Of a stretch of 64,000 nucleotides of DNA, positions 1 through 64,000 are shown piece by piece (the first letter of the stretch is position 1; each line of letters opens with the position of its first letter). The translations under genes and the position numbers were made by a program. This stretch comes from Sulfurospirillum diekertiae (lineage in GTDB: Bacteria > Campylobacterota > Campylobacteria > Campylobacterales > Sulfurospirillaceae). The stretch covers positions 1,302,001 to 1,366,000 of the forward strand of contig NZ_CP023275.1 of the NCBI RefSeq assembly GCF_002309535.1, in the 5' to 3' direction. Under the pieces are notes generated by a model. It saw only the letters and a program-made list of their open reading frames with translations, was not told the DNA's origin and did not search any database.

Positions 1-1
1 G

Positions 2-430
2 AAAACCAAGACCGCCCGTGAAAAGTCCGTAACCGTGTGAGTTTTGCATGATGTCTTGGCACGTAACGCCACCCATCGTAAAGGCTCTTCCCATCACTTC
101 CGCCCAGATGTCCATATCGTGCTCGGTGTAGCCCACAACGGTGGGTTTGCCTGTCGTGCCACTTGAGCTGTGAATGCGTACGATCTGGTCCATATCGACG
201 GAGAACATGCCAAAAGGGTAATTATCTCTAAGGTCGTGTTTTTTAGTAAAAGGAAGTTTGGCAATATCTTCAAGGGTTTTGATGTCCTCGGGTAACACGC
301 CATGTTCGTCAAACTTTTTCTTGTAAAAAGGTACAAGATGATAGACGCGAAGCAGTGTTTCTTTGAGATGTTTGAGCTGCCAAGCCTGAAGCTCATCACG
401 GCTGAGGCTTTCGTTTTTACTGAATGTCAT
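2..430 (-). CDS. paaK: Phenylacetate-CoA ligase family protein, N-terminal part (runs off the window)
   Basis: AMP-forming arylacetate-CoA ligase, expected to activate phenylacetate or a related aryl acid with ATP and CoA. Only the first 143 residues are present; the rest lies before position 1. The visible part aligns throughout with the complete paralogue at 876-2177: both share the LPFTKK and DNYPFG stretches, the nucleotide-binding [14 protein letters not shown] loop and the [11 protein letters not shown] segment. The ATG at 430 follows AAAGG and GGAAAG sequence. A TTTACATGTAAA palindrome lies 14 bases upstream and overlaps the stop of the ACT gene, with which this gene probably forms one operon. 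Family is clear; substrate is not. Confidence 0.88.
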
Positions 431-444
431 GGTCTTTCCAACCT

Positions 445-879
445 TTACATGTAAAAATGTTTGGCTTGAACAATCTCAATATTTTGAGCTTGAAGTGCAG
501 CAATCGCATCATCAAAACGGTCTTTGTCGACACTGAAAATGAAAATGCCTGTATTGGCTTCATAAAAGCTGTAGGTGTAGAGAATGTTAATGCCTGCCTT
601 TGAGAGGGCACTCACAGCTTTATCGAAACTTCCTACGACATCTTCGATTTTGACACCAAACACATCGGTAAAACGCACGCTAAAGCCCTCATCTTCAAGT
701 ACGGTTTTGGCTTTTTCAGGATTGTCCACGATGGTGCGAATCAAGCCAAAATCGGTTGAGTCAGCGAGTAAAATAGACTTAATCGAGATGCCATTTTTTG
801 AAAGAATCCCTGTAAATTCAGAGAGTTCACCCGCCTTATTTTCTAAAAAAACAGAAAGTTGTTTGATGTTACATTTCAT
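445..879 (-). CDS. Tandem ACT-domain protein
   Basis: A 144-residue protein made of two ACT-like small-molecule-binding domains, about residues 4-70 and 72-140. Each starts with a hydrophobic strand followed by a helix ([16 protein letters not shown] in the first). ACT domains bind amino acids and regulate enzymes or transcription. Stand-alone double-ACT proteins commonly sit beside phenylacetate-CoA ligase and indolepyruvate oxidoreductase genes, so this one may sense aromatic amino acids or their keto acids; that is inference. The ATG at 879 has GGAG upstream and overlaps the stop of the preceding paaK by 4 bases, indicating translational coupling. The stop codon lies inside a TTTACATGTAAA palindrome, giving the C-terminus HFYM. 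Confidence 0.85.
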
Positions 880-2177
880 GCGTGACTCCTTTTGTCGATG
901 ACGCGTACGGCTTTGCCGACACTGCGTTCAATGGTTCTTGGCTCAACGAGTTTGATCTCCGCGTTGATGTAGAGGTTGTTGAGCAGTTCATGTTGGATTT
1001 TTTTCTTTAAAGCTTCGAGTGAGCCAATGCTATCCAGTGGCATAGCTTCGGTAACTTCGACCATAATTTCAAGCTTATCAAGATAGCCTTTTTTGTCGGC
1101 AATAATTTGATAGTTCAGCGTAATGCCTTCGATGTTGGCAAGAACATGTTCCACTTGTGAAGGGAAAACATTGACGCCATTGACGATGAGCATATCATCC
1201 ACACGTCCCATGACACTTTTCATGCGCACATGCGTTCGTCCACACTTGCATGGGGTGCGATCCAAAGAGGTGATGTCACCCGTTCGGTAGCGAATAATCG
1301 GAAACGCTTGTTTGGTCAGGCTCGTGATAACCAGTTCACCTTTTTCGCCCAATGGCAAGACTTCGAGTGTTTTTGGGTCGATAATTTCGGGATAGAAGTG
1401 ATCTTCAAAGACATGCAAGTCATTGCTCTCAAAACAATTCGCTGAAACACCCGGTCCGATAATTTCAGAAAGCCCGTAAATCTCACAGTAATGAATGCCC
1501 CAAACACGGGCGACTTCTTCTTTGAGCCCAAGACTGGTGGGTTCTGCCCCAAAAATGCCACATTTAAGTTTGAAATCTTTTTGGATGTCATAGCCTTCAG
1601 CTATGGCTGCTTCTGCCATATGCAAGGCAAAGGAAGGCGTTGATGTGAGTACGGTTGCTTCAAAGTCTTTCATCAGCATCAGCTGGCGTGAGGTAAAACC
1701 ACCTGAGCTTGGTACAACCGTTGCACCCACGGTCTCTGCACCATAATGAAGCCCTAATCCACCCGTGAAAAGACCGTAGCCATACGCGTTGTGTGAGGTA
1801 TCTTCGCTCGTTACGCCTGCCATTGTAAAGACGCGCGCCATCACTTCATTCCAAGTATCAAGATCCGCTCGTGTGTAGCCCACAACGGTGGGTTTTCCTG
1901 TTGTTCCACTGGAACTGTGAATGCGCACAACCGCATCTTTTTTAACCGCAAACAACCCAAAAGGATAGTTGTCACGCAAATCTTTTTTCTTGGTAAACGG
2001 AAGTTTGACGATGTCCTCTATGGACGTAATATCAGCGGGTGTAATGCCAAGTTCTTCAAACTTTTTTTGGTAAAACGGCACATTGGCATAGACGCGTGCG
2101 ACGGTATCTTTGAGTCGTTCTGTTTGAAGTTCCGTGAGCTTATGACGAGGAAACGTCTCTTCTTTCGACCAGATCAT
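876..2177 (-). CDS. paaK: Phenylacetate-CoA ligase (arylacetate-CoA ligase)
   Basis: Complete 433-residue member of the ANL adenylate-forming family; it joins an aryl acid to CoA using ATP. Visible features: the P-loop-like [14 protein letters not shown] near residue 90, the aryl-acid pocket region [12 protein letters not shown] near 128, YRTGD near 296, a CKCGR knuckle near 308, and the C-terminal lid with a lysine near the end (VGKAVRV). Length is normal for PaaK. It overlaps iorB and the ACT gene by 4 bases on either side, so iorA-iorB-paaK-ACT-paaK looks like one transcript. IorAB makes arylacetyl-CoA from arylpyruvates, so the ligase may either feed the same pool or run backwards to make ATP, as proposed in some archaea and anaerobes. 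Direction and substrate are inferred. Confidence 0.93.
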
Positions 2178-2710
2178 TGCTTCGCCTTTGTGTCGTTGAT
2201 GCCCTGATGAAGTACAGCGATATTTTTCTCCGCCACTTTTGCGTTCATCATGGTAATCGCCTCTTCAATCTCTTTACATGTAAAAGGAAAATGCGCATCA
2301 AGTGCCAGCGTAACGCCTAGCATATAAACGTTGAGCGCATCAATAGGAAACTCTTTGGCTTTTGCTTTTTTAAATGCGTCGATGCAGTGAGTTTCAAAGT
2401 CAACCTTAGGGAAGTTCTTAGGTGCATTCATGACGATGACACCTCGTTCTTTATTGAGATACTGAATGTTGCGCAGGGCTTCATTGCCCTCAAGCGCAAT
2501 GAGAAGATCGGCTTGTCCTTCATCAATCGCAGGTGCATAAAAATCGCCGATTTTAACGTAACACGAAACCGAACCACCGCGTTGGCTCATGCCATGATTT
2601 TCCGTTCCCAAACATTTTTGATTTTTAATTGCAGAAGCAATGCTTAAAACTTTGACTAAAAAGACCGCACCTTGTCCGCCAATGCCTGCGATAACAATTT
2701 GATACTTCAT
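2174..2710 (-). CDS. iorB: Indolepyruvate:ferredoxin oxidoreductase, beta subunit
   Basis: The 178-residue gamma/beta-type subunit of a 2-oxoacid:ferredoxin oxidoreductase. It starts with the glycine-rich [15 protein letters not shown] motif typical of this fold (POR_N/gamma domain) and has the conserved [10 protein letters not shown] segment near residue 38. With IorA it decarboxylates indolepyruvate, phenylpyruvate or hydroxyphenylpyruvate to the aryl-acetyl-CoA, reducing ferredoxin. It lies one base from the iorA stop and overlaps paaK by 4 bases. A TTTACATGTAAA copy at 2273-2284 encodes the FTCK residues. Confidence 0.92.
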
Positions 2711-2711
2711 C

Positions 2712-4523
2712 TTACTTCTCCTCTTTTTTCACAAACGCATCGGTAGGGCAGACCACATCAAGGCATGAACCGCATCCTGCACATAAAAACGGGTCAATTT
2801 CCATTTTACCAGCATCGTTGTAGTGCATGGGTGGGCATTTGTAGTTGGTAATACACGAATCACAGGCGACACATTTGTCCTCATCAACTTCAACCATGAC
2901 ATTGCCAAGGCGACCTAAGGCATTGTCTTTATCGAGGACACAAAATTCGCGAACCACAGCAACCACAGGTGCCGTAGCGGTTTTATACGCCTCTTGGAGT
3001 GATTTCATAAAGTCAACGGTTTTATTCAGGTCTTGCTCGTAAACGTATTCATGGCACACTAGACCACATCCTTCAATGATGCGTTTGATGTCGATTTGGT
3101 TAGGATTGGTACGCTCAGGTGTGGTTTGACGACCCGTCATCGCAGTGGTGGAGTTGTCTAAGATGACAAGAATGAATTTATGGTTTTGGTAAGCCGCATT
3201 AATCAGTGGCGCAACGCCTGAGTGCATAAACGTGCTATCGCCGATGGTTGCAACAACGGTTTTATCAGGGTCTGAAATGCTAAAACCACTCGCCATCGAG
3301 ATACTTGCTCCCATACATAAAATGGTATCGATTGCCGCTTGATTGAGCCCTAGTGTGTAACAGCCGATGTCGGAAGTGTAGATAGACTTTTTCTTTTTAA
3401 AGACTTTTGTAATGGCGTAATGCACATCACGGTGTGGACAGCCTGGACACATATTGGGTGGGCGTTTAGGAAGTTCTTTGTCGTACTTTTCACTTTGATA
3501 CGCATGACTTGGTGCAATTACATCTGCTTTTGCAAAGGCGGAGAGGACTTTATCTTTGGAAAATTCATCAATTTGGTGCACATGTTTTGTCAATTTTCCG
3601 TACAATTTTGGAGAGCTCAACTGCTCTTCAATACAGGGAAAACTCTCTTCAAAAACAATGATTTTATCGTAATCGACAAAGAGTGCTTCAAGCTTTTCTT
3701 TAGGAAGCGGGTAGGGCATATCGAGTTTTAAAATATCTGCTTTGATCTCTAATTCACTCATCGCTTCTCTCACATAACCATCTCCCGTTCCACTGGTAAG
3801 ACAGAGAACACTTTCCCCTTTAAGTGCATGGGTTTTAGGTTTAATCAAATGATCCCAGTTCCACATTTTAATCGCTTCTAAACGATCAATTTGCTCGAGA
3901 CCTTGTCTAAACCTTCCAGCAGGAGGAACAGCGCCCCAGCGTGGAATGTTGCGCTCAAAATTGCCTTGATTTGCCTTTACATGTAAACTATCATCCACAT
4001 CGCAAATCTCTCTGGCATGGCTGACACGCATAACAGGACGCAACATCACAACGGATTCAAATTCATGTGAAAATTCAATACCCAGTTTGACCATATCATA
4101 GGCTTCTTGAGGTGTTGAAGGATCAAGCACAGGAATACGTGCAAACTTGGCAAAACTGCGGCTATCTTGCTCCGTTTGAGACGAATAAAATCCTGGATCA
4201 TCGCATGAAATGAGTAACATTGCGCCTTTAAGACCAATGTATGAAGCACTCATAAGCGCATCACTAGCAACATTAAGTCCCACTTGCTTCATGGTCGCAC
4301 AGGTACGTTTACCAGAAATTGCTCCGGCATAAGCCACTTCAAAACCAACTTTTTCATTGGTTGCCCACTGGGCATAGGCTTCAAGTTTATTTTTGTCGCG
4401 AAATTTTTGAAAATTTCCCAAAATCTCACTTGAAGGCGTTCCTGGATAGCCTGAAACCATATCCACACCCGCGTGAATCAATCCCAAGGCAATCGCTTCA
4501 TTCCCCATTAAAATCTGTTTCAT
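2712..4523 (-). CDS. iorA: Indolepyruvate:ferredoxin oxidoreductase, alpha subunit
   Basis: Large, thiamine-diphosphate-dependent subunit of about 603 residues. The N-terminal pyrimidine-binding domain starts MGNEAIALGLIHAGV; GYPGTPSSEI follows. The central part has CPGCPHRDVHYA and the ThPP/Mg motif region TIGDSTFMHSG. The C-terminus is a two-cluster ferredoxin domain (CVACDSC and CAGCGSC) that hands electrons on. I place the start at the ATG at 4523 because GGAG lies 9 bases upstream and family members begin in this way; an in-frame ATG at 4538 without a Shine-Dalgarno sequence is the alternative. First gene of the minus-strand aryl-acid operon. Confidence 0.93.
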   Translation of the reverse strand: MKQILMGNEAIALGLIHAGVDMVSGYPGTPSSEILGNFQKFRDKNKLEAYAQWATNEKVGFEVAYAGAISGKRTCATMKQVGLNVASDALMSASYIGLKGAMLLISCDDPGFYSSQTEQDSRSFAKFARIPVLDPSTPQEAYDMVKLGIEFSHEFESVVMLRPVMRVSHAREICDVDDSLHVKANQGNFERNIPRWGAVPPAGRFRQGLEQIDRLEAIKMWNWDHLIKPKTHALKGESVLCLTSGTGDGYVREAMSELEIKADILKLDMPYPLPKEKLEALFVDYDKIIVFEESFPCIEEQLSSPKLYGKLTKHVHQIDEFSKDKVLSAFAKADVIAPSHAYQSEKYDKELPKRPPNMCPGCPHRDVHYAITKVFKKKKSIYTSDIGCYTLGLNQAAIDTILCMGASISMASGFSISDPDKTVVATIGDSTFMHSGVAPLINAAYQNHKFILVILDNSTTAMTGRQTTPERTNPNQIDIKRIIEGCGLVCHEYVYEQDLNKTVDFMKSLQEAYKTATAPVVAVVREFCVLDKDNALGRLGNVMVEVDEDKCVACDSCITNYKCPPMHYNDAGKMEIDPFLCAGCGSCLDVVCPTDAFVKKEEK

Positions 4524-4538
4524 ATCGTTGTGCTCCAT

Positions 4539-4738
4539 CGCTTTTACGTAGTAATTTTAAAGGGTATTGAAACTTAGTTTATAAAATACTTATCTAAGGC
4601 ATTGTGTCAAAAACGTTACTTCTAAAGTGAGCAATTTTGAAACTTATCACTTTTTTATAATCTATTAATGATAGAAATAAAGTTTCATTAAAGCTTTTTA
4701 TATTACTTTTAAGGAACTTTTAAAAGGAAAGGGATGGT
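4539..4738. promoter_or_regulatory. Divergent intergenic region between iorA and the symporter operon
   Basis: About 200 bases separate the divergent iorA and symporter operons, so both promoters should lie here. On the plus strand a TATAAT sits at 4656-4661, giving a leader of roughly 70 bases before the small gene at 4739. At 4585-4604 an imperfect dyad (AATACTTA then TAAGGCATT) resembles the much better palindrome upstream of the mdaB-like gene at 32149-32177. I cannot assign a regulator, and the -35 elements are weak, as is usual in Campylobacterota. Confidence 0.4.
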
Positions 4739-4906
4739 ATGGGAACATTTGACTTAGGCGTTGGGTTAGCCTTTTGGTTGATGAATGCTAGTGCTCTTTT
4801 ATGTGTTGTTTATGGCATTGTTTACTGGAATAAAGACAAAGAAGAGAAGGTGCTTGAACGCAAAACTTGGGATAAAAATGAAGCTAAAATCAATAAGGAT
4901 TTGTGA
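4739..4906 (+). CDS. Small single-span membrane protein, probable symporter accessory subunit
   Basis: A 55-residue protein with one hydrophobic helix at about residues 6-30 (GVGLAFWLMNASALLCVVYG) followed by a highly charged tail (KDKEEKVLERK). The ATG at 4739 is preceded by AAAGGAAAGGG. Its stop overlaps the ATG of the symporter (TGATG), which implies translational coupling. Short helix-plus-charged-tail proteins are known directly upstream of some sodium/solute symporters and are thought to be accessory subunits; here that role is inferred from position and topology. Confidence 0.75.
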   Translation: MGTFDLGVGLAFWLMNASALLCVVYGIVYWNKDKEEKVLERKTWDKNEAKINKDL

Positions 4907-6546
4907 TGAATTTATTTGAAAATATTGTCATCATCGTCTACCTTGCTGTGCTTGCTTACTTAGGTTTTGTGGGCTATAAGCAGACAAAAAGTTCAGCAGA
5001 CTATCTTATAGCAGGTGGAAACACGCATCCGTTTGTGATGGCATTGAGTTATGGTGCAACTTTTATCTCTACTGCTGCTATTGTGGGATTTGGTGGTGTA
5101 GCGGCATGGCTTGGAAATTCGCTTCTATGGCTTACGTTTTGTAACATCTTTATCGGTGTCTTTATCGCCTTTGTCTTTTTGGGTAATCCTACTCGAAAAA
5201 TGGGCATTCGCCTTAATGCACACACCTTTCCTGAATTACTAGGACGACGTTTTAATTCTAAGTTTATTCAGGTATTTGGTGGCGTTCTTATTGCAATTTT
5301 TATGCCGTTATACACATCAGCTGTTTTAATTGGAGGAACAGAATTTTTGGTGGCTTACTTCAAAGTGGATTATCACCTTGCTCTTCTTGTGATGTCGGTG
5401 ATCGTAACAGGCTATGTTTTAGCCGGTGGACTCAAGGGGGTCATGCTGACCGATGCACTTCAGGGAGTCATTATGTTTGTGGCTATGATCATTTTACTTG
5501 TGATGGTCTTTGATGCTGTAGGTGGTCTGGATGTTGGGTTTTCAAAGTTGGCGATGGTATGGGAAAAAACTGTTGCGCCACTTTCTGGTGTCAATATTAA
5601 AGATTTAGCTGCAGGAAGCCCTGATTTTCTGATGAAACTTTCGATGAATTGGGGATTTCAAGGGTGGAATAAAATGCCTGTTTTCCTCTCAGAGGGATGG
5701 CTTTTTATCATTACAACGATTGCCATGGGTGTGGGTGTCGGTGTTTTGGCTCAACCCCAATTGGTGGTTCGTTTTATGACCGTTAAAAGTAAAAATGAAC
5801 TCAATCGTGCTGTTTTGATCGGTGGCATTTTTATTATAGCGATGACAGGAATTATTTACCTTGTGGGTTCAGTCACCAATGTATGGTACTATGAATTTAA
5901 TGAAGGTAAAAATGCCCTTCAAAGTACGGGTGGCGTTGGAAAAGTGATTCCTCATTTTATTAATGCTGCGATGCCAAGATGGTTCTCATTTATATTTTTA
6001 TTTGCATTGATCTCGGCTGCTATGAGTACACTTTCCAGTCAGTTTCATGCGATGGGAACGGCAATAGGTCGTGATGTTTTTGAACAACTAGCGGGAAAGC
6101 ATAATCCAAATTCGCTCTTAATTACACGTGTGGGTATTGTGGTGATGATCGTTATTTCAGTCACATTAGCTTATTTTTTTGATCAACAACCTGCCATTAT
6201 TGCACGCAGTACAGCCATTTTCTTTGCGCTTTGTGCGAGTATCTTTTTACCGACTTATTTTGGCGGACTTTTTTGGAAACGTATGACTAAAAAAGGAGCG
6301 ATTGCATCAATGTTTATTGGTACTATTGTGACAACATTTTGGTTAGTATTTGTACATTTTCAAGAGGCAAAAGAGTTAGGTATTTGCAAAATGCTTTTTG
6401 GGGTCAATAGCCTTTTAAGCGGAAAAATTACTTTTGTGGATGCCATGATAGTTGCTTTACCTCTTTCATTTTTAACAGCAGTGGTTGTTTCACTTATGAC
6501 AAAGCCAGAGAGTCCAGCATTAATTAGAAAATGTTTTGAAGATTAG
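4906..6546 (+). CDS. Sodium:solute symporter (SSS) family transporter
   Basis: A 546-residue polytopic membrane protein of the SSS family (PutP/ActP/PanF fold), with about 13 hydrophobic segments from residue 6 to the C-terminus. Family signatures include the SSADYLIAGG region after the first helix, ATFISTAAIVGFGG in the second, the GGLKGVMLTDALQG signature near residue 174 and ALISAAMSTLSSQ in a late helix, where Na2-site serines usually lie. It imports an organic solute with sodium; acetate, other carboxylates and amino acids are all possible and the substrate cannot be read from the sequence. I use the ATG at 4906 rather than an overlapping GTG at 4903. Confidence 0.9.
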   Translation: MNLFENIVIIVYLAVLAYLGFVGYKQTKSSADYLIAGGNTHPFVMALSYGATFISTAAIVGFGGVAAWLGNSLLWLTFCNIFIGVFIAFVFLGNPTRKMGIRLNAHTFPELLGRRFNSKFIQVFGGVLIAIFMPLYTSAVLIGGTEFLVAYFKVDYHLALLVMSVIVTGYVLAGGLKGVMLTDALQGVIMFVAMIILLVMVFDAVGGLDVGFSKLAMVWEKTVAPLSGVNIKDLAAGSPDFLMKLSMNWGFQGWNKMPVFLSEGWLFIITTIAMGVGVGVLAQPQLVVRFMTVKSKNELNRAVLIGGIFIIAMTGIIYLVGSVTNVWYYEFNEGKNALQSTGGVGKVIPHFINAAMPRWFSFIFLFALISAAMSTLSSQFHAMGTAIGRDVFEQLAGKHNPNSLLITRVGIVVMIVISVTLAYFFDQQPAIIARSTAIFFALCASIFLPTYFGGLFWKRMTKKGAIASMFIGTIVTTFWLVFVHFQEAKELGICKMLFGVNSLLSGKITFVDAMIVALPLSFLTAVVVSLMTKPESPALIRKCFED

Positions 6547-6557
6547 AAGAAAAGAGA

Positions 6558-6579
6558 AGAGGGTAGAGTTTTACCCTCT
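6558..6579. terminator. Bidirectional hairpin between the symporter and fliT
   Basis: Perfect 8-base inverted repeat AGAGGGTA / TACCCTCT with a short loop (GAGTTT). It sits between the convergent symporter and fliT-like genes and includes the fliT stop codon. A- and T-rich flanks fit a terminator read from either side. Confidence 0.6.
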
Positions 6580-6822
6580 ATACTCTTGTATGTATGATTC
6601 TGTGGAAGTATCAATAAACTGACGTGTTTTTTTCAGTTTTTGCATGGCTGCAAAAGTGCTTTCTTTCTCTCGTTGCATAATTTTTAAAGCTTCTTGAATC
6701 AGCGCACAAGCTGTGATTGCTTCATCAACAGTTTCAAATTGAGGAACATTTTCAATAAGATCCCCAATATGAGTATAATTTTCTTCGATAATAGCGATTG
6801 TAAAAGATTCAATCCACGACAT
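6571..6822 (-). CDS. fliT: FliT-like flagellar chaperone (small helical protein)
   Basis: An 83-residue, mostly helical protein starting MSWIESFTIAIIEENY. It follows fliS in the flaG-fliD-fliS operon, overlapping its end by 14 bases. That is the usual place of FliT, the export chaperone that holds FliD before secretion. Sequence similarity to characterised FliT proteins is too weak for me to claim from sight; the call rests on position, size and charge pattern. A longer upstream reading exists in this frame but runs through fliS, so the ATG at 6822 is preferred. Confidence 0.55.
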   Translation of the reverse strand: MSWIESFTIAIIEENYTHIGDLIENVPQFETVDEAITACALIQEALKIMQREKESTFAAMQKLKKTRQFIDTSTESYIQEYRG

Positions 6823-7186
6823 TGTCCGTCTCATCTTTCCATGCTTGCAATAATTCTTTGGCAACGCTAATAACTTCATCCAATTTAGAGGTATCATTGT
6901 TGAGATTTGCCTCAGCAAGAAGTTTAACTTGATGAACATAAAGACCACTCAGATAATAAGCAATTTGACCACCATCATAATTAAGCGAGTTGATAAGCTC
7001 TGTAAAGATTGCGGACGTACGATTGATCCAATACGTTCTTTTTTCGATGCTGCCATCTTCAATTGCTCTTTTAGCTTGCGATGCAAAACGCAAAACGCCT
7101 TCATATAGCATTCTAATCAACTTTTCAGAAGATTCAATAGAGACGTTGTTTTGTGAGTAAGTTGAATATGCTAGATTTGAATACAT
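6809..7186 (-). CDS. fliS: Flagellin export chaperone FliS
   Basis: A 125-residue helical chaperone that binds the C-terminus of flagellin in the cytoplasm and prevents early polymerisation. Typical FliS features: Tyr-rich N-terminus MYSNLAYSTYSQNN, then the SSEKLIRMLYEGVLRFA helix, and a conserved region around LINSLNYDGG. It lies 15 bases after fliD and overlaps the fliT-like gene. Confidence 0.93.
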   Translation of the reverse strand: MYSNLAYSTYSQNNVSIESSEKLIRMLYEGVLRFASQAKRAIEDGSIEKRTYWINRTSAIFTELINSLNYDGGQIAYYLSGLYVHQVKLLAEANLNNDTSKLDEVISVAKELLQAWKDETDNVVD

Positions 7187-7201
7187 TGTAAATTCCTTTA
7201 A

Positions 7202-8929
7202 TTAGCTACTACTAGAGCTAGTAGATTGTTTGATAATGGTTAATAGAGAACTAAATTGATTGGTCAGCTTGCTAATAATGCTATCGTAAGCAGCAAATTT
7301 TGTTGCCATTGCATTGTATTTATCATCTAAACGCGAAACGGCAGTCGCTCGAGATGTTGTCAAAGCTGTTTTAACGGTTGTTAAACTCGTGTTGTACTGT
7401 GTCAGAGTTCCATCAGTGGTATTGACGTAGCTATCCATGATGCTATTAAACGTTGTAAAGATACCATCTTTGATAGTTGGGGAGGAGTAAACATTGTTTG
7501 CTGCAAGCCCTAGAGAAGCAAGGGCTGTAGTATCACCTGTAATAGCAATGTCTGCACCTGCAGTACCTTTTAAAACAATGTTGTTATTCGTGCCGACACT
7601 TGCAGTGATACCTGAAAGTCCAGCATTATTAATTGCTGTTTTGATGGCAGCCAAGTTATCGGCTATAGTTGCGGTAGCATCTGTTGTTAGGGTAATAGCT
7701 TTGCCATTAATCGAAAAGGCACTTGATCCAATACTTAATGCTCCTGCTGCAACAGATGAGCCATTATAAGAGGTACTACTGTAGGTAGTTGAGCCTTGAA
7801 AATAGTCTTTAATATCAGCAGGATCAGCAGCTACTTTAGCATCAAATGTAGCTGAGTCAAATGACAATACGCCTGTACTATCCATGGAAATACCATAATC
7901 ACTCAATCCTCTACCTTTACTATCAACACTTAACACTTCTTTACGAATCGCGGAACTCAAAGAACTCACTTGCGTTACTCCTTGAAATGTCCCTGCTGTT
8001 TTTGAGGTCGTATCGTAAGTTGTTGTGCTTTTGAGTTTGGTCATCAGATCATTGTACCCAGAAACAAGTGATTTAAGATTGGTGGTGATATTGGTCCAGT
8101 CTTGTGTAACAGCAACCGTTGTATTGGTTGTAGCATCTGTTTGTTCTTTATTTAAAGTCAGACTAAGTCCAGACACAAGATCAGATACTGTGTTAGATGA
8201 TCGATTGATTGTAACACCATTGTAAACGAAAGAAGCATCTGTTGCCGTTTGGAGATGATTCGCTGCGGTATCTAAACCTAAATCCGTGAGTGCCGTTCCT
8301 GTACCAGTGGAAGATAATGTAATGGCATTATTCGCTCCTGTTGAAGCTGATTTAATGACAAGCTTATAAGGATTAGTTCCACCAACATTAAGAATAGAAG
8401 CAGTGACTTTTCCACCAGCTCTATCATTGATCATATCTTTAAGATCTGAGAGTGTTGTTGTTGAAGTGATATCAAGAGTATAATTGCTTGTTCCAATTTT
8501 GAGGTTAAGTGTGTCACTTGCTGATGTAAAGGAGCTTGTTTGACTTGAAAAACTGGTTGATTGATAAATATCTTGTTTTGCTAGTGTATTCACATGCAGT
8601 GTAAAGTTTTCTACTGCTGCACCACCACTTGCAGTGACGGATACCGCATCATTAGAGACAGTTGTTGTTCTTTTGAGATAATTATTTTCATCTGATAGTA
8701 CATTGGTAGACGACTTCAACGTATTTGCTAGTGATAGAATCGATGCCAAATCCGTTTGTTTGGTTGCATTGGCTGTTAATTTATTATCAATAGGTGTTAC
8801 AAGTCCTGATTCATCAGCTGCACGTAATTTGTCTAGAACATCGCTTGTTAATACACCACTACCAAGACCTAATGAACTCAAACTACCGGTCGTACTACTT
8901 GTTGTGGTAGTCGTTGAAGTTGTTGCCAT
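7202..8929 (-). CDS. fliD: Flagellar filament cap protein FliD (HAP2)
   Basis: A 575-residue cap protein, secreted through the flagellar export gate, that sits at the filament tip and guides flagellin folding. The N-terminal FliD_N region begins after a Ser/Thr-rich start and contains SSLGLGSGVLTSDVLDKLR. The C-terminal FliD_C region ends in a coiled-coil-like heptad stretch and a poly-Ser tail (STSSSSS). The middle is rich in Ser, Thr, Ala and Asn, as expected for exposed domains. Second gene of flaG-fliD-fliS-fliT; no palindrome copy lies inside it. Confidence 0.95.
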   Translation of the reverse strand: MATTSTTTTTSSTTGSLSSLGLGSGVLTSDVLDKLRAADESGLVTPIDNKLTANATKQTDLASILSLANTLKSSTNVLSDENNYLKRTTTVSNDAVSVTASGGAAVENFTLHVNTLAKQDIYQSTSFSSQTSSFTSASDTLNLKIGTSNYTLDITSTTTLSDLKDMINDRAGGKVTASILNVGGTNPYKLVIKSASTGANNAITLSSTGTGTALTDLGLDTAANHLQTATDASFVYNGVTINRSSNTVSDLVSGLSLTLNKEQTDATTNTTVAVTQDWTNITTNLKSLVSGYNDLMTKLKSTTTYDTTSKTAGTFQGVTQVSSLSSAIRKEVLSVDSKGRGLSDYGISMDSTGVLSFDSATFDAKVAADPADIKDYFQGSTTYSSTSYNGSSVAAGALSIGSSAFSINGKAITLTTDATATIADNLAAIKTAINNAGLSGITASVGTNNNIVLKGTAGADIAITGDTTALASLGLAANNVYSSPTIKDGIFTTFNSIMDSYVNTTDGTLTQYNTSLTTVKTALTTSRATAVSRLDDKYNAMATKFAAYDSIISKLTNQFSSLLTIIKQSTSSSSS

Positions 8930-8932
8930 TAT

Positions 8933-9295
8933 CTATCCTTTTTTATCAAAAATTATCCCTACAATTTCTTTCATTTTTTCAGAAAGTTTCATTGCTTCAT
9001 CGGTAGGAAATTTACGAATAACCTTTCCGGTGCTTTTTTCCATTACATTAACATACATTACATCAATTTTATCATTAAAACCAAAAGTGAGATTGGTGTC
9101 AAGTAAATCCATTTGCTTATTGAGCTCTTTAACGGTATCACTTAACGTTTTTTTAGTATCCGTATCTTGGCTTTGTTGTTGCTTAACATTAGTTGTATCT
9201 GCCGTTTGTTCAACTTGCCTTGTTGGTATGGTACTTGATACCTTTGGAGCGGTTGCTGTTTCGACTTGTTTGCTGGTTGCGCTAAAAATGTCCAT
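8933..9295 (-). CDS. flaG: Flagellar protein FlaG
   Basis: A 120-residue FlaG-family protein. The N-terminal third is a low-complexity Thr/Gln/Ser region; the conserved part begins LNKQMDLLDTNLTFGF and continues to the strand pair MYVNVMEKSTGKVIRKFPTDEAM. FlaG limits filament length in Campylobacter and Pseudomonas. The start at 9295 has a strong GGAGGG just upstream; a longer in-frame start at 9343 would run over the sigma-28 promoter and is rejected. First gene of the operon. Confidence 0.9.
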   Translation of the reverse strand: MDIFSATSKQVETATAPKVSSTIPTRQVEQTADTTNVKQQQSQDTDTKKTLSDTVKELNKQMDLLDTNLTFGFNDKIDVMYVNVMEKSTGKVIRKFPTDEAMKLSEKMKEIVGIIFDKKG

Positions 9296-9335
9296 AATTG
9301 CCCTCCTTGACGTTTTATAATTTTCTATTAACCAA

Positions 9336-9360
9336 ATCGACACATTATTCTTTTTGTTTA
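9336..9360 (-). promoter_or_regulatory. Sigma-28 (FliA) type promoter for flaG-fliD-fliS-fliT
   Basis: Read on the minus strand, TAAAC (beginning at 9360) is followed 21 bases later by CGATTT (CGAT at 9336-9339). This matches the spacing of the sigma-28 consensus, TAAAGTTT then GCCGATAA. It lies about 40 bases upstream of the flaG start. The assignment agrees with late flagellar genes being FliA-dependent. Confidence 0.6.
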
Positions 9361-9414
9361 ACTATTAAGACATAGTGTGTTATATTTCGTTATCTTTTAT
9401 CCAAAGGGTTATTT

Positions 9415-9777
9415 ATGAAAGTTGCATTAGTTTGTCAATCGCTATTGCTAAGTCGCGCACTCAAAAGTTTTTTAGGCGATTTAGTTGTTCCTTACAAACA
9501 GTGTGATTTTGTCATCAGTGATAAAAAAATTGAACTTGATAAACCTATTTTTTATATTTCCTCTAATGATGGAAATTTAATTATTCCTTTTTCCAAATCC
9601 TCTTTACTCATTGAGCTTGATAAATTTTTTCAACGCTTGATTATGTTCCAAGGCAACGTAGATGACATGATGCCTCCATCTAAACATGCATTTGATTTAG
9701 AAGAAAAAATTACGGTTTTAACCGAAAAGTTCAGAGAAGAACTGATCCAAACCATTCGAGGGTATTATGGCAATTAA
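9415..9777 (+). CDS. Conserved-looking hypothetical protein next to flagellar genes
   Basis: A 120-residue soluble protein I do not recognise. The first 75 residues alternate strands and helices (MKVALVCQSLLLSRALKSFL at the start resembles a receiver- or nucleotide-binding-type first strand); the last 35 are a charged helix (EEKITVLTEKFREEL). It is divergent from flaG, with a TATATT about 30 bases upstream, and its end overlaps the start of the rsmD-like gene by 11 bases, so the two are co-translated. No signal peptide or membrane segment. Confidence 0.7.
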   Translation: MKVALVCQSLLLSRALKSFLGDLVVPYKQCDFVISDKKIELDKPIFYISSNDGNLIIPFSKSSLLIELDKFFQRLIMFQGNVDDMMPPSKHAFDLEEKITVLTEKFREELIQTIRGYYGN

Positions 9778-10354
9778 GCCTCTTTTTACAACCATTAGTG
9801 CAGGTAAATATAAAGGTAAAAAGATTATGCTTCCTTCTCTTGAGAGTACACGAAGCACCAAAGCAATTCTCAAAGGTTCTCTCTTTGATAGTCTTCAATA
9901 CGACATTGTGGACGAAGTATTTGTTGAAGTATTTGGAGGAAGTGGTTCAATGGGCTTAGAAGCGTTGAGCCGTGGAGCCAAACAAGCCTATTTTATTGAA
10001 AAAGATAGAGCAGCATTTTCAGTGTTGAAAACTAATTGTAAAGAAATTGATGAAAAGCACACGACACCGCTGCAAGGTGATAGTTTTTTACTCTTTCCAA
10101 CACTCCTTTCTACCCTTACATGTAAAGCCTATTTTTATTTTGATCCACCTTTTTCTATTCGCGATGGGATGGAAGATATTTACCAAAAAGTACTCGCACT
10201 TATTGCTTCGATTCCTTCTCAAATGGCTCATTTGATTGTGATTGAGCATATGAGTAGTTTCATCCTTCCTGAAGCAATTGGGGCTTATGCACTACAAAAA
10301 ACTAAAAAATTTGGGAATAGCGCTTTGAGCTATTATCGTTCAAATGAAAACTAA
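9767..10354 (+). CDS. rsmD: RsmD-family 16S rRNA (guanine-N2)-methyltransferase
   Basis: A 195-residue SAM-dependent methyltransferase of the RsmD family, which in E. coli methylates G966 of 16S rRNA. Motif I appears as EVFGGSGSMGLEALSRGA (residues about 52-69), the acidic end of strand 2 as FIEKD, and the catalytic DPPF at residues about 124-127. The N-terminal GKYKGKKI segment is typical. It overlaps both neighbours. A TTACATGTAA copy at 10116-10125 encodes Leu-Thr-Cys-Lys just before motif IV. Confidence 0.85.
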   Translation: MAIKPLFTTISAGKYKGKKIMLPSLESTRSTKAILKGSLFDSLQYDIVDEVFVEVFGGSGSMGLEALSRGAKQAYFIEKDRAAFSVLKTNCKEIDEKHTTPLQGDSFLLFPTLLSTLTCKAYFYFDPPFSIRDGMEDIYQKVLALIASIPSQMAHLIVIEHMSSFILPEAIGAYALQKTKKFGNSALSYYRSNEN

Positions 10355-11048
10355 GACATTTATTAGTGATATTTCTGGTAAATCATTTCCGCTAACGGAG
10401 CGGATATCCTCTAAAGCTATTCGAGGCTCCATTTTAAAATACATTCAAGAGGCGAATCCCTCTTTTAATGAACAAAGTTATTTAGCCAATACGGAACTCA
10501 ATATTTTTCGGGAAAAATATATTACAGATTATTTGACCCAAGAGTTAGGTCAACTTTCTACATTAGAACACAAGGTTATCGACTCCTTTCAAAATCATTC
10601 TATTCTGACCGATAATATAGAAGACGATGATAAAACTACTTTGAGTTTTGGGCAGAGGATAGCCGATAAAGTGGCTACTTTTGGTGGAAGTTGGACATTT
10701 ATTATTTCATTTTGTTCTTTTTTAATGATCTGGATTTTAGTCAATGTCTACTGGTTTCATAATCAAGGGTTTGACCCATATCCTTATATTCTACTCAACT
10801 TGATTTTATCGTGTATTGCTGCATTACAAGCTCCTGTTATTATGATGAGTCAAAACAGGCAAGAAGAAAAAGACAGAATTCGTGCCAAAAACGATTATAT
10901 GATCAACCTTAAATCCGAACTTGAAATTCGCATGCTTCATGAAAAAATAGACCATCTTATTATGCATCAACAAGAAGAACTCCTTGAAATTCAGAAAGTT
11001 CAAATTGATATGATGGAAGATATTTTACAACGCGTTAATCAAAAATAA
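10344..11048 (+). CDS. DUF1003 family membrane protein
   Basis: A 234-residue protein with an N-terminal cytoplasmic part of about 110 residues that includes SGKSFP, as in DUF1003 proteins. Two membrane helices follow (about 112-135 and 146-168), joined by the family motif around NVYWFHNQGFDPYPYILLN, then NRQEEKDR and a coiled-coil tail (residues about 175-233). The biochemical role of the family is unknown. Start overlaps rsmD by 11 bases. A sigma-54 promoter begins right after its stop, so it is not part of the flgI operon. Confidence 0.8.
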   Translation: MKTKTFISDISGKSFPLTERISSKAIRGSILKYIQEANPSFNEQSYLANTELNIFREKYITDYLTQELGQLSTLEHKVIDSFQNHSILTDNIEDDDKTTLSFGQRIADKVATFGGSWTFIISFCSFLMIWILVNVYWFHNQGFDPYPYILLNLILSCIAALQAPVIMMSQNRQEEKDRIRAKNDYMINLKSELEIRMLHEKIDHLIMHQQEELLEIQKVQIDMMEDILQRVNQK

Positions 11049-11051
11049 CTC

Positions 11052-11069
11052 TTGGAACATTAATTGCTT
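11052..11069 (+). promoter_or_regulatory. Sigma-54 (RpoN) promoter for the flgI operon
   Basis: TTGGAACATTAATTGCTTT carries GG and GC separated by exactly 10 bases (GG 11054-11055, GC 11066-11067), matching the -24/-12 consensus TTGGCACN4TTGCW. It lies 37 bases upstream of the flgI ATG. Middle flagellar genes, including the flgI group, are RpoN-controlled in Campylobacterota. Confidence 0.75.
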
Positions 11070-11105
11070 TAGAATTGGCATGAATGTCAAATTTAAAGGA
11101 AATTG

Positions 11106-12158
11106 ATGAAGATCGTTAAACTATCTTTCGTATTAATTTCAGCGCTCAGTACGCTTTATGCCCAAAGAATAGGCGATATTGCTAATGTTATTGGTGTGCG
11201 TGATAACCAATTAATAGGCTATGGTCTTGTTGTCGGTCTTAATGGTACGGGCGATGGTTCCTCTTCACAGTTTACTTTGCGTTCACTTTCTAATCTTTTG
11301 CAAACAGTCAATGTGAAGATTGACCCTGCTGACATTAAATCCAAAAACGTTGCCGCTGTTCTTGTGACGGCTAAACTACCCGCTTTTGCGAGACAAGGTG
11401 ATAAAGTGGATGTTTCTGTCTCATCTATTGGCGATGCAAAGTCATTACAAGGTGGCAATCTGATCCTAACACCCCTTAAAGGTGTGGATGGCAAAATTTA
11501 CTCTTTAGCCCAAGGTTCACTCACCATTGGTGGTATGAATGGTAAAGAAAAAGGACAACTCAACCATCCTGCTTCTGCCAATATCTTTGGTGGAGCGATT
11601 GTAGAGCGTGAAATCGAAAATAACCTGCATGACCAAGAGTATGTGAACCTCTCACTCAAAGAGGCAAATTTTAACACAGCAGTGTCAATTCAAAATGAAC
11701 TCAACAGAAAATTTGGCAAAAAAGTGGCGGTAGCTACGGATTCAAGAACTATTCGTATGATGCGCCCTGAAAATTTGACCACGGTTGAATTTTTAGCGAA
11801 AACATTGGATGTTGATGTGAAGTATGAAAAAGAAGACAAAATTGTCATTGATGAACGCACAGGAACCATTGTTTCTGGTGTCAACATTAAAGTTGATCCT
11901 GTTGTGGTAACGCATGGTGACATTACGATTAAAATTGAAGCCAGCGATGTACCGCTTGATGATAAGAGTGTAGATATTGGTGGTGATGTACAGATTGCCA
12001 GCACTGAAAATCGTATCAAGATTAAAAAAGAGAGCATGACCGTTGCTAATATTGCACGTGCGCTTACAAAGCTTGGTGCAAAACCAAAAGACATTATTTC
12101 AATTTTGGAAAATATTAAACGCTCAGGTGCTATTACAGCTAGTTTGGAGATCATCTAA
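11106..12158 (+). CDS. flgI: Flagellar P-ring protein FlgI
   Basis: A 350-residue periplasmic protein that forms the P ring around the rod in the peptidoglycan layer. It has a Sec signal peptide (MKIVKLSFVLISALSTLYAQ, cleaved near residue 20) followed by the strongly conserved RIGDIANVIGVRDNQLIGYG and LVVGLNGTGD. The rest matches FlgI from end to end, including the C-terminal LTKLGAKPKDIISIL. The ATG at 11106 has AAGGA 6 bases upstream. The stop shares one base with flgJ. Confidence 0.96.
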   Translation: MKIVKLSFVLISALSTLYAQRIGDIANVIGVRDNQLIGYGLVVGLNGTGDGSSSQFTLRSLSNLLQTVNVKIDPADIKSKNVAAVLVTAKLPAFARQGDKVDVSVSSIGDAKSLQGGNLILTPLKGVDGKIYSLAQGSLTIGGMNGKEKGQLNHPASANIFGGAIVEREIENNLHDQEYVNLSLKEANFNTAVSIQNELNRKFGKKVAVATDSRTIRMMRPENLTTVEFLAKTLDVDVKYEKEDKIVIDERTGTIVSGVNIKVDPVVVTHGDITIKIEASDVPLDDKSVDIGGDVQIASTENRIKIKKESMTVANIARALTKLGAKPKDIISILENIKRSGAITASLEII

Positions 12159-12466
12159 TGCAAACAACCGATAGCAGTGTAGCACTTATCAATGCCAATT
12201 ATAGTGGGGCTATCAAACACGTTGATTCCAATGCTAAAAATGATGCAGCCCTCAGAGAACAAACCGATAAATTTGAAGCTTTTTTTGTGAAACAAATTCT
12301 TGATATTGCTATCAACAGTGAGGACAACAATGAAAATAGTCTTTTCCCGAAAGATGCGGGTGATAAGATTTATAAGTCGATGTATAACGATACTATGAGT
12401 AATGCTCTAAGTGGAAAATTAGGATTAAGCGAGATGTTATTTACATATTTAAAAGAAGGTCGTTAA
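12158..12466 (+). CDS. flgJ: Rod-binding protein FlgJ (short form, no muramidase domain)
   Basis: A 102-residue protein equivalent to the N-terminal rod-scaffolding domain of FlgJ (DKFEAFFVKQILDIAINS, then GDKIYKSMYNDTMSNALS). The C-terminal peptidoglycan hydrolase domain seen in gammaproteobacteria is absent, which is normal in Campylobacterota. It is coupled to flgI by a one-base overlap. Confidence 0.9.
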   Translation: MQTTDSSVALINANYSGAIKHVDSNAKNDAALREQTDKFEAFFVKQILDIAINSEDNNENSLFPKDAGDKIYKSMYNDTMSNALSGKLGLSEMLFTYLKEGR

Positions 12467-12489
12467 AGTTTTATCATTTTGGACGATAT
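12464..12489 (+). promoter_or_regulatory. Sigma-28 (FliA) type promoter for flgM
   Basis: TAAAGTTT at 12464-12471, an exact -35 match, is followed by ACGATAT with CGAT at 12484-12487. The spacer is one base shorter than consensus. It starts on the flgJ stop codon and lies 38 bases before the flgM ATG, so flgM-flgN-flgK can be transcribed separately from the RpoN-driven flgI. The dual control suits an anti-sigma factor gene. Confidence 0.6.
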
Positions 12490-12526
12490 GGTAGTTAAGA
12501 ACTTCCAAACCAAAAAAGGGTTTAAA

Positions 12527-12727
12527 ATGATTTCAAAAATTCAGACGTCCAATATGGCGTATATACAACAAAGTGCCCCCAAAGATGACTCATCTAAAGG
12601 GATAACTAAAACAGAAAAAACTGAAGGTGTAGATAAAGTCTCCGCACTCAAAGAGCAGATCGCAAATGGAACTTATAAAGTCGATCTAGCAAAAACTGCT
12701 CAAGCAGCCGCGGAAGAGTTGATCTAA
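12527..12727 (+). CDS. flgM: Anti-sigma-28 factor FlgM
   Basis: A 66-residue protein starting MISKIQTSNMAY. The C-terminal half carries the FlgM pattern VDKVSALKEQIANGTYKVD followed by LAKTAQAAAEELI, the helices that clamp FliA. The start is the ATG at 12527, preceded by AAGGG; an in-frame ATG at 12479 would place the sigma-28 -10 element inside the gene. Its place before flgN and flgK is the campylobacterial arrangement. Confidence 0.88.
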   Translation: MISKIQTSNMAYIQQSAPKDDSSKGITKTEKTEGVDKVSALKEQIANGTYKVDLAKTAQAAAEELI

Positions 12728-12731
12728 ATCC

Positions 12732-12741
12732 TTACATGTAA
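12732..12741. repeat. Intergenic TTACATGTAA palindrome before flgN
   Basis: One of the few non-coding copies of the recurrent palindrome. It runs straight into AAAAGGAT, the probable ribosome-binding site of flgN (ATG at 12754), within a longer imperfect dyad (ATCCTT ... AAAAGGAT). Confidence 0.8.
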
Positions 12742-12753
12742 AAGGATCATACG

Positions 12754-13182
12754 ATGTTGACACACTACTTACACAATGCGATTAAAGATATTGAAAACCT
12801 CATTGAACAAACACACAAAGATATAGCAGCTATTAAAGTCGCAAATCATAGTGAGGTTTTTGAGAGAGCAAAAATTAAAAATGATCTAATTCAGTCTTTT
12901 GAAACGAAAAAATCTCTTTTGGACAATGAATTGATGAAAATGCTCAAAGAGAGTGGAAAAACATCGCTTGAAGAGTTATTGAGTGTCGAACAAAAAGAGC
13001 TTTTGGCGCAAATGAAAGTGAAACTCTCAGAGTTAAAAACGTGTAATAAACAGTATGCAAAGTATGTTGTCACCATTAGTCAATTTTACAATGTTTTACT
13101 TGATAGTATCTTTCCAAGAGATATGGAAGGTTATAAAGTCGCGGATCATCAGCCAGCTTCTTTACTCAAAGTTAGGGCTTAA
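12754..13182 (+). CDS. flgN: FlgN-like flagellar export chaperone
   Basis: A 142-residue, nearly all-helical protein (heptad-rich, for example NDLIQSFETKKSLLDNELMKM). It lies between flgM and flgK, where FlgN, the chaperone for the hook-filament junction proteins FlgK and FlgL, is encoded in Campylobacterota. Identification rests on position, size and helical character; FlgN proteins diverge strongly. Confidence 0.75.
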   Translation: MLTHYLHNAIKDIENLIEQTHKDIAAIKVANHSEVFERAKIKNDLIQSFETKKSLLDNELMKMLKESGKTSLEELLSVEQKELLAQMKVKLSELKTCNKQYAKYVVTISQFYNVLLDSIFPRDMEGYKVADHQPASLLKVRA

Positions 13183-13185
13183 GTT

Positions 13186-15033
13186 ATGAGTAACTTATTT
13201 GGGATTTTAAATACAGGTAATTCTGGATTAAATGCCGCTCAAGTCGCTGTAGCAACCACGAGCCAAAATATTTCTAATGCTCAAAATACTTTTTATACAC
13301 GCCAAAGAGTGAGTTTTAGTGCAAGTCCTGCACTTAATTCTCAAGGTGTGAGCGTAGGCTCTGGTGTCACCGTGACATCTATTGTGCGTATTCATGATGA
13401 ATTGGTTTTTTCGAAGCTAAGAAGCGCTGCTACAAATCTTTCATACGATACAAATTCATCTCAATCACTTCAAGAAGTCGCAAAATATTTTCCAGACTTA
13501 AGTGATGCAGGTATTGCAAAAGATTTAACATCGTACTTTACGGAATGGAATAACCTTGCATCCAATACCACGGCTGGTTCTCAAAAAATAGCATTAGTGC
13601 AAGCTGCTTCAACTTTAGGAGGAGATATCCAATCAACCAGAGAAACGATCCGAAATCTCCAAGACTCTGTGAATACACAGCTTAAAAGCACGGTTGATGA
13701 AGTCAATAGTATTGGCCAGCAAATGGCTGACGTTAATAAACAAATTGCTACCATTGAATCTCAAAAAGGCAACTATGCCAACGATCTTCGCGATAAACGT
13801 GACCAATTAGAACTGACACTTTCAAATCTTGTTGGTTTTTCTGTTTCAAAAGGTAATCTCATCAGTAATGATAGTATTGATGCCAATATGACAGATACAG
13901 GAACACAGTATTATCTCAATATTGCAGGAGCAACGCTTGTGGATGGTTCAACGTTCCATCCGCTTGTGATAGACAATAGTTCTAATGGAAGTAGTTATTA
14001 CTCTATTTATTCTGAAATTCAAGATGGTACTCGTTATAACTTAACGGAACAGTTATCGGGTGGTAAAATTGGTTCGATGCTGGATCTTAGAGGTCGTGTG
14101 ATTGATCCTTCTGTTAATGGAGGCTATCCGCAAGATGGTACGATTCAAAGTTATATCAACAATCTTGATACTTTTGCACAAAGTATTATCACAGAAACGA
14201 ACAATATTTATGCAAATAGCGCTCAAAAAAGTATGCAAACACCTAATTTAGACCTCAAAAGTAATACGTCTTTGCAAAATGCCTATAATAACGTTGAAAA
14301 TGGTAGTTTTGATATGATTGTTTATGATAGCGCAGGTAAAGAAGTTGCTCGCAAAACAATTACTATTGACAATGCGACAACTATGGGTGATGATACTTTC
14401 TCAAAAAGTATATTAACTCAAATAAATACAAGCACCGATGATAATAAAGATAATAATTCACTCAATGATGTGGATGACTATTTTAAAGCAACATTTGCGG
14501 ATAATGGAGCATTTTCTCTTTCGCCTACAATCAATAATAACGGTTATACGATTGCTATTCAAGATAAGGGAACAAATTTCCCTGGTGCTGTGGGTATAAG
14601 TCAATTTTTTACAGGTACAGATGCTTCGAATATTGATGTCAAAGCAGAATATAAAAAAGATTCTTCATTAATACAAGGCTATGGTGCACCAATCAGTGGT
14701 AATCAGGATGTTGCTAATGCTATGTTACAGTTGCAATACAACAAAATCAATTTTTATGGAAAAAGTGGATCGGTATCGAGTGATACGATTTCAGGGTATT
14801 ACAGCGCTGTTACGACCAAAGTAGCAACAGATGCATCAGCAGCTACATCCAGTTATGATACAAATGAAGCACTGTATAATACAATTAATACACAATTTCA
14901 ATCCATTAGTGGTGTTAATAAAGATGAAGAGCTGGCAAATTTAATACAATACCAAAAATCATATACGGCAGCAGCAAAAATTATTACAACCATTAATGAA
15001 ATGTTAGATACTCTTTTAGGCATTAAACAATAG
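13186..15033 (+). CDS. flgK: Flagellar hook-associated protein FlgK (HAP1)
   Basis: A 615-residue junction protein between hook and filament. The N-terminus has the flagellar rod/hook signature (FGILNTGNSGLNAAQVAVATTSQNISNA). The C-terminus ends ELANLIQYQKSYTAAAKII, the D0 helix shared by axial proteins. The ATG at 13186 begins 3 bases after the flgN stop. No palindrome copy lies in this 1.8-kb gene. Confidence 0.95.
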   Translation: MSNLFGILNTGNSGLNAAQVAVATTSQNISNAQNTFYTRQRVSFSASPALNSQGVSVGSGVTVTSIVRIHDELVFSKLRSAATNLSYDTNSSQSLQEVAKYFPDLSDAGIAKDLTSYFTEWNNLASNTTAGSQKIALVQAASTLGGDIQSTRETIRNLQDSVNTQLKSTVDEVNSIGQQMADVNKQIATIESQKGNYANDLRDKRDQLELTLSNLVGFSVSKGNLISNDSIDANMTDTGTQYYLNIAGATLVDGSTFHPLVIDNSSNGSSYYSIYSEIQDGTRYNLTEQLSGGKIGSMLDLRGRVIDPSVNGGYPQDGTIQSYINNLDTFAQSIITETNNIYANSAQKSMQTPNLDLKSNTSLQNAYNNVENGSFDMIVYDSAGKEVARKTITIDNATTMGDDTFSKSILTQINTSTDDNKDNNSLNDVDDYFKATFADNGAFSLSPTINNNGYTIAIQDKGTNFPGAVGISQFFTGTDASNIDVKAEYKKDSSLIQGYGAPISGNQDVANAMLQLQYNKINFYGKSGSVSSDTISGYYSAVTTKVATDASAATSSYDTNEALYNTINTQFQSISGVNKDEELANLIQYQKSYTAAAKIITTINEMLDTLLGIKQ

Positions 15034-15845
15034 TGAAAAAATTTCCTTTTTTGAGCACTTCCATCTTGGTGCTCATTTTCCTATTTTGTTTTGTATTTCC
15101 TTCTTTCTATGCAGGATCAGCATACGATCTGAATCCTTCTGTAATTTTATTACCTCCCAGTTACGAGCATCTTTTAGGCACGGATAGATTAGGGCGTGAT
15201 CTTTTTGCCCGCTTGATGATAGGAGGGCAAGTCTCTTTGATTATTGGTGTCTTAAGCGCATTGATTTCTAGTTTAGTGGGACTGATGATTGGTATTAGCG
15301 CGGGATTTTTCCAAAAAAGTGTTGATAAGCTTATTATTATCGTGATTGATCTTTTTCTAACGTTTCCGACATTTTTTCTTCTTTTAGCATTGATTAGCTA
15401 TATGAGCGCTTCGGTGTGGGTGCTTATTTTTATTATTTCCATTACAGGATGGATGGGAATGGCAAGGATGATCCGCTCAGAAAGCTTTGCTATTTCGAAT
15501 GCTCCATTTATTAAAATTTTAAAACTATCCAATGTGAACACATTGAAAATTATTTTTAAGTACTTCGCTCCATTACTTGCACCTATTTTTTTTATTAGTT
15601 TTACTTTTGGTGTCAGTGGAGCCATCTTAGCGGAGAGTGGGCTTAGCTTTTTAGGTATTGGCATTACGCCTCCACAAATGAGTTGGGGTGTGATTATTAG
15701 TGAAGGGAAAGAGGTCATAGATATTGCATGGTGGCTTAGTTTTTTTCCAGGTTTTTTGATCTTTTTAGTTACTCTTTCGCTCATCAATCTCTCTGATTAT
15801 TTACAAAGCAAGAGTAATGAAAAAGATATTTTAAATGACATTTGA
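15033..15845 (+). CDS. Orphan OppC/DppC-type ABC transporter permease
   Basis: A 270-residue inner-membrane permease of the peptide/nickel ABC family. It has the OppC N-terminal helix, then HLLGTDRLGRDLFARLMIG, five further hydrophobic segments, and an EAA-type loop (NVNTLKIIFKYFAPLLAPI) where the ATPase docks. The GTG start overlaps the flgK stop (TAGTGA). No binding protein, second permease or ATPase is nearby, so partners must be encoded elsewhere; the substrate (peptide, microcin or nickel-like cargo) cannot be told. Confidence 0.85.
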   Translation: MKKFPFLSTSILVLIFLFCFVFPSFYAGSAYDLNPSVILLPPSYEHLLGTDRLGRDLFARLMIGGQVSLIIGVLSALISSLVGLMIGISAGFFQKSVDKLIIIVIDLFLTFPTFFLLLALISYMSASVWVLIFIISITGWMGMARMIRSESFAISNAPFIKILKLSNVNTLKIIFKYFAPLLAPIFFISFTFGVSGAILAESGLSFLGIGITPPQMSWGVIISEGKEVIDIAWWLSFFPGFLIFLVTLSLINLSDYLQSKSNEKDILNDI

Positions 15846-16587
15846 TCAAATTGCAAAACGCCTCAAAGAAGAAGCTCTTAAACGTAATCATAGAGAAGAA
15901 ATATCCTTAGATCGACCTGATCCTTTAATGATTGCTTCCCGTTATAATGATGAATTTAGTGCGTTAGTTTGTGCACTGTTCGCGTATGGTAATGTTCCAG
16001 CAATCATAAAATTTTTGGAAAGTTTAGATTTTTCACTCTTAGATAGTGATGAAGACACGATTCAAAAAACACTAGCGCATCATTATTATCGCTTTCAAAA
16101 TTCTCAAGATATTCAAGCCCTGTTTATCACATTGAGTCGTCTAAAAAAAGAAGGTTCATTGGAGTCTATTTTTGTCTTAGCGTATCAAAAAAGTGCCAAT
16201 GTTATGGATGGGTTACGTGCTTTAATTGCAATGCTATATGATTTGAATCCTTACCGTTCACGTGGCTATCAGTTTTTATTGGGTACAATACCTTCTATAA
16301 ACCCACACTCCCCTTATAAACGATGGCATATGTATCTTAGATGGATGGTTCGTAAAGATCATCTTGACCTTGGTCTTTGGCAGGGCGTTAATACCAAAGA
16401 TTTGCTCGTACCACTTGATACTCACACCTTCGCATTGGGTAAGAAATTAGGCTTAATTCAGCGAAAATCCTATGATTTTAAAGCTGTATTAGAGTTGAGT
16501 GAGGCATTTAAAAAAATTGATCCAAGTGATCCTGTCAAATACGATTTTGCACTCTATCGCTTAGGACAAGAGAAAATTTTTCTTTAA
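15835..16587 (+). CDS. TIGR02757 family protein
   Basis: A 250-residue soluble protein that matches the TIGR02757 family as I remember it: DPLMIASRYNDEFSALVCALFAYGNV near residues 25-50, and a C-terminal region with RWMVRKDHLDLGLW and LVPLDTHTFALG. Its helical pattern recalls the HhH-type DNA glycosylase fold, but no function has been established to my knowledge. It overlaps the permease gene by 11 bases, so they share a transcript. Confidence 0.8.
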   Translation: MTFDQIAKRLKEEALKRNHREEISLDRPDPLMIASRYNDEFSALVCALFAYGNVPAIIKFLESLDFSLLDSDEDTIQKTLAHHYYRFQNSQDIQALFITLSRLKKEGSLESIFVLAYQKSANVMDGLRALIAMLYDLNPYRSRGYQFLLGTIPSINPHSPYKRWHMYLRWMVRKDHLDLGLWQGVNTKDLLVPLDTHTFALGKKLGLIQRKSYDFKAVLELSEAFKKIDPSDPVKYDFALYRLGQEKIFL

Positions 16588-16595
16588 GGTTTAGA

Positions 16596-18290
16596 ATGAA
16601 TATAAAGTATTGGCTCCCTAGGAGTTTTACTGTTTTAAGGGAGGGTTACTCTGTTGCAAAGTTATCGTCTGATATTGTAGCAGGCTCTACCGTTGCGATT
16701 ATTGCATTGCCTTTAGCAATGGCTTTTGCAATAGCCAGTGGAGTTAGTCCAGAAAAAGGATTGTTTACAGCGGTTGTCGCAGGAATTATCATCTCTCTCT
16801 TTGGTGGGAGTAGGTACCAGATTGGAGGTCCTACGGGGGCTTTTGTTGTGGTACTTTATGCGGTTATCTTAAAACATGGATACGACGGTTTAGTCATTGC
16901 TACATTTTTAGCAGGTATCATGCTCTTTTTTATGGGAGTCTTTAGACTTGGTAATATTATCAAGTATATTCCTTATCCTGTTACAGTTGGTTTTACCACA
17001 GGAATAGCGCTGATTATCTTCTCTTCACAGATCAAAGATTTTTTTGGTCTTCCTATTGCCAAGATGCCAGCAGAGTTTATTGATCAGTGGAAGCTTTACT
17101 CAACTGAGTTTTTACATGTAAACTATTACGCACTTGCAGTTGGTGTTGTAAGTATTGCACTGTTGATCAAATTACGCCATCGGTTTCCTCATATTCCTAC
17201 ACCTATTATTGTCATTATTCTTTCAGCTTGTGCGGTGTATTTTTTCAAACTTCCTGTGGAGACGATTGGCTCTAAATTTGGTACACTCCCTTCTACGTTA
17301 CCCTATCCATCGATTCCTGCGTTTTCGCTAGAAAAAGTGCGTGCTGTTTTCCCAGATGCTATTACCATAGCGCTCTTAGGCGCCATTGAATCACTGCTTT
17401 CGTGTGTTGTAGCCGATGGTATGACAGGAGATCGTCACCACTCTAACAAAGAACTTATGGCTCAAGGAACAGCTAATATTGCCTCAGTTTTGTTTGGTGG
17501 TATTGCTGCTACAGGTGCGATTGCAAGAACTGCTACGAATATTAAAGCAGGTGCATATAGTCCTATCGCAGGGGTTGTACATTCACTTATGTTACTCATT
17601 TTTATGTTTTTATTTTCTAAATTTATTGTGCTAATTCCTTTAGCAACATTAGCCGCTATCTTAATTGTTGTTGCATGGAATATGAGCGAATTTCACCATT
17701 TTAAAGCCATTGCTCTTAAATCCGAACGTAATGATATCGTTGTGCTTTTAATGACTTTTTTTCTCACGGTTTTGATTGATCTTAATACCGGTGTACAAAC
17801 AGGCATTATGTTGGCTGGACTGTTATTTATTAAGCGTATGATTGATGTGACAGGAATAGTGGATACTAAAAATACGATTGGAATGCCTTTAGATGAGGAT
17901 GATGAGCCTATAGAAGTTGAGGATACTAATGCTATCTCTAAAAAAATTGTTCCTAAAGATGTTGAAGTGTATGAAATTGATGGACCTTTCTTTTTTGGCG
18001 TTGCAGATCGTCTCAAAAACGTGCTTAGTGAAGTGAGCGAGCCACCTAAAGTCTTTATCTTGCGTATGCGCCATGTCCCTATGATTGATGCAACGGGACT
18101 TCATGCGTTAGATGAATTTTTTGATCTTTGCCAAGGCAATGGAACGATTCTTGTACTTTCAGGAGTTAATGAGCACATTAAGCTTAAAATACGCCGTCTT
18201 GGATTTGAGAAAAAAATAGGGATAGAAAATATCACAGATAATATTGATATGGCACTTAGCCGTGCTCATAGATTATTAGAAAAGGAGTAA
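16596..18290 (+). CDS. SulP family anion transporter with STAS domain
   Basis: A 564-residue SulP (SLC26-like) permease. The membrane part (residues about 20-420) begins LSSDIVAGSTVAIIALPLAMAFAIASGV and includes GGPTGAFVVVL, the anion-site region. The cytoplasmic STAS domain occupies about 440-555, with MIDATGLHALDEF near residue 490. SulP proteins carry sulfate, bicarbonate, dicarboxylates or nitrate; the anion here is not evident. One palindrome copy (17111-17122) encodes Leu-His-Val-Asn in a periplasmic loop or helix end. Confidence 0.92.
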   Translation: MNIKYWLPRSFTVLREGYSVAKLSSDIVAGSTVAIIALPLAMAFAIASGVSPEKGLFTAVVAGIIISLFGGSRYQIGGPTGAFVVVLYAVILKHGYDGLVIATFLAGIMLFFMGVFRLGNIIKYIPYPVTVGFTTGIALIIFSSQIKDFFGLPIAKMPAEFIDQWKLYSTEFLHVNYYALAVGVVSIALLIKLRHRFPHIPTPIIVIILSACAVYFFKLPVETIGSKFGTLPSTLPYPSIPAFSLEKVRAVFPDAITIALLGAIESLLSCVVADGMTGDRHHSNKELMAQGTANIASVLFGGIAATGAIARTATNIKAGAYSPIAGVVHSLMLLIFMFLFSKFIVLIPLATLAAILIVVAWNMSEFHHFKAIALKSERNDIVVLLMTFFLTVLIDLNTGVQTGIMLAGLLFIKRMIDVTGIVDTKNTIGMPLDEDDEPIEVEDTNAISKKIVPKDVEVYEIDGPFFFGVADRLKNVLSEVSEPPKVFILRMRHVPMIDATGLHALDEFFDLCQGNGTILVLSGVNEHIKLKIRRLGFEKKIGIENITDNIDMALSRAHRLLEKE

Positions 18291-18294
18291 ATAG

Positions 18295-18501
18295 ATGCCT
18301 TATGTTAATATCAAAATCACCAAAGAGGGTGCAACAAAAGAGCAAAAAGAAGAGCTTATTGCAGGAGTCACGAACCTTTTGGTCAGTGTGCTTGGTAAAA
18401 ATCCAGCCACAACAGTTGTTACGATTGACGAAGTGGATATGGATAATTGGGGAATTGGTGGGCAACAGGTCAGCGAACTTCGCAAAAAGCCGAAGCCTTA
18501 A
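18295..18501 (+). CDS. 4-oxalocrotonate tautomerase family protein
   Basis: A 68-residue tautomerase-superfamily protein beginning Met-Pro, so that processing exposes the catalytic Pro-1 (PYVNIKITKEGATKEQKEEL). The beta-alpha-beta half and C-terminal strand (VVTIDEVDMDNWGIGG) are typical; hexamers form the active sites. No aromatic meta-cleavage genes are nearby, so its substrate is unknown. It starts 4 bases after the SulP gene. Confidence 0.88.
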   Translation: MPYVNIKITKEGATKEQKEELIAGVTNLLVSVLGKNPATTVVTIDEVDMDNWGIGGQQVSELRKKPKP

Positions 18502-18560
18502 ACTACTATTAAATGATTTATCGGTACAATCACGCAAATTATTAACGAAGGAAATGTGTA

Positions 18561-19238
18561 ATGGGCGAAATGTTTACATTTTTAGGTCTTATTAACCACA
18601 CTCATGACTTCATCTTTGTATCACATGTTCTATTAGTGGGTGTTATCAGTCTTGCCTTGGCAAAACTAGCAACTTCTAAAATGCAACTGGTACCAAGTGG
18701 TGTTCAAAATGTCATGGAAGCATATCTTGAGAGTGTCGTCTCTATGGGTAAAGACGTCATTGGAGAAGAATTGGCGCGTAAATATCTACCATTAGTAGCC
18801 ACTATTGGTTTGATGGTATTTATTGCAAACGTTATTGGTATTATTCCTGGTTTCGAATCACCTACCGGTAACCTCAATATGACTTTAGCACTTGCTTTGA
18901 TGGTGTTTGTCTATTATAATTACGAAGGTATCCGTGTAAACGGTGTTGTGCATTATTTTGCGCACTTTATGGGACCATTGAAAGTTTTAGCACCTTTGAT
19001 GTTTCCTATCGAAGTTGTTTCTCACTTTTCAAGAATTGTCTCTTTGACATTCCGACTTTTTGGTAATATTAAAGGTGATGATCTTTTCCTTGCAGTTGTC
19101 TTGATGCTTGCACCATGGATAGCACCACTTCCTGCATATGCGCTTTTAACATTTTCTGCATTTTTGCAGACATTTATTTTTATGATCTTAACATACGTTT
19201 ATCTTGCAGGTGCAGTTCTAATTAGTGAAGAGCACTAA
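18561..19238 (+). CDS. atpB: ATP synthase F0 subunit a
   Basis: The 225-residue proton channel subunit of the F-type ATP synthase. Conserved features: [10 protein letters not shown] near residue 97, the helix with the essential Arg ([18 protein letters not shown], about residues 154-171) and the C-terminal [19 protein letters not shown]. The other atp genes are not here; in Campylobacterota atpB commonly stands apart. Start ATG at 18561 with AAGGAAAT upstream. Confidence 0.96.
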
Positions 19239-19264
19239 AAAGCCTTCTCTTGTTGCAACAACGA

Positions 19265-19531
19265 ATGCGTTTTGAAAAACTCCTCAGCCTATTGCAAGGT
19301 GCCTCTTGGGCTCTTGCAATCGCAGGCGGAGGTTATACTTTCCTCCTTTTCCTTCCTTTTGGTTTTATCATTGCTTCCATTATCGCGCTTTTTATCTTTC
19401 TTGCAGGTTGCTTTTTTGCCATTATATGTGAGATGGCACAGCTTCAGTTCGATAAACTAGATGAGCTTAAAAAGCAGACGCATCTTTTAGAAAAACTTTC
19501 TCTCAATGATCAAACACTATCTCATCACTGA
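19265..19531 (+). CDS. Small two-helix membrane protein downstream of atpB
   Basis: An 88-residue protein with two strongly hydrophobic helices (residues about 12-35 and 37-60: SWALAIAGGGYTFLLFLPFG, then IIASIIALFIFLAGCFFAII) and an acidic/basic tail. Function unknown; an integral membrane protein often follows atpB in this phylum. The start is uncertain: an ATG at 19265 or a TTG at 19250; neither has a good ribosome-binding site. Its end overlaps thiE by 26 bases. Confidence 0.7.
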   Translation: MRFEKLLSLLQGASWALAIAGGGYTFLLFLPFGFIIASIIALFIFLAGCFFAIICEMAQLQFDKLDELKKQTHLLEKLSLNDQTLSHH

Positions 19532-20063
19532 TCCTGCTTATTATACTTCCAACCCAGAAGAGGTTATTCAAAAACTTTTACATGTAAAGGCAAAATATCA
19601 GCCTGACTATATCTGTCTACGCGATAAAATAACGTCTGATTATGCCTTACTTGCCAGAGCTGTTGTGAAGAGTTCTCTTCAAGATGAAAAAACAAAGCTG
19701 TATTTACATACCGATTTTAGATTAGCACATGACTTAGGTTGTGATGGCGTGCATTTGCCTTCTAATGCGCTAGATGTTATTGAAAAAGCTAAAGCATTAG
19801 GTTTAGAAGTAATTGCTAGCACACATACGTTTGAAGAGGGGAAAAAAGCTGAAAAAAGAGGAGCGGATGCCATCACGTTTAGTCCAATTTTTGCGACGCC
19901 TAATAAGGGAAAACCGCTTGGTTTAGAGAAGTTAAAAGAAATAAATGATAGAATCAACATTAAATGTTTCGCGCTTGGTGGCATCATCAACATGGAGCAA
20001 GTGAAAGCTTGTGAAGAGGTTGGCGTGTACGGTTTTGCCTCAATTCGCTTTTTTTTAGATTAA
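19506..20063 (+). CDS. thiE: Thiamine phosphate synthase family protein (ThiE/TenI-like)
   Basis: A 185-residue TIM-barrel protein. It contains CLRDK (phosphate/pyrophosphate contact), LHTDFRLAHDLGCDGVHLP, and the family signature ADAITFSPIFATPNKGKPLG with FALGGI afterwards. ThiE couples HMP-PP with thiazole phosphate to thiamine phosphate; the related TenI aromatises the thiazole. At 185 residues it is shorter than typical ThiE (about 210), so TenI-type function is possible. A palindrome copy at 19577-19588 encodes Leu-His-Val-Lys near the N-terminus. Confidence 0.82.
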   Translation: MIKHYLITDPAYYTSNPEEVIQKLLHVKAKYQPDYICLRDKITSDYALLARAVVKSSLQDEKTKLYLHTDFRLAHDLGCDGVHLPSNALDVIEKAKALGLEVIASTHTFEEGKKAEKRGADAITFSPIFATPNKGKPLGLEKLKEINDRINIKCFALGGIINMEQVKACEEVGVYGFASIRFFLD

Positions 20064-20078
20064 TCCAAAGGGAAGTTA

Positions 20079-21509
20079 ATGAAATTTGAAGTCGTTATTG
20101 GACTAGAAGTTCATGCTCAATTAAACACTAAAACCAAGATTTTTTGCAGTTGCCCCACCAGTTTTGGCGACGAACCAAACACCAATGTGTGTGAAGTCTG
20201 CCTAGGCCTTCCTGGATCTTTACCTGTCTTAAATAAAGAAGCGGTGAAAAAAGCCATCGCACTTGGTACGGCTATCAATGCAACCATCAATCAAAAATCT
20301 ATTTTTAACCGTAAAAACTACTTCTATCCCGATCTTCCAAAAGGGTATCAAATCAGTCAATTTGAAATACCAATCGTAGAAGCGGGTGAAATTTATATTG
20401 ACTTTGAAGATGGTTCAACCAAACGTATTGGAGTAACTCGTGCGCACCTTGAAGAAGATGCAGGTAAGAACATCCATCATGGTAGTGTCTCTCATGTGGA
20501 TTTAAATCGCGCGGGTACGCCGCTTCTTGAGATCGTGAGTGAACCCGATATGAGAAGCTCTGAAGAGGCAATTTTGTACCTTAAAAAACTGCATGCCATT
20601 TTACGCTACCTCGACATTAGCGATGCCAATATGCAAGAAGGAAGCTTCCGTTGTGACGCTAACGTTTCCATTCGTCCTAAGGGCGATACTAAACTTTATA
20701 CCAGAGCTGAGATTAAGAACCTAAACTCATTTAAATTTATACAAAAAGCAATTGATTATGAAGTAGAACGTCAAAGTAATGCATGGGAAGATGGTGTATA
20801 TGAACGGGAAGTGGTTCAAGAAACGCGTCTTTATGATATTGATAAAGACGAAACACGCAGTATGCGTTCTAAAGAAGATAGCGCAGAGTATCGTTATTTC
20901 CCAGACCCAGACTTATTGCCAGTTTTGATTCCTGATGATATGCTTTCAGAATGTATCAAAATTCCAGAACTTCCCGATCAAAAGCGTGATCGTTTCCTTA
21001 AAGAGTATGGTATTAAAGAGTACGATGCCAATGTGATTACATCCAGTGTTGAAATGGCTCAATTTTATGAGACGATGATCCAAGAGGGTGCAGGAGCGAA
21101 GAACTCTGTAACATGGCTTACTGTAGAGCTTCTGGCACGTTTGAGTCATGGTCTAACCCTTGCAACTTCTCCTGTGGATGCACTAAAACTAGCCTCTATT
21201 GTTAAGCGTATTGAAGATGACACTATTAGCGGCAAAGCAGCAAAAGAGGTACTTGATTATTTAATGCAAAACAGTACCAATGTCGATGATGCCATTGAAA
21301 AGCTTGGACTGAAACAAGTGAGTGATGATGGTGCAATTTTGGCGATTATTGATGCCATTATCAGTGCCAATGCGGATAAGGTAGCAGAGTATAGAAGTGG
21401 TAAAGATAAACTTTTTGGTTTCTTTGTGGGGCAAACAATGAAAGAGAGCAAAGGGACTGCAAATCCTACAAAAGTGAATGAACTTTTAAAATCTAGACTT
21501 GATGTATAA
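20079..21509 (+). CDS. gatB: Aspartyl/glutamyl-tRNA(Asn/Gln) amidotransferase subunit B
   Basis: A 476-residue GatB, which with GatA and GatC converts misacylated Glu-tRNA(Gln)/Asp-tRNA(Asn). It starts [20 protein letters not shown], has the zinc-type CSCP...CEVCLGLPG pattern, the [15 protein letters not shown] signature, and a C-terminal YqeY-like tail ([17 protein letters not shown]). Full length, ATG at 20079 with AAAGGGAAG upstream. Confidence 0.97.
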
Positions 21510-21521
21510 GCAGGTGTTGGC

Positions 21522-22409
21522 GTGAGCATAGCAGTTATTGGAGCCGGGAAATGGGGACAAGCACTTCAGTTTGCTCTCTCTCGCAATTTTACATGTAAGA
21601 TTACTTCACGTCAACACAAAACTATTGAAAATTTTGTAAGCCTTGAAGAAGCACTTGCCTGTCAATATCTTATTTTTGCACTTCCTGCACAAGTAGTTCG
21701 AGGTTGGTTGGAAACGCATTTTAATTTTAATGGTCAAAAGATTTTGGTTGCAGCTAAAGGAATTGAGCAGGGAAGCGGGGCATTTTTAAATGAAATTTTT
21801 GCTAATTTTGTTCCTGAAAATCATCTCAGCTTCCTCTCAGGTCCTTCCTTCGCAAGCGAAGTGATGCAAGGGCTTCCTACCGCTCTTGTCATCAACTCTA
21901 CTCATGAAATACTGGCTAAAGAGTTCGCTTCATTTTTTCCTTCATTTATCAAAACTTATACTTCGAAAGACGTTATTGGTGCAGAAGTGTGTGGTGCGTA
22001 TAAAAATGTTCTTGCCATTGCCAGCGGTATTTGTGACGGATTGAAGTTGGGTAACAACGCAAGGGCTAGCTTAATCGCACGAGGACTTGTCGAAATGCGC
22101 CGTTTTGGTAAGTATTTTGGAGCACAGGATGAAACTTTTTTAGGTTTAAGTGGAGCAGGGGATTTGTTTTTAACAGCCTCCAGTACACTCTCTCGTAATT
22201 ACCGTGTGGGTCTTTTTTTAGCGGAAGGTAAAAAACTTGAAGATATTTTGATCGCTCTTGGAGAAGTTGCCGAGGGTGTTTTCACATCGGAAGCCATTTT
22301 TGAGCTCTCCTCAAAACATACTATTTATACACCCATTGCACATGAAATAGCATTGATCCTCAAAGGCAAAGAACCTCGTATCAGTGTTAAAGATTTATTG
22401 GCTGATTGA
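21522..22409 (+). CDS. gpsA: NAD(P)H-dependent glycerol-3-phosphate dehydrogenase
   Basis: A 295-residue enzyme that reduces dihydroxyacetone phosphate to sn-glycerol-3-phosphate for phospholipid synthesis. Rossmann motif IAVIGAGKWGQALQFALS at the N-terminus; SGPSFASEV near residue 107; the catalytic Lys region GAYKNVLAIASGICDGL near 165; LSGAGDLFLT near 207. Somewhat shorter than E. coli GpsA, as usual in Campylobacterota. GTG start at 21522. Confidence 0.95.
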   Translation: MSIAVIGAGKWGQALQFALSRNFTCKITSRQHKTIENFVSLEEALACQYLIFALPAQVVRGWLETHFNFNGQKILVAAKGIEQGSGAFLNEIFANFVPENHLSFLSGPSFASEVMQGLPTALVINSTHEILAKEFASFFPSFIKTYTSKDVIGAEVCGAYKNVLAIASGICDGLKLGNNARASLIARGLVEMRRFGKYFGAQDETFLGLSGAGDLFLTASSTLSRNYRVGLFLAEGKKLEDILIALGEVAEGVFTSEAIFELSSKHTIYTPIAHEIALILKGKEPRISVKDLLAD

Positions 22410-23506
22410 TGATGTTTAAGCTTCTCCTCTCCTGCTTTTTCCTTTCGACACTCATGTACGCAAAAGCACCTTCGTTAGAAGAGATGATTGCTCAGATGAT
22501 TGTGATTGGTTTTGAAGGCACTAAAGAAGGCGATAAATGGGTGGATCAGATTGCAAAAGATATTAAACGCGAAAAAATTGGCGGTATTCTTTTAACCGAT
22601 AAAAATATCCAAAATCCATCACAACTTAAAAAACTCAATGATTATTTGAAAGCGGAAGCACCCAAAGGGTTGCCACTGATTGTTGCTGTCGAGCAAGAGG
22701 GCGGCGAAAGCAGTGTTTTAAGTACGAAAAAAGGATTTAATGAAATTCCTTCTGCTGCTAAGCTCTTCAAAACAAAAGATATCGCAGAAGCAGAAGAACT
22801 CTATAAAAAACTGAGCAGTGATCTTTCAAAAGCGGGTATCAATGTAGACTTTGCACCGGTTTTAGATCTTCAGTCCAAACGTGATAATCTTGATAGCCCT
22901 AAGGTACAACGTAGCTACTCTAGTTATGAGGAAATTGTGACAACCTATGCAATGCTTTTAATTAATGCTCTCCATACTGATGGTGTGACGCCTGTTGTCA
23001 AGTATTTTCCTACGGCGGGTGCTAATCTTTGGAATAATTTTTCCAGCGAAGAAGATATAACGAATACATGGCGCTTCGAGCAGTTAAAACCTTATTATGA
23101 TCTGATTGCTTTTGGGAAAATGGATGCTGTTTTGATGTCCCATGTGTTACAAAAAGAGATTGATCCTAAAAACCCTGTACTTTTTTCAAAATCTGCTATT
23201 CAAGGGTTACTGAGAGATAAAATGCACTTTGAGGGAGTCGTATTCGCTGATAATTTCCGCACAAGCTCTATTTCCAACAGTATTGATTTTAAACAGCGTA
23301 TTATTCGCAGTATTGATGCAGGCGTTGATATTTTAGTTATTCCTAACTATTTTTCTGAAAATGCGAGTACTCCTTTGACGATTCAAAAAATTATTACAGA
23401 TGCTATTAAAAGTGGTGAGTTAAGCGAAGAGCGTATAGCGCTTTCCTATGAGCGTATTAATCATTTCAAACAAAAACTATTAAAGAGAGGAAGCCATGTT
23501 AATTAA
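22409..23506 (+). CDS. Secreted glycoside hydrolase family 3-like protein (NagZ-related, divergent)
   Basis: A 365-residue protein with a Sec signal peptide (MMFKLLLSCFFLSTLMYAKA). It keeps the GH3 barrel: IGGILLTDKNIQNPSQL, then VAVEQEGG where beta-N-acetylglucosaminidases have DQEGG, and VDFAPVLDL. However, the KHFPGHGD loop that carries the catalytic His of NagZ reads VKYFPTAGAN here, so the acid/base residue appears lost. The aspartate region reads FADNFRT. It may be a changed or inactive hydrolase working in the periplasm. Translation is coupled to gpsA (TGATG). Confidence 0.78.
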   Translation: MMFKLLLSCFFLSTLMYAKAPSLEEMIAQMIVIGFEGTKEGDKWVDQIAKDIKREKIGGILLTDKNIQNPSQLKKLNDYLKAEAPKGLPLIVAVEQEGGESSVLSTKKGFNEIPSAAKLFKTKDIAEAEELYKKLSSDLSKAGINVDFAPVLDLQSKRDNLDSPKVQRSYSSYEEIVTTYAMLLINALHTDGVTPVVKYFPTAGANLWNNFSSEEDITNTWRFEQLKPYYDLIAFGKMDAVLMSHVLQKEIDPKNPVLFSKSAIQGLLRDKMHFEGVVFADNFRTSSISNSIDFKQRIIRSIDAGVDILVIPNYFSENASTPLTIQKIITDAIKSGELSEERIALSYERINHFKQKLLKRGSHVN

Positions 23507-24728
23507 AAATGCTTTAGTACACACGAATGAGGGACTTATTCCTAAAGATGTACTGATTAAAGAAGGTAAAATTGTTTCAATAGCACAGAATCTTGCCACT
23601 TCTTTAGATGATGAAGTCATTGATGCAAATGGGCTTTACTTACTTCCAGGACTCATTGATCTTAATGTACGTTTTGCAAACAGTACTCTTAATAAAGAAC
23701 ATATTGATAAACTCTCTTTTAGTTGCCTTAAAGGCGGTGTTACAACCGCAGTGGTCATGTCTGATTTTACACCACGGCTTGATAGTGCCACGCTTTTAGA
23801 ATTAGTTAAATTTAAAATTGACCAAGCCAAAATAAATCTTCATATGAGTGCTCCTTTGGCAGATGAAAATGAAGACCAGCTACATAATATAGCAACGCTT
23901 CTCAATAACGGTGCCGCAGCCATTTTGGCAGATTCACATCGTAATGCTAACCTTTTACGACGTGGTATGCAATATGCCATTATGAAAAAAAGACCTCTTT
24001 TTGTGCAATGCTATGAACCAAATCTTGATGATAATGGTTTAATGAATGATGGCTTTAGTGCTTCAAAAATGGGGCTTTCAGGTATTTCAAAAATCTCTGA
24101 AACTGCTGAAGTGGCTAAAGTTTCAGAAATGGCACATTCTTACGGTGCTAAAGTGGTGTTAAAATCACTTTCAACCAAACGTTCCTTAGAGATCGCCAAA
24201 GCGCATAAAGCACTTAAATCAGACCTTTATGCAGAGGTTTCAATTCATCATCTTGCCAAAAATGATACCAGTTGTGATGGCTTTAACACCTATGCTAAAT
24301 TGATGCCACCCCTTCGCGAAGAAGAGGAGCGCAAAGCTTTAGTGGGCGCGTTGAAAGAGGGAATGGTTGATATTTTAACATCAGCACACTCTCCCAAATC
24401 AATTCTCTATAAAGATGTAGCGTTTGAAGATGCGGCCTTTGGTATTGGTTCCATTGAAGAGTTCTTAACACTGGTATACACCTTTCTCGTTAAAAATGAA
24501 GTAATTGATTTAGGTGAGCTCATTCGTATTTGTTGTGTGAATCCTGCTCACGTGTTAGGCTTAGAGCATAAGGGTTCGATTCAAGAGGGGTTTGACGCTG
24601 ATTTAGTGCTGTTTGATCCTAAAGAGAGCTACGAGGTGACCAATAAACACTCACTCTATTTGGGTGATACGCTCTATGGAAAAGTGAAAAAAGTAATTGT
24701 CGGTGGAACATTACTGTTAAACCAGTAA
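23496..24728 (+). CDS. pyrC: Dihydroorotase-like protein lacking metal-binding histidines (PyrC/PyrX type)
   Basis: A 410-residue amidohydrolase-fold protein close to class I dihydroorotases (DVLIKEGKIVSIAQNL, LPGLIDLNVR, and C-terminal ADLVLFDP). In active enzymes PGxIDxHVHxR supplies two zinc ligands; here the stretch is PGLIDLNVRF, with Asn and Arg in their places. Catalytically dead homologues (PyrX) serve as scaffolds for aspartate transcarbamoylase in several bacteria, which is a reasonable role here. Overlaps the previous gene by 11 bases. Confidence 0.82.
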   Translation: MLIKNALVHTNEGLIPKDVLIKEGKIVSIAQNLATSLDDEVIDANGLYLLPGLIDLNVRFANSTLNKEHIDKLSFSCLKGGVTTAVVMSDFTPRLDSATLLELVKFKIDQAKINLHMSAPLADENEDQLHNIATLLNNGAAAILADSHRNANLLRRGMQYAIMKKRPLFVQCYEPNLDDNGLMNDGFSASKMGLSGISKISETAEVAKVSEMAHSYGAKVVLKSLSTKRSLEIAKAHKALKSDLYAEVSIHHLAKNDTSCDGFNTYAKLMPPLREEEERKALVGALKEGMVDILTSAHSPKSILYKDVAFEDAAFGIGSIEEFLTLVYTFLVKNEVIDLGELIRICCVNPAHVLGLEHKGSIQEGFDADLVLFDPKESYEVTNKHSLYLGDTLYGKVKKVIVGGTLLLNQ

Positions 24729-24747
24729 ATTCTATATTATGACTCAA

Positions 24748-25482
24748 TCAGTAAAATACCTTTGAAAGATAGAGCCCACACGCTGGAATCAGTGTTGTGG
24801 ACACTTTCATTTTCCGTTCTCGTTGGGCTATCACATCGTCTAATAAGAGTTCCTGCGTACACACTTTGAGTAAACTACCGCACATCATTCGTACTTGTGA
24901 ACGCAAAAAAGCATCTCCTAAAAAATAGATAATAATCAAATTTTTATACCGATAAGCACCTGCTTTAAAGATCGTACGTTCGTCTTTGGTTGTACCGCCA
25001 CCCAGTCTTTTAAAGTATTCGAAGTTATGAAATCCCACAAAAACTTGTGCATATTCATTGAGTTTTATCACATCAAGAGCTTTTACATGTAAAGCATAAT
25101 TGGCTAAAAATGGCTGATACGTACCATCGTAAAGTACGTAACGATAGAGTCTTTTTTTCGCATTAAAGCGGGCATGAAAGGACGTGTCAACGGGAGTGAT
25201 ACTTTGAATAAAAATATACGGAGCTAAAAAACCATTCAGATGCGATTGAAGTTTTTCAAGATCAGTCCAAAAAGCTGGAAGGTCTATATGCAGAACTTGA
25301 TGTGTTGCATGCACACCCGTATCGGTACGCCCACTTCCAACAACCGTGGCATTAATATTGACACGTCGAAGCGCACGGGTAATTGCTCCTGCAACGCTTT
25401 GGCATGCCTTGGTCTCATTCTTTTGAATTTGAAAGCCAACAAAAGCGCTTCCATCATAGCTGAGAGTGATTTTAACACGCAT
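24748..25482 (-). CDS. truA: tRNA pseudouridine(38-40) synthase TruA
   Basis: A 244-residue pseudouridine synthase that modifies the anticodon stem-loop of tRNAs. It starts RVKITLSYDGSAFVGFQIQ, has the catalytic Asp in GSGRTDTGVHATHQV (about residues 51-65), and LRSQVRMMCGSLL near the end. Reading converges on the dihydroorotase-like gene with 19 bases between. A palindrome copy at 25082-25093 encodes Leu-His-Val-Lys. Confidence 0.95.
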   Translation of the reverse strand: MRVKITLSYDGSAFVGFQIQKNETKACQSVAGAITRALRRVNINATVVGSGRTDTGVHATHQVLHIDLPAFWTDLEKLQSHLNGFLAPYIFIQSITPVDTSFHARFNAKKRLYRYVLYDGTYQPFLANYALHVKALDVIKLNEYAQVFVGFHNFEYFKRLGGGTTKDERTIFKAGAYRYKNLIIIYFLGDAFLRSQVRMMCGSLLKVCTQELLLDDVIAQRERKMKVSTTLIPACGLYLSKVFY

Positions 25483-25488
25483 AAGAGT

Positions 25489-26514
25489 TTAAAAGATGGC
25501 ACGAATGCGTTTTTGATATATGATGTAAGCAATGAAAAAAGTAAATACAAAAACAATAATCGGTGAAAATTGTGGTTGCCATGTTGAGACTAATGTTGTT
25601 AACAGAAGATATGTTGAGATTGTGACAAACATAGCAATGTAAATACCGCTTTTATTATAACGATAGGTCACAATACCAATGCTCAGTGCAATCAATGTTG
25701 AAGCAACAGGGAAGAGGGCTATGAGGAGGAAAAACGCAAGGTCATACGCACGTCTTTGGTCAACAAAAACACCACTCCAATACTCTTCAATACTCTGAAT
25801 TGCTCCAACAGGTGTTTTTGGATTAGAATTAAGATGCATCTCTTCAAAATTGATTTGTTGAATGGTGTCTTTTGAAAATTCAAAAACCTTACCTTTATCA
25901 AGATTCAGTCTCAAAATGCCTTTTTCATTATCGATCGCTGCTGTGGTAGCAACGATTAGTTTTTCATTTTCATTTTCCATAGGTGCTTGGTAGAGTGTAA
26001 CCCCACTGTAGAGTTTAGTGTCATCACTGTGTTCAATGTAAACGAGCCAATCAGCGAATTTTTGACCAAATTCATTGGCTTTGATATTAAATTTAGCTTC
26101 TGCTTTTTTGTATTCAATAAAATTGTTATTCAGTTGCTTTGAAATAGGAATCAGCACAAAAATATCCAGTAAAAGCACCAAGGAGAGCCCTGATGCAAGT
26201 GCTAAAAAGAGTTGCGCTATTTTTTTAGGATTGTAGCCAAGGGTAAAGAGTACAATGGTTTCATTCTCTTTTGAGAGATTAAAAAGGGTAATACACAGTG
26301 CGATAAAAAAAGTGATGGGAAGTGTGTAAACCATCGTTCTTGGTAAAAGGTAAATATAAAGCGTGCCAAGTTCCAAAAAATTCATCTTAATAATCGCAGT
26401 AAGCGCTGCAATCTTAATAAAGAAGACGACGGAAGTGATAAAAAATAGAATAAAAAATAGAGAGCTAAAGAGCTCACTGAAGTGTTTTAAAAGATAACGA
26501 CTGACTCTATTCAT
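25489..26514 (-). CDS. LptF/LptG family permease (YjgP/YjgQ)
   Basis: A 341-residue membrane protein with the LptF/LptG layout: three helices at about residues 10-120 (RYLLKHFSELFSSLFFILFF at the start), a periplasmic beta-jellyroll-like domain (about 140-250), and three helices at the C-terminus. LptF and LptG form the permease that extracts lipopolysaccharide or lipooligosaccharide from the inner membrane. I cannot tell F from G. It overlaps the prepilin peptidase gene by 8 bases and lies 6 bases before truA. Confidence 0.88.
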   Translation of the reverse strand: MNRVSRYLLKHFSELFSSLFFILFFITSVVFFIKIAALTAIIKMNFLELGTLYIYLLPRTMVYTLPITFFIALCITLFNLSKENETIVLFTLGYNPKKIAQLFLALASGLSLVLLLDIFVLIPISKQLNNNFIEYKKAEAKFNIKANEFGQKFADWLVYIEHSDDTKLYSGVTLYQAPMENENEKLIVATTAAIDNEKGILRLNLDKGKVFEFSKDTIQQINFEEMHLNSNPKTPVGAIQSIEEYWSGVFVDQRRAYDLAFFLLIALFPVASTLIALSIGIVTYRYNKSGIYIAMFVTISTYLLLTTLVSTWQPQFSPIIVFVFTFFIAYIIYQKRIRAIF

Positions 26515-27235
26515 AGATAAATTCCATTACATGTAAAATTGGTAGATCAAAAAACCACGTGATTAAAAGTCCTAAAGAAAGAAAAGGGATAAAAGGCAAT
26601 TCATACCCACGTTTACGTACGATAACAAAAGCGACAAGAGCAATTACGGCAGCTAGATAAATTGCCACAAGCCCAAGCTTAATACCAAGAAGTGCTCCTA
26701 TGATACCCGCGATAATACTATCTGCTTCACCCATGGCCTCTTTTTTTGTGAGGGCAGAAACGAGAAAGCGTAGAAGTGTAAATGCTCCCATCAATAAAAG
26801 TCCATTTTGAAATGATTGCAACGGTATTGCGGTACAAAAGGCAATCAAAAGTGCTGGTAAACTTAAGCTATCAGGAACGGCTTTATAGCGAAGATCAATA
26901 ATACTAAGCGCAAGTAAAAGTGCAAAGACAGAACCCACCAAAAGGGTTTGTGTAAGATTTCCTAAATGAACATAACAGAGTGCATACATTAGCGCTGAAC
27001 CAAGCTCAACGAGGGGATATTGCATAGAAATTGAACTTTTGCAAAAAGCACATTTTCCCCGTAGTGCGAACCATGAAGCAAGGGGGATGTTGTGATACCA
27101 TTTAAGCGGATGCAAACAGTGCGGACAGTGTGATGCAGGAAGTGAAATGCTCTCCCCTTTGGGCAAACGCAAAATGGCAACGTTAAGAAACGATCCAATG
27201 CAGAGTCCAAAAAGTGTGATTAAAATAACTTCCAT
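26507..27235 (-). CDS. pilD: Prepilin peptidase / leader peptidase (type IV prepilin family)
   Basis: A 242-residue membrane aspartyl protease that cleaves, and usually N-methylates, type IV pilin-like leaders. N-terminal domain with the zinc site CPHC...CAFC (about residues 36-66), then helices; catalytic aspartates in IIDLRYKAVPD and in GEADSI, where the usual GxGD is replaced by GEAD. No pilin genes are in this window. A palindrome copy near the 3' end (26527-26536) encodes Leu-His-Val-Met close to the C-terminus. Confidence 0.9.
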   Translation of the reverse strand: MEVILITLFGLCIGSFLNVAILRLPKGESISLPASHCPHCLHPLKWYHNIPLASWFALRGKCAFCKSSISMQYPLVELGSALMYALCYVHLGNLTQTLLVGSVFALLLALSIIDLRYKAVPDSLSLPALLIAFCTAIPLQSFQNGLLLMGAFTLLRFLVSALTKKEAMGEADSIIAGIIGALLGIKLGLVAIYLAAVIALVAFVIVRKRGYELPFIPFLSLGLLITWFFDLPILHVMEFIYE

Positions 27236-27241
27236 GCCTTA

Positions 27242-27964
27242 CTAGCCCTTTAAATCTAATACTATATCACTCAGATCAAAAAGAGGTGAAATCTCTTCTT
27301 GCAGAGTAATGTGTGTAATCATACCCAATTTAGGGCTCTCTTTTTGCAAATAATGGAAACTTTTTTCATACATGGTAGCTATATGAAGCTCTGTTGGGCT
27401 TAAAACTCCCCGTAAGGGTCCAAGATGATCCAATGCCATGTAAAACAAAAGTGTTCCATCGCCTTGAACTTGGAATTGCAACAAGACTTTTCTACCATCA
27501 TGAGACAAAGGAAGATGAATCGTAGCTTTTGAAAGGGCGAGTAGCATATAGCTTAACGTTTTAAACAGTGTTTTAGAGATGGAATCATCGCTCAGTTGCT
27601 TGAGTAAAAATGCTTTAAAATCACTGTACGAAAATGTTTTTGAGTCAAAAAAATGCTTATAATCAAGTGGTAAAAAATACTCATCCTTTTCAAACAGTTG
27701 AGGCTGTTTATAAAGCGCTGAGATGGTAAGAATACCCCCTTGTTTTTCTGAGAAGTTTGCCCAATATTTTTGTCCCTCTTTGAGGTTTTTACTGCTTTTT
27801 GTTGTCAGCTCTTTTCGTCCAAGTTTTAGACGATAACGTGTGGAATCGATCTGTTTCATCACTTCAATACTGACAGGTAAATTGGCATTAAAATTAATAC
27901 TTGAACTACTGGTATGACCGATGTCTGAGCCAAGACCCGCTAATTTTTGAAGTGTAGAGATCAT
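27242..27964 (-). CDS. Hypothetical protein upstream of pilD
   Basis: A 240-residue soluble protein I do not recognise. After a Ser/Asn-rich start it has a beta-rich section (SIEVMKQIDSTRYRLKLGRKEL, then EGQKYWANFS), a helical middle and a hydrophobic C-terminal section (VLLQFQVQGDGTLLFYMALD). This recalls the C-terminal domain of flagellar hook-length control proteins only vaguely, so I do not assign it. It overlaps coaBC by 4 bases and precedes pilD by 6, so it is in their operon. Confidence 0.7.
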   Translation of the reverse strand: MISTLQKLAGLGSDIGHTSSSSINFNANLPVSIEVMKQIDSTRYRLKLGRKELTTKSSKNLKEGQKYWANFSEKQGGILTISALYKQPQLFEKDEYFLPLDYKHFFDSKTFSYSDFKAFLLKQLSDDSISKTLFKTLSYMLLALSKATIHLPLSHDGRKVLLQFQVQGDGTLLFYMALDHLGPLRGVLSPTELHIATMYEKSFHYLQKESPKLGMITHITLQEEISPLFDLSDIVLDLKG

Positions 27965-29172
27965 AGATGGCTACAGTGCTCCACAATCTGTTCAGCAATT
28001 TCAAATTTACCGGCAAGTGAAAATTTTTGGACATGAGAGGGCGTAATAAAACTGATCTCATTCTTAGTGCTTCCAAAGTTATTTTGATCTTTTAAAACAT
28101 TGAGACATACAGCATCCAACCCTTTTTTCTCTAGCATTTTTCCTGCATTTTCAAGTGCTTTGCTTTCGTCTACTTCTGCTTTAAAGCCAATAACTTTAAA
28201 ATCGCGTTTGGGAAGAGTAGAGAGGATATCGACATTGCGTTTAAGCTCTAGGCTGTAAATTTCACCGAGTTCCTCTTTTTTGAGCTTACCTTCATGTACG
28301 TTAATGGGAACATAATCACTGACAGCTGCCGCCATCAGCAAATAAGGTGTTTTATCGTTTTTAGTGACATATTGCATTTGGGAGAGGAGGGCACTTTGAA
28401 GCTCGGCGGTACTCTTTACATGTAAAGTATTGATAGCATTAATTTGCGGTGTTTCCCCACTGCTAATCAGTGTTACATTAGCCCCTCTGAGGTAAAAAGC
28501 AAGGGCGAGCGCTGAAGCTTGTTTTCCACTGGAAAAGTTGGTGAGGCATCTAACATCATCGATCTTTTCCATCGTGCCACCACCGGTGATAATGACTTCC
28601 CTTTCGCTCCAAAAGGCCTCTTTTAGTAGCAGCTTTGCACAGTGATAGAAAATTTGTTCAATGTCCGCTAATGCACCCACTCCTTCATCATTGCATGCCA
28701 ACAGTTTGGACTGAGGCGCAACCATTTCGTATCCAAGTGAGGTGAGCTTTAGAAGGCTCTCTTGTGTGATGGGGTTGAGCATCATATTGGTGTTCGCAGA
28801 AGGGGCTAGGACGATGGTTTTGGTAAAGGCAATCGCCGTTTGTGTGAGAAGATTGTCCGCAATACCGTGTGCTAGTTTATTGATGGTATTCACGGAAGCG
28901 GGAGCTATGACAAAAAGATCGGCCCATTTGCCCGTATGAATGTGGCTCAGCCCCTCACTCCAGCTCTCTGTCTCTACATGTAAAACCTTGTTTTGACTGA
29001 TAGTCTCAAAGGTAAGAGGAGCAATAAAACGTTTGGCATCTTCACTCATCAGCACCTTAACCTCAGCACCCGCTTTAATAAAGAGGCGAATCAGCTCTAA
29101 AGCTTTGTATATGGCAATGCTTCCCGTAACGCCTAAAAGGATTTTTTTCCCTGCAAGTTGGTTATTTCGCAT
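27961..29172 (-). CDS. coaBC: Bifunctional phosphopantothenoylcysteine decarboxylase / phosphopantothenate-cysteine ligase
   Basis: About 403 residues, two fused enzymes of coenzyme A synthesis. The N-terminal flavin decarboxylase (CoaC) starts KKILLGVTGSIAIYKALELIR and contains VIAPASVNTINKLAHGIADNLL and APSANTNMM. The C-terminal CTP-dependent ligase (CoaB) has VIITGGGTMEKIDDVRCLTN and AAAVSDYVP. The start at the ATG at 29172 overlaps the end of glmU by 11 bases; a longer start at 29244 would lie deep in glmU and is rejected. Two palindrome copies occur here, one a one-mismatch variant. Confidence 0.95.
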   Translation of the reverse strand: MRNNQLAGKKILLGVTGSIAIYKALELIRLFIKAGAEVKVLMSEDAKRFIAPLTFETISQNKVLHVETESWSEGLSHIHTGKWADLFVIAPASVNTINKLAHGIADNLLTQTAIAFTKTIVLAPSANTNMMLNPITQESLLKLTSLGYEMVAPQSKLLACNDEGVGALADIEQIFYHCAKLLLKEAFWSEREVIITGGGTMEKIDDVRCLTNFSSGKQASALALAFYLRGANVTLISSGETPQINAINTLHVKSTAELQSALLSQMQYVTKNDKTPYLLMAAAVSDYVPINVHEGKLKKEELGEIYSLELKRNVDILSTLPKRDFKVIGFKAEVDESKALENAGKMLEKKGLDAVCLNVLKDQNNFGSTKNEISFITPSHVQKFSLAGKFEIAEQIVEHCSHL

Positions 29173-30466
29173 CTTTTTTCCCGAAAAATTTGTAGAAGAA
29201 TCCCTCAACAATTTTAAGGGGTTCACGGTTGATCGCAAGAGCACCTTTGGGGATGTTTTTCGTCACAGTGGTACCTGAAGCAATGAGCACATCATCTTCG
29301 ATCGTCACAGGTGCCACCAGTTGGCTATCACTACCCACAAAGACGTTTTTACCGATGATCGTTTGGTATTTGCTTTTACCATCGTAATTACATGTAATGG
29401 TTCCACACCCAATGTTGGTTCCCTCACCAATGATCGCATCGCCTAGGTAGCTTAGATGTCCTGCTTTAACGCCTTTGAGCGTTGATTTCTTGACTTCAAC
29501 AAAGTTTCCGATGTGTGTATTTTCGATATGTGAGTCAGGTCGAACACGCGCCATCGGTCCAATGTCAGAGTTTTTGATAACACTTTTTTCAATGACCGAA
29601 TGTGCTTTGATGTGCGCATTTTCAAGCACGGTGCCTTTAAGTAAAGTCACACCGTTTTCAAGTTTGCATTCTCCGCTCATCTGCACATCTGTTTCAATGT
29701 AGATGGTGTGAGGTAAGCGCATACTCACCCCTTGCTCCATAAAACGGCGTTTAATGCGCTCTTGCATGAGCTCTTCCGCTTGGGAGAGATGGTACTTGGA
29801 GTTGACACCCATAAAGGTTGCTTCATCGACGAACAGCGCTTTAACACTTTTTTTCTCGGCATTGGCTAAAGCAATAAGGTCGGTGATGTAATACTCTTTT
29901 TGGCTGTTGTGATTGGAAAGCTTTGGAAGATTTTCGTTTAAAAAGTTGGTTTTAAAAAGATAAACGCCTGCATTGACCGCCGTTACTTTTTTCTCTTCCG
30001 CACTAGCGTCTTTCTCTTCAACGATCTTTTGCACGTTTAAAGACTCATCCATGATGACACGCCCATAACCAAAAGGTTCTTTACATGTAAACGCACTCAT
30101 TACAACGTCCGCATCCAAATATGTAAAATTTTGCATATTTTGAGCTTCCAAAAGTGGCATATCGCCATTGAGTACGAGTAAATGCTCATATTTTGGTTTT
30201 ACGCCACGAATTGCACCGCCCGTACCTGGGAAGTTTTGATGGTCTTGTATGCTATAGTGGATATTGGAAAAGTAACGATTCATTTTTTCTTGGACAAGGT
30301 CTGCTTGGTGGTATAAAATGACATGAATGTCGTCACTGACCTTTTGAGATTCTTTGATGATGTGATACAGCATTTCAAAACCGCTGATCTCATGAAGGAC
30401 TTTAGGTAAGCTTGATTTCATCCGTGTTCCAAGCCCAGCAGCCATAATTGCAATCGAAATATTCAT
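29162..30466 (-). CDS. glmU: Bifunctional UDP-N-acetylglucosamine pyrophosphorylase / glucosamine-1-phosphate N-acetyltransferase
   Basis: About 434 residues. The N-terminal uridyltransferase begins IAIMAAGLGTRMKSSLPKVL; the C-terminal left-handed beta-helix shows hexapeptide repeats and the conserved KAGHLSYLGDA and GTITCNYDG. Together they make UDP-GlcNAc for peptidoglycan and lipooligosaccharide. The start at 30466 has AGGA 8 bases upstream. Two palindrome copies lie inside: one in the conserved GTITCNYDG coding region, one in a less conserved FTCK position. Confidence 0.96.
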   Translation of the reverse strand: MNISIAIMAAGLGTRMKSSLPKVLHEISGFEMLYHIIKESQKVSDDIHVILYHQADLVQEKMNRYFSNIHYSIQDHQNFPGTGGAIRGVKPKYEHLLVLNGDMPLLEAQNMQNFTYLDADVVMSAFTCKEPFGYGRVIMDESLNVQKIVEEKDASAEEKKVTAVNAGVYLFKTNFLNENLPKLSNHNSQKEYYITDLIALANAEKKSVKALFVDEATFMGVNSKYHLSQAEELMQERIKRRFMEQGVSMRLPHTIYIETDVQMSGECKLENGVTLLKGTVLENAHIKAHSVIEKSVIKNSDIGPMARVRPDSHIENTHIGNFVEVKKSTLKGVKAGHLSYLGDAIIGEGTNIGCGTITCNYDGKSKYQTIIGKNVFVGSDSQLVAPVTIEDDVLIASGTTVTKNIPKGALAINREPLKIVEGFFYKFFGKKDAK

Positions 30467-30580
30467 AAAGTGTGTTCCTAACAATCAGATGAAATCTATT
30501 TTAACGAAAAGTTGTTTAAAGATTAAAACGTTTTTAACGCAAAACCAACTAAAATCATAAATCTACTACGAGGAATCTAT

Positions 30581-31324
30581 TTGAAGAATATGAAGAGAAT
30601 TTTACTTTTACTATTGATCTGTATGACACCGATGGCTTTTGGCGCCGATACAATCCCTACAGTCAATCTCTCTTTAAGCGCACCTAATTCGCCACAACAG
30701 TTAGTTACAAGTCTTAACCTTCTTGTTGTTCTTACCATTTTAGTTCTCGCACCTTCACTTATTTTTATGATGACCAGTTTCTTACGCCTTTTGATCGTCT
30801 TTTCTTTCTTGCGTCAAGCACTGGGAACACAGCAAATGCCACCTTCTCAAGTGATGGTCTCTCTAGCGATGATTTTGACGTTTTTCATTATGGAACCGGT
30901 GATGAATGAGTCCTATGAGAACGCAATTAAGCCTTATTTGGCGGAGAAGATGAGCTATCAAGAGGCCTTTGAAAAAGGCTCTGCTCCTTTTAAAGCCTTT
31001 ATGATTCGCAATACACGTGAAAAAGATTTGGCGCTTTTCTTTCGTATTCGTAACCTTGAAAATCCCAAAAATATTGAAGATGTCCCCTTAACCGTTGCCA
31101 TGCCTGCGTTTATGATCAGTGAGCTTAAAACCGCTTTTGAGATCGGCTTTTTACTCTATTTGCCATTCCTCGTCATCGACATGGTTGTCAGTTCCGTTTT
31201 GATGAGTATGGGTATGATGATGTTACCGCCTGTTATGATCTCCTTACCGTTTAAATTGCTTATTTTTGTCCTCGTTGATGGTTGGAATTTGCTGGTGCAA
31301 AAACTCGTGGAGAGCTTCCATTAA
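30581..31324 (+). CDS. fliP: Flagellar type III secretion protein FliP
   Basis: A 247-residue core component of the flagellar export gate. Signal-like N-terminus (RILLLLLICMTPMAFGAD), then helices with LAPSLIFMMTSFLRLLIVFSFLRQALGTQQ, typical FliP, and a C-terminal pair including MGMMMLPPVMISLPFKLLIFV. The TTG at 30581 is preferred because GAGGA lies 6 bases upstream; an ATG at 30590 is too far from it. Preceded by 96 bases after glmU with no clear flagellar promoter that I could see. Confidence 0.95.
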   Translation: MKNMKRILLLLLICMTPMAFGADTIPTVNLSLSAPNSPQQLVTSLNLLVVLTILVLAPSLIFMMTSFLRLLIVFSFLRQALGTQQMPPSQVMVSLAMILTFFIMEPVMNESYENAIKPYLAEKMSYQEAFEKGSAPFKAFMIRNTREKDLALFFRIRNLENPKNIEDVPLTVAMPAFMISELKTAFEIGFLLYLPFLVIDMVVSSVLMSMGMMMLPPVMISLPFKLLIFVLVDGWNLLVQKLVESFH

Positions 31325-32132
31325 CACGCAATACCTGACAACCACAGCGTTGGGGTTTGAACTTCACCATCCTTTGTTTGATGCGACTATTTTAAAACAA
31401 GGTGCGCAACTGATCCATTTTCAGCCTAAAGAGGGCGAACCACTCTTTTGGTGTGCCGATCTTTCTACCTTTGAAAAAGGCAAGGCTTTTCGTGGTGGCG
31501 TTCCTCTGTGTTGGCCATGGTTTGGAAAAGCAGGTATTCCCTCTCATGGATTTGCACGTATTGTTGAATGGACATTACTCTCGTATGTCGAAAAAGAAGA
31601 GGGTATCAAGCTCGTGTTTGAACTGTGTGATACAGCGTTTACACGTACTATTTGGCCTTACGCGTTTAACACACACCTTACGATGGTATTAGGAGAAGAG
31701 GTTGAACTCTCTTTACATGTAAAGGCAGATAAAGAGAGCACCGCAGCACTTCATTCTTATTTTACATGTAAAGATATTAACGATGTCAATGTGAGGGGAC
31801 TCGGTCTCACCTACATTGACGCTTTGCTCGGTGGAAAGCCGTGTGAAGAAGACAATACACCTTTACATGTAAATTATGCGATTGATCGTATCTATACCCA
31901 TCCTGATGCCAAAACGACTCTCCAAGAAAAAGAGCGGACGATCACCATTACGCATAAAAATCACAGTGATGTGGTTGTGTGGAATCCATGGCTGGAAGGT
32001 AGTGCAAAACTTTCTGATATGAATGAAAATGACTATACGAAAATGCTCTGCATTGAGAGTGCTCGAATCACAAAACCTTTAATGTGCGATGATCACTTAC
32101 ATGTAACGATACAGGTTGAGCGTTTTTCCTAA
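31320..32132 (+). CDS. Glucose-6-phosphate 1-epimerase-like (hexose-6-phosphate mutarotase, YeaD family)
   Basis: About 270 residues of the aldose-1-epimerase fold. Visible are GAQLIHFQPKEGEPLFWCAD, FRGGVPLCWPWFG and SHGFARIVEW, all typical of YeaD-like mutarotases, which interconvert anomers of hexose 6-phosphates. There is no ATG, GTG or TTG at a sensible place downstream of fliP: the only start with a good Shine-Dalgarno (GGAG, 7-base spacing) is an ATT at 31320, which overlaps the fliP stop. An ATG at 31266 inside fliP is the alternative. It holds four TTACATGTAA copies, the densest cluster in the window. Confidence 0.82.
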   Translation: MNTQYLTTTALGFELHHPLFDATILKQGAQLIHFQPKEGEPLFWCADLSTFEKGKAFRGGVPLCWPWFGKAGIPSHGFARIVEWTLLSYVEKEEGIKLVFELCDTAFTRTIWPYAFNTHLTMVLGEEVELSLHVKADKESTAALHSYFTCKDINDVNVRGLGLTYIDALLGGKPCEEDNTPLHVNYAIDRIYTHPDAKTTLQEKERTITITHKNHSDVVVWNPWLEGSAKLSDMNENDYTKMLCIESARITKPLMCDDHLHVTIQVERFS

Positions 32133-32148
32133 TCTCCAATGCAAATAT

Positions 32149-32177
32149 TTTACAATACTTACCTAAAGTATTGTAAA
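32149..32177. promoter_or_regulatory. Palindromic operator-like site upstream of the mdaB-like gene
   Basis: Perfect 12-base inverted repeat TTTACAATACTT / AAGTATTGTAAA around a 5-base centre, placed 63 bases before the ATG of the quinone/NADPH reductase gene. Such long, spaced, AT-rich dyads are typical of dimeric repressors; HxlR-type redox regulators often control reductases like this, but no regulator is identified here. It could also be a weak hairpin after the mutarotase gene. Confidence 0.5.
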
Positions 32178-32239
32178 GATAAATTAAGTATATTACGTCT
32201 ATAATATTCCTCAATAAACAACAAAAAAAAGGAAATGCG

Positions 32240-32830
32240 ATGAAAAATGTACTGATCATCAACGGTCATCAATACTATGAACATGTAGCAGAGGGAAAAC
32301 TCACACAGTTTTACATCGATACGGCGACAGAATTCTTTCACAAAGAGGGCTATGCCATCAAGCACAGTGTTGTCGAGAGTGACTATAGCGTTAAAGAAGA
32401 AGTCGAAAAGTTTGCATGGGCCGATATTATCCTTTTTCAATTTCCAACGTATTGGATGGGCGTGCCTTGGATGACAAAAAAATATATCGATGAGATTTTT
32501 TCAGCAGGGCAAGGAACGGTGACGTATGAGAGTGATGGCAGAACCAGAAGTGATGCAACAAAACGTTATGGAAGTGGCGGTTTGATGCAAGGTAAAACGT
32601 ATATGCTCTCCATCACCTATAACTGTCCAACGAGTGAATTTAGCAATAAAGAGGGCTTTTTTGAAGGGCTTAGCCTTGATGAAGCCAATGTTGCCACGCA
32701 CAAAACCTTTCAATTTTGTGGCGCAGAACCTTTAAAAACTTTCTCAGTTCATGACATTTTCAAAGGTGATTTGGATTTAGCAAAAGAAAAAGTACGTTTT
32801 CACGCGCATTTAGAAAAAACCTTCAAATAA
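32240..32830 (+). CDS. mdaB: MdaB/KefF-like NAD(P)H quinone oxidoreductase
   Basis: A 196-residue flavodoxin-fold protein of the MdaB family (NAD(P)H:quinone reductase or modulator of drug activity). The N-terminal FMN phosphate loop reads IINGHQYYEHVAEGKL; FQFPTYWMGVPWMTKKYIDEIF is the family signature; C-terminal FCGAEPLKTFSVHDIF is also typical. In Helicobacter MdaB protects against oxidative stress by two-electron quinone reduction. Strong AAAAGGAAATG ribosome-binding site. Monocistronic, with an operator-like palindrome before it and a hairpin after. Confidence 0.9.
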   Translation: MKNVLIINGHQYYEHVAEGKLTQFYIDTATEFFHKEGYAIKHSVVESDYSVKEEVEKFAWADIILFQFPTYWMGVPWMTKKYIDEIFSAGQGTVTYESDGRTRSDATKRYGSGGLMQGKTYMLSITYNCPTSEFSNKEGFFEGLSLDEANVATHKTFQFCGAEPLKTFSVHDIFKGDLDLAKEKVRFHAHLEKTFK

Positions 32831-32837
32831 CGCTTAG

Positions 32838-32859
32838 GGTGGCGTGATTTCATGCCACC
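32838..32859. terminator. Hairpin between mdaB and the convergent hypothetical gene
   Basis: GGTGGC and GCCACC pair, with TGA/TCA continuing the stem. It lies 8 bases after mdaB and is followed by a pyrimidine-rich stretch running into a TTTACATGTAAA palindrome (32866-32877). Likely a terminator. Confidence 0.55.
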
Positions 32860-32865
32860 ATCTTC

Positions 32866-32877
32866 TTTACATGTAAA
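32866..32877. repeat. TTTACATGTAAA palindrome forming the stop codon of the 32867 gene
   Basis: A full 12-base copy placed so that, on the minus strand, it reads Tyr-Met-stop and ends the hypothetical gene. One of three genes in the window ended this way. Confidence 0.85.
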
Positions 32878-33385
32878 GATCAAACCCCTGTTGCTGCTTT
32901 AAAATACGATCAAACAATTTTTGTGCTTTTTGGAGCATTTTTTCGTTTTGATTGTGCGATTGTTCTAAAATTTTGTCCAACGATTTAAGTAGACTATCAT
33001 TGAGGTAATTTTGGGTATTGAGATCTTTTGTTTTCGGTAAGATCGTGTTAATATCAAAAGCGGTATTGGTGGTGGTTGCATCTTCTGAAGAGGAAGATTG
33101 AACTGTTTTAAAGTATTCGTCCAGTTTAGGTTGAATGGTTTTCATCGCAGCATCAATCTCTTTTTGATCGTTAGCATCAATGCCATTTCCTTTGTAATGA
33201 AACTGATAGCCATAGGCATGAGAAAGTGACAGAATCGTCGTTTGCGTGGTATCACTCTGTTCTTGGGAAACACTCATTGAGCGATCATCATACAAACTAA
33301 GGTCAATGACATCACCACTGCTGGTTTGAAATGAAAAACCAAAATGGTTTGAACTGTTGTAATTATTTGCCCCTATGGTTTGCAT
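32867..33385 (-). CDS. Hypothetical protein, Ser/Gln/Asn-rich
   Basis: A 172-residue protein, no signal peptide or membrane helix. N-terminal beta-rich segment (FGFSFQTSSGDVIDLSLYDD), conserved-looking SHAYGYQFHYKGNGIDANDQKEI, a Ser/Thr/Asp-rich linker and a C-terminal coiled coil (LDKILEQSHNQNEKMLQKAQ). I do not recognise it. The composition resembles secreted or flagellum-associated helper proteins, but no evidence fixes this. It ends within the palindrome. Stands alone between a terminator and a 51-base gap. Confidence 0.65.
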   Translation of the reverse strand: MQTIGANNYNSSNHFGFSFQTSSGDVIDLSLYDDRSMSVSQEQSDTTQTTILSLSHAYGYQFHYKGNGIDANDQKEIDAAMKTIQPKLDEYFKTVQSSSSEDATTTNTAFDINTILPKTKDLNTQNYLNDSLLKSLDKILEQSHNQNEKMLQKAQKLFDRILKQQQGFDLYM

Positions 33386-33436
33386 AAGTTGCCCCCTTAT
33401 TTAAACGTAATAGCAAATCGGCATAATGAAAATTTT

Positions 33437-33748
33437 TTAAATGGTAATAAGACAGTCGAGTTTATTCTGTACGGATTCAATTTTTTGGTGCATACCATCT
33501 TCTCGGTTGGGTCTTATGTCAAATTTCAAACAGGCATACACGCGTCCACAGGCTTCTAAGAGCGCATAAGCCTCTTCAATCAGTTTAAGCGCTTCACGCA
33601 TTGTTGGTGTCTCAACCACCGTACTCATCGGTGTAAGCTTGTAACTATAACCACTTTCATGAACCATTTTGACGATGCGTGCGACATCACCACTTTTACT
33701 GCCTTCTCCCTCTAGAGGGAACATACTAAATTCCATTAAAACGGACAT
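33437..33748 (-). CDS. Thiamine-binding family protein (MTH1187/YqgV)
   Basis: A 103-residue ferredoxin-like fold protein of the MTH1187/YkoF-related family (SVLMEFSMFPLEGEGSKSGDVARIV, then GYSYKLTPMSTVVE). Members bind thiamine or similar ligands and form tetramers; no enzymatic role is known. It follows the DUF4010 gene. A TTTACATGTAAA copy at 33758-33769 leads directly into its AAAGGA ribosome-binding site. Confidence 0.87.
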   Translation of the reverse strand: MSVLMEFSMFPLEGEGSKSGDVARIVKMVHESGYSYKLTPMSTVVETPTMREALKLIEEAYALLEACGRVYACLKFDIRPNREDGMHQKIESVQNKLDCLITI

Positions 33749-33757
33749 ATTTTTTCC

Positions 33758-33769
33758 TTTACATGTAAA
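33758..33769. repeat. Intergenic TTTACATGTAAA palindrome between the DUF4010 and thiamine-binding genes
   Basis: It starts directly after the stop codon of the upstream minus-strand gene and continues without a gap into the Shine-Dalgarno AAAGGA of the downstream gene. Confidence 0.85.
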
Positions 33770-35017
33770 CTACAATACTGCATAATAAACACCACAAAAT
33801 GTACCAATCGTCAGCACGAGATAGCCCGCAACATAAGAGGCAATACTCCTCGTACCCAATAGAAAAACAATCAGACTTTTAAGCAATGAATTCGCAATGA
33901 TCGCAAGTGTGATGGCGTTTAACGCGGTTGTGCCATTGAGCCCATTTTGGGACAAAGATGCAAGTGAAAGTGCTATGGCATCAGTGTCGGTTAAGCCTGA
34001 AATAAACGAGATAATATAAACGCCTAATTCGCCAAAGGAGGTATCTGCAAATTTGACAAGAGCGATGACAACACCAAACAAAAGTCCTAAAATAAGTGCT
34101 TCAGAGAGTTGAAAGGGATTTTTAAACACGGTCTCTTGAATGATGGTTTCTTTTGCAGTGATCATATAGAGAACGCCAAGATAGAGATACCCAACACCAG
34201 AAGCGATCAAAACAGGGTATAAAATCTCGTGTGCTAACACGGCATTGATGATAAAAAGCTCTATGTAAATACGAAAAAGCATAATGGAGCAGGCAAGCCC
34301 TATACCAATCGCTAGATTTTTGGAAAGGGAAGGATTCTCTTTTGAGCGTCTTGCAAGACTAAGAGCAACAGCGGTGGAAGAGACAATACCGCCTAGTAAA
34401 CCTGCTAAACCAATACCATGTTTGACGCCCACAAGACGTACAGCGATATAACCTAAAAAAGAGATGCCTGCAACCAAAACAACCATCAGCCAAATTTTGT
34501 AAAGATTGAAATAACCCCAAGGATCAAGCGGTTCATCGGGGAAAAGCGGCAAAATAACAAAGCTCATCATTAAAAAAAGAATCATAGCGCTCAGATCTTG
34601 CTTCTTAATCACTTTTTCATAGGTTTGGATCTTCTCTTTAAGATTGAGGATAAAAAGGACACTCATGGCGACAAACACAGCCAGCGTTATTTTCTCATAA
34701 GCAAGCAGAACCCCTAAGAAAAAAACCACCAGTGCTGAAAATTCTGTGGTCATGCCATTTTCAGTGGGTGTTCGATTGAGCATATACGCACCCATCAACA
34801 GAGCCCCTAAAACGCAGACAGAAGCAATGAGGACATAAGGAACAGACGCATTCAGCCACGCAGAGAGATACCCTATGAGCGAGATGAGTGCAAACGTGCG
34901 TGCTCCTCCAAAATCCTTCTTGCGGTTGGCATACAAAAGATTCATTTCACGCTGTAAACCAATGAGTAGTCCAAGAACAATAGCGATAATAATGTTTTGA
35001 AAAACAAGCGTATCCAT
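33770..35017 (-). CDS. MgtC/SapB-DUF4010 family membrane protein
   Basis: A 415-residue protein with about 12 hydrophobic segments. The N-terminal MgtC-like part (IIIAIVLGLLIGLQREM, then GGARTFALISLIGYLSAWL) is fused to a DUF4010 part (LLGGIVSSTAVALSLARRS and SGLTDTDAIALSLASL). The two-part layout is standard for this family, whose role in ion homeostasis or transport is unproven. It heads the two-gene unit with the thiamine-binding protein. Confidence 0.88.
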   Translation of the reverse strand: MDTLVFQNIIIAIVLGLLIGLQREMNLLYANRKKDFGGARTFALISLIGYLSAWLNASVPYVLIASVCVLGALLMGAYMLNRTPTENGMTTEFSALVVFFLGVLLAYEKITLAVFVAMSVLFILNLKEKIQTYEKVIKKQDLSAMILFLMMSFVILPLFPDEPLDPWGYFNLYKIWLMVVLVAGISFLGYIAVRLVGVKHGIGLAGLLGGIVSSTAVALSLARRSKENPSLSKNLAIGIGLACSIMLFRIYIELFIINAVLAHEILYPVLIASGVGYLYLGVLYMITAKETIIQETVFKNPFQLSEALILGLLFGVVIALVKFADTSFGELGVYIISFISGLTDTDAIALSLASLSQNGLNGTTALNAITLAIIANSLLKSLIVFLLGTRSIASYVAGYLVLTIGTFCGVYYAVL

Positions 35018-35058
35018 TGTTGACCTCTTTGGCGTTATTTTACCTCAATTTGGTTACA

Positions 35059-36774
35059 TCAACTGTCAAGTCCACTGCGAAATTTATGCTCTTTTGCCAC
35101 CACAATCTCTTTTTGTTTCTCTTTTTTGAGAGTATCTTTTTCGACAAAAAGCGGTTGGCGTGTTTTAAAATGAAGTCCTGTGTAATACATAAGCGTAGAG
35201 TACGTCGAAGGGGTTGGCGTAAAGACTTGCGCTTGCTCAGGATTGATTTTGAGTACGTTGCTCGCAAACTGTTTTAAGGAGTGCATATGTTTCTCTTCAC
35301 AACCGGGGTGTGCGGCAATAAGATAGTAAGTCAAAAACTGTTTTTTGCCTGACTCATGTGTCAGCCTGTCAAAGAGCGTTTTAAATTCAACCAAAGCTTC
35401 TTTGCCCGGTTTGCCCATTAACCCCAAAATTTCATCATCAATATGTTCCGGTGCAATCTTCATCTGTCCACTGATATGATATTCCACAATCTCTTTAAGA
35501 TACTCGTAGCCATACGCTTTATCTTCACTAATAAGATCATAGCGAATGCCTGAAGCCACAAATGCTTTTTTAATCCCTGGAAGCGCTCTTACTTTTCGCA
35601 GCAAATCCAGCTGTCTTTTATGCGTAGGTCTAAGCGCCTTACAGAGTTTAGGGAACATACAGCTTTTATCTTCACACGCACCTTTGGCAAGTTTTTTAGC
35701 ACATTCATAACCGTACATATTGGCCGTTGGTCCTCCAAGGTCGGAGATAATGCCTTTGAAATCTTTATACGTCGTAAAGTGTTTTGCCTCGTTGAGAATA
35801 GAACTCTCACTACGACTTCGAATTGTTTTGCCTTGATGGACTGTAATGGCGCAGAAGTTGCACTCACCATAACAGCCTTGATGCGTAGAAATGGAAAATT
35901 TGATGGTCTCCAGTGCTTTAACCGCACCCTCTTTTTTGTGATAAGGATGGACATCGCGCATAAAAGGTAAACGACTCACTTCATCCATCTCTTCTGTGGT
36001 AAGGTAAAGTGCAGGTGGGTTTTGGATGAGGTAACGATCATCTACTTTTTGGCAGAGTCCTTTGGCTGAAATTGGATCATTATTATGGTAAAACAGGTCG
36101 AACATATCCATAAATTTAAGTTTATCAGCAACTGTTTCAGCATGGCTTGGAAGGGCGATATACTCAGCCTTTGGCTCTTTGGAAATGTACGAAAGTCCTT
36201 TTACATGTAAAGGCTGGGTACCTTCTTTAAGCGCATCGGCAAATTCAACAATGCTCTTGTCGGACATACCGTACAAAAGGTAGTCCGCCTTGGCATCAAA
36301 CAAAATGGGTTTACGAAGTTTATTACTCCAAAAATCATAATGCGTGACACGTCTTAGGCTGGCTTCAATGCCACCAAGCATAATAGGCACGGTATTTTTA
36401 AAATATTGGCGGATGAGGTTGGTATAGACCAAACTGGCGCGATCAGGTCGTTTGTTGTTGATGCCACCTGGTGTATAATCATCACTATTTCGAAACTTCT
36501 TTGTCGCCGTATAGTTGGAGACCATAGAGTCCACACTTCCACCACTCACGCCCCAAAAGAGTTTGGGCTCACCCAGACGGGTAATGTCAACATCACTTTT
36601 GACATCCGGCTGACCGATAATACCCACCTTATAGCCCGCATGTTCGAGCACACGCCCTACAACCGATACACCCATATAAGGGCTATCTATATAGGCATCG
36701 GAGGTGATAAGAATGATATCGAGTTGCTTCCATCCTCTTTGGTACATCTCTTCACGTGTTGTAGGTAAAAACAT
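35059..36774 (-). CDS. YgiQ family radical SAM protein
   Basis: A 571-residue radical SAM protein of the YgiQ type. N-terminal B12-binding-like region (WKQLDIILITSDAYIDSPYMG), then the DUF3362-type body; the iron-sulfur/SAM motif CX3CX2C appears as HQGCYGECNFCAI near residue 315. A Cys-rich region KGACEDKSCMFPKLC follows. The substrate of this family is not known. The ATG at 36774 with GGGAG close upstream is chosen; a longer reading to 36876 overlaps the divergent promoter of pgi. One palindrome copy (36200-36211) encodes Leu-His-Val-Lys. Confidence 0.93.
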   Translation of the reverse strand: MFLPTTREEMYQRGWKQLDIILITSDAYIDSPYMGVSVVGRVLEHAGYKVGIIGQPDVKSDVDITRLGEPKLFWGVSGGSVDSMVSNYTATKKFRNSDDYTPGGINNKRPDRASLVYTNLIRQYFKNTVPIMLGGIEASLRRVTHYDFWSNKLRKPILFDAKADYLLYGMSDKSIVEFADALKEGTQPLHVKGLSYISKEPKAEYIALPSHAETVADKLKFMDMFDLFYHNNDPISAKGLCQKVDDRYLIQNPPALYLTTEEMDEVSRLPFMRDVHPYHKKEGAVKALETIKFSISTHQGCYGECNFCAITVHQGKTIRSRSESSILNEAKHFTTYKDFKGIISDLGGPTANMYGYECAKKLAKGACEDKSCMFPKLCKALRPTHKRQLDLLRKVRALPGIKKAFVASGIRYDLISEDKAYGYEYLKEIVEYHISGQMKIAPEHIDDEILGLMGKPGKEALVEFKTLFDRLTHESGKKQFLTYYLIAAHPGCEEKHMHSLKQFASNVLKINPEQAQVFTPTPSTYSTLMYYTGLHFKTRQPLFVEKDTLKKEKQKEIVVAKEHKFRSGLDS

Positions 36775-36889
36775 AACGCTCCCATCGGCTTTTTTTAGTC
36801 TTATTACTATAACAAAATCTCCATTTTGTTTGGCTTTCTTTAAGATTCTTCGTAGTAATATCACACCAATTATCATTTGGAGGATACGT

Positions 36890-38155
36890 TTGAAAAATTC
36901 ACTCTATTTTAACATTAAAGTAGAAGAGGGCATCTTTGAAAAAATCATAGCCGAACAAAATACTATTGGCTACTATGCACTGCCCGATCAAGAGATCAGT
37001 TATCTCGAAGACTACTTAGCAGATTTTAAATCTAAAAATGATTACGATGCGATTAAAGATATCGCAATTATCGGTATTGGTGGAAGTTCCTTGGGACCAA
37101 AAGCAATTTTTAGAGCGTTACAAGGTATTCGTGATTTTGACAAACGCTTGCATTTGTTTGAGAGTACCGATCCTGCATCCATTCGCTCTACGCTCAACAA
37201 ATTAGATATCAAAAATACGCATTTTTTTGTCATTAGCAAATCCGGTACAACCATTGAAACAGTTTCTGTTTATAAGTATGTTCTTTCTTTGTTAAAAGCT
37301 AAAGACATTTCTCTCGATTATCGCTTTACATTTGTGACCGATGATGGCTCAAAACTGGAAGCACATGCCAAAACATTTAACTCGTTTGTTCTGCATATTC
37401 CTCTTAATGTCGGTGGACGTTTTTCTGTTTTAAGTGCAGCAGGACTTGCACCATTACTTTTGGTTGGTGTCGATATTCAACGATTACTCGATGGTGCTAA
37501 AGCGATTAAGAAAAGCTTTTTTGAAGATGGTTATATCAAAGAGACGATTCTCAAAAAAGCAACCTATTACGCTAAAAACTCCATGCACTACAACATCAAT
37601 ACCCTTTTTGCTTATTCTGAAAGTTTAGACAGTTTTACCGATTGGTATGTACAACTTTGGGGTGAGAGTTTGGGTAAAAAACAGAAACAAAGTAGTATCA
37701 ACGTTGGTCTTACACCGGTTGGTTTGATTGGCCCCAAAGATCAACACTCTTTCTTACAGCTTATCGTTGAGGGACTTCGTGATAAAAGTGTTACGGTGCT
37801 TAAAATCGAAAATTTTGACGATAAAATCAAAATCCCTGCAATAACGCTTAAAGAGTTAGAGGGGTTAGATTTGATGAATGGAATTGCATTTTGTGACCTC
37901 ATTAACTTGCAAGCCGATTCAACGATTGAAGCGCTTTTAGATAAAAAAGACATTCCTATTGACACGATTACCCTTCAACATATTGATGAAGAGAACATTG
38001 GTAAATTGATTTTTTATTATGAACTTTTGACCTCACTGGTAGGACAAATGATGAATGTAAATACGTATGATCAACCCGGTGTTGAGAGTGGTAAAAAGAT
38101 TCTTGAGGGTAAATTAATCGAAGAGAAAAAAACCTTTCCTAAAAAAGGTAAATAA
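36890..38155 (+). CDS. pgi: Glucose-6-phosphate isomerase
   Basis: A 421-residue phosphoglucose isomerase (glycolysis/gluconeogenesis). Key regions: IGIGGSSLGPKAIFRAL near residue 62, FVISKSGTTIET near 110, NVGGRFSVLSAAGLAPLL near 170 and ESLGKKQKQSS near 258. Shorter than E. coli Pgi and like other campylobacterial enzymes. The start is a TTG at 36890 with GGAGG 6 bases upstream; the upstream in-frame sequence is unrelated and overlaps ygiQ. Divergent from ygiQ with 115 bases between. Confidence 0.95.
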   Translation: MKNSLYFNIKVEEGIFEKIIAEQNTIGYYALPDQEISYLEDYLADFKSKNDYDAIKDIAIIGIGGSSLGPKAIFRALQGIRDFDKRLHLFESTDPASIRSTLNKLDIKNTHFFVISKSGTTIETVSVYKYVLSLLKAKDISLDYRFTFVTDDGSKLEAHAKTFNSFVLHIPLNVGGRFSVLSAAGLAPLLLVGVDIQRLLDGAKAIKKSFFEDGYIKETILKKATYYAKNSMHYNINTLFAYSESLDSFTDWYVQLWGESLGKKQKQSSINVGLTPVGLIGPKDQHSFLQLIVEGLRDKSVTVLKIENFDDKIKIPAITLKELEGLDLMNGIAFCDLINLQADSTIEALLDKKDIPIDTITLQHIDEENIGKLIFYYELLTSLVGQMMNVNTYDQPGVESGKKILEGKLIEEKKTFPKKGK

Positions 38156-38160
38156 AAAAG

Positions 38161-38181
38161 AGGTTGGGATTTCCCCAACCT
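38161..38181. terminator. Rho-independent terminator shared by pgi and the TerB-like gene
   Basis: AGGTTGGG pairs with CCCAACCT over a 5-base loop, with an A-run before and T-run after. It sits between two convergent genes and can act in both directions. Confidence 0.8.
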
Positions 38182-38183
38182 TT

Positions 38184-38582
38184 CTAAACGGCTGTAAAGA
38201 CAAGTGCTTGTTCATACAAGGCTGAACCCATTTTCCCCCACATTGAAAAAAGATTGATTTCTTGTTCTGTAAGATTGAAATGTTGTGCAATTTTATCGAT
38301 GACTCTGTTTTCATTAATACCAAATTTATCATCTACATGGACTAATACCATCAACGCGAGTAAGATAATTCTTTGACTTTGGGATGATCTAAAAATTGTT
38401 AAAGTATCCTCTAACACAAAATGCTTTAAATCAATTTCTATATTTTCAATGCCCATTTCAGTGCAGTATTCTTCAACAATCTCGCGTTCTTTAGGACCAT
38501 ACTCGCCATCGAGATTGGCAACATACTGAGAAAGCTGTAAAAAAGCAAATTTTTCTTCAGATTTGAGTTTCATAAGTAACAA
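38184..38582 (-). CDS. TerB-like helical protein
   Basis: About 132 residues, all helical, resembling the tellurite-resistance TerB/DjlA-N fold (EKFAFLQLSQYVANLDGEYGPKEREIVEEYC, then ALMVLVHVDDKFGINENRVID). Paired acidic motifs (DGEYGP and DDKFG) are typical of the metal-binding loops of the fold. Role unknown. A TTG at 38582 is preferred because AAGGAGT lies 6 bases upstream; an ATG 9 bases further in is the alternative. Convergent with pgi. Confidence 0.75.
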   Translation of the reverse strand: MLLMKLKSEEKFAFLQLSQYVANLDGEYGPKEREIVEEYCTEMGIENIEIDLKHFVLEDTLTIFRSSQSQRIILLALMVLVHVDDKFGINENRVIDKIAQHFNLTEQEINLFSMWGKMGSALYEQALVFTAV

Positions 38583-38688
38583 TTTGTACTCCTTTGGTAA
38601 TGGATCAATGAAATTATAGTAAAACATTTTAAATAAATATTAATAAACATGATAGAATTAAAAAAATCCATTTTGAAGGATTTATCCC

Positions 38689-39279
38689 GTGGATAAAAAA
38701 ATTCGAAAAAGTGAAAAAATTTTGGATGCAGCATTACTGCTCTTTTCAACACGAGGTTTTTACGCCACTACAATTCCTGATATTGCAAAAGCTATGGGGA
38801 TGAGTGTTGGAAATCTCTACAATTATTTTTCTTCCAAAGAGATTCTTGCTAAGGAAATCATTAAATACTCTTCCGATATTTTGGGTGCTGCAATACGTAC
38901 CGTCAATGAAGAAGAAGGGAGTGCGAAAGAAAAAATACGTAAAATCGTTGCGATTTATTTTGAAATGGCAACCTCTAAACCACAGCATATTAATTACTTT
39001 CTACGTGTCTATCTTGCGAATAAAGAGGTTTTTAAAGATGGTTGCGAAGGGATGCTCTGTGTCTCTTCTTTTGTGACAGAACTGATGATTTTTTTTGAAG
39101 AGGGCGTTGCCTCTGGTGAGCTTCGAAACCAAGATTTTTTCTCAGCATTTGGACTGTTTATGGGCTATCTTGGTGGATTTGTTTTTCTCAATGGTGAAGG
39201 CGTCTTGGAAAAAGATCTTAATTATTACGTCGATGATATTGCGTTGAATATTTATAACGCACTCAAAAAGAATCAATGA
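38689..39279 (+). CDS. TetR/AcrR family transcriptional regulator
   Basis: A 196-residue regulator. N-terminal helix-turn-helix: KILDAALLLFSTRGFYATTIPDIAKAMGMSVGNLYNYFSSKEIL (split: recognition helix is MSVGNLYNYF). The C-terminal part is a helical ligand-binding domain. GTG start with AAGGA 8 bases upstream. Its stop overlaps the ATG of the hydrogenase small subunit (ATGA), so it is the first gene of a tetR-hupS-hupL operon and is likely to control it, possibly by autorepression through AT-rich sequence in the 106-base gap before it. The ligand is unknown. Confidence 0.9.
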   Translation: MDKKIRKSEKILDAALLLFSTRGFYATTIPDIAKAMGMSVGNLYNYFSSKEILAKEIIKYSSDILGAAIRTVNEEEGSAKEKIRKIVAIYFEMATSKPQHINYFLRVYLANKEVFKDGCEGMLCVSSFVTELMIFFEEGVASGELRNQDFFSAFGLFMGYLGGFVFLNGEGVLEKDLNYYVDDIALNIYNALKKNQ

Positions 39280-40166
39280 AACACAAATCAACCATTGTTT
39301 GGCTTCAAGGTCTTACATGTAATGGTAACAGTCACTCTTTTTTGAATTACCCTCAGATGCCAAGTTTTGCCTCTTCTTTTGAGATGATCTATCATCCATT
39401 AATCTGTGGTGCACAGAGTTTTAGTACAGTACTCGAGAGTAATGAGCACTTTGATTTTTTGATTATAGAAGGTGCTTTAAGCCATGATGAGCGTTTACTT
39501 CAACGTTTTGGTATCCCTTTTTATGAGATTCTTGATAATTTTGCGAAAAGAGCCAAGCATATTATTTGTGCAGGTAGCTGTGCGAGCTTTGGTGGTATTT
39601 TTAGGCTTCGCGATCCTGAAAAAATTACGGGAGCATTATTTAGCGGTAAAGAGAAAGGTGGTTATTGGTTAGAAAAGAGCAATGTTGTTAATATTCCAGG
39701 TTGTCCACTGCATCCAAGATGGCTTGTTGAAACACTGTTCGCGTTACGAGATAGAGACACACTCCTTTTAGATGAATTTTTGCGTCCTAAAGAGGTCTTT
39801 GCGTATCTTGCGCATCATGGTTGTTTACGTAATGAATATTTTGAATGGAAAGTGGATAGCAAACAGTTAGGCGAAAAAGAGGGGTGTTTGTTCTACGAAC
39901 ATGGTTGCCAAGGACCGATGAGCCATGCTAATTGCAATAAAATTCTTTGGAATGGGGTTAGTTCTAAAACGAGGGCAGGTTCACCTTGTCTTGGATGTAC
40001 AGAATTTGACTTTCCTCGTCGCGCTCTGTTTGAGACACAAAAAAATATGTCATTACCTCAAACGCCTTTTGGTATCAGCAAACGTGCTTATTATACAGTA
40101 GCAGGTGTTGCTAAAAGTTTTAAGATAGAGAGACTTGAAAAGAAGCTGATAGATGAAAATCACTAA
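39276..40166 (+). CDS. hupS: Cytosolic [NiFe] hydrogenase small subunit (HupS-like)
   Basis: A 296-residue electron-transfer subunit without Tat signal or membrane anchor, so cytoplasmic. Cluster ligands seen: proximal C15, C102 (GSCAS) and C143 (PGCP); distal H180, C183, C204, C211; medial C220, C238, C241. The fourth proximal ligand is missing: the usual CxxC reads C15-N-G-N18, so Asn takes the place of Cys. The codons for Leu-Thr-Cys-Asn lie in a TTACATGTAA copy (39313-39322). It overlaps both tetR and hupL. Partner electron acceptor is unknown. Confidence 0.9.
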   Translation: MKHKSTIVWLQGLTCNGNSHSFLNYPQMPSFASSFEMIYHPLICGAQSFSTVLESNEHFDFLIIEGALSHDERLLQRFGIPFYEILDNFAKRAKHIICAGSCASFGGIFRLRDPEKITGALFSGKEKGGYWLEKSNVVNIPGCPLHPRWLVETLFALRDRDTLLLDEFLRPKEVFAYLAHHGCLRNEYFEWKVDSKQLGEKEGCLFYEHGCQGPMSHANCNKILWNGVSSKTRAGSPCLGCTEFDFPRRALFETQKNMSLPQTPFGISKRAYYTVAGVAKSFKIERLEKKLIDENH

Positions 40167-41496
40167 AGAGATTATCGAACGAATAGAGGGTGAAGCTACC
40201 TTAGAACTTGAATGGGACAACGAACAGGTCACCTTTGCCAAAATCAAATTTTTTAATTACCGTGGAATTGAAGAGATTTTGAAAAAGCGACCTTTGCTCG
40301 ATGCATTGGCTTTGACACCACGCGTATGCGGTATCTGCTCGCATTCTCATGCTATTGCCTCTGTATTAGCGATCGAATCTATTTTTGAAAATCAAGGTGA
40401 ATCTTTACATGTAAGCCAAAAAGCCAATGATATTCGTGAAATCGCACTGAATGCTGAGAAGATTCACAATCATATCAAATGGTATTTTTTCTCCATTTTG
40501 CCAGAACTTAAACGAGTTGCCGATCCAACGTATCACGGCAATGCTTATAAAGAGAAGCAGTGGTTTCAAGCGCAAAATGCCATTATGGAAAGTCTAAAAA
40601 TGGGGGCACATTTTACGGGACAATGGCCGCATGGCTCTTTTGTAATGGCAGGTGGCGTGACATGCGATCCGCTCCAAAGTGATGTTGTAAGCGCGATTGG
40701 ATGTTTAGATTCTGTGATTTCATTTTGTGAAGAGCATTTTTATGGCATGCCTTTAGAAGAATTTTTGAGTTTTGATTCAGCTCTTCAAATCATGTCAGTA
40801 CCTTCTGCACTCTCTTATGGCATTGATGAGATGCTCAAACAGGGATTTGATCGTTTAGGCAGAAGTTATGACCGCTTTTTAGCTTTGGGAAAATCTTATA
40901 TGTACGAAGGAAGCCTTAAAGCTTCCAAAACAGCTGTTCTAGGGGCAGATGTCAAATATGTACAGGAAAGTTTAGAACACACCTTCTTTGAAGACAAGCA
41001 CAAAGGGTATACGTATTCAAAAAGTGCTCAATACAAAAAAAGCTATTGTGAAGTAGGACCATTGGCGCGCTTAATGGTAGCAAAAGAGCCACTCATGCGT
41101 GATTTTCATAGACGCTTTAAAGATGCAGCGCTCACGCGAGTGGTGGCTCGTGCGGTAGAATGTGCCCATTTGATTGCGCGTACCAAGCAACTTCTCTCTA
41201 AGCTTAATCTAAAAGAGCCCTCTTTTTATCCTCCCAAAAAAGATATTCATAGTTTAAGTGGAGAGGGTGTAGGGATTATTGAAGCACCAAGAGGAACGCT
41301 CATTCATCAGGTGGATGTTCGCAACGGAGTCATTGAGTTATACAATATCATCACACCAACCGTTTGGAACCTTGGAAATGGTAATCGTGAAAATCCTTCC
41401 ACCGCACAAAAGGCAATTATTGGTCTAAATTCATTTACCAAAGCCGATTTTATCCTGAAAAGTTTTGATGTATGTTCGGTTTGTACGACCCAATAA
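40153..41496 (+). CDS. hupL: Cytosolic [NiFe] hydrogenase large subunit (HupL-like), no C-terminal extension
   Basis: A 447-residue catalytic subunit. L1 motif RVCGICSHSH gives Ni ligands C59 and C62; the conserved Glu of RIEGE (near residue 13) and APRGTLIHQ near the C-terminus are present. The L2 motif is unusual: DPCxxCxxH reads DVCSVCTTQ, and the protein ends with that Gln. C441 and C444 are kept, but Pro is Val, the His is Gln, and no peptide remains for a maturation protease to cut. Overlaps hupS by 14 bases. Uptake or sensory function are both possible. Confidence 0.92.
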   Translation: MKITKEIIERIEGEATLELEWDNEQVTFAKIKFFNYRGIEEILKKRPLLDALALTPRVCGICSHSHAIASVLAIESIFENQGESLHVSQKANDIREIALNAEKIHNHIKWYFFSILPELKRVADPTYHGNAYKEKQWFQAQNAIMESLKMGAHFTGQWPHGSFVMAGGVTCDPLQSDVVSAIGCLDSVISFCEEHFYGMPLEEFLSFDSALQIMSVPSALSYGIDEMLKQGFDRLGRSYDRFLALGKSYMYEGSLKASKTAVLGADVKYVQESLEHTFFEDKHKGYTYSKSAQYKKSYCEVGPLARLMVAKEPLMRDFHRRFKDAALTRVVARAVECAHLIARTKQLLSKLNLKEPSFYPPKKDIHSLSGEGVGIIEAPRGTLIHQVDVRNGVIELYNIITPTVWNLGNGNRENPSTAQKAIIGLNSFTKADFILKSFDVCSVCTTQ

Positions 41497-41512
41497 TCAG
41501 GTCATTATCGGT

Positions 41513-41540
41513 GTGACAATTTAGCCATTTTTAATATAAT
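41513..41540 (+). promoter_or_regulatory. Sigma-70 type promoter for hydABC
   Basis: GTGACA at 41513-41518 and TATAAT at 41535-41540 are 16 bases apart, a good housekeeping promoter. It lies in the 242-base gap after hupL and would give a leader of about 190 bases before hydA, which contains an inverted repeat. Confidence 0.55.
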
Positions 41541-41658
41541 ACACTTTTTATCTTCTTTCTTTGTTACATTTTTACTCTATTACTTTAAATTGCACTTAAT
41601 ATTGTTTGTTTTCTGCTGATTGTGAAACGTTTTTTGATTTAATTCTAAGTGAATAGTC

Positions 41659-41692
41659 ATTCAGGTAAATAACTATTGTCTATTTACTGAAT
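41659..41692 (+). promoter_or_regulatory. Inverted repeat in the hydA leader
   Basis: ATTCAGGTAAATA and TATTTACTGAAT are complementary over 12 bases with one bulged G, separated by 9 bases. The element ends 46 bases before the hydA ATG. It may be an RNA hairpin in the leader or an operator for a dimeric regulator; nothing in the sequence decides between these. Confidence 0.5.
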
Positions 41693-41738
41693 AATGCCTT
41701 AACTTTTTGATCTTGGAAAATTTACACAGGAGAGATTT

Positions 41739-42896
41739 ATGGAACATGCTAAACTGTACGAAAGGCTTGCTGAGCGACTTAGCAATCTTGAGAAGTTCCC
41801 CCGAATTAAGGAGGACAAATCTATTGCGGCACTAATGGAAGAACATGGAATTAGCCGTAGAGATTTTATGAAGTGGGCAGCAGGTGTTACTGCAATGTTG
41901 TCTTTACCTTCAGAATTTACACCACTTATGGCGCAAGCTGCTGAACTTACAGATCGTTTGCCTGTTATTTGGTTGCATATGGCTGAATGTACAGGTTGTA
42001 GTGAGAGTTTGCTACGAACAGACGCTCCAACAATCGATAGTTTGATTTTTGATCATATTTCATTAGAGTATCATGAAACTTTAATGGTTGCTTGCGGTTG
42101 GCAGGCTGAGCACAATTTAGAGAGTGCTATTGAAAAATATAAAGGTAAATATATCTTAATGGTTGAAGGTGGTATTCCTGCAGGTAGCAGTGAATTCTTC
42201 TTAACCGTTGGACCACATGGACAAACAGGTCAAAAAAGTGCACAAAAAGCAGCAGATTCAGCAGCAGCTATTTTTGCTATTGGCTCTTGTTCAAGTTTTG
42301 GTGGTATTCAAGCAGCTCATCCAAATCCTACCAATGCACAACCTCTTAGTAAAGTGACAAACAAACCTGTTATTAATGTTCCAGGCTGTCCTCCTAGCGA
42401 GAAAAACATTGTCGGTAACGTACTTCACTATATTCTTTTTGGCACACTTCCAGCACTTGATGCATACAATCGTCCAAAATGGGCTTATGGTTTCAGAATT
42501 CATGACCTTTGCGAAAGACGTGGTCACTTTGATGCGGGCGAGTTCGTACAAGAATTTGGCGATGCTGGTGCAAAAAAAGGTTTCTGTCTTTATAAAGTAG
42601 GTTGTAAAGGTCCTTATACCTTTAATAACTGTTCACGTGAGAGATTTAACCAACATACTTCTTGGCCAGTTCAAGCAGGTCACGGTTGTATTGGCTGTTC
42701 AGAACCAGGTTTTTGGGACAATATGGGACCATTTGAAGAGCCATTAGGTGATAGACTTTATAAGACAGTTTATGGCGATGGTGCTGATAAAACTGCTGAT
42801 AAAGTTGGTGTTGCGCTTCTCACTGCAACTGCGGTAGGTATTGCGGCTCATGCGGCAATTGCTGCGGTTAAGGGCAGTGGAAAAACTGAAGAATAA
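41739..42896 (+). CDS. hydA: Membrane-bound [NiFe] uptake hydrogenase, small subunit
   Basis: A 385-residue iron-sulfur subunit that carries electrons from the active site to the cytochrome. Tat signal SRRDFMKW at residues 39-46 sends it, with HydB, to the periplasm. Proximal cluster ligands C84 and C87 (ECTGC); the residue between is Gly, so it lacks the extra cysteines of the oxygen-tolerant six-Cys cluster. GSCSSFGG and PGCPPSE give the other two. Distal and medial ligands lie in the C-terminal third. A hydrophobic C-terminal helix anchors it in the membrane. First gene of hydABCDE. Confidence 0.96.
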   Translation: MEHAKLYERLAERLSNLEKFPRIKEDKSIAALMEEHGISRRDFMKWAAGVTAMLSLPSEFTPLMAQAAELTDRLPVIWLHMAECTGCSESLLRTDAPTIDSLIFDHISLEYHETLMVACGWQAEHNLESAIEKYKGKYILMVEGGIPAGSSEFFLTVGPHGQTGQKSAQKAADSAAAIFAIGSCSSFGGIQAAHPNPTNAQPLSKVTNKPVINVPGCPPSEKNIVGNVLHYILFGTLPALDAYNRPKWAYGFRIHDLCERRGHFDAGEFVQEFGDAGAKKGFCLYKVGCKGPYTFNNCSRERFNQHTSWPVQAGHGCIGCSEPGFWDNMGPFEEPLGDRLYKTVYGDGADKTADKVGVALLTATAVGIAAHAAIAAVKGSGKTEE

Positions 42897-42911
42897 GAGA
42901 AGGATAAGTAA

Positions 42912-44660
42912 ATGAGTAAAAGAATCGTAGTAGATCCAATCACCAGAATTGAAGGACACTTAAGAGTTGAAGTTATTGTAGATGATAACAACGTTGTTAC
43001 AGAAGCATACTCTTCTTCAACCCTTTGGAGAGGTATTGAAACTATCCTTAAAGGCAGAGATCCTAGAGATGCTGGTTTTATGGTACAAAGAATTTGTGGT
43101 GTTTGTACATACTCTCACTATAAAGCAGGTATTATGGCAGTTGAGAATGCTCTAGGAATTGAGCCTCCTTTGAATGCAAAACTCACACGTACATTGATGA
43201 ACAATGCGCTTTTCTTGCATGATCACGTTGTACACTTTTATCATCTTCATGGACTTGACTGGGTTGATGTTGTTTCAGCTCTTAAAGCAGATCCTCGTAA
43301 AGCTGCGGAAGAGGCATTTAAATACACAGATTCTCCTGTTGCGTGTGGTGCAGACATTCTTATGGCAACTCAAAAAAGAGTAGCGGAATTTGTTAAAAAA
43401 GGAAATCTTGGACCATTCGCAAATGCGTATTGGGGACATGCAACCTATAAATTGACACCAGAACAAAACTTGATCGCAGTTTCTCACTACCTTAAAGCAC
43501 TTGAACTTCAAAGAACAGCTGCTCAAATGATGGCTATTTTTGGTGCAAAACAACCGCATCCTCAAAGTTTAACCGTCGGTGGTGTAACGTGCGTTATGGA
43601 CCTTCAAGATCCAGCTCGTTTGGGTGAATATATGACGAAATTTAAAGAGATGGCAGACTTTGTAAATCATGCTTACTATCCTGATGTTGTTATGGCTGGA
43701 CTTGCGTATGCAAAAGAGCCAAGTGTCACAGGTGGTTTAGGTGTTGCAAATCTCTTTACCGAAAAAGAGTTCCAAATTAACGCTAAAGACTTTTTATTCG
43801 AAAGTGGTGTTATGATGGGCGAAGACGTGGTGAATTTGATCACTGGCAAACCATTTAAAGTCCAAACATTGGATGAGAGTAAAATTACGGAAGAGGCAAC
43901 GCGTTCTTGGTACAAAGATAATGCTGCATATCATCCATATGAGGGTCGCCAAGAACCTAACTATACTGGCTTTAAAGATGCGCAAACTGTCAATGATAAA
44001 GGTGAGCTTGCTGCAACAAAAGTTATTGATGAAAATGGTAAATATACATGGGTTAAAGCGCCTCGCTATGATGGTAAACCACTTCAAGTTGGACCATTAG
44101 CAAACATCGTTATTAACTATGCACTTGGCAACAAACGTGTTAAAGTCGTCGTTGATAAATTCTTAAAAGATACAGGTCTTCCTATTACTGCAGTTGCTTC
44201 TACTCTTGGACGTACAGCATGTCGTATGATTGAAGCAAAAGTTGTAGCTGACAATGGTATGGAAGCATTTACTTCATTGATTCAAAACCTTAAAGTTGAT
44301 GATGCTACCTGTGCAAGTTATAAAATTGACAAAAACAAAGAGTACAAAGGTCGCTATATTGGACATGTTCCTCGTGGTGTCCTTAGTCACTGGGTTAAAA
44401 TCAAAAATGGCGTAATTGAAAACTACCAAGCAGTTGTTCCAACAACTTGGAATGCAAGTCCAAAAGACGCTAAAGGTGTTAGAGGATCTTATGAAGAGTC
44501 TTTAATTGGTTTAAAGATCACTGATCTTTCTCAACCGCTTGAAATTGTAAGAATCATCCACTCTTATGATCCATGTCTTGCATGTGCTGTACATGTAATG
44601 GATACAAAAGGTAATGAGATGAGCAGTTATAAGGTCAATGTTAACGGCGCGTCTTGCTAA
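42912..44660 (+). CDS. hydB: Membrane-bound [NiFe] uptake hydrogenase, large subunit
   Basis: A 582-residue catalytic subunit. L1 RICGVCTYSH (C62, C65) and L2 DPCLACAVH (C555, C558, H561) bind the Ni-Fe centre. After H561 there is a 21-residue tail that HydD should remove once nickel is in place, in contrast to HupL, which has none. Strong AAGGATAAG ribosome-binding site. A near-palindrome at 44590-44597 falls in the L2 coding region and follows from the His-Val codons. Confidence 0.97.
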   Translation: MSKRIVVDPITRIEGHLRVEVIVDDNNVVTEAYSSSTLWRGIETILKGRDPRDAGFMVQRICGVCTYSHYKAGIMAVENALGIEPPLNAKLTRTLMNNALFLHDHVVHFYHLHGLDWVDVVSALKADPRKAAEEAFKYTDSPVACGADILMATQKRVAEFVKKGNLGPFANAYWGHATYKLTPEQNLIAVSHYLKALELQRTAAQMMAIFGAKQPHPQSLTVGGVTCVMDLQDPARLGEYMTKFKEMADFVNHAYYPDVVMAGLAYAKEPSVTGGLGVANLFTEKEFQINAKDFLFESGVMMGEDVVNLITGKPFKVQTLDESKITEEATRSWYKDNAAYHPYEGRQEPNYTGFKDAQTVNDKGELAATKVIDENGKYTWVKAPRYDGKPLQVGPLANIVINYALGNKRVKVVVDKFLKDTGLPITAVASTLGRTACRMIEAKVVADNGMEAFTSLIQNLKVDDATCASYKIDKNKEYKGRYIGHVPRGVLSHWVKIKNGVIENYQAVVPTTWNASPKDAKGVRGSYEESLIGLKITDLSQPLEIVRIIHSYDPCLACAVHVMDTKGNEMSSYKVNVNGASC

Positions 44661-44680
44661 AAGCGAAAGGGAGTCTAACA

Positions 44681-45358
44681 ATGAAAAGAGATATAGAATT
44701 TGAGTTCTCAGCAGGGCTTCGTTGGACGCACTGGCTAAGAGCGATTGCTATTTTTGTATTAACGGTGACAGGGTTTTATTTGGCCTATGTATTCATCGCT
44801 CCTGAATCATCAGATGAGCCTATCCTCTTCTTGAATGCAAAGTTCAGAATGTGGCATGAAATTGCAGGGTTTTTATTGATTGCAATTACACTTTACAAAA
44901 CGTACCTTTTTTGCCTTGATGGTATCAGTTCAAAAGAGAGAGTATCGTTTGTAGATTTTGTAAGTCCAAAAGTATGGTTTCAACAGCTTAAATATTACCT
45001 TTTTATGGGTGAACACCCTCATTTAAAAGGTGTCTATAATCCGTTGCAATTTATCGCTTATGTAGGACTTTATGCAATGATTTTTATCATCAGCTTAACA
45101 GGTCTCATTTTGTATGTCAATTGTTATCAAGGTGGCGGTATTGGTCTATTCTTATATGACTATATGCGTCCAATCGAAGCAATGATGGGTGGACTTGCAA
45201 TGGTAAGAGAAATCCACCACATTGTAATGTGGGGTATTTTGATCTTCTTACCAATTCACATCTATATGGCAATCTTTAACTCAATCATGGGTAAAGAGGG
45301 TTCACTAGATGCGATTTTCAGTGGTTATAAGTTTCTTAAACACGATCCAAAACACTAA
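44681..45358 (+). CDS. hydC: Hydrogenase cytochrome b subunit
   Basis: A 225-residue di-haem cytochrome b that anchors HydAB and passes electrons to menaquinone. Four hydrophobic segments with histidines at the expected places: WTHWLRAIAIFVLTVTGFYL, MWHEIAGFLLIAITLYK, the third near residues 125-150 and the last with REIHHIVMWGILIFLPIHIY. The ATG at 44681 has AAAGGGAG; a TTG at 44654 inside hydB is less likely. Confidence 0.95.
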   Translation: MKRDIEFEFSAGLRWTHWLRAIAIFVLTVTGFYLAYVFIAPESSDEPILFLNAKFRMWHEIAGFLLIAITLYKTYLFCLDGISSKERVSFVDFVSPKVWFQQLKYYLFMGEHPHLKGVYNPLQFIAYVGLYAMIFIISLTGLILYVNCYQGGGIGLFLYDYMRPIEAMMGGLAMVREIHHIVMWGILIFLPIHIYMAIFNSIMGKEGSLDAIFSGYKFLKHDPKH

Positions 45359-45370
45359 GAGAGTTTTTAC

Positions 45371-45910
45371 TTGAAAGTGTTGATTTTAGGCATTGGCAAT
45401 GTGATGTTCTCCGACGAAGGCGTCGGAGTTCATCTTTGCCGTCTTGTTGAACAAAAATATGCGTTTTCTTCTCCCGAACATACCCTTACCTTTATTGATG
45501 GTGGTACACTAGCGGAGCGTTTAATTCCCATTATAGCTGAGTATGACTATGTCATTGTATTGGATTGTGTTGACACAAGAGATGGCGAAATTGGAGATGT
45601 TTATTTCTTCGATTTTGAAAATGTTCCCAATACGATCACATGGCAAGGAAGTGTTCATGAAGTCGAAATGCTTCAAACACTGAATATGATGGATATGGTA
45701 GGAGATCGTCCTCCTACGAAAATTATTGGTATAATTCCAGAAGTTATTGAAGATACAACGCTACAGCTTACAGATGCTATCATAAAAGGCAGTGGTATTA
45801 TGGAAAATGTTTTACTAAAACATTTGAGTGAACTTGGATTTACGTATCAGCAAATCAGTGATATTGACATCCAAAGTGTGGCAAATACGTCCTGTTTGGG
45901 GGATCGATGA
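45371..45910 (+). CDS. hydD: Hydrogenase maturation protease
   Basis: A 179-residue HybD/HyaD-type endopeptidase that trims the C-terminus of HydB after nickel insertion. Start region VLILGIGNVMFSDEGVGVHL contains the conserved Glu/Asp nickel-sensing residues; the second Asp is in VLDCVDTRDGEIG and the His in SVHEVEMLQTL. The start is a TTG at 45371 preceded by AAGAGAG. It overlaps hydE by 4 bases. Confidence 0.93.
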   Translation: MKVLILGIGNVMFSDEGVGVHLCRLVEQKYAFSSPEHTLTFIDGGTLAERLIPIIAEYDYVIVLDCVDTRDGEIGDVYFFDFENVPNTITWQGSVHEVEMLQTLNMMDMVGDRPPTKIIGIIPEVIEDTTLQLTDAIIKGSGIMENVLLKHLSELGFTYQQISDIDIQSVANTSCLGDR

Positions 45911-47580
45911 TTTTAGCATTTGAATTTAATTATATATCACATAACGGTATTTTAGAAAATTTATTGAAAGAGATTGCAAATGATTTTGGTATCGTGCATA
46001 AAATTATTCGTAAAGAATCTATTGTAACACTCTTTGTAGAAGCAGATGAAGTTCGTTTAGGCACTTTTGCGGACACTCTTTCTTCTTCACTGCCTCTGTC
46101 TATCTTTTTTAAGTCTTCCAGTGTTGAAGTTTTGGAAAGCATGCCCGATGATGAGGAAACAGTGCCATCCATGGCGTATACCGTTGAATTTACACCTAAA
46201 ATTTTAGCTTCAGTGGATACACTAAATTCTCCTCAGTATCTCTCTCCTTTTGTCATTGCACCAAAAGATACGTCCATTCATCTTTTTCATGAGGGGAAAA
46301 ATCTTTTACATGTAAACACGGCAGAAGGCTATGAATCGCTTTATGAAAAAGTTTCTGAACTTATTGCCACAGGTGAAAATGTAGCCATTCAAACGAAAAA
46401 TGGTCACTTTGTTTTTGGTAAAATTGAAAACATCTCTGCATGTTCTCATATTGTATTGCCTGAAGTGATTGCAACGGATTTGTCGGTTGTTGAGCGTATG
46501 GTTGTGAGTAGAGAAAATGAGATCAAAGCGCTTGCTTCTTTAGAGCGCCCTTCTATTCGTTTTAAAGTGAATGCGCTGTTTGCGCAAAAAGAGATTTTGA
46601 AAGAATCTCGCGTGATGTTAAGGCTTGCAGATGATCTTTTCTTGTATCAACTCTCTAAGCGACTTTTTGCAAAAGGTGTTCATTTCCTTTTTAAAGCTTC
46701 ACTTAAAGAGTGTCAAAGCCTATACAGTGTCGATTTTGAACAACCTTTAAAAGCACTAGAGCCACTCGTGGTAAGTGTTCTGGAAAATGGTACTATTTTA
46801 ATTGTTCAGGGTACAAGTTATGCTTCTGATGCACTCAAAGGAAGTTTGAAAAAATTTGATGAACCTTCTCATGCCGCATTCGCTTCTATTTTGCAAGAAC
46901 ATAAGCTTTTTGATACAGCATTGAGCTGTTTTTATTTTAGTCGAAGCCATAATGATCGTGTCATGCATTATTCTAAAGAAAATGGCATGCTCAATCTTGT
47001 GGAGATTTTATTGCCACGTTCATTTGCTGAACTTTTTGCCGAAATTGAGAGAAGTAGTCCTAGTGCTGAGCGTTTGGTCGCGAGTTATAAAGAGCAGTTT
47101 CCTGAGTTGTATGAAAAAGCGATTCATACGGCTATTCCAGACACATTACCTAAGAGTATTTATTCCCTTTGGAAAATTGTCGCAATCGTACTGGGAATTA
47201 GCGACGATTTTGATCGTGCTGCTGAACAACTCATTGAAAATGCCGAAGATTTTGGTGGTCAAAAAGGTCCACGTATTGACTACTATTTGGAAAAAGAGGA
47301 TGCACTCAGTTCTGATTTGAATTATGTTAGATTACTTCGCAGTGGTATGAGTTACAAACTCGCTGGAACGGACACGATAACATTGAGTTTTGGTTGTATG
47401 GAAAGCCTCTCTTTTTTCCTCTCAGATATGGCTGATTCTCACAAAGATAATCTGACTTCAAATAAAATAGCCTTTTGTGGTTCCCTTTTTGGCTATAAAC
47501 GTTTTACAGAAATGCTTTCTAAAAACATCAAGCCAAATCATACGATCTGCTTGAATAAAGAATTGCCGATTGATCAGTAA
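45907..47580 (+). CDS. hydE: HydE-type hydrogenase accessory protein, degenerate HypF-like
   Basis: A 557-residue protein in the position of Wolinella hydE, a gene needed there for hydrogenase formation. The C-terminal section (NKIAFCGSLFGYKRFTEML, then HTICLNKELPID) lines up with the end of HypF (LGGGVFQNRTLMEQIL ... FPLQLAIND) encoded next door, and a SGLLIE-like region is absent. The N-terminal part is only loosely like an acylphosphatase/YrdC set. No zinc-finger CxxC repeats and no HxxxH motif are seen, so carbamoyl transfer is unlikely. One palindrome copy at 46305-46316. Confidence 0.75.
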   Translation: MILAFEFNYISHNGILENLLKEIANDFGIVHKIIRKESIVTLFVEADEVRLGTFADTLSSSLPLSIFFKSSSVEVLESMPDDEETVPSMAYTVEFTPKILASVDTLNSPQYLSPFVIAPKDTSIHLFHEGKNLLHVNTAEGYESLYEKVSELIATGENVAIQTKNGHFVFGKIENISACSHIVLPEVIATDLSVVERMVVSRENEIKALASLERPSIRFKVNALFAQKEILKESRVMLRLADDLFLYQLSKRLFAKGVHFLFKASLKECQSLYSVDFEQPLKALEPLVVSVLENGTILIVQGTSYASDALKGSLKKFDEPSHAAFASILQEHKLFDTALSCFYFSRSHNDRVMHYSKENGMLNLVEILLPRSFAELFAEIERSSPSAERLVASYKEQFPELYEKAIHTAIPDTLPKSIYSLWKIVAIVLGISDDFDRAAEQLIENAEDFGGQKGPRIDYYLEKEDALSSDLNYVRLLRSGMSYKLAGTDTITLSFGCMESLSFFLSDMADSHKDNLTSNKIAFCGSLFGYKRFTEMLSKNIKPNHTICLNKELPIDQ

Positions 47581-49789
47581 ATCTCGTCTGATTTATCATA
47601 TCGAAGGTATTGTCCAAGGGGTTGGTTTTCGCCCCTTTGTCTATACACTGGCTATACGTTTTCATTTACAAGGGTTTGTGCTCAACAATTCTAAAGGTGT
47701 CATCATTGAGGTAGAAGGATTTCAAGAGAGCCTTGAAGCGTTTGAATTGGCTTTGTTTAAAGAACTTCCTCCTCTTGCTCGCGTTGATTTTTGGCAAAAA
47801 AAGATGATTACATGTAAAGATGATACACACTTTGAAATTCGCCAAAGCGATGAAGTAAGTACGAAATCTTCTCTTGTGTTACCTGATATGTCTATTTGTG
47901 ACGATTGCCTGAAAGAGCTGCATGATCCAAACAACAGACGCTACCACTATTTTTTCATTAACTGTACACATTGTGGACCTCGCTATTCCATCATTAAAAC
48001 CGTTCCGTATGATCGTCCTTATACGTCAATGCAGCCTTTTCCTATGTGCGAAGCATGCCAAAGTGAATATACAAATCCCCTTGATCGTCGTTATCATGCT
48101 CAACCCATTAGCTGTTCAAAATGCGGACCAACTCTTTTTTTACGTAACATTGATGGAGAACTTTTAGCAACAAATGAAGAGGCGATTGTAAAATTAGCGA
48201 ATTTGATTAATGCTGGGTACATCGTAGCACTCAAAGGTATGGGTGGTTTTCATCTCATCTGTGATGCCACAAATGACACGGTGGTAGCAAGCTTGAGAGA
48301 GCTTAAACATCGACCTTCGAAACCGTTTGCTGTTATGTTTAAAACTATAGAAGCGATCAAAGAAGAGTGTAGGATAAGTGCTCAAGAAGAAGAGGGTATT
48401 TGCTCTCTGCTTCGCCCGATTGTTCTAGTAAAGCGCAATGCAAAGGTTTCTAAAATTAGCTCACTGATAGCACCTCGTATAGATCGCCTTGGCGTTTTCT
48501 TACCTTATACACCTTTACATGTAATGCTTTTTGAATACCTTAAAAACCCTATTGTGGCAACCAGTGCCAATCGCTCGGGTGAGCCGATTATCAGTGATGC
48601 AACTGTTTTACAGCAAAAGCTCAACGATGTTGTTGAGTATTATCTGGATTACAACCGTGCAATCGTCAATTCCAGTGATGATAGTGTTTTACAGTACCTT
48701 GGCGATAAAACGCTTTTGATGCGTTCTTCGCGTGGTATTGCTCCAAAGAGCTTTCGTGTTGATTCAACGGATGAGCGAAAAATCTTAGCCGTAGGAGCAC
48801 ACCAAAAAAATGCCATTGCGATTTATCTCAACCATCAAATTATTATCAGTCCTTACATTGGTGATTTGGATAATATCGCCTCGAATGAACTGTTTGAAAA
48901 GATGATAGAGAGTTTTTCACGATTTTACGATTTTACGCCCGATCTTATCGTTGGCGATCTACACCCCAATTATGTTTCAACACAGTGGGCGAAAAAGCAA
49001 AACATCCCTTTTGTTCAGATACAACACCACTATGCGCATATTCTCTCTGCTATGTGCGAGCATAAACTCAATGAAAAAGTATTGGGCATCGCTTGGGATG
49101 GTACGGGGTATGGAGATGATGGAACCATCTGGGGTGGTGAGTTTTTAGTGTGTGATCAAAGTGGTTATGAACGTGTTGCTTCGTTCGAACCATTTGCTCT
49201 TTTAGGTGGAGATGCGAGCATTAAGGAAATTAAACGTATTTTAGCCTCGCTTCTATGGGATGTATTGGGTGATGAGGCTGATGCGTTGTTATTAGATTAT
49301 TTTGATGAAAAGTCACTCAAACGTCTCCAACAAATTTACACCAAAAAAATTCATTCACCTTTATGTTCATCAGTGGGAAGACTCTTTGATGCTGTCGCAG
49401 TTTTATGTGGAATGGAAGGGAACGTAAGTTATGATGGAGAAAGTGGCTTGCTTATCGAAGCGCTGTATGATCCTTCAATTACGCAGAGCTATACATTTGA
49501 AATAGACGATAAAATCATTCGTTATAAACCTATGTTTGTTCAAATGCTTCAAGATCATGAACCACGCCTGATTGCTTCCAAATTTATCAATACATTGGTC
49601 GAAATGGCTCTTACGATAAGTCATCGTTACACTTATCCAATCGTACTTGGAGGAGGAGTGTTTCAAAATCGCACACTCATGGAACAAATACTTCAAAATG
49701 TCACACAACCTCTCTATTTTCCGTTACAATTAGCAATCAATGATGGCGGAATTTGTGCTGGACAGATCTACAAATCACTTCAAAAGTAA
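47570..49789 (+). CDS. hypF: Carbamoyltransferase HypF
   Basis: A 739-residue maturation factor that makes the thiocarboxamide precursor of the cyanide ligands, with HypE. Domains in order: acylphosphatase (YHIEGIVQGVGFRPFVYTLA, 10-90), zinc-finger region with paired CxxC (CDDC, CTHC, CEAC, CSKC; about 105-185), YrdC-like (200-380), Kae1-like carbamoyltransferase with HHYAH near residue 483 and LGGGVFQN near 700. TTG start at 47570 inside the hydE end. Two palindrome copies, both in frame. Confidence 0.95.
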   Translation: MISKSRLIYHIEGIVQGVGFRPFVYTLAIRFHLQGFVLNNSKGVIIEVEGFQESLEAFELALFKELPPLARVDFWQKKMITCKDDTHFEIRQSDEVSTKSSLVLPDMSICDDCLKELHDPNNRRYHYFFINCTHCGPRYSIIKTVPYDRPYTSMQPFPMCEACQSEYTNPLDRRYHAQPISCSKCGPTLFLRNIDGELLATNEEAIVKLANLINAGYIVALKGMGGFHLICDATNDTVVASLRELKHRPSKPFAVMFKTIEAIKEECRISAQEEEGICSLLRPIVLVKRNAKVSKISSLIAPRIDRLGVFLPYTPLHVMLFEYLKNPIVATSANRSGEPIISDATVLQQKLNDVVEYYLDYNRAIVNSSDDSVLQYLGDKTLLMRSSRGIAPKSFRVDSTDERKILAVGAHQKNAIAIYLNHQIIISPYIGDLDNIASNELFEKMIESFSRFYDFTPDLIVGDLHPNYVSTQWAKKQNIPFVQIQHHYAHILSAMCEHKLNEKVLGIAWDGTGYGDDGTIWGGEFLVCDQSGYERVASFEPFALLGGDASIKEIKRILASLLWDVLGDEADALLLDYFDEKSLKRLQQIYTKKIHSPLCSSVGRLFDAVAVLCGMEGNVSYDGESGLLIEALYDPSITQSYTFEIDDKIIRYKPMFVQMLQDHEPRLIASKFINTLVEMALTISHRYTYPIVLGGGVFQNRTLMEQILQNVTQPLYFPLQLAINDGGICAGQIYKSLQK

Positions 49790-49866
49790 TATTAATATTT
49801 TTATCTTCAAATAAATAAAGAATAGTATGATTAAAATGTAGTCGAAGTATATAAAAAGGATACACC

Positions 49867-50280
49867 ATGGATAAAATTATTCGTTTTAGTGTTTCACTTC
49901 CAGAAAAACTTTTAGAAGAGCTTGACAAAAAAGTCGATGCTCAAGGCTATGCTTCACGTAGTGAATTTACCAGAGACTTAATTCGCGAGAAAATCGTAAA
50001 AGATGATTGGCAAGATGATAACAGCGATGTTATAGGTGTTTTGACAATGATCTATACGCATCATCAAAATGAGCTCGTGCAGAAGATTTTGGAAATTCAA
50101 CATGATGCAAAAATACATATTATGTGTAATACCCACGTACATGTAAGCCATGAAAATTGCCTCGAAACCATTATGGTGACGGGAAAAGTTTCTGAAGTGA
50201 AAGACTTTGCACAAAAGATTGCAGGGCTTAAAGGGGTTAAATTCTCCAAACTTGTTGAGGCCTCAATTCCCGCTTCATAA
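49867..50280 (+). CDS. nikR: Nickel-responsive regulator NikR
   Basis: A 137-residue ribbon-helix-helix repressor/activator. N-terminal DNA-binding part [21 protein letters not shown]-terminal ACT-like nickel domain with the four ligands His79, His90, His92 (THVHVSH) and Cys98. Its presence inside the hyd-hyp island suggests nickel-dependent control of hydrogenase or nickel uptake genes. A 77-base AT-rich gap precedes it (own promoter possible); the in-frame His-Val codons give a partial palindrome at 50138-50145. Confidence 0.95.
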
Positions 50281-50282
50281 TC

Positions 50283-50294
50283 TTTACATGTAAA
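50283..50294. repeat. TTTACATGTAAA palindrome forming the stop codon of the transposase-like gene
   Basis: Extends to a perfect 18-base palindrome ATCTTTACATGTAAAGAT. It starts 3 bases after nikR and, read on the minus strand, gives Tyr-Met-stop for the transposase-like gene. Confidence 0.85.
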
Positions 50295-50967
50295 GATTTT
50301 TCTTCCATAGCGTCTCTAAAATGAGACGCTGTTCTTCTTGTGTATAATTAAATTTAAATTCCGCTTCTTTAAGATAATAGATAAAATTCTCTTTACTCAC
50401 GCCTTTAAAGTGATCCAGCCAGCTCTCTAAAAATTTCCAAAAGCGTGTTAAGGCGTTGTCAAAACTCTCGTAATGTGCTACTTTATGCTGGTTAAGATAG
50501 CGCGCATAGGTCTCTTTTTCGATGGAATTTTCATCTAAATTTTTCAGGTGTGCAAATTGATCTGGCAGTAAAAGAGTGTGAATGGAGTCGCCATACACCA
50601 TACCTAAAATACCGATACCATCGAAAAGATATCTATTTTTTCTTCTTTTACACGTTGGAAGGTAATAGTATTCATCGTATTGTGAAAACGTCTGTGTTTG
50701 TCCTGCATAAAGAGCTTCACTATGACTTATCAGTAAAAGGCGCAATTTTTGATATTTTTTTGCGATGGTAAGATAGTTCAATCCTAAAAGTGTAGCACAT
50801 TCATACGCACTGTTATTATCGATCAAACACTCCAAAATAGCCATTTCTTGTGCATACTTTACATAGCTAAATGTTCGTTTACATGTAACGCATCGGCATT
50901 GCGTTTTAGAGACGAAGTAAAGCGCTTTGTTCCCGCAAAAAATGCACTGCTTTTGATCTGTTTTCAT
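50284..50967 (-). CDS. Degenerate IS1595/ISXO2-type transposase homologue within the hydrogenase cluster
   Basis: A 227-residue protein: N-terminal zinc ribbon (C8-x2-C11 and C26-x2-C29), a helix-turn-helix (about 48-78), then a region like the ISXO2 DDE domain: DEYYY at 98-102 for DESYF, GIGILGMVYGD for the next strand, and HFKGVSKENFIYYLKEAEFKFN for HGVSxxHLxRYLDEFxFRFN. Where active enzymes have NxxExFW it reads NALTRFW, so the catalytic Glu is lost. I saw no terminal repeats or target duplication. It probably no longer transposes and may be a DNA-binding regulator. Runs opposite to its neighbours; two palindrome copies mark its ends. Confidence 0.65.
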   Translation of the reverse strand: MKTDQKQCIFCGNKALYFVSKTQCRCVTCKRTFSYVKYAQEMAILECLIDNNSAYECATLLGLNYLTIAKKYQKLRLLLISHSEALYAGQTQTFSQYDEYYYLPTCKRRKNRYLFDGIGILGMVYGDSIHTLLLPDQFAHLKNLDENSIEKETYARYLNQHKVAHYESFDNALTRFWKFLESWLDHFKGVSKENFIYYLKEAEFKFNYTQEEQRLILETLWKKNLYM

Positions 50968-51032
50968 GAGTGTATTTTTCCTAAAAATAACTAAGAAACA
51001 TCTTTTTTTATCTCTTGTTTAAAGACTTCTAC

Positions 51033-51038
51033 TATAAT
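51033..51038 (+). promoter_or_regulatory. Candidate -10 element for hypBCDEA
   Basis: TATAAT 30 bases before the hypB ATG, in the 100-base gap between the divergent transposase-like gene and hypB. No good -35 at the standard distance, as is common in Campylobacterota. Confidence 0.45.
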
Positions 51039-51067
51039 AGAGAAAAAATAGAGACAAGGACTTAAAA

Positions 51068-51919
51068 ATGTGTAAAGATTGCGGTTGTTCAATTACTCCT
51101 ACTCAATGGTCAGCAGCGCATGCGCATGAACACGATCATGATGGTCACACACATAGTCATTCGCATGATCATGACGACCATACCCATCACGATCATCCTC
51201 ACGCACATGATCATGATCACCATGAACACAAAAATCATGATGAAATTCATGCTAATCCACAGTTAAATGATAAAAAAACCATTGCTGTCATTACGAAGAT
51301 TTTGGATGCGAACGACACGCAAGCATCGCACAATAGAGCGCATTTTGAAGAGCATGGTGTTTTGGCGATCAATCTAATGAGCAGTCCAGGAAGTGGAAAA
51401 ACGACACTTTTGGAAGCGACGATCGATACCAAACAGATCAAACTAGCAGTTATTGAAGGCGATCTTGAAACCAATCAAGATGCTGATCGTATCACCGCAA
51501 AAGGGGCATTAGCGCATCAAATCACCACAGGACAAGCATGTCATTTGGATGCGTTTATGGTGCACGAAGGGCTTCATCATTTACCGATTGATGGGCTTGA
51601 TGTTGTCTTTATTGAAAACGTGGGCAATCTCGTCTGCCCTGCCAGTTACGATGTGGGAAGTCACCTGAATGTCGTGCTTCTCTCCGTACCAGAAGGCGAT
51701 GATAAACCGGCTAAATACCCCGTCATGTTTCGCAGTGCCGATCTATTTTTAATCACGAAGTGCGATTTGTTACCACATTTTGATTTTAGTGTTGAAAAAG
51801 CGATTCGTGAAGCACGCAAACTAAATCCAAAAGTTGATGTCATCGAGATAGACAGCAAGTCTGGCAAAGGAATTGATCAGTGGATCAACTACCTTAAAAT
51901 GAAAAAAGCATTGAGGTAA
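51068..51919 (+). CDS. hypB: Hydrogenase nickel incorporation GTPase HypB
   Basis: A 283-residue GTPase that delivers nickel to the hydrogenase precursor with HypA. The N-terminal CKDCGC high-affinity nickel site is followed by a His-rich stretch (about residues 18-60, many His-Asp repeats) that can store nickel. P-loop SSPGSGKTT near residue 99; the rest follows the HypB G-domain (ENVGNLVCPASYD for the metal site; TKCDLL for the guanine motif). First gene of hypBCDEA. Confidence 0.96.
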   Translation: MCKDCGCSITPTQWSAAHAHEHDHDGHTHSHSHDHDDHTHHDHPHAHDHDHHEHKNHDEIHANPQLNDKKTIAVITKILDANDTQASHNRAHFEEHGVLAINLMSSPGSGKTTLLEATIDTKQIKLAVIEGDLETNQDADRITAKGALAHQITTGQACHLDAFMVHEGLHHLPIDGLDVVFIENVGNLVCPASYDVGSHLNVVLLSVPEGDDKPAKYPVMFRSADLFLITKCDLLPHFDFSVEKAIREARKLNPKVDVIEIDSKSGKGIDQWINYLKMKKALR

Positions 51920-51921
51920 TT

Positions 51922-52191
51922 ATGTGTTTATCCATACCTTCTAAAGTCATCGAAATTGACGAAAATAATTATGCAACCGTTGATACTATGGGTGTTAAGC
52001 GTAAAGTAACGCTTGATTTGATTAGTGAGCCTGTGAATATTGGCGATTATGTCCTTATTCACGTGGGATTTGCTATGAACAAGATCAGTAAAGAACATGC
52101 AGAAGATAGCATCGCCGCTTACAATGAGATTGCAGAAGCGATGCGAGAAGGCGAGATCAGTGATGAAGAAGGAAATAGCAACTATGTTTGA
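51922..52191 (+). CDS. hypC: Hydrogenase maturation chaperone HypC
   Basis: An 89-residue HypC/HupF protein beginning MCLSIPSKVIEID with the essential Cys2. It holds the Fe(CN)2CO unit with HypD and escorts it to the large subunit. The beta-barrel pattern and GDYVLIHVGFAMNKIS are typical. Two bases separate it from hypB; 8 bases overlap with hypD. Confidence 0.95.
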   Translation: MCLSIPSKVIEIDENNYATVDTMGVKRKVTLDLISEPVNIGDYVLIHVGFAMNKISKEHAEDSIAAYNEIAEAMREGEISDEEGNSNYV

Positions 52192-53308
52192 AGTGGATCT
52201 CATTGAAGGATTTCGTGACCCTGAACATATGAAAGCTTTGGCGGCACTGATTAAAAAAGAGTGCAAATCCAAAATCAACATTATGGAAGTGTGTGGCGGT
52301 CATACGCATACGATTATGAAGTTTGGACTTCCACAAATTTTACCAGAGCTCATCGAATTTGTTCATGGTCCTGGGTGTCCTGTATGTATTATGCCAAAAG
52401 AACGGATTGATCATGCGATTGCATTAGCCAGTATGCCCAATACGATTTTAGCAACACTAGGCGATATGATAAGGGTTCCAGGCAGTAAAACCTCTTTGCA
52501 AAAACTGCGAGCAGAGGGTAAAGACATTCGCTCGTTGTATTCGCCATTGGATGTCATTAAAATTGCGCAGGAAAATCCTGATAAAAATGTGGTCTTTTTT
52601 GCGATTGGCTTTGAAACCACCACACCGATGAGTGCGGTTTTGATGCAACAAGCTATAGCACATAAACTGACCAATGTCTTTTTTCACATCAACCATGTCA
52701 CCGTGCCTGAAGCGGTAGAGGCGATTATGGGCGATGGCAATGCACTCATTGATGCGTTTCTTGGACCTTCCCATGTGAGTGTCATTACGGGCTATAAAAT
52801 CTATGAACCGATTGCAGAGAAATACCATACACCGATTGTCGTTGCTGGGTTTGAACCCACCGATGTGATGGAGTCTGTTTTACGCATTGTACGTCAAATC
52901 AATGAGGGTAAAAGCGTTGTTGAAAATGAATATGCCAGAGCCGTTTCACGCGAAGGCAATCTCAAAGCGCAGGAACTTATCAATACCTATTTTGAAAAAC
53001 GTGATCACTTTAGATGGCGCGGTATTGGTGATATCCCCAAAAGTGCACTGAAACTAAGAGCTGAATATGCTGCTTATGATGCCGAGATTGTGTTTGATGC
53101 CATATTGCCTAAAACAGAACTGAATGACCATAAAATGTGCATTTGCGGTGACATTCTCAAAGGACGTGCCAAACCCTTTGACTGTAAAGTATTTGGTAAG
53201 GCGTGCACCCCAACGAACCCGATGGGCTCGTGTATGGTTTCAAGCGAAGGGGCATGTTCTGCCTACTTCAAATATGGAAAACTCAATCTCAAAGGAGCTA
53301 GAGCGTGA
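52184..53308 (+). CDS. hypD: Hydrogenase formation protein HypD
   Basis: A 374-residue [4Fe-4S] protein on which the Fe(CN)2CO centre is assembled. Conserved: MEVCGGHTHTIMKFGL, HGPGCPVCIMP and GFETTTPM, and the Cys-rich C-terminus (MCICGDILKG, FGKACTP, GSCMVSSEGACSAYF). The start is the ATG at 52184, with AAGGA 9 bases upstream; upstream in-frame ATGs lie within hypC and would lengthen the protein beyond the family. Confidence 0.95.
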   Translation: MFEVDLIEGFRDPEHMKALAALIKKECKSKINIMEVCGGHTHTIMKFGLPQILPELIEFVHGPGCPVCIMPKERIDHAIALASMPNTILATLGDMIRVPGSKTSLQKLRAEGKDIRSLYSPLDVIKIAQENPDKNVVFFAIGFETTTPMSAVLMQQAIAHKLTNVFFHINHVTVPEAVEAIMGDGNALIDAFLGPSHVSVITGYKIYEPIAEKYHTPIVVAGFEPTDVMESVLRIVRQINEGKSVVENEYARAVSREGNLKAQELINTYFEKRDHFRWRGIGDIPKSALKLRAEYAAYDAEIVFDAILPKTELNDHKMCICGDILKGRAKPFDCKVFGKACTPTNPMGSCMVSSEGACSAYFKYGKLNLKGARA

Positions 53309-54309
53309 GTAAAAAGATACTTCTCTCTCATGGAGGTGGCGGTGAAGAGACCCAAAACCTCATTAAAGAGCTATTTTTTAAACATTTTGATAATGAAATT
53401 TTACTGCGTATGGAAGATGCTGCAAGCCTTGTGATGAACGACCGTAAAATTGCTTTTACAACGGATTCGTTTGTCGTTTCACCGCTTTTTTTTAAAGGTG
53501 GAAACATTGGTAAGCTTGCCATTGCGGGAACAGTCAATGATCTTTCGATGATGGGTGCGAAGCCTCGTTATATGACCTGTTCGTTTATGATCGAAGAGGG
53601 GTTTTTATATTCTCATCTTGAAGAGATTGTTATCGCGATGCGTGATGAGATGGCTAAAAGCGGCGTTAAAATTGTTGCAGGCGATACTAAGGTTGTACCA
53701 AAAGGTGGGGTTGATGGACTTTTCATTAACACGGCGGGTATTGGTGAAATCATGTATGAAAATATTTCGGCGCATAACTTAGAAGAGGGTGATTGCATCA
53801 TCGTTTCCAATGAAATTGGTAATCACGGTGCCTGTATTTTGGCAACCCGTGAAGAGATAGAGCTGGAGAGCAATCTTCAAACAGACTGTGCAAGTTTATG
53901 GAAACCTGTTGAAGCACTCATTGATGCAGGTGTAAAGATTCATGCTCTAAGAGATGCCACCAGAGGAGGACTTAGTGCGGTTTTAAATGAATGGGCTGAG
54001 ACTTCAAAAGTGTGCATTGAAGTCGATGAAGCAAAAATTCCTGTGGCGCAAGAGGTCAAAGGTATTTGTGAACTTCTTGGTTTCGAGCCTTATGAATTTG
54101 CCAATGAGGGAACCATGGTCATTTGTTTGCCTCAAAGTGAAGCGCAAAAAGCACTAGAGGTGCTTCAAAATTTCCCTGAAACCACCAAATGTGCCGTGAT
54201 AGGAAAGGTAAGCAATGCCTTTACATGTAAAGTAGTTTTACATACTCCTTGGGGGTCGGAGCGCTTTTTAGAACCGCCTAAAGGTGAGTTACTTCCGAGG
54301 ATTTGCTAA
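53305..54309 (+). CDS. hypE: Hydrogenase expression/formation protein HypE
   Basis: A 334-residue ATP-dependent dehydratase that turns the HypF-carried carboxamide into thiocyanate on its C-terminal Cys, which is present (PRIC at the end). AIR-synthase fold: LSHGGGGEETQNLI, TDSFVVSPLFF, AGTVNDLSMMGAKP. GTG start overlapping the hypD stop. A palindrome copy at 54220-54231 encodes Phe-Thr-Cys-Lys about 30 residues before the end. Confidence 0.95.
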   Translation: MSKKILLSHGGGGEETQNLIKELFFKHFDNEILLRMEDAASLVMNDRKIAFTTDSFVVSPLFFKGGNIGKLAIAGTVNDLSMMGAKPRYMTCSFMIEEGFLYSHLEEIVIAMRDEMAKSGVKIVAGDTKVVPKGGVDGLFINTAGIGEIMYENISAHNLEEGDCIIVSNEIGNHGACILATREEIELESNLQTDCASLWKPVEALIDAGVKIHALRDATRGGLSAVLNEWAETSKVCIEVDEAKIPVAQEVKGICELLGFEPYEFANEGTMVICLPQSEAQKALEVLQNFPETTKCAVIGKVSNAFTCKVVLHTPWGSERFLEPPKGELLPRIC

Positions 54310-54650
54310 TGCATGAGTTTTCCATCGTCAATGCTCTTTTAGAGATGTGCGACAAAAATGCAAAAGAGCACAATGCAACAAAAATTACGAAAGTTGAAAT
54401 TAAAATTGGAAAACTTAGTGGTGTAGAACCTCATTTATTGCAAACGGCTTTTGATACCTTTAAAGAGGAGACCATCTGTGCTGAGGCAGAATTTATTGTG
54501 CATCTGCAAGAGATTGTTATTCATTGTGAAAATTGTCACAATGAAGCAACTCTCACACACAATGAGTTTGTTTGCCCCACTTGTAGCAGTACTGATTTAC
54601 GTGTCATCGATGGCGAAGAGATGTACCTCATGCATCTTGAAATGGAGTAA
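54309..54650 (+). CDS. hypA: Hydrogenase nickel incorporation protein HypA
   Basis: A 113-residue nickel chaperone. N-terminal nickel site MHEFSIV (His2) and a zinc site with two CxxC pairs (CENC and CPTC) at about residues 74-93. Ribosomes can restart from hypE (TAATG). The ATG at 54309 is favoured over an upstream TTG because nickel binding needs His at position 2. Confidence 0.95.
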   Translation: MHEFSIVNALLEMCDKNAKEHNATKITKVEIKIGKLSGVEPHLLQTAFDTFKEETICAEAEFIVHLQEIVIHCENCHNEATLTHNEFVCPTCSSTDLRVIDGEEMYLMHLEME

Positions 54651-54728
54651 AGAGAGGCTAAGAGTGCATAATGTATAATCAATGATACTATATTATGTTT
54701 CTACACGAGAACTTTACTAAGGATTCCA

Positions 54729-55229
54729 ATGCTAAATGAGTTACGACATGCAACCCTTGAAGACTTGCCTGAGATCATTAAGATCTATAATGAGGCAATC
54801 AAAGATGGTATTTCTACTGCGGATAGCAAAACGGTAAGCGTAGAAGACAAAATAGAGTGGTTTAAGGCTCATGATGCATTACACCCGATCTTAGTTAAAG
54901 AGTACCATGGTCGTATCATCGCGTGGATCAGTTTGCAACCTTTTTATGCCAACTTGTTGGCCTATGCTCACAGTGCTCGCATCAATATCTATATTGATAA
55001 AAACTTTCAAGGTAAAAAGCTTGGACAACAGTTTTTATGTGAAGCGATTGAGCAAGCAAAGAGTTATGAAATTAAAACACTTTTAGCTCTTATCTTTTCG
55101 GAAAATACGCCAAGCCTAAAGCTTTTTAAAAAATTAGGCTTTAAAGAATGGGGAAATCTCAATCGTATTGCTACGATTGAAGGAATTGATAAAGACCTTT
55201 TAATACTTGGGCATCGTATTCAAGAATAG
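54729..55229 (+). CDS. GNAT family N-acetyltransferase (phosphinothricin acetyltransferase-like)
   Basis: A 166-residue acetyl-CoA-dependent acetyltransferase. It follows the Pat/YncA layout: LRHATLEDLPEIIKIYNEAI, then IAWISLQPF, the acetyl-CoA loop NFQGKKLGQQF near residue 97, and NTPSLKLFKKLGF near the end. Usual substrates of such enzymes are amino acids or small amines; here unknown. TATAAT near 54673 may be its promoter. The next gene overlaps its stop. Confidence 0.88.
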   Translation: MLNELRHATLEDLPEIIKIYNEAIKDGISTADSKTVSVEDKIEWFKAHDALHPILVKEYHGRIIAWISLQPFYANLLAYAHSARINIYIDKNFQGKKLGQQFLCEAIEQAKSYEIKTLLALIFSENTPSLKLFKKLGFKEWGNLNRIATIEGIDKDLLILGHRIQE

Positions 55230-55234
55230 TGACA

Positions 55235-55870
55235 ATGAAAAAAGAAGTTTCGATTATCTTTGACATGGATGGCACATTGGTTGACTCAAGTGCTGCAATG
55301 ACCAACAGTGTTAATTACGTACGCAATACGCTAGGGCTTGCTCCTATTGCCAAAGAGTTTTTGGAGTATTATATTAACCAACCTGATCAGCATCTCCCAA
55401 AGATTTTTTACAATACGGATGAGTATGATCCTGCTCATCGTGCTTTGTTTAAAGAGCATTATATGCACTTTTCACCCAGTATGATTTCTCTCTATCCTGA
55501 TGTCAAAGAGCTATTGCATATTCTGAGTGAAAAAGCCTACTTGAGTATTGCCACCAATGCAAGTGATTTTTTTGCACGCCATATGTTACAAGAACTGAAC
55601 ATTATTGATTATTTTTCAAGTATTGTGGGTGCCAATAATGTGGCAGAACCAAAACCGAGTCCATTAATGGTATACCGCTTAATGGAGGAGTTAGGAAGTG
55701 CACCTTCTAAAACTATTCTTGTGGGAGACAGCATTAAAGACGAACTTGCTGCCTCGAATGCTGGAATTCGTTTTATTTTTGCGTTATGGGGTTATGGTAC
55801 AAGCGAAACAGCAAAACTTCGTGTCCATACTATTCATGAACTTTTAGGACTTTTGAACACGTTTATTTAA
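55235..55870 (+). CDS. HAD family phosphatase (phosphoglycolate phosphatase-like)
   Basis: About 211 residues of the haloacid dehalogenase superfamily. Motif I FDMDGTLVDSS with the nucleophile Asp, motif II region ATNASDF, motif III/IV KPSPLMVYRLME ... VGDSIKDELAASNAG. The cap is helical (C1 type), as in Gph and beta-phosphoglucomutase. A GTG at 55229 overlapping the upstream stop is an alternative start. Ends overlap the convergent large gene by 8 bases. Confidence 0.88.
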   Translation: MKKEVSIIFDMDGTLVDSSAAMTNSVNYVRNTLGLAPIAKEFLEYYINQPDQHLPKIFYNTDEYDPAHRALFKEHYMHFSPSMISLYPDVKELLHILSEKAYLSIATNASDFFARHMLQELNIIDYFSSIVGANNVAEPKPSPLMVYRLMEELGSAPSKTILVGDSIKDELAASNAGIRFIFALWGYGTSETAKLRVHTIHELLGLLNTFI

Positions 55871-58424
55871 AAAGCTCCAATGGCAATTCAAGTGTTCTCT
55901 GAAGGATATGCACAGGCGTTTTAATTGTATCCATGATTAAATGTGTTTCTATCTTTGGATCTGTTGTTTGTCCCGTCACATTGACATTGGTTGCGATTCT
56001 TTTATCATCCCCCAATATAATACCTCCTACTAAAGGAATCATATCAATGGCGGAGCTAAAGGATTTAAGCGTCTTGATTTGTAATTGAAGATCCAATGAG
56101 CTAGTGTTTAAATCAACCATACCTGCACCTACAATATCTGCGTTAGAGCCACGAAGTTGAAGCTCTTTAACATGTAACGCCTCTTTGGTTTGATTATATT
56201 CTATATAACCATTATCCACAAAATAGCCCTCAGAATTAAAGTTTGGATCATTAAAGACAAGCAGTGACGGAATGGCATTGATTGTCGCCATCAGATTATT
56301 AAAAAATTTAAGGTCTTTGATAAATGTTTTATGCATGATCAATGTACCTTTCATAGTGTTACTATCTTTGCCTTCAATCGTCAGTGAAAAATCACCTTGA
56401 TGGAAATAAGGTCGATTTAAAAGGGCATTGGCTGCATCAGCATCCATAGCCGTCGCTTGGATGCCAAAGCTTCCTTTGTGTTCTTCATATTCAAAAGAAG
56501 ATTTACCACGTTTTGAATTAAGATGAACGCGATCTTTATACAGTGTCATTGTATAGCGTTCACTCAAGACTGTTCTATTGTTATCGGTATCGATTAAGGA
56601 GGAGTTTTCCCCAAAAACGGTAGTCTTGATCGGTATATCCAGAGGATCATCACCATGGGGTAGAGAGATATTAAGATCTTTTACATGTAAGGTTAAATCT
56701 TTATCAAAATGAAGTGAGAGTTTATTGTTTGTTGTACTGGCATCAAGTGTTTTAGTATTTGTTTGTAATGCAATTTCAAAATCACGTATTGGCTCTCGGT
56801 TTTCTAAAAGAGGTGTCGAAACATTATGAAGATTGATTTTGGCATCAAAGTTTTCAAAGTCTTTTGTTTTGAGGTTTACAGATCCTTGATGCAGTGAATT
56901 ATTATGCATAAAAGGCGAATAGTCTGCAAGTTTGGAAAGATCATTGACAAGAAATTGGTTATTGTCTTTTTCAAAAATAATGGTGGTATCCAGGTCGGGC
57001 AAAAGCATTTGTGTCGTATTGTTTTCAATGGCAAAAGAGGCATTTTGATTGACAAGATTTGTAAGCGATAAAAGTGTTGTACCACTAAAATCAAGGAAGA
57101 GTGAATTAATATCAATCACTCCATCATAACGGCTCTTTTTTGCATCAAAAATACCAGTTGCATTAATATCAAAAAGGTTTTTATAGCGCATATTGGTATG
57201 ATCAAGTGTAATGGCAAAATTATCCAGTTTGACTTCTCCCGCTTTTGTAGACATAGGAACGCCACTTAAAATAAAGTTGCTTGGTGAGAGTTTGAAACTA
57301 CCTGTTGCATTGATGTCATAAGGAAGAAATTTAATATCAAGTCTCACATGCGCATCTGTTTTGCCAGAGGTTTGTGTGATAGGGACGTCAATTTTAAAAG
57401 CATGTAAAATTTTATGTATTGGTGCATCAAGCTTCGATGTAGCCGTAAGATCAACTACGATACCCGTTCCCTTTGCGATGAGATTATAGATATAAACATC
57501 TGCTTTATCAATCACTTTTTGCTCATAGGTTGGTTCTTTAATGTCAAAAAGAAGTTTATCATTTTTAAATTCAATGCCAATCTCTTTGACATGTGCTGCT
57601 GGAACGCTTGGCTCAAAGCTAATCGTAGCATCTTTAACCGTTGCACTTCCATGCATGGATTGTGGAAAATAATCCAGTGTTTCAATATTGAATTGACCTT
57701 CAAAAAAATGAAGAATATACTCTTTTCCCACAATATTTTTATCGATCCAGTCTTTTGCAATTTGATCAAGTTCCACATGCGATACAATAAAATCCATAAG
57801 ATCTTTGAGATTTTTATTGTTAAACGGTTCGCTTTGTAAATGATAGGTAAGAAGCTTGTCTTTAAGATCGAGAATTGCAGTGCCTTGAAGTCCAAATGTC
57901 TCAAAATCTCCTTCGAAAGAGTAGCGCTTCTCTTTGAGATCAATTTTGGTTTTTCCCTTTACATGTAAAGCTAAATCTTTAAGATATGCTTCTTGAATTT
58001 CAATCTCCAAGCTCCACTTTTCGACAGGGGTAATAATAAGATTGACACTCAGATGTTGGCTATCAAGAATAAACGTATTTTGTTCGTAGCGTAGTTTAAT
58101 TTTTTCGTTATCGTAGATCAAATTATCGATGATAATTTGGCTAAAAAATTGATCAAGGTACGGAAAGTTTTTAATAATTTCAGCACTCTCTTCCAAGGAT
58201 GTCGTATTTTGCGTTTGTTTCTTGATTTCGAGAGTTTGGATATTCACAATCAATTTTTTATCTAGTTTAATATATAATTGATCAATTTTTAACGTTGGTA
58301 ATGTTAGATTATCGATCGAAATGCCATTTACTAAGGTCCCAATTAATGCTACGACAGAAAGAACTATGAATAGTAAAAGTATCCAAATATTCCTAATAGT
58401 ATGTGATGTTGCTTTAATAATCAT
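55863..58424 (-). CDS. AsmA/YhdP-like large membrane-anchored protein
   Basis: An 853-residue protein with one N-terminal membrane helix (IWILLLFIVLSVVALIGTLV) and a very long periplasmic part built of repeating amphipathic beta strands, as in the AsmA-like/DUF3971 family (YhdP, TamB). These proteins are thought to bridge inner and outer membrane and carry phospholipids. C-terminal region with DADAANALLNRPYFHQGDF and a final GGIILGDDKRIATNVNVTG is typical. Start region overlaps mltG head to head by about 59 bases. Two exact palindrome copies (56681-56690, 57958-57969) and one close variant near 56168. Confidence 0.82.
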   Translation of the reverse strand: MIIKATSHTIRNIWILLLFIVLSVVALIGTLVNGISIDNLTLPTLKIDQLYIKLDKKLIVNIQTLEIKKQTQNTTSLEESAEIIKNFPYLDQFFSQIIIDNLIYDNEKIKLRYEQNTFILDSQHLSVNLIITPVEKWSLEIEIQEAYLKDLALHVKGKTKIDLKEKRYSFEGDFETFGLQGTAILDLKDKLLTYHLQSEPFNNKNLKDLMDFIVSHVELDQIAKDWIDKNIVGKEYILHFFEGQFNIETLDYFPQSMHGSATVKDATISFEPSVPAAHVKEIGIEFKNDKLLFDIKEPTYEQKVIDKADVYIYNLIAKGTGIVVDLTATSKLDAPIHKILHAFKIDVPITQTSGKTDAHVRLDIKFLPYDINATGSFKLSPSNFILSGVPMSTKAGEVKLDNFAITLDHTNMRYKNLFDINATGIFDAKKSRYDGVIDINSLFLDFSGTTLLSLTNLVNQNASFAIENNTTQMLLPDLDTTIIFEKDNNQFLVNDLSKLADYSPFMHNNSLHQGSVNLKTKDFENFDAKINLHNVSTPLLENREPIRDFEIALQTNTKTLDASTTNNKLSLHFDKDLTLHVKDLNISLPHGDDPLDIPIKTTVFGENSSLIDTDNNRTVLSERYTMTLYKDRVHLNSKRGKSSFEYEEHKGSFGIQATAMDADAANALLNRPYFHQGDFSLTIEGKDSNTMKGTLIMHKTFIKDLKFFNNLMATINAIPSLLVFNDPNFNSEGYFVDNGYIEYNQTKEALHVKELQLRGSNADIVGAGMVDLNTSSLDLQLQIKTLKSFSSAIDMIPLVGGIILGDDKRIATNVNVTGQTTDPKIETHLIMDTIKTPVHILQRTLELPLELFK

Positions 58425-59304
58425 GTATTCACTTCTCTTTCACTTGTCCAGACCTATGACTTCTAGCTCAGTTGCTTTTGTGCCACAAGGCTCAATAGGG
58501 CAAATTATATCATATATGGTTGATAAAAATTTTGACCTACACGATAAAGTGGATAAATATCTTCTGTATATTATTGGTAAACCTCAATCAGGTTGGGTGA
58601 GTATCAATCCTAGTCCTCTCACTCGAGGTGATTTTCTTTACAAGCTTTCTCATGCTAAAGCGCCATTAAAGGTTGTTACGTACATTCCAGGTGAGACTAA
58701 GGAGCTTTTATTTGTGCAAATTGCCCTTGCATTTGATCTCTCCTATGAAAAATTAATGCAAGAATATGCCCTTGCAACGCCTTATGTCGAAGGATTTCTT
58801 GTACCTGATACATACTATATTCCTGTAGGTATTAATGAAAAACATCTGGTGCATTTTTTATTGGCGAATGCCAAAAAATACCATAAAGATGTTTTTGAAA
58901 AGATCTTTGGTGAGTTTAATGAAGCAAAATGGCAAAAGTTTTTAGTCATTGCTTCTATTATTCAAAAAGAGGCAGCCAATGCGGAAGAGATGCCTCTGGT
59001 TTCATCCGTTATCTACAATCGTCTTAAAAAAGATATGAAGCTTCAAATGGATGGTACGCTAAACTATGGGCAATATTCTCATACAAAGATAACACCACAG
59101 CGTATTCGTGAAGATACTTCGCCGTATAATACCTATATGTATAAAGGTTTGCCACCCAATCCTGTGTGTAGTGTGAGTAAGGAGGCTATTTTTGCCGCCA
59201 TTTTTCCAAAGCAGACGAATTATCTCTATTTTGTTAAAAATAAAAATGGTACACATACCTTTTCACAGACCTATGAGACACATTTGGAAAATATAAAAAA
59301 TTAA
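58366..59304 (+). CDS. mltG: Endolytic peptidoglycan transglycosylase MltG
   Basis: About 312 residues. N-terminal membrane helix (IQIFLIVCDVALIIMYSLLF), then the YceG-type domain: PQGSIGQIISYM, EGFLVPDTYYIP, the catalytic Glu in IASIIQKEAAN (about residue 203), and MDGTLNYGQ, PPNPVCSVSKEAI. It cleaves nascent glycan chains and sets their length. The start at 58366 keeps the anchor; a start at 58423 would remove it. This places its beginning on top of the beginning of the divergent AsmA-like gene. Confidence 0.9.
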   Translation: MNSKSIQIFLIVCDVALIIMYSLLFHLSRPMTSSSVAFVPQGSIGQIISYMVDKNFDLHDKVDKYLLYIIGKPQSGWVSINPSPLTRGDFLYKLSHAKAPLKVVTYIPGETKELLFVQIALAFDLSYEKLMQEYALATPYVEGFLVPDTYYIPVGINEKHLVHFLLANAKKYHKDVFEKIFGEFNEAKWQKFLVIASIIQKEAANAEEMPLVSSVIYNRLKKDMKLQMDGTLNYGQYSHTKITPQRIREDTSPYNTYMYKGLPPNPVCSVSKEAIFAAIFPKQTNYLYFVKNKNGTHTFSQTYETHLENIKN

Positions 59305-59363
59305 TGACGTAAATTTAATAAAGCAAAATAAAGAAACTGGTAGCATTAACAAAATCTAGTTAA

Positions 59364-61616
<2,253 letters not shown>

Positions 61617-61623
61617 TTTTTGA

Positions 61624-61635
61624 TTTACATGTAAA
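61624..61635. repeat. Intergenic TTTACATGTAAA palindrome before mdh
   Basis: Lies between icd and mdh and runs directly into GAAGGAG, the mdh ribosome-binding site. Confidence 0.85.
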
Positions 61636-61647
61636 GAAGGAGTCTCA

Positions 61648-62601
61648 TTGTCACAAGGGAAAAAAGTCTCTATTATTGGAGCAGGAAATGTTGGAGCCAC
61701 GATTTGCTATTGGCTTGCAATGCGTAAAAGTTGTCGTGAGATTGTGATGATAGACCTTGTTGAGGGCGTTGCCATTGGTAAAGCCCTTGACATTTCCCAA
61801 GCGACGAGTCCTGAGGGCAGTCATACGCTTATTAGTGCCTCAAGCGATTATCAGCATATTTCAAACAGTGATATTGTGGTTATTACGGCAGGAAGTCCTA
61901 GAAAACCTGGTATGAGCAGAGATGATCTATTGATGATTAACGCGAAGATTACTAAAAGTATCATTGAACAAGTAAAAATTTATTCACCAGATGCCATCGT
62001 TATTACTGTTTCTAATCCATTGGATGCTATTACCTATGTTGCTATTAAAGCAGGCAATTACCCACGTGGGCGCGTTATCGGTATGGCAGGTATTTTAGAT
62101 AGTTCTCGTATGGAAACATTTATTTCACGAAAACTTGGATTTGGTTACGGTCAAGTAACGGCAAGTGTTATGGGAGGCCATGGCGATGATATGGTTCCTT
62201 TACCTCGTTACTCTTCCGTCAATGGTGTAGCCCTGACAGATTTACTCAGTGATCTTGAAATTGATGAGATTATTGATAAAACACGTCATGGTGGAGCAGA
62301 AATTGTGGGTTATATGGGAACATCAGCTTATTATGCTCCCGCTAATTCAACGGTGAAGATGATTGAAGCTATTTTGAGTGACTCACGTGCTGTTTTCCCT
62401 TGTGCTGTATTACTGGATGGTGAGTACGGCTATCATGATACCGTTAACGGTGTACCCGTTGTTTTGGGCTCAAATGGTGTCGAAGAAATTGTTGAATTAC
62501 CTCTAAATTTAAATGAGCAACATCAATTTGCAAAAAGTGTGAATTCCGTTAATGTTTTATTAGAAACATTGCGTAAAAATGAGTTTTTTCCCGACAAATA
62601 G
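61648..62601 (+). CDS. mdh: Malate dehydrogenase (LDH-like type)
   Basis: A 317-residue NAD-linked malate dehydrogenase. Rossmann motif VSIIGAGNVGATICYWLA; VVITAGSPRKPGMSRDDLL with the substrate arginines; VSNPLDAITYV; catalytic His in VMGGHGDDMVPL (near residue 177). Sequence type is that of the lactate-dehydrogenase-like MDHs. TTG start at 61648, GGAG 5 bases upstream. Co-transcribed with icd. Confidence 0.95.
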   Translation: MSQGKKVSIIGAGNVGATICYWLAMRKSCREIVMIDLVEGVAIGKALDISQATSPEGSHTLISASSDYQHISNSDIVVITAGSPRKPGMSRDDLLMINAKITKSIIEQVKIYSPDAIVITVSNPLDAITYVAIKAGNYPRGRVIGMAGILDSSRMETFISRKLGFGYGQVTASVMGGHGDDMVPLPRYSSVNGVALTDLLSDLEIDEIIDKTRHGGAEIVGYMGTSAYYAPANSTVKMIEAILSDSRAVFPCAVLLDGEYGYHDTVNGVPVVLGSNGVEEIVELPLNLNEQHQFAKSVNSVNVLLETLRKNEFFPDK

Positions 62602-62724
62602 AATTTCGTAACTTAAACGAGAGACAAAAAAAAGATATAGTTGAGTTTTTTATTGATTATGATGTTCAGATAACTATAGAGTCTTGGAATCGAAAGTTTA
62701 ATTTAAGTCAAGCAGGGAGGTTTT

Positions 62725-63894
62725 ATGAATATTCATGAGTATCAGGCAAAAGAGATCTTTAAGAGATACAATGTTCCCACACCCAACGGCTATGTCGCCT
62801 TTAACGTTGAAGAGGCTGTAGAAAACGCAAAGAAACTTGGTGGTTCTATTTGGGTGGTAAAAGCTCAAATTCACGCAGGTGGACGTGGTCTTGGTGGTGG
62901 TGTAAAACTCGCCCGAAGCCTGAATGAAGTGAAAACACTCACAAATGAAATTCTTGGTATGACTTTGGTCACACATCAGACTGGACCTGCGGGCAAACTG
63001 GTTCAAAAAGTCTATATTGAAGAAGGTGCTGATATTGCTGATGAGCTTTATCTTGGCGTTGTCTTGGATCGTGCACGTGAAATGCCTGTCATTATGGCAT
63101 CACGCGAAGGTGGTATGGAGATTGAAAAAGTAGCAGCAGCGACTCCCGAAAAAATTATTAAAGTAGCCGTTGATCCCTTTATTGGTTTTCAAGCCTTTCA
63201 TGGCAGGGAACTTGCTTATGGTTTAGGCCTTGCAAAAGAAGAGATCAGCAATTTTATTAAGTTTGCAGCAGCACTCTATAAAGTGTATATGGAAAATGAT
63301 GCAGAGATGATCGAAATTAACCCTTTAGTGAAAACAAAAAGTGGTGCATTTATCGCATTGGATGGAAAAATGGGCTTTGATGACAACTCACTCTTCCGTC
63401 ATCCAGACATTGAAGCAATGCGTGATCCAAGTGAAGAAAATCCAATTGAACGTGAAGCTGCTGGTTATGGACTAAGTTACGTTAAACTCGATGGCAATGT
63501 TGGCTGTATGGTCAATGGTGCAGGTCTTGCGATGGGTACGATGGATACCATTAACTACGTAGGTGGAAATCCTGCCAACTTCTTAGACGTGGGCGGTGGA
63601 GCCAATGCTCAAACCGTTGCAAAAGGCTTTGAGATTATTCTTAAAGACCCCAATGTTAAATCAATTTTTGTTAATATTTTTGGTGGAATTGTACGCTGTG
63701 ATCGTATTGCCAATGGTATTTTGGAAGCAACAAAATTGGTGGATGTTCATGTTCCTGTCATTGTTCGTCTGGATGGCACCAATGCGAAAGAAGCCGCTCT
63801 AATTTTAAAAAATGCCAACATTAAAAATATTATTACTGCAAGTGATCTCAACGATGGTGCTGTTAAAGCCGTCGCTGCTGCTAAAGGAAACTAA
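62725..63894 (+). CDS. sucC: Succinyl-CoA synthetase (ADP-forming) beta subunit
   Basis: A 389-residue ATP-grasp subunit that forms succinate and ATP from succinyl-CoA, or the reverse. N-terminus [39 protein letters not shown] for nucleotide binding; [11 protein letters not shown] near the C-terminus. GGGAGG ribosome-binding site. The 123-base gap after mdh holds AT-rich sequence with no clear terminator, so mdh and sucC may be separate or partly linked. Confidence 0.96.
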
Positions 63895-63896
63895 TT

Positions 63897-64000
63897 ATGA
63901 GCATATTGATTGATAAAAATACAAAAGTAATTGTTCAAGGTTTTACGGGCAAAGAGGGAAGTTTTCATGCGGAGCAATGCCTCGCATACGGTACGAAAAT
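63897..64000 (+). CDS. sucD: Succinyl-CoA synthetase alpha subunit, N-terminal part (runs off the window)
   Basis: Only the first 34 residues are present: [21 protein letters not shown], then [12 protein letters not shown], the CoA-binding Rossmann motif [10 protein letters not shown]. The ATG lies 2 bases after the sucC stop, the usual arrangement. The rest lies beyond the window. Confidence 0.9.

Follow-up and report, generated by a model that had tools for sequence, protein, structure and literature searches.

An IS1595-type transposase with a lost active site as a candidate regulator of nickel and hydrogenase-maturation genes in Campylobacterota

Introduction

The 64,000-nucleotide stretch of the Sulfurospirillum diekertiae genome analysed here (the window; contig NZ_CP023275.1, positions 1,302,001 to 1,366,000) contains a hydrogenase island that spans from the hydrogenase small subunit gene (41739) to hypA (54650), and within it lies a gene that resembles the transposases of IS1595 elements. 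What is such a gene doing among the genes for hydrogenase maturation? Free-living Campylobacterota oxidise hydrogen, a process of importance in vents and sediments. At the hydrogenase locus of S. multivorans, regulatory proteins have been described as absent except for NikR, and expression of the membrane-bound hydrogenase as constitutive; that report never uses the word "transposase" (Kruse et al., PMC5357620). In a comparative survey of nickel use, more than half of the organisms with the nickel transporter NikABCDE lacked NikR, which implies NikR-independent control (PMC2667541).

We use TNP for the protein encoded at 50284-50967 on the minus strand of the window and for its orthologues. 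Our preferred reading, to which we assign a probability of roughly 0.7, is that TNP is a domesticated DDE transposase that activates a nickel and hydrogenase-maturation regulon; its binding, its activating effect and its cue are inferences.

Results and discussion

The original prediction described a single intact gene between nikR and hypB, running against the direction of the surrounding maturation island, and the predicted ORF lies exactly there (Table 1). Its direct flanks are nikR and hypB; beyond them come hypF on the upstream side and hypCDEA on the downstream side. A 557-aa ORF of the window (45907-47580), located between hypF and the gene of the hydrogenase protease, has no Pfam or NCBIfam match above threshold; its place next to hypF is conserved across the genus and family, and it shows weak similarity to the HypF C-terminal domain.

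Table 1. Features of the TNP locus in window coordinates
Feature	Position	Strand	Remarks
TNP, domesticated IS1595-type transposase, candidate regulator	50284..50967	-	Intact 227-aa ORF; residues 8-29 zinc ribbon, ~35-88 predicted helix-turn-helix region, 96-207 truncated RNase H-like domain
nikR, known nickel regulator	49867..50280	+	Convergent neighbour of TNP
hypB	51068..51919	+	Heads the putative target operon; divergent from TNP
hypBCDEA	51068-54650		Putative target operon
hypF	47570..49789	+	Flank adjoined by TNP in many other families too
Candidate operator TCTTAGTTATTTTTAGGAAAAA	50975..50996	-	Gene-ward reading TTTTTCCTAAAAATAACTAAGA; 27.7 bits
hypB -10 box TATAAT	51033..51038	+	36 bp past the operator; composite match G000:C1:1352978-1353038

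Compared as a single sequence, TNP matches IS1595 models only weakly and below their curated cut-offs (NF033547, E 3.5e-7, 30 against 75 bits; PF12762, E 0.005, 17 against 27 bits), whereas a profile of the TNP family aligned by hhalign to the genuine IS1595 proteins of the phylum with 99% probability (E 3.8e-18), which establishes homology to proteins with the DDE_Tnp_IS1595 domain. The weak IS1595 hits were the only transposase- or regulator-type matches; no NikR_C or RHH match was found in TNP, and a PHROGs search returned weak unnamed matches only. The homology to IS1595 transposases (ISXO2/IS1016-like) extends over the helix-turn-helix and RNase H-like domain, the larger members also carry the zinc ribbon, and both groups share a C-terminal block of the type GV.KENF..YLKEAEF.FN.

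That TNP had kept the zinc ribbon, the helix-turn-helix and the C-terminal block, but not the catalytic Glu before FW, was part of the original prediction and agrees with the family alignment. In 36 diverse members, the four ribbon cysteines (C8, C11, C26 and C29), R76 and E99 are invariant, and the block L199-K-E-x-E-F-x-F-N207 is invariant or mostly so. Glu occupies the position before FW (T174 in the window protein) in merely 4 of 83 homologues, the first catalytic Asp (D98) is replaced by Glu in 33 homologues and by Asn in one, and no conserved Asp aligns at the place expected for the second. The AlphaFold model (pLDDT 90) predicts the ribbon, a helical DNA-binding region (helices 35-49, 54-61 and 65-88, with high confidence), three strands and from there on only helices; between helices 149-167 and 172-184 it has no strand where the second Asp normally sits. 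Across the TNP family the DDE/DDN triad is thus broken, and the predicted structure agrees; because this triad is a defining feature of the transposase family, we do not count TNP as one of its members. A DNA-binding domain appears to be retained, although its helix-turn-helix is a prediction only. Foldseek found no PDB match to the model at E <= 0.001; VIA-align matched it to Hermes (Z 5.6), retroviral integrases (~4-4.7) and, at low Z, TrpR, which is compatible with, but not decisive for, an RNase H-like protein with a helix-turn-helix.

The window genome holds one TNP copy, and terminal inverted repeats flanking the gene were looked for without success. The predicted lack of repeats therefore stands, and near-identical copies with repeats elsewhere in the genome, which would have refuted the prediction, are absent. 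Genuine IS1595 copies of the same phylum, in contrast, are multi-copy and have clear GGCTCAAG... ends, so TNP, at its fixed locus, lacks the features of a mobile element. Such genuine elements were seen in Campylobacter- or Helicobacter-like genomes (L282, L283, L284 in G212; L287, L288 in G278), with ends GGCTCAAGATAAGTTAA / GGCTCAAGACAACTTAAGC and in several copies, some of them degraded.

Two unusual relatives were also seen. One genome encodes, besides the TNP at hypB, a second full-length TNP adjoining a NikK-type nickel ECF operon (L172, G242:C2), possibly a sub-functionalised duplicate. An Arcobacter-like genome with a normal TNP also encodes a very divergent relative without zinc ribbon (L187, G327:C1:1867563-1868060; 184-aa ORF), possibly another domesticated copy.

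TNP was found in 43 of 60 relatives, nearly always as one copy, and at 55 loci in GTDB genomes, all named ones belonging to Campylobacterota. Our phylum sample comprised 298 genomes, 78 with TNP (in long or contig-end form) and 220 without, and it shows TNP spread across the free-living members and missing from nearly all genomes that have lost hypD. Two families, f11 and f14, which we infer to be the Campylobacter- and Helicobacter-like groups, lack TNP; outside them, 77 of 93 hypD-bearing genomes encode it, against 1 of 14 that lack hypD (p 4e-8). Families f4, f6, f9, f10, f16, f17 and f19 have TNP and, save in one genome, no NikR, while many members of f11, f14 and f15 have NikR and none has TNP. 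The two proteins occur together only in Sulfurospirillaceae, the family of the window, and in one other sampled genome. This complementarity reaches p 8e-6 over genomes, uncorrected for relatedness; the sampled genomes are not phylogenetically independent.

The gene is under purifying selection. Its dN/dS within the genus, a comparison proposed with the original prediction, is 0.08-0.18, above that of NikR and HypB and far below 1, and TNP distances co-vary with those of HypB (Mantel r 0.78), HypD (0.73) and HypF (0.78).

Orthologues scattered without hyp linkage would have spoken against a role at this locus, and the opposite is observed: in 86 of 88 distinct TNP loci a hyp, hydrogenase or nickel-uptake gene is no more than 10 kb away. 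TNP usually points away from a nickel gene (hypB, NicO, CbiM, NikK (DUF4198), NiCoT or HupE), mostly across a gap of 70-160 bp. Some Arcobacter- or Sulfurimonas-like loci have no hyp genes nearby and have a nickel ECF transporter operon instead; the common denominator of the neighbourhoods is nickel.

An asymmetric 22-bp site, with the consensus TTAGTCCTAAAAATATATAAGA when read towards the target gene, lies most often in these gaps. When the TNP-hypB gaps of the genus are aligned, a block next to the start of TNP and the -10 box of hypB stand out as conserved, the rest being variable. A de novo search of 85 distinct upstream regions recovered TCTTATnTATTTTTAGGACnAA (23 bits; log-likelihood 500, against 60-69 for shuffled sequences), and scanning the fetched loci gave essentially one strong site per locus, the operator in Table 1 being the sole strong copy in the window. 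Visual inspection of the genus alignment had suggested two direct copies plus an inverted arm, which were rejected, only the 22-bp core being conserved beyond the genus. Where TNP is displaced, the motif remains 55-104 bp before cbiM, nicO, nikK or hypB (one locus has 192 bp), and two loci have it before hydS. Nickel, hyp or hydrogenase genes follow 61 of the 69 distinct strong sites, and 57 of the 69 have a -10-like hexamer downstream at a distance of exactly 36 or 37 bp. This arrangement is found at hypB, cbiM, nicO, nikK (DUF4198), hupE and nikA-like genes, including genes unlinked to TNP, and places the centre of the site ~59 bp upstream of the transcription start of the nickel genes, in a single orientation. 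In many loci the site is also 1-30 bp before the start codon of TNP itself.

To see whether this operator descends from a terminal repeat of the element, the real repeats (GGCTCAAGATAAGTTAA and variants) were mapped and aligned with it. The idea was rejected: the best pairing of a genuine repeat with the Sulfurospirillum operator gave p 0.04, but p was 0.33 for the mean score and 0.98 for the family consensus.

As some of the fetched loci were chosen for closeness to TNP, the fairest statistic on targets comes from searching whole genomes. A loose pattern of the site exceeded its reversed-pattern control only in genomes with TNP (118 against 64 matches; 8 against 16 in genomes without TNP outside f11 and f14, and 59 against 76 in 82 of the genomes of these two families), and its matches fell 65-76 bp before the start codons of NikK, NikA-like and FecB-like transport genes. 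A shorter pattern, CTAAAAANAACTAAGAAA, was too weak for genome-wide use (46 matches against 79 in the control). The composite pattern, which joins the site, a 36/37-bp spacer and the -10 box, matched 28 sites in 26 genomes, every one of them with TNP, against one site for its reversed control. This corresponds to 26/78 genomes with TNP and 0/220 without (p 2e-17), or 26/78 and 0/29 when f11 and f14 are set aside (p 8e-5), with 52 TNP genomes lacking an exact match. All 28 sites precede nickel genes (hypB, cbiM, nicO, nikK or nikA-like), and many of the targets lie in trans to TNP: 1.07 Mb away before a nicO next to hypB (G206), 1.15 Mb before nikK (G245) and 0.5 Mb before a nikA-like gene (G274). 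In the window genome the only perfect site is the one before hypB, and ten more matches with 1-2 mismatches are at about control level (8). The comparison between genomes with and without TNP is partly phylogenetic, because the motif was learnt on TNP-bearing loci. As far as sequence can tell, a shared operator stands before genes of related function and co-occurs with a candidate regulator; that TNP is the protein bound there is inferred.

A second shared element was noticed at these promoters. The palindrome TGAATNNNNATTCA lies just downstream of the -10 box in 30 of the 69 promoters with the TNP site (0.08 expected from shuffles), including loci of other families such as L073, L077 and L165. 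Its presence indicates that another regulator acts here too and suggests that the regulon has a repressor-type control as its second input.

The mechanism that we propose would begin with the domestication of an IS1595-type transposase early in the history of Campylobacterota, in which the DDE site was lost and the zinc ribbon and helix-turn-helix were kept. TNP would then bind the 22-bp site as an asymmetric reader, ~59 bp upstream of the transcription starts of hypB and the nickel-uptake genes, and an asymmetric site would fit the descendant of an enzyme that recognises a single transposon end. The geometry resembles that of a class I activator, because the site is asymmetric, has a single orientation, is rigidly spaced from the -10 box and is centred near -59; bound TNP may accordingly contact RNA polymerase and aid initiation. 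In this way TNP would switch on nickel import and the insertion of nickel into NiFe hydrogenase. In the window genome the target would be hypBCDEA and probably the TNP gene itself, since the same site abuts its divergent start, which makes autoregulation probable. Nickel shortage or nickel demand would be the most likely cue, which is inference only, and in most free-living families TNP would act where NikR is missing. Against this proposal it can be said that TNP has no obvious set of nickel ligands beyond the four cysteines, that many of its conserved residues are structural, and that the operator is unlike the terminal repeats of its genuine relatives.

The locus could be read more simply, as an insertion sequence, either decayed or still mobile, that came to lie in the hyp island by chance. 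Homology to IS1595 transposases and the label "transposase", which TNP orthologues carry in public records, favour this, but it can hardly be reconciled with a single-copy gene that is intact in nearly all genomes, has a broken triad and no terminal repeats, evolves at the dN/dS given above and keeps its locus across many families, while genuine IS1595 copies in the phylum are repeated and bounded by GGCTCAAG; we regard it as practically ruled out. A more serious alternative, though still improbable, is that the site belongs to some other regulator and TNP is merely linked to it, with a different role in nickel use or maturation, for example as a protein partner. There are no binding data for TNP, and the TGAATNNNNATTCA palindrome points to further regulators on these promoters. 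The strict co-occurrence of site and TNP gene (the 26/78 and 0/220 above), the invariant zinc ribbon and predicted helix-turn-helix, and the position of the site, most often within TNP's own divergent promoter region, weigh against it.

Somewhat less improbable is that TNP does regulate these promoters, but as a nickel-dependent repressor with NikR-like logic or as a dual regulator. Metal-bound NikR represses nickel uptake in well-studied bacteria (PMC2667541), and where the site directly precedes the TNP start codon a bound protein would block expression. The constant distance and single orientation at the nickel genes are, however, the geometry of an activator, and a repressor would not need them. 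We therefore keep activation by TNP as the preferred reading.

As an activator, TNP would join two known kinds of protein, nickel regulators and mobile-element proteins turned regulators. NikR (ribbon-helix-helix, PF08753) has the same inferred job, the control of nickel uptake and NiFe-hydrogenase genes, and is its neighbour in the window, but the two are unrelated in fold and family, and NikR sites are dyads, unlike the asymmetric TNP site. TldR proteins, nuclease-dead repressors of bacteria derived from TnpB, have likewise lost catalysis and become regulators; they differ in origin, coming from the RNA-guided TnpB of IS200/605 elements. The transcription factors FHY3 and FAR1 of plants share the same history with a different element family, MULE (PMC13306707). 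In the open-access literature we found no bacterial transcription factor described as descending from a DDE transposase and nothing relevant that links IS1595/ISXO2 with hydrogenase. A 2022 review of mobile elements recruited by prokaryotes discusses helix-turn-helix regulators and antitoxins and, in its passages matched by keyword, names no DDE transposase turned transcription factor (PMC8987985). On balance we lean, with less assurance than for our preferred reading, towards TNP representing a new class of bacterial transcription factor, domesticated deep in Campylobacterota as a nickel and hydrogenase-maturation activator that does the job of NikR in members without it and uses an asymmetric site at a fixed distance. 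If true, this would provide a clear example from bacteria of a DDE transposase become transcription factor, with a regulon readable from sequence, and a specific, testable answer to the question of NikR-independent control that has been hidden under the label "transposase".

The original prediction had envisaged an undescribed regulator of hyp/hyd expression. It is supported by the operator-like motif before hypB and nickel-uptake genes, which tracks TNP, with binding still inferred, but its scope needs correcting: in Sulfurospirillum no TNP site precedes hydABC, and a candidate operator there was rejected (best score below zero). The theme of the regulon is nickel instead (hypB, CbiM, NicO, NikK, HupE and NikA-like genes). 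The missing hydABC site agrees with the constitutive expression of the membrane-bound hydrogenase of S. multivorans (PMC5357620), and on both grounds the effect of TNP in Sulfurospirillum may be limited to the hyp genes. The region upstream of hydS has a feature of its own, a perfect palindrome, TGAATAGTCATTCA, at 41650-41663 in the window, 76-89 bp before hydS, and a TetR-type gene (38689-39279; PF00440) lies 2.5 kb upstream. Gene and palindrome are both present in the related loci L320, L321, L322 and L327 and both missing in L323 and L324; in L326 the palindrome is there, but the stretch fetched contains no TetR gene. This palindrome is probably the binding site of the TetR protein.
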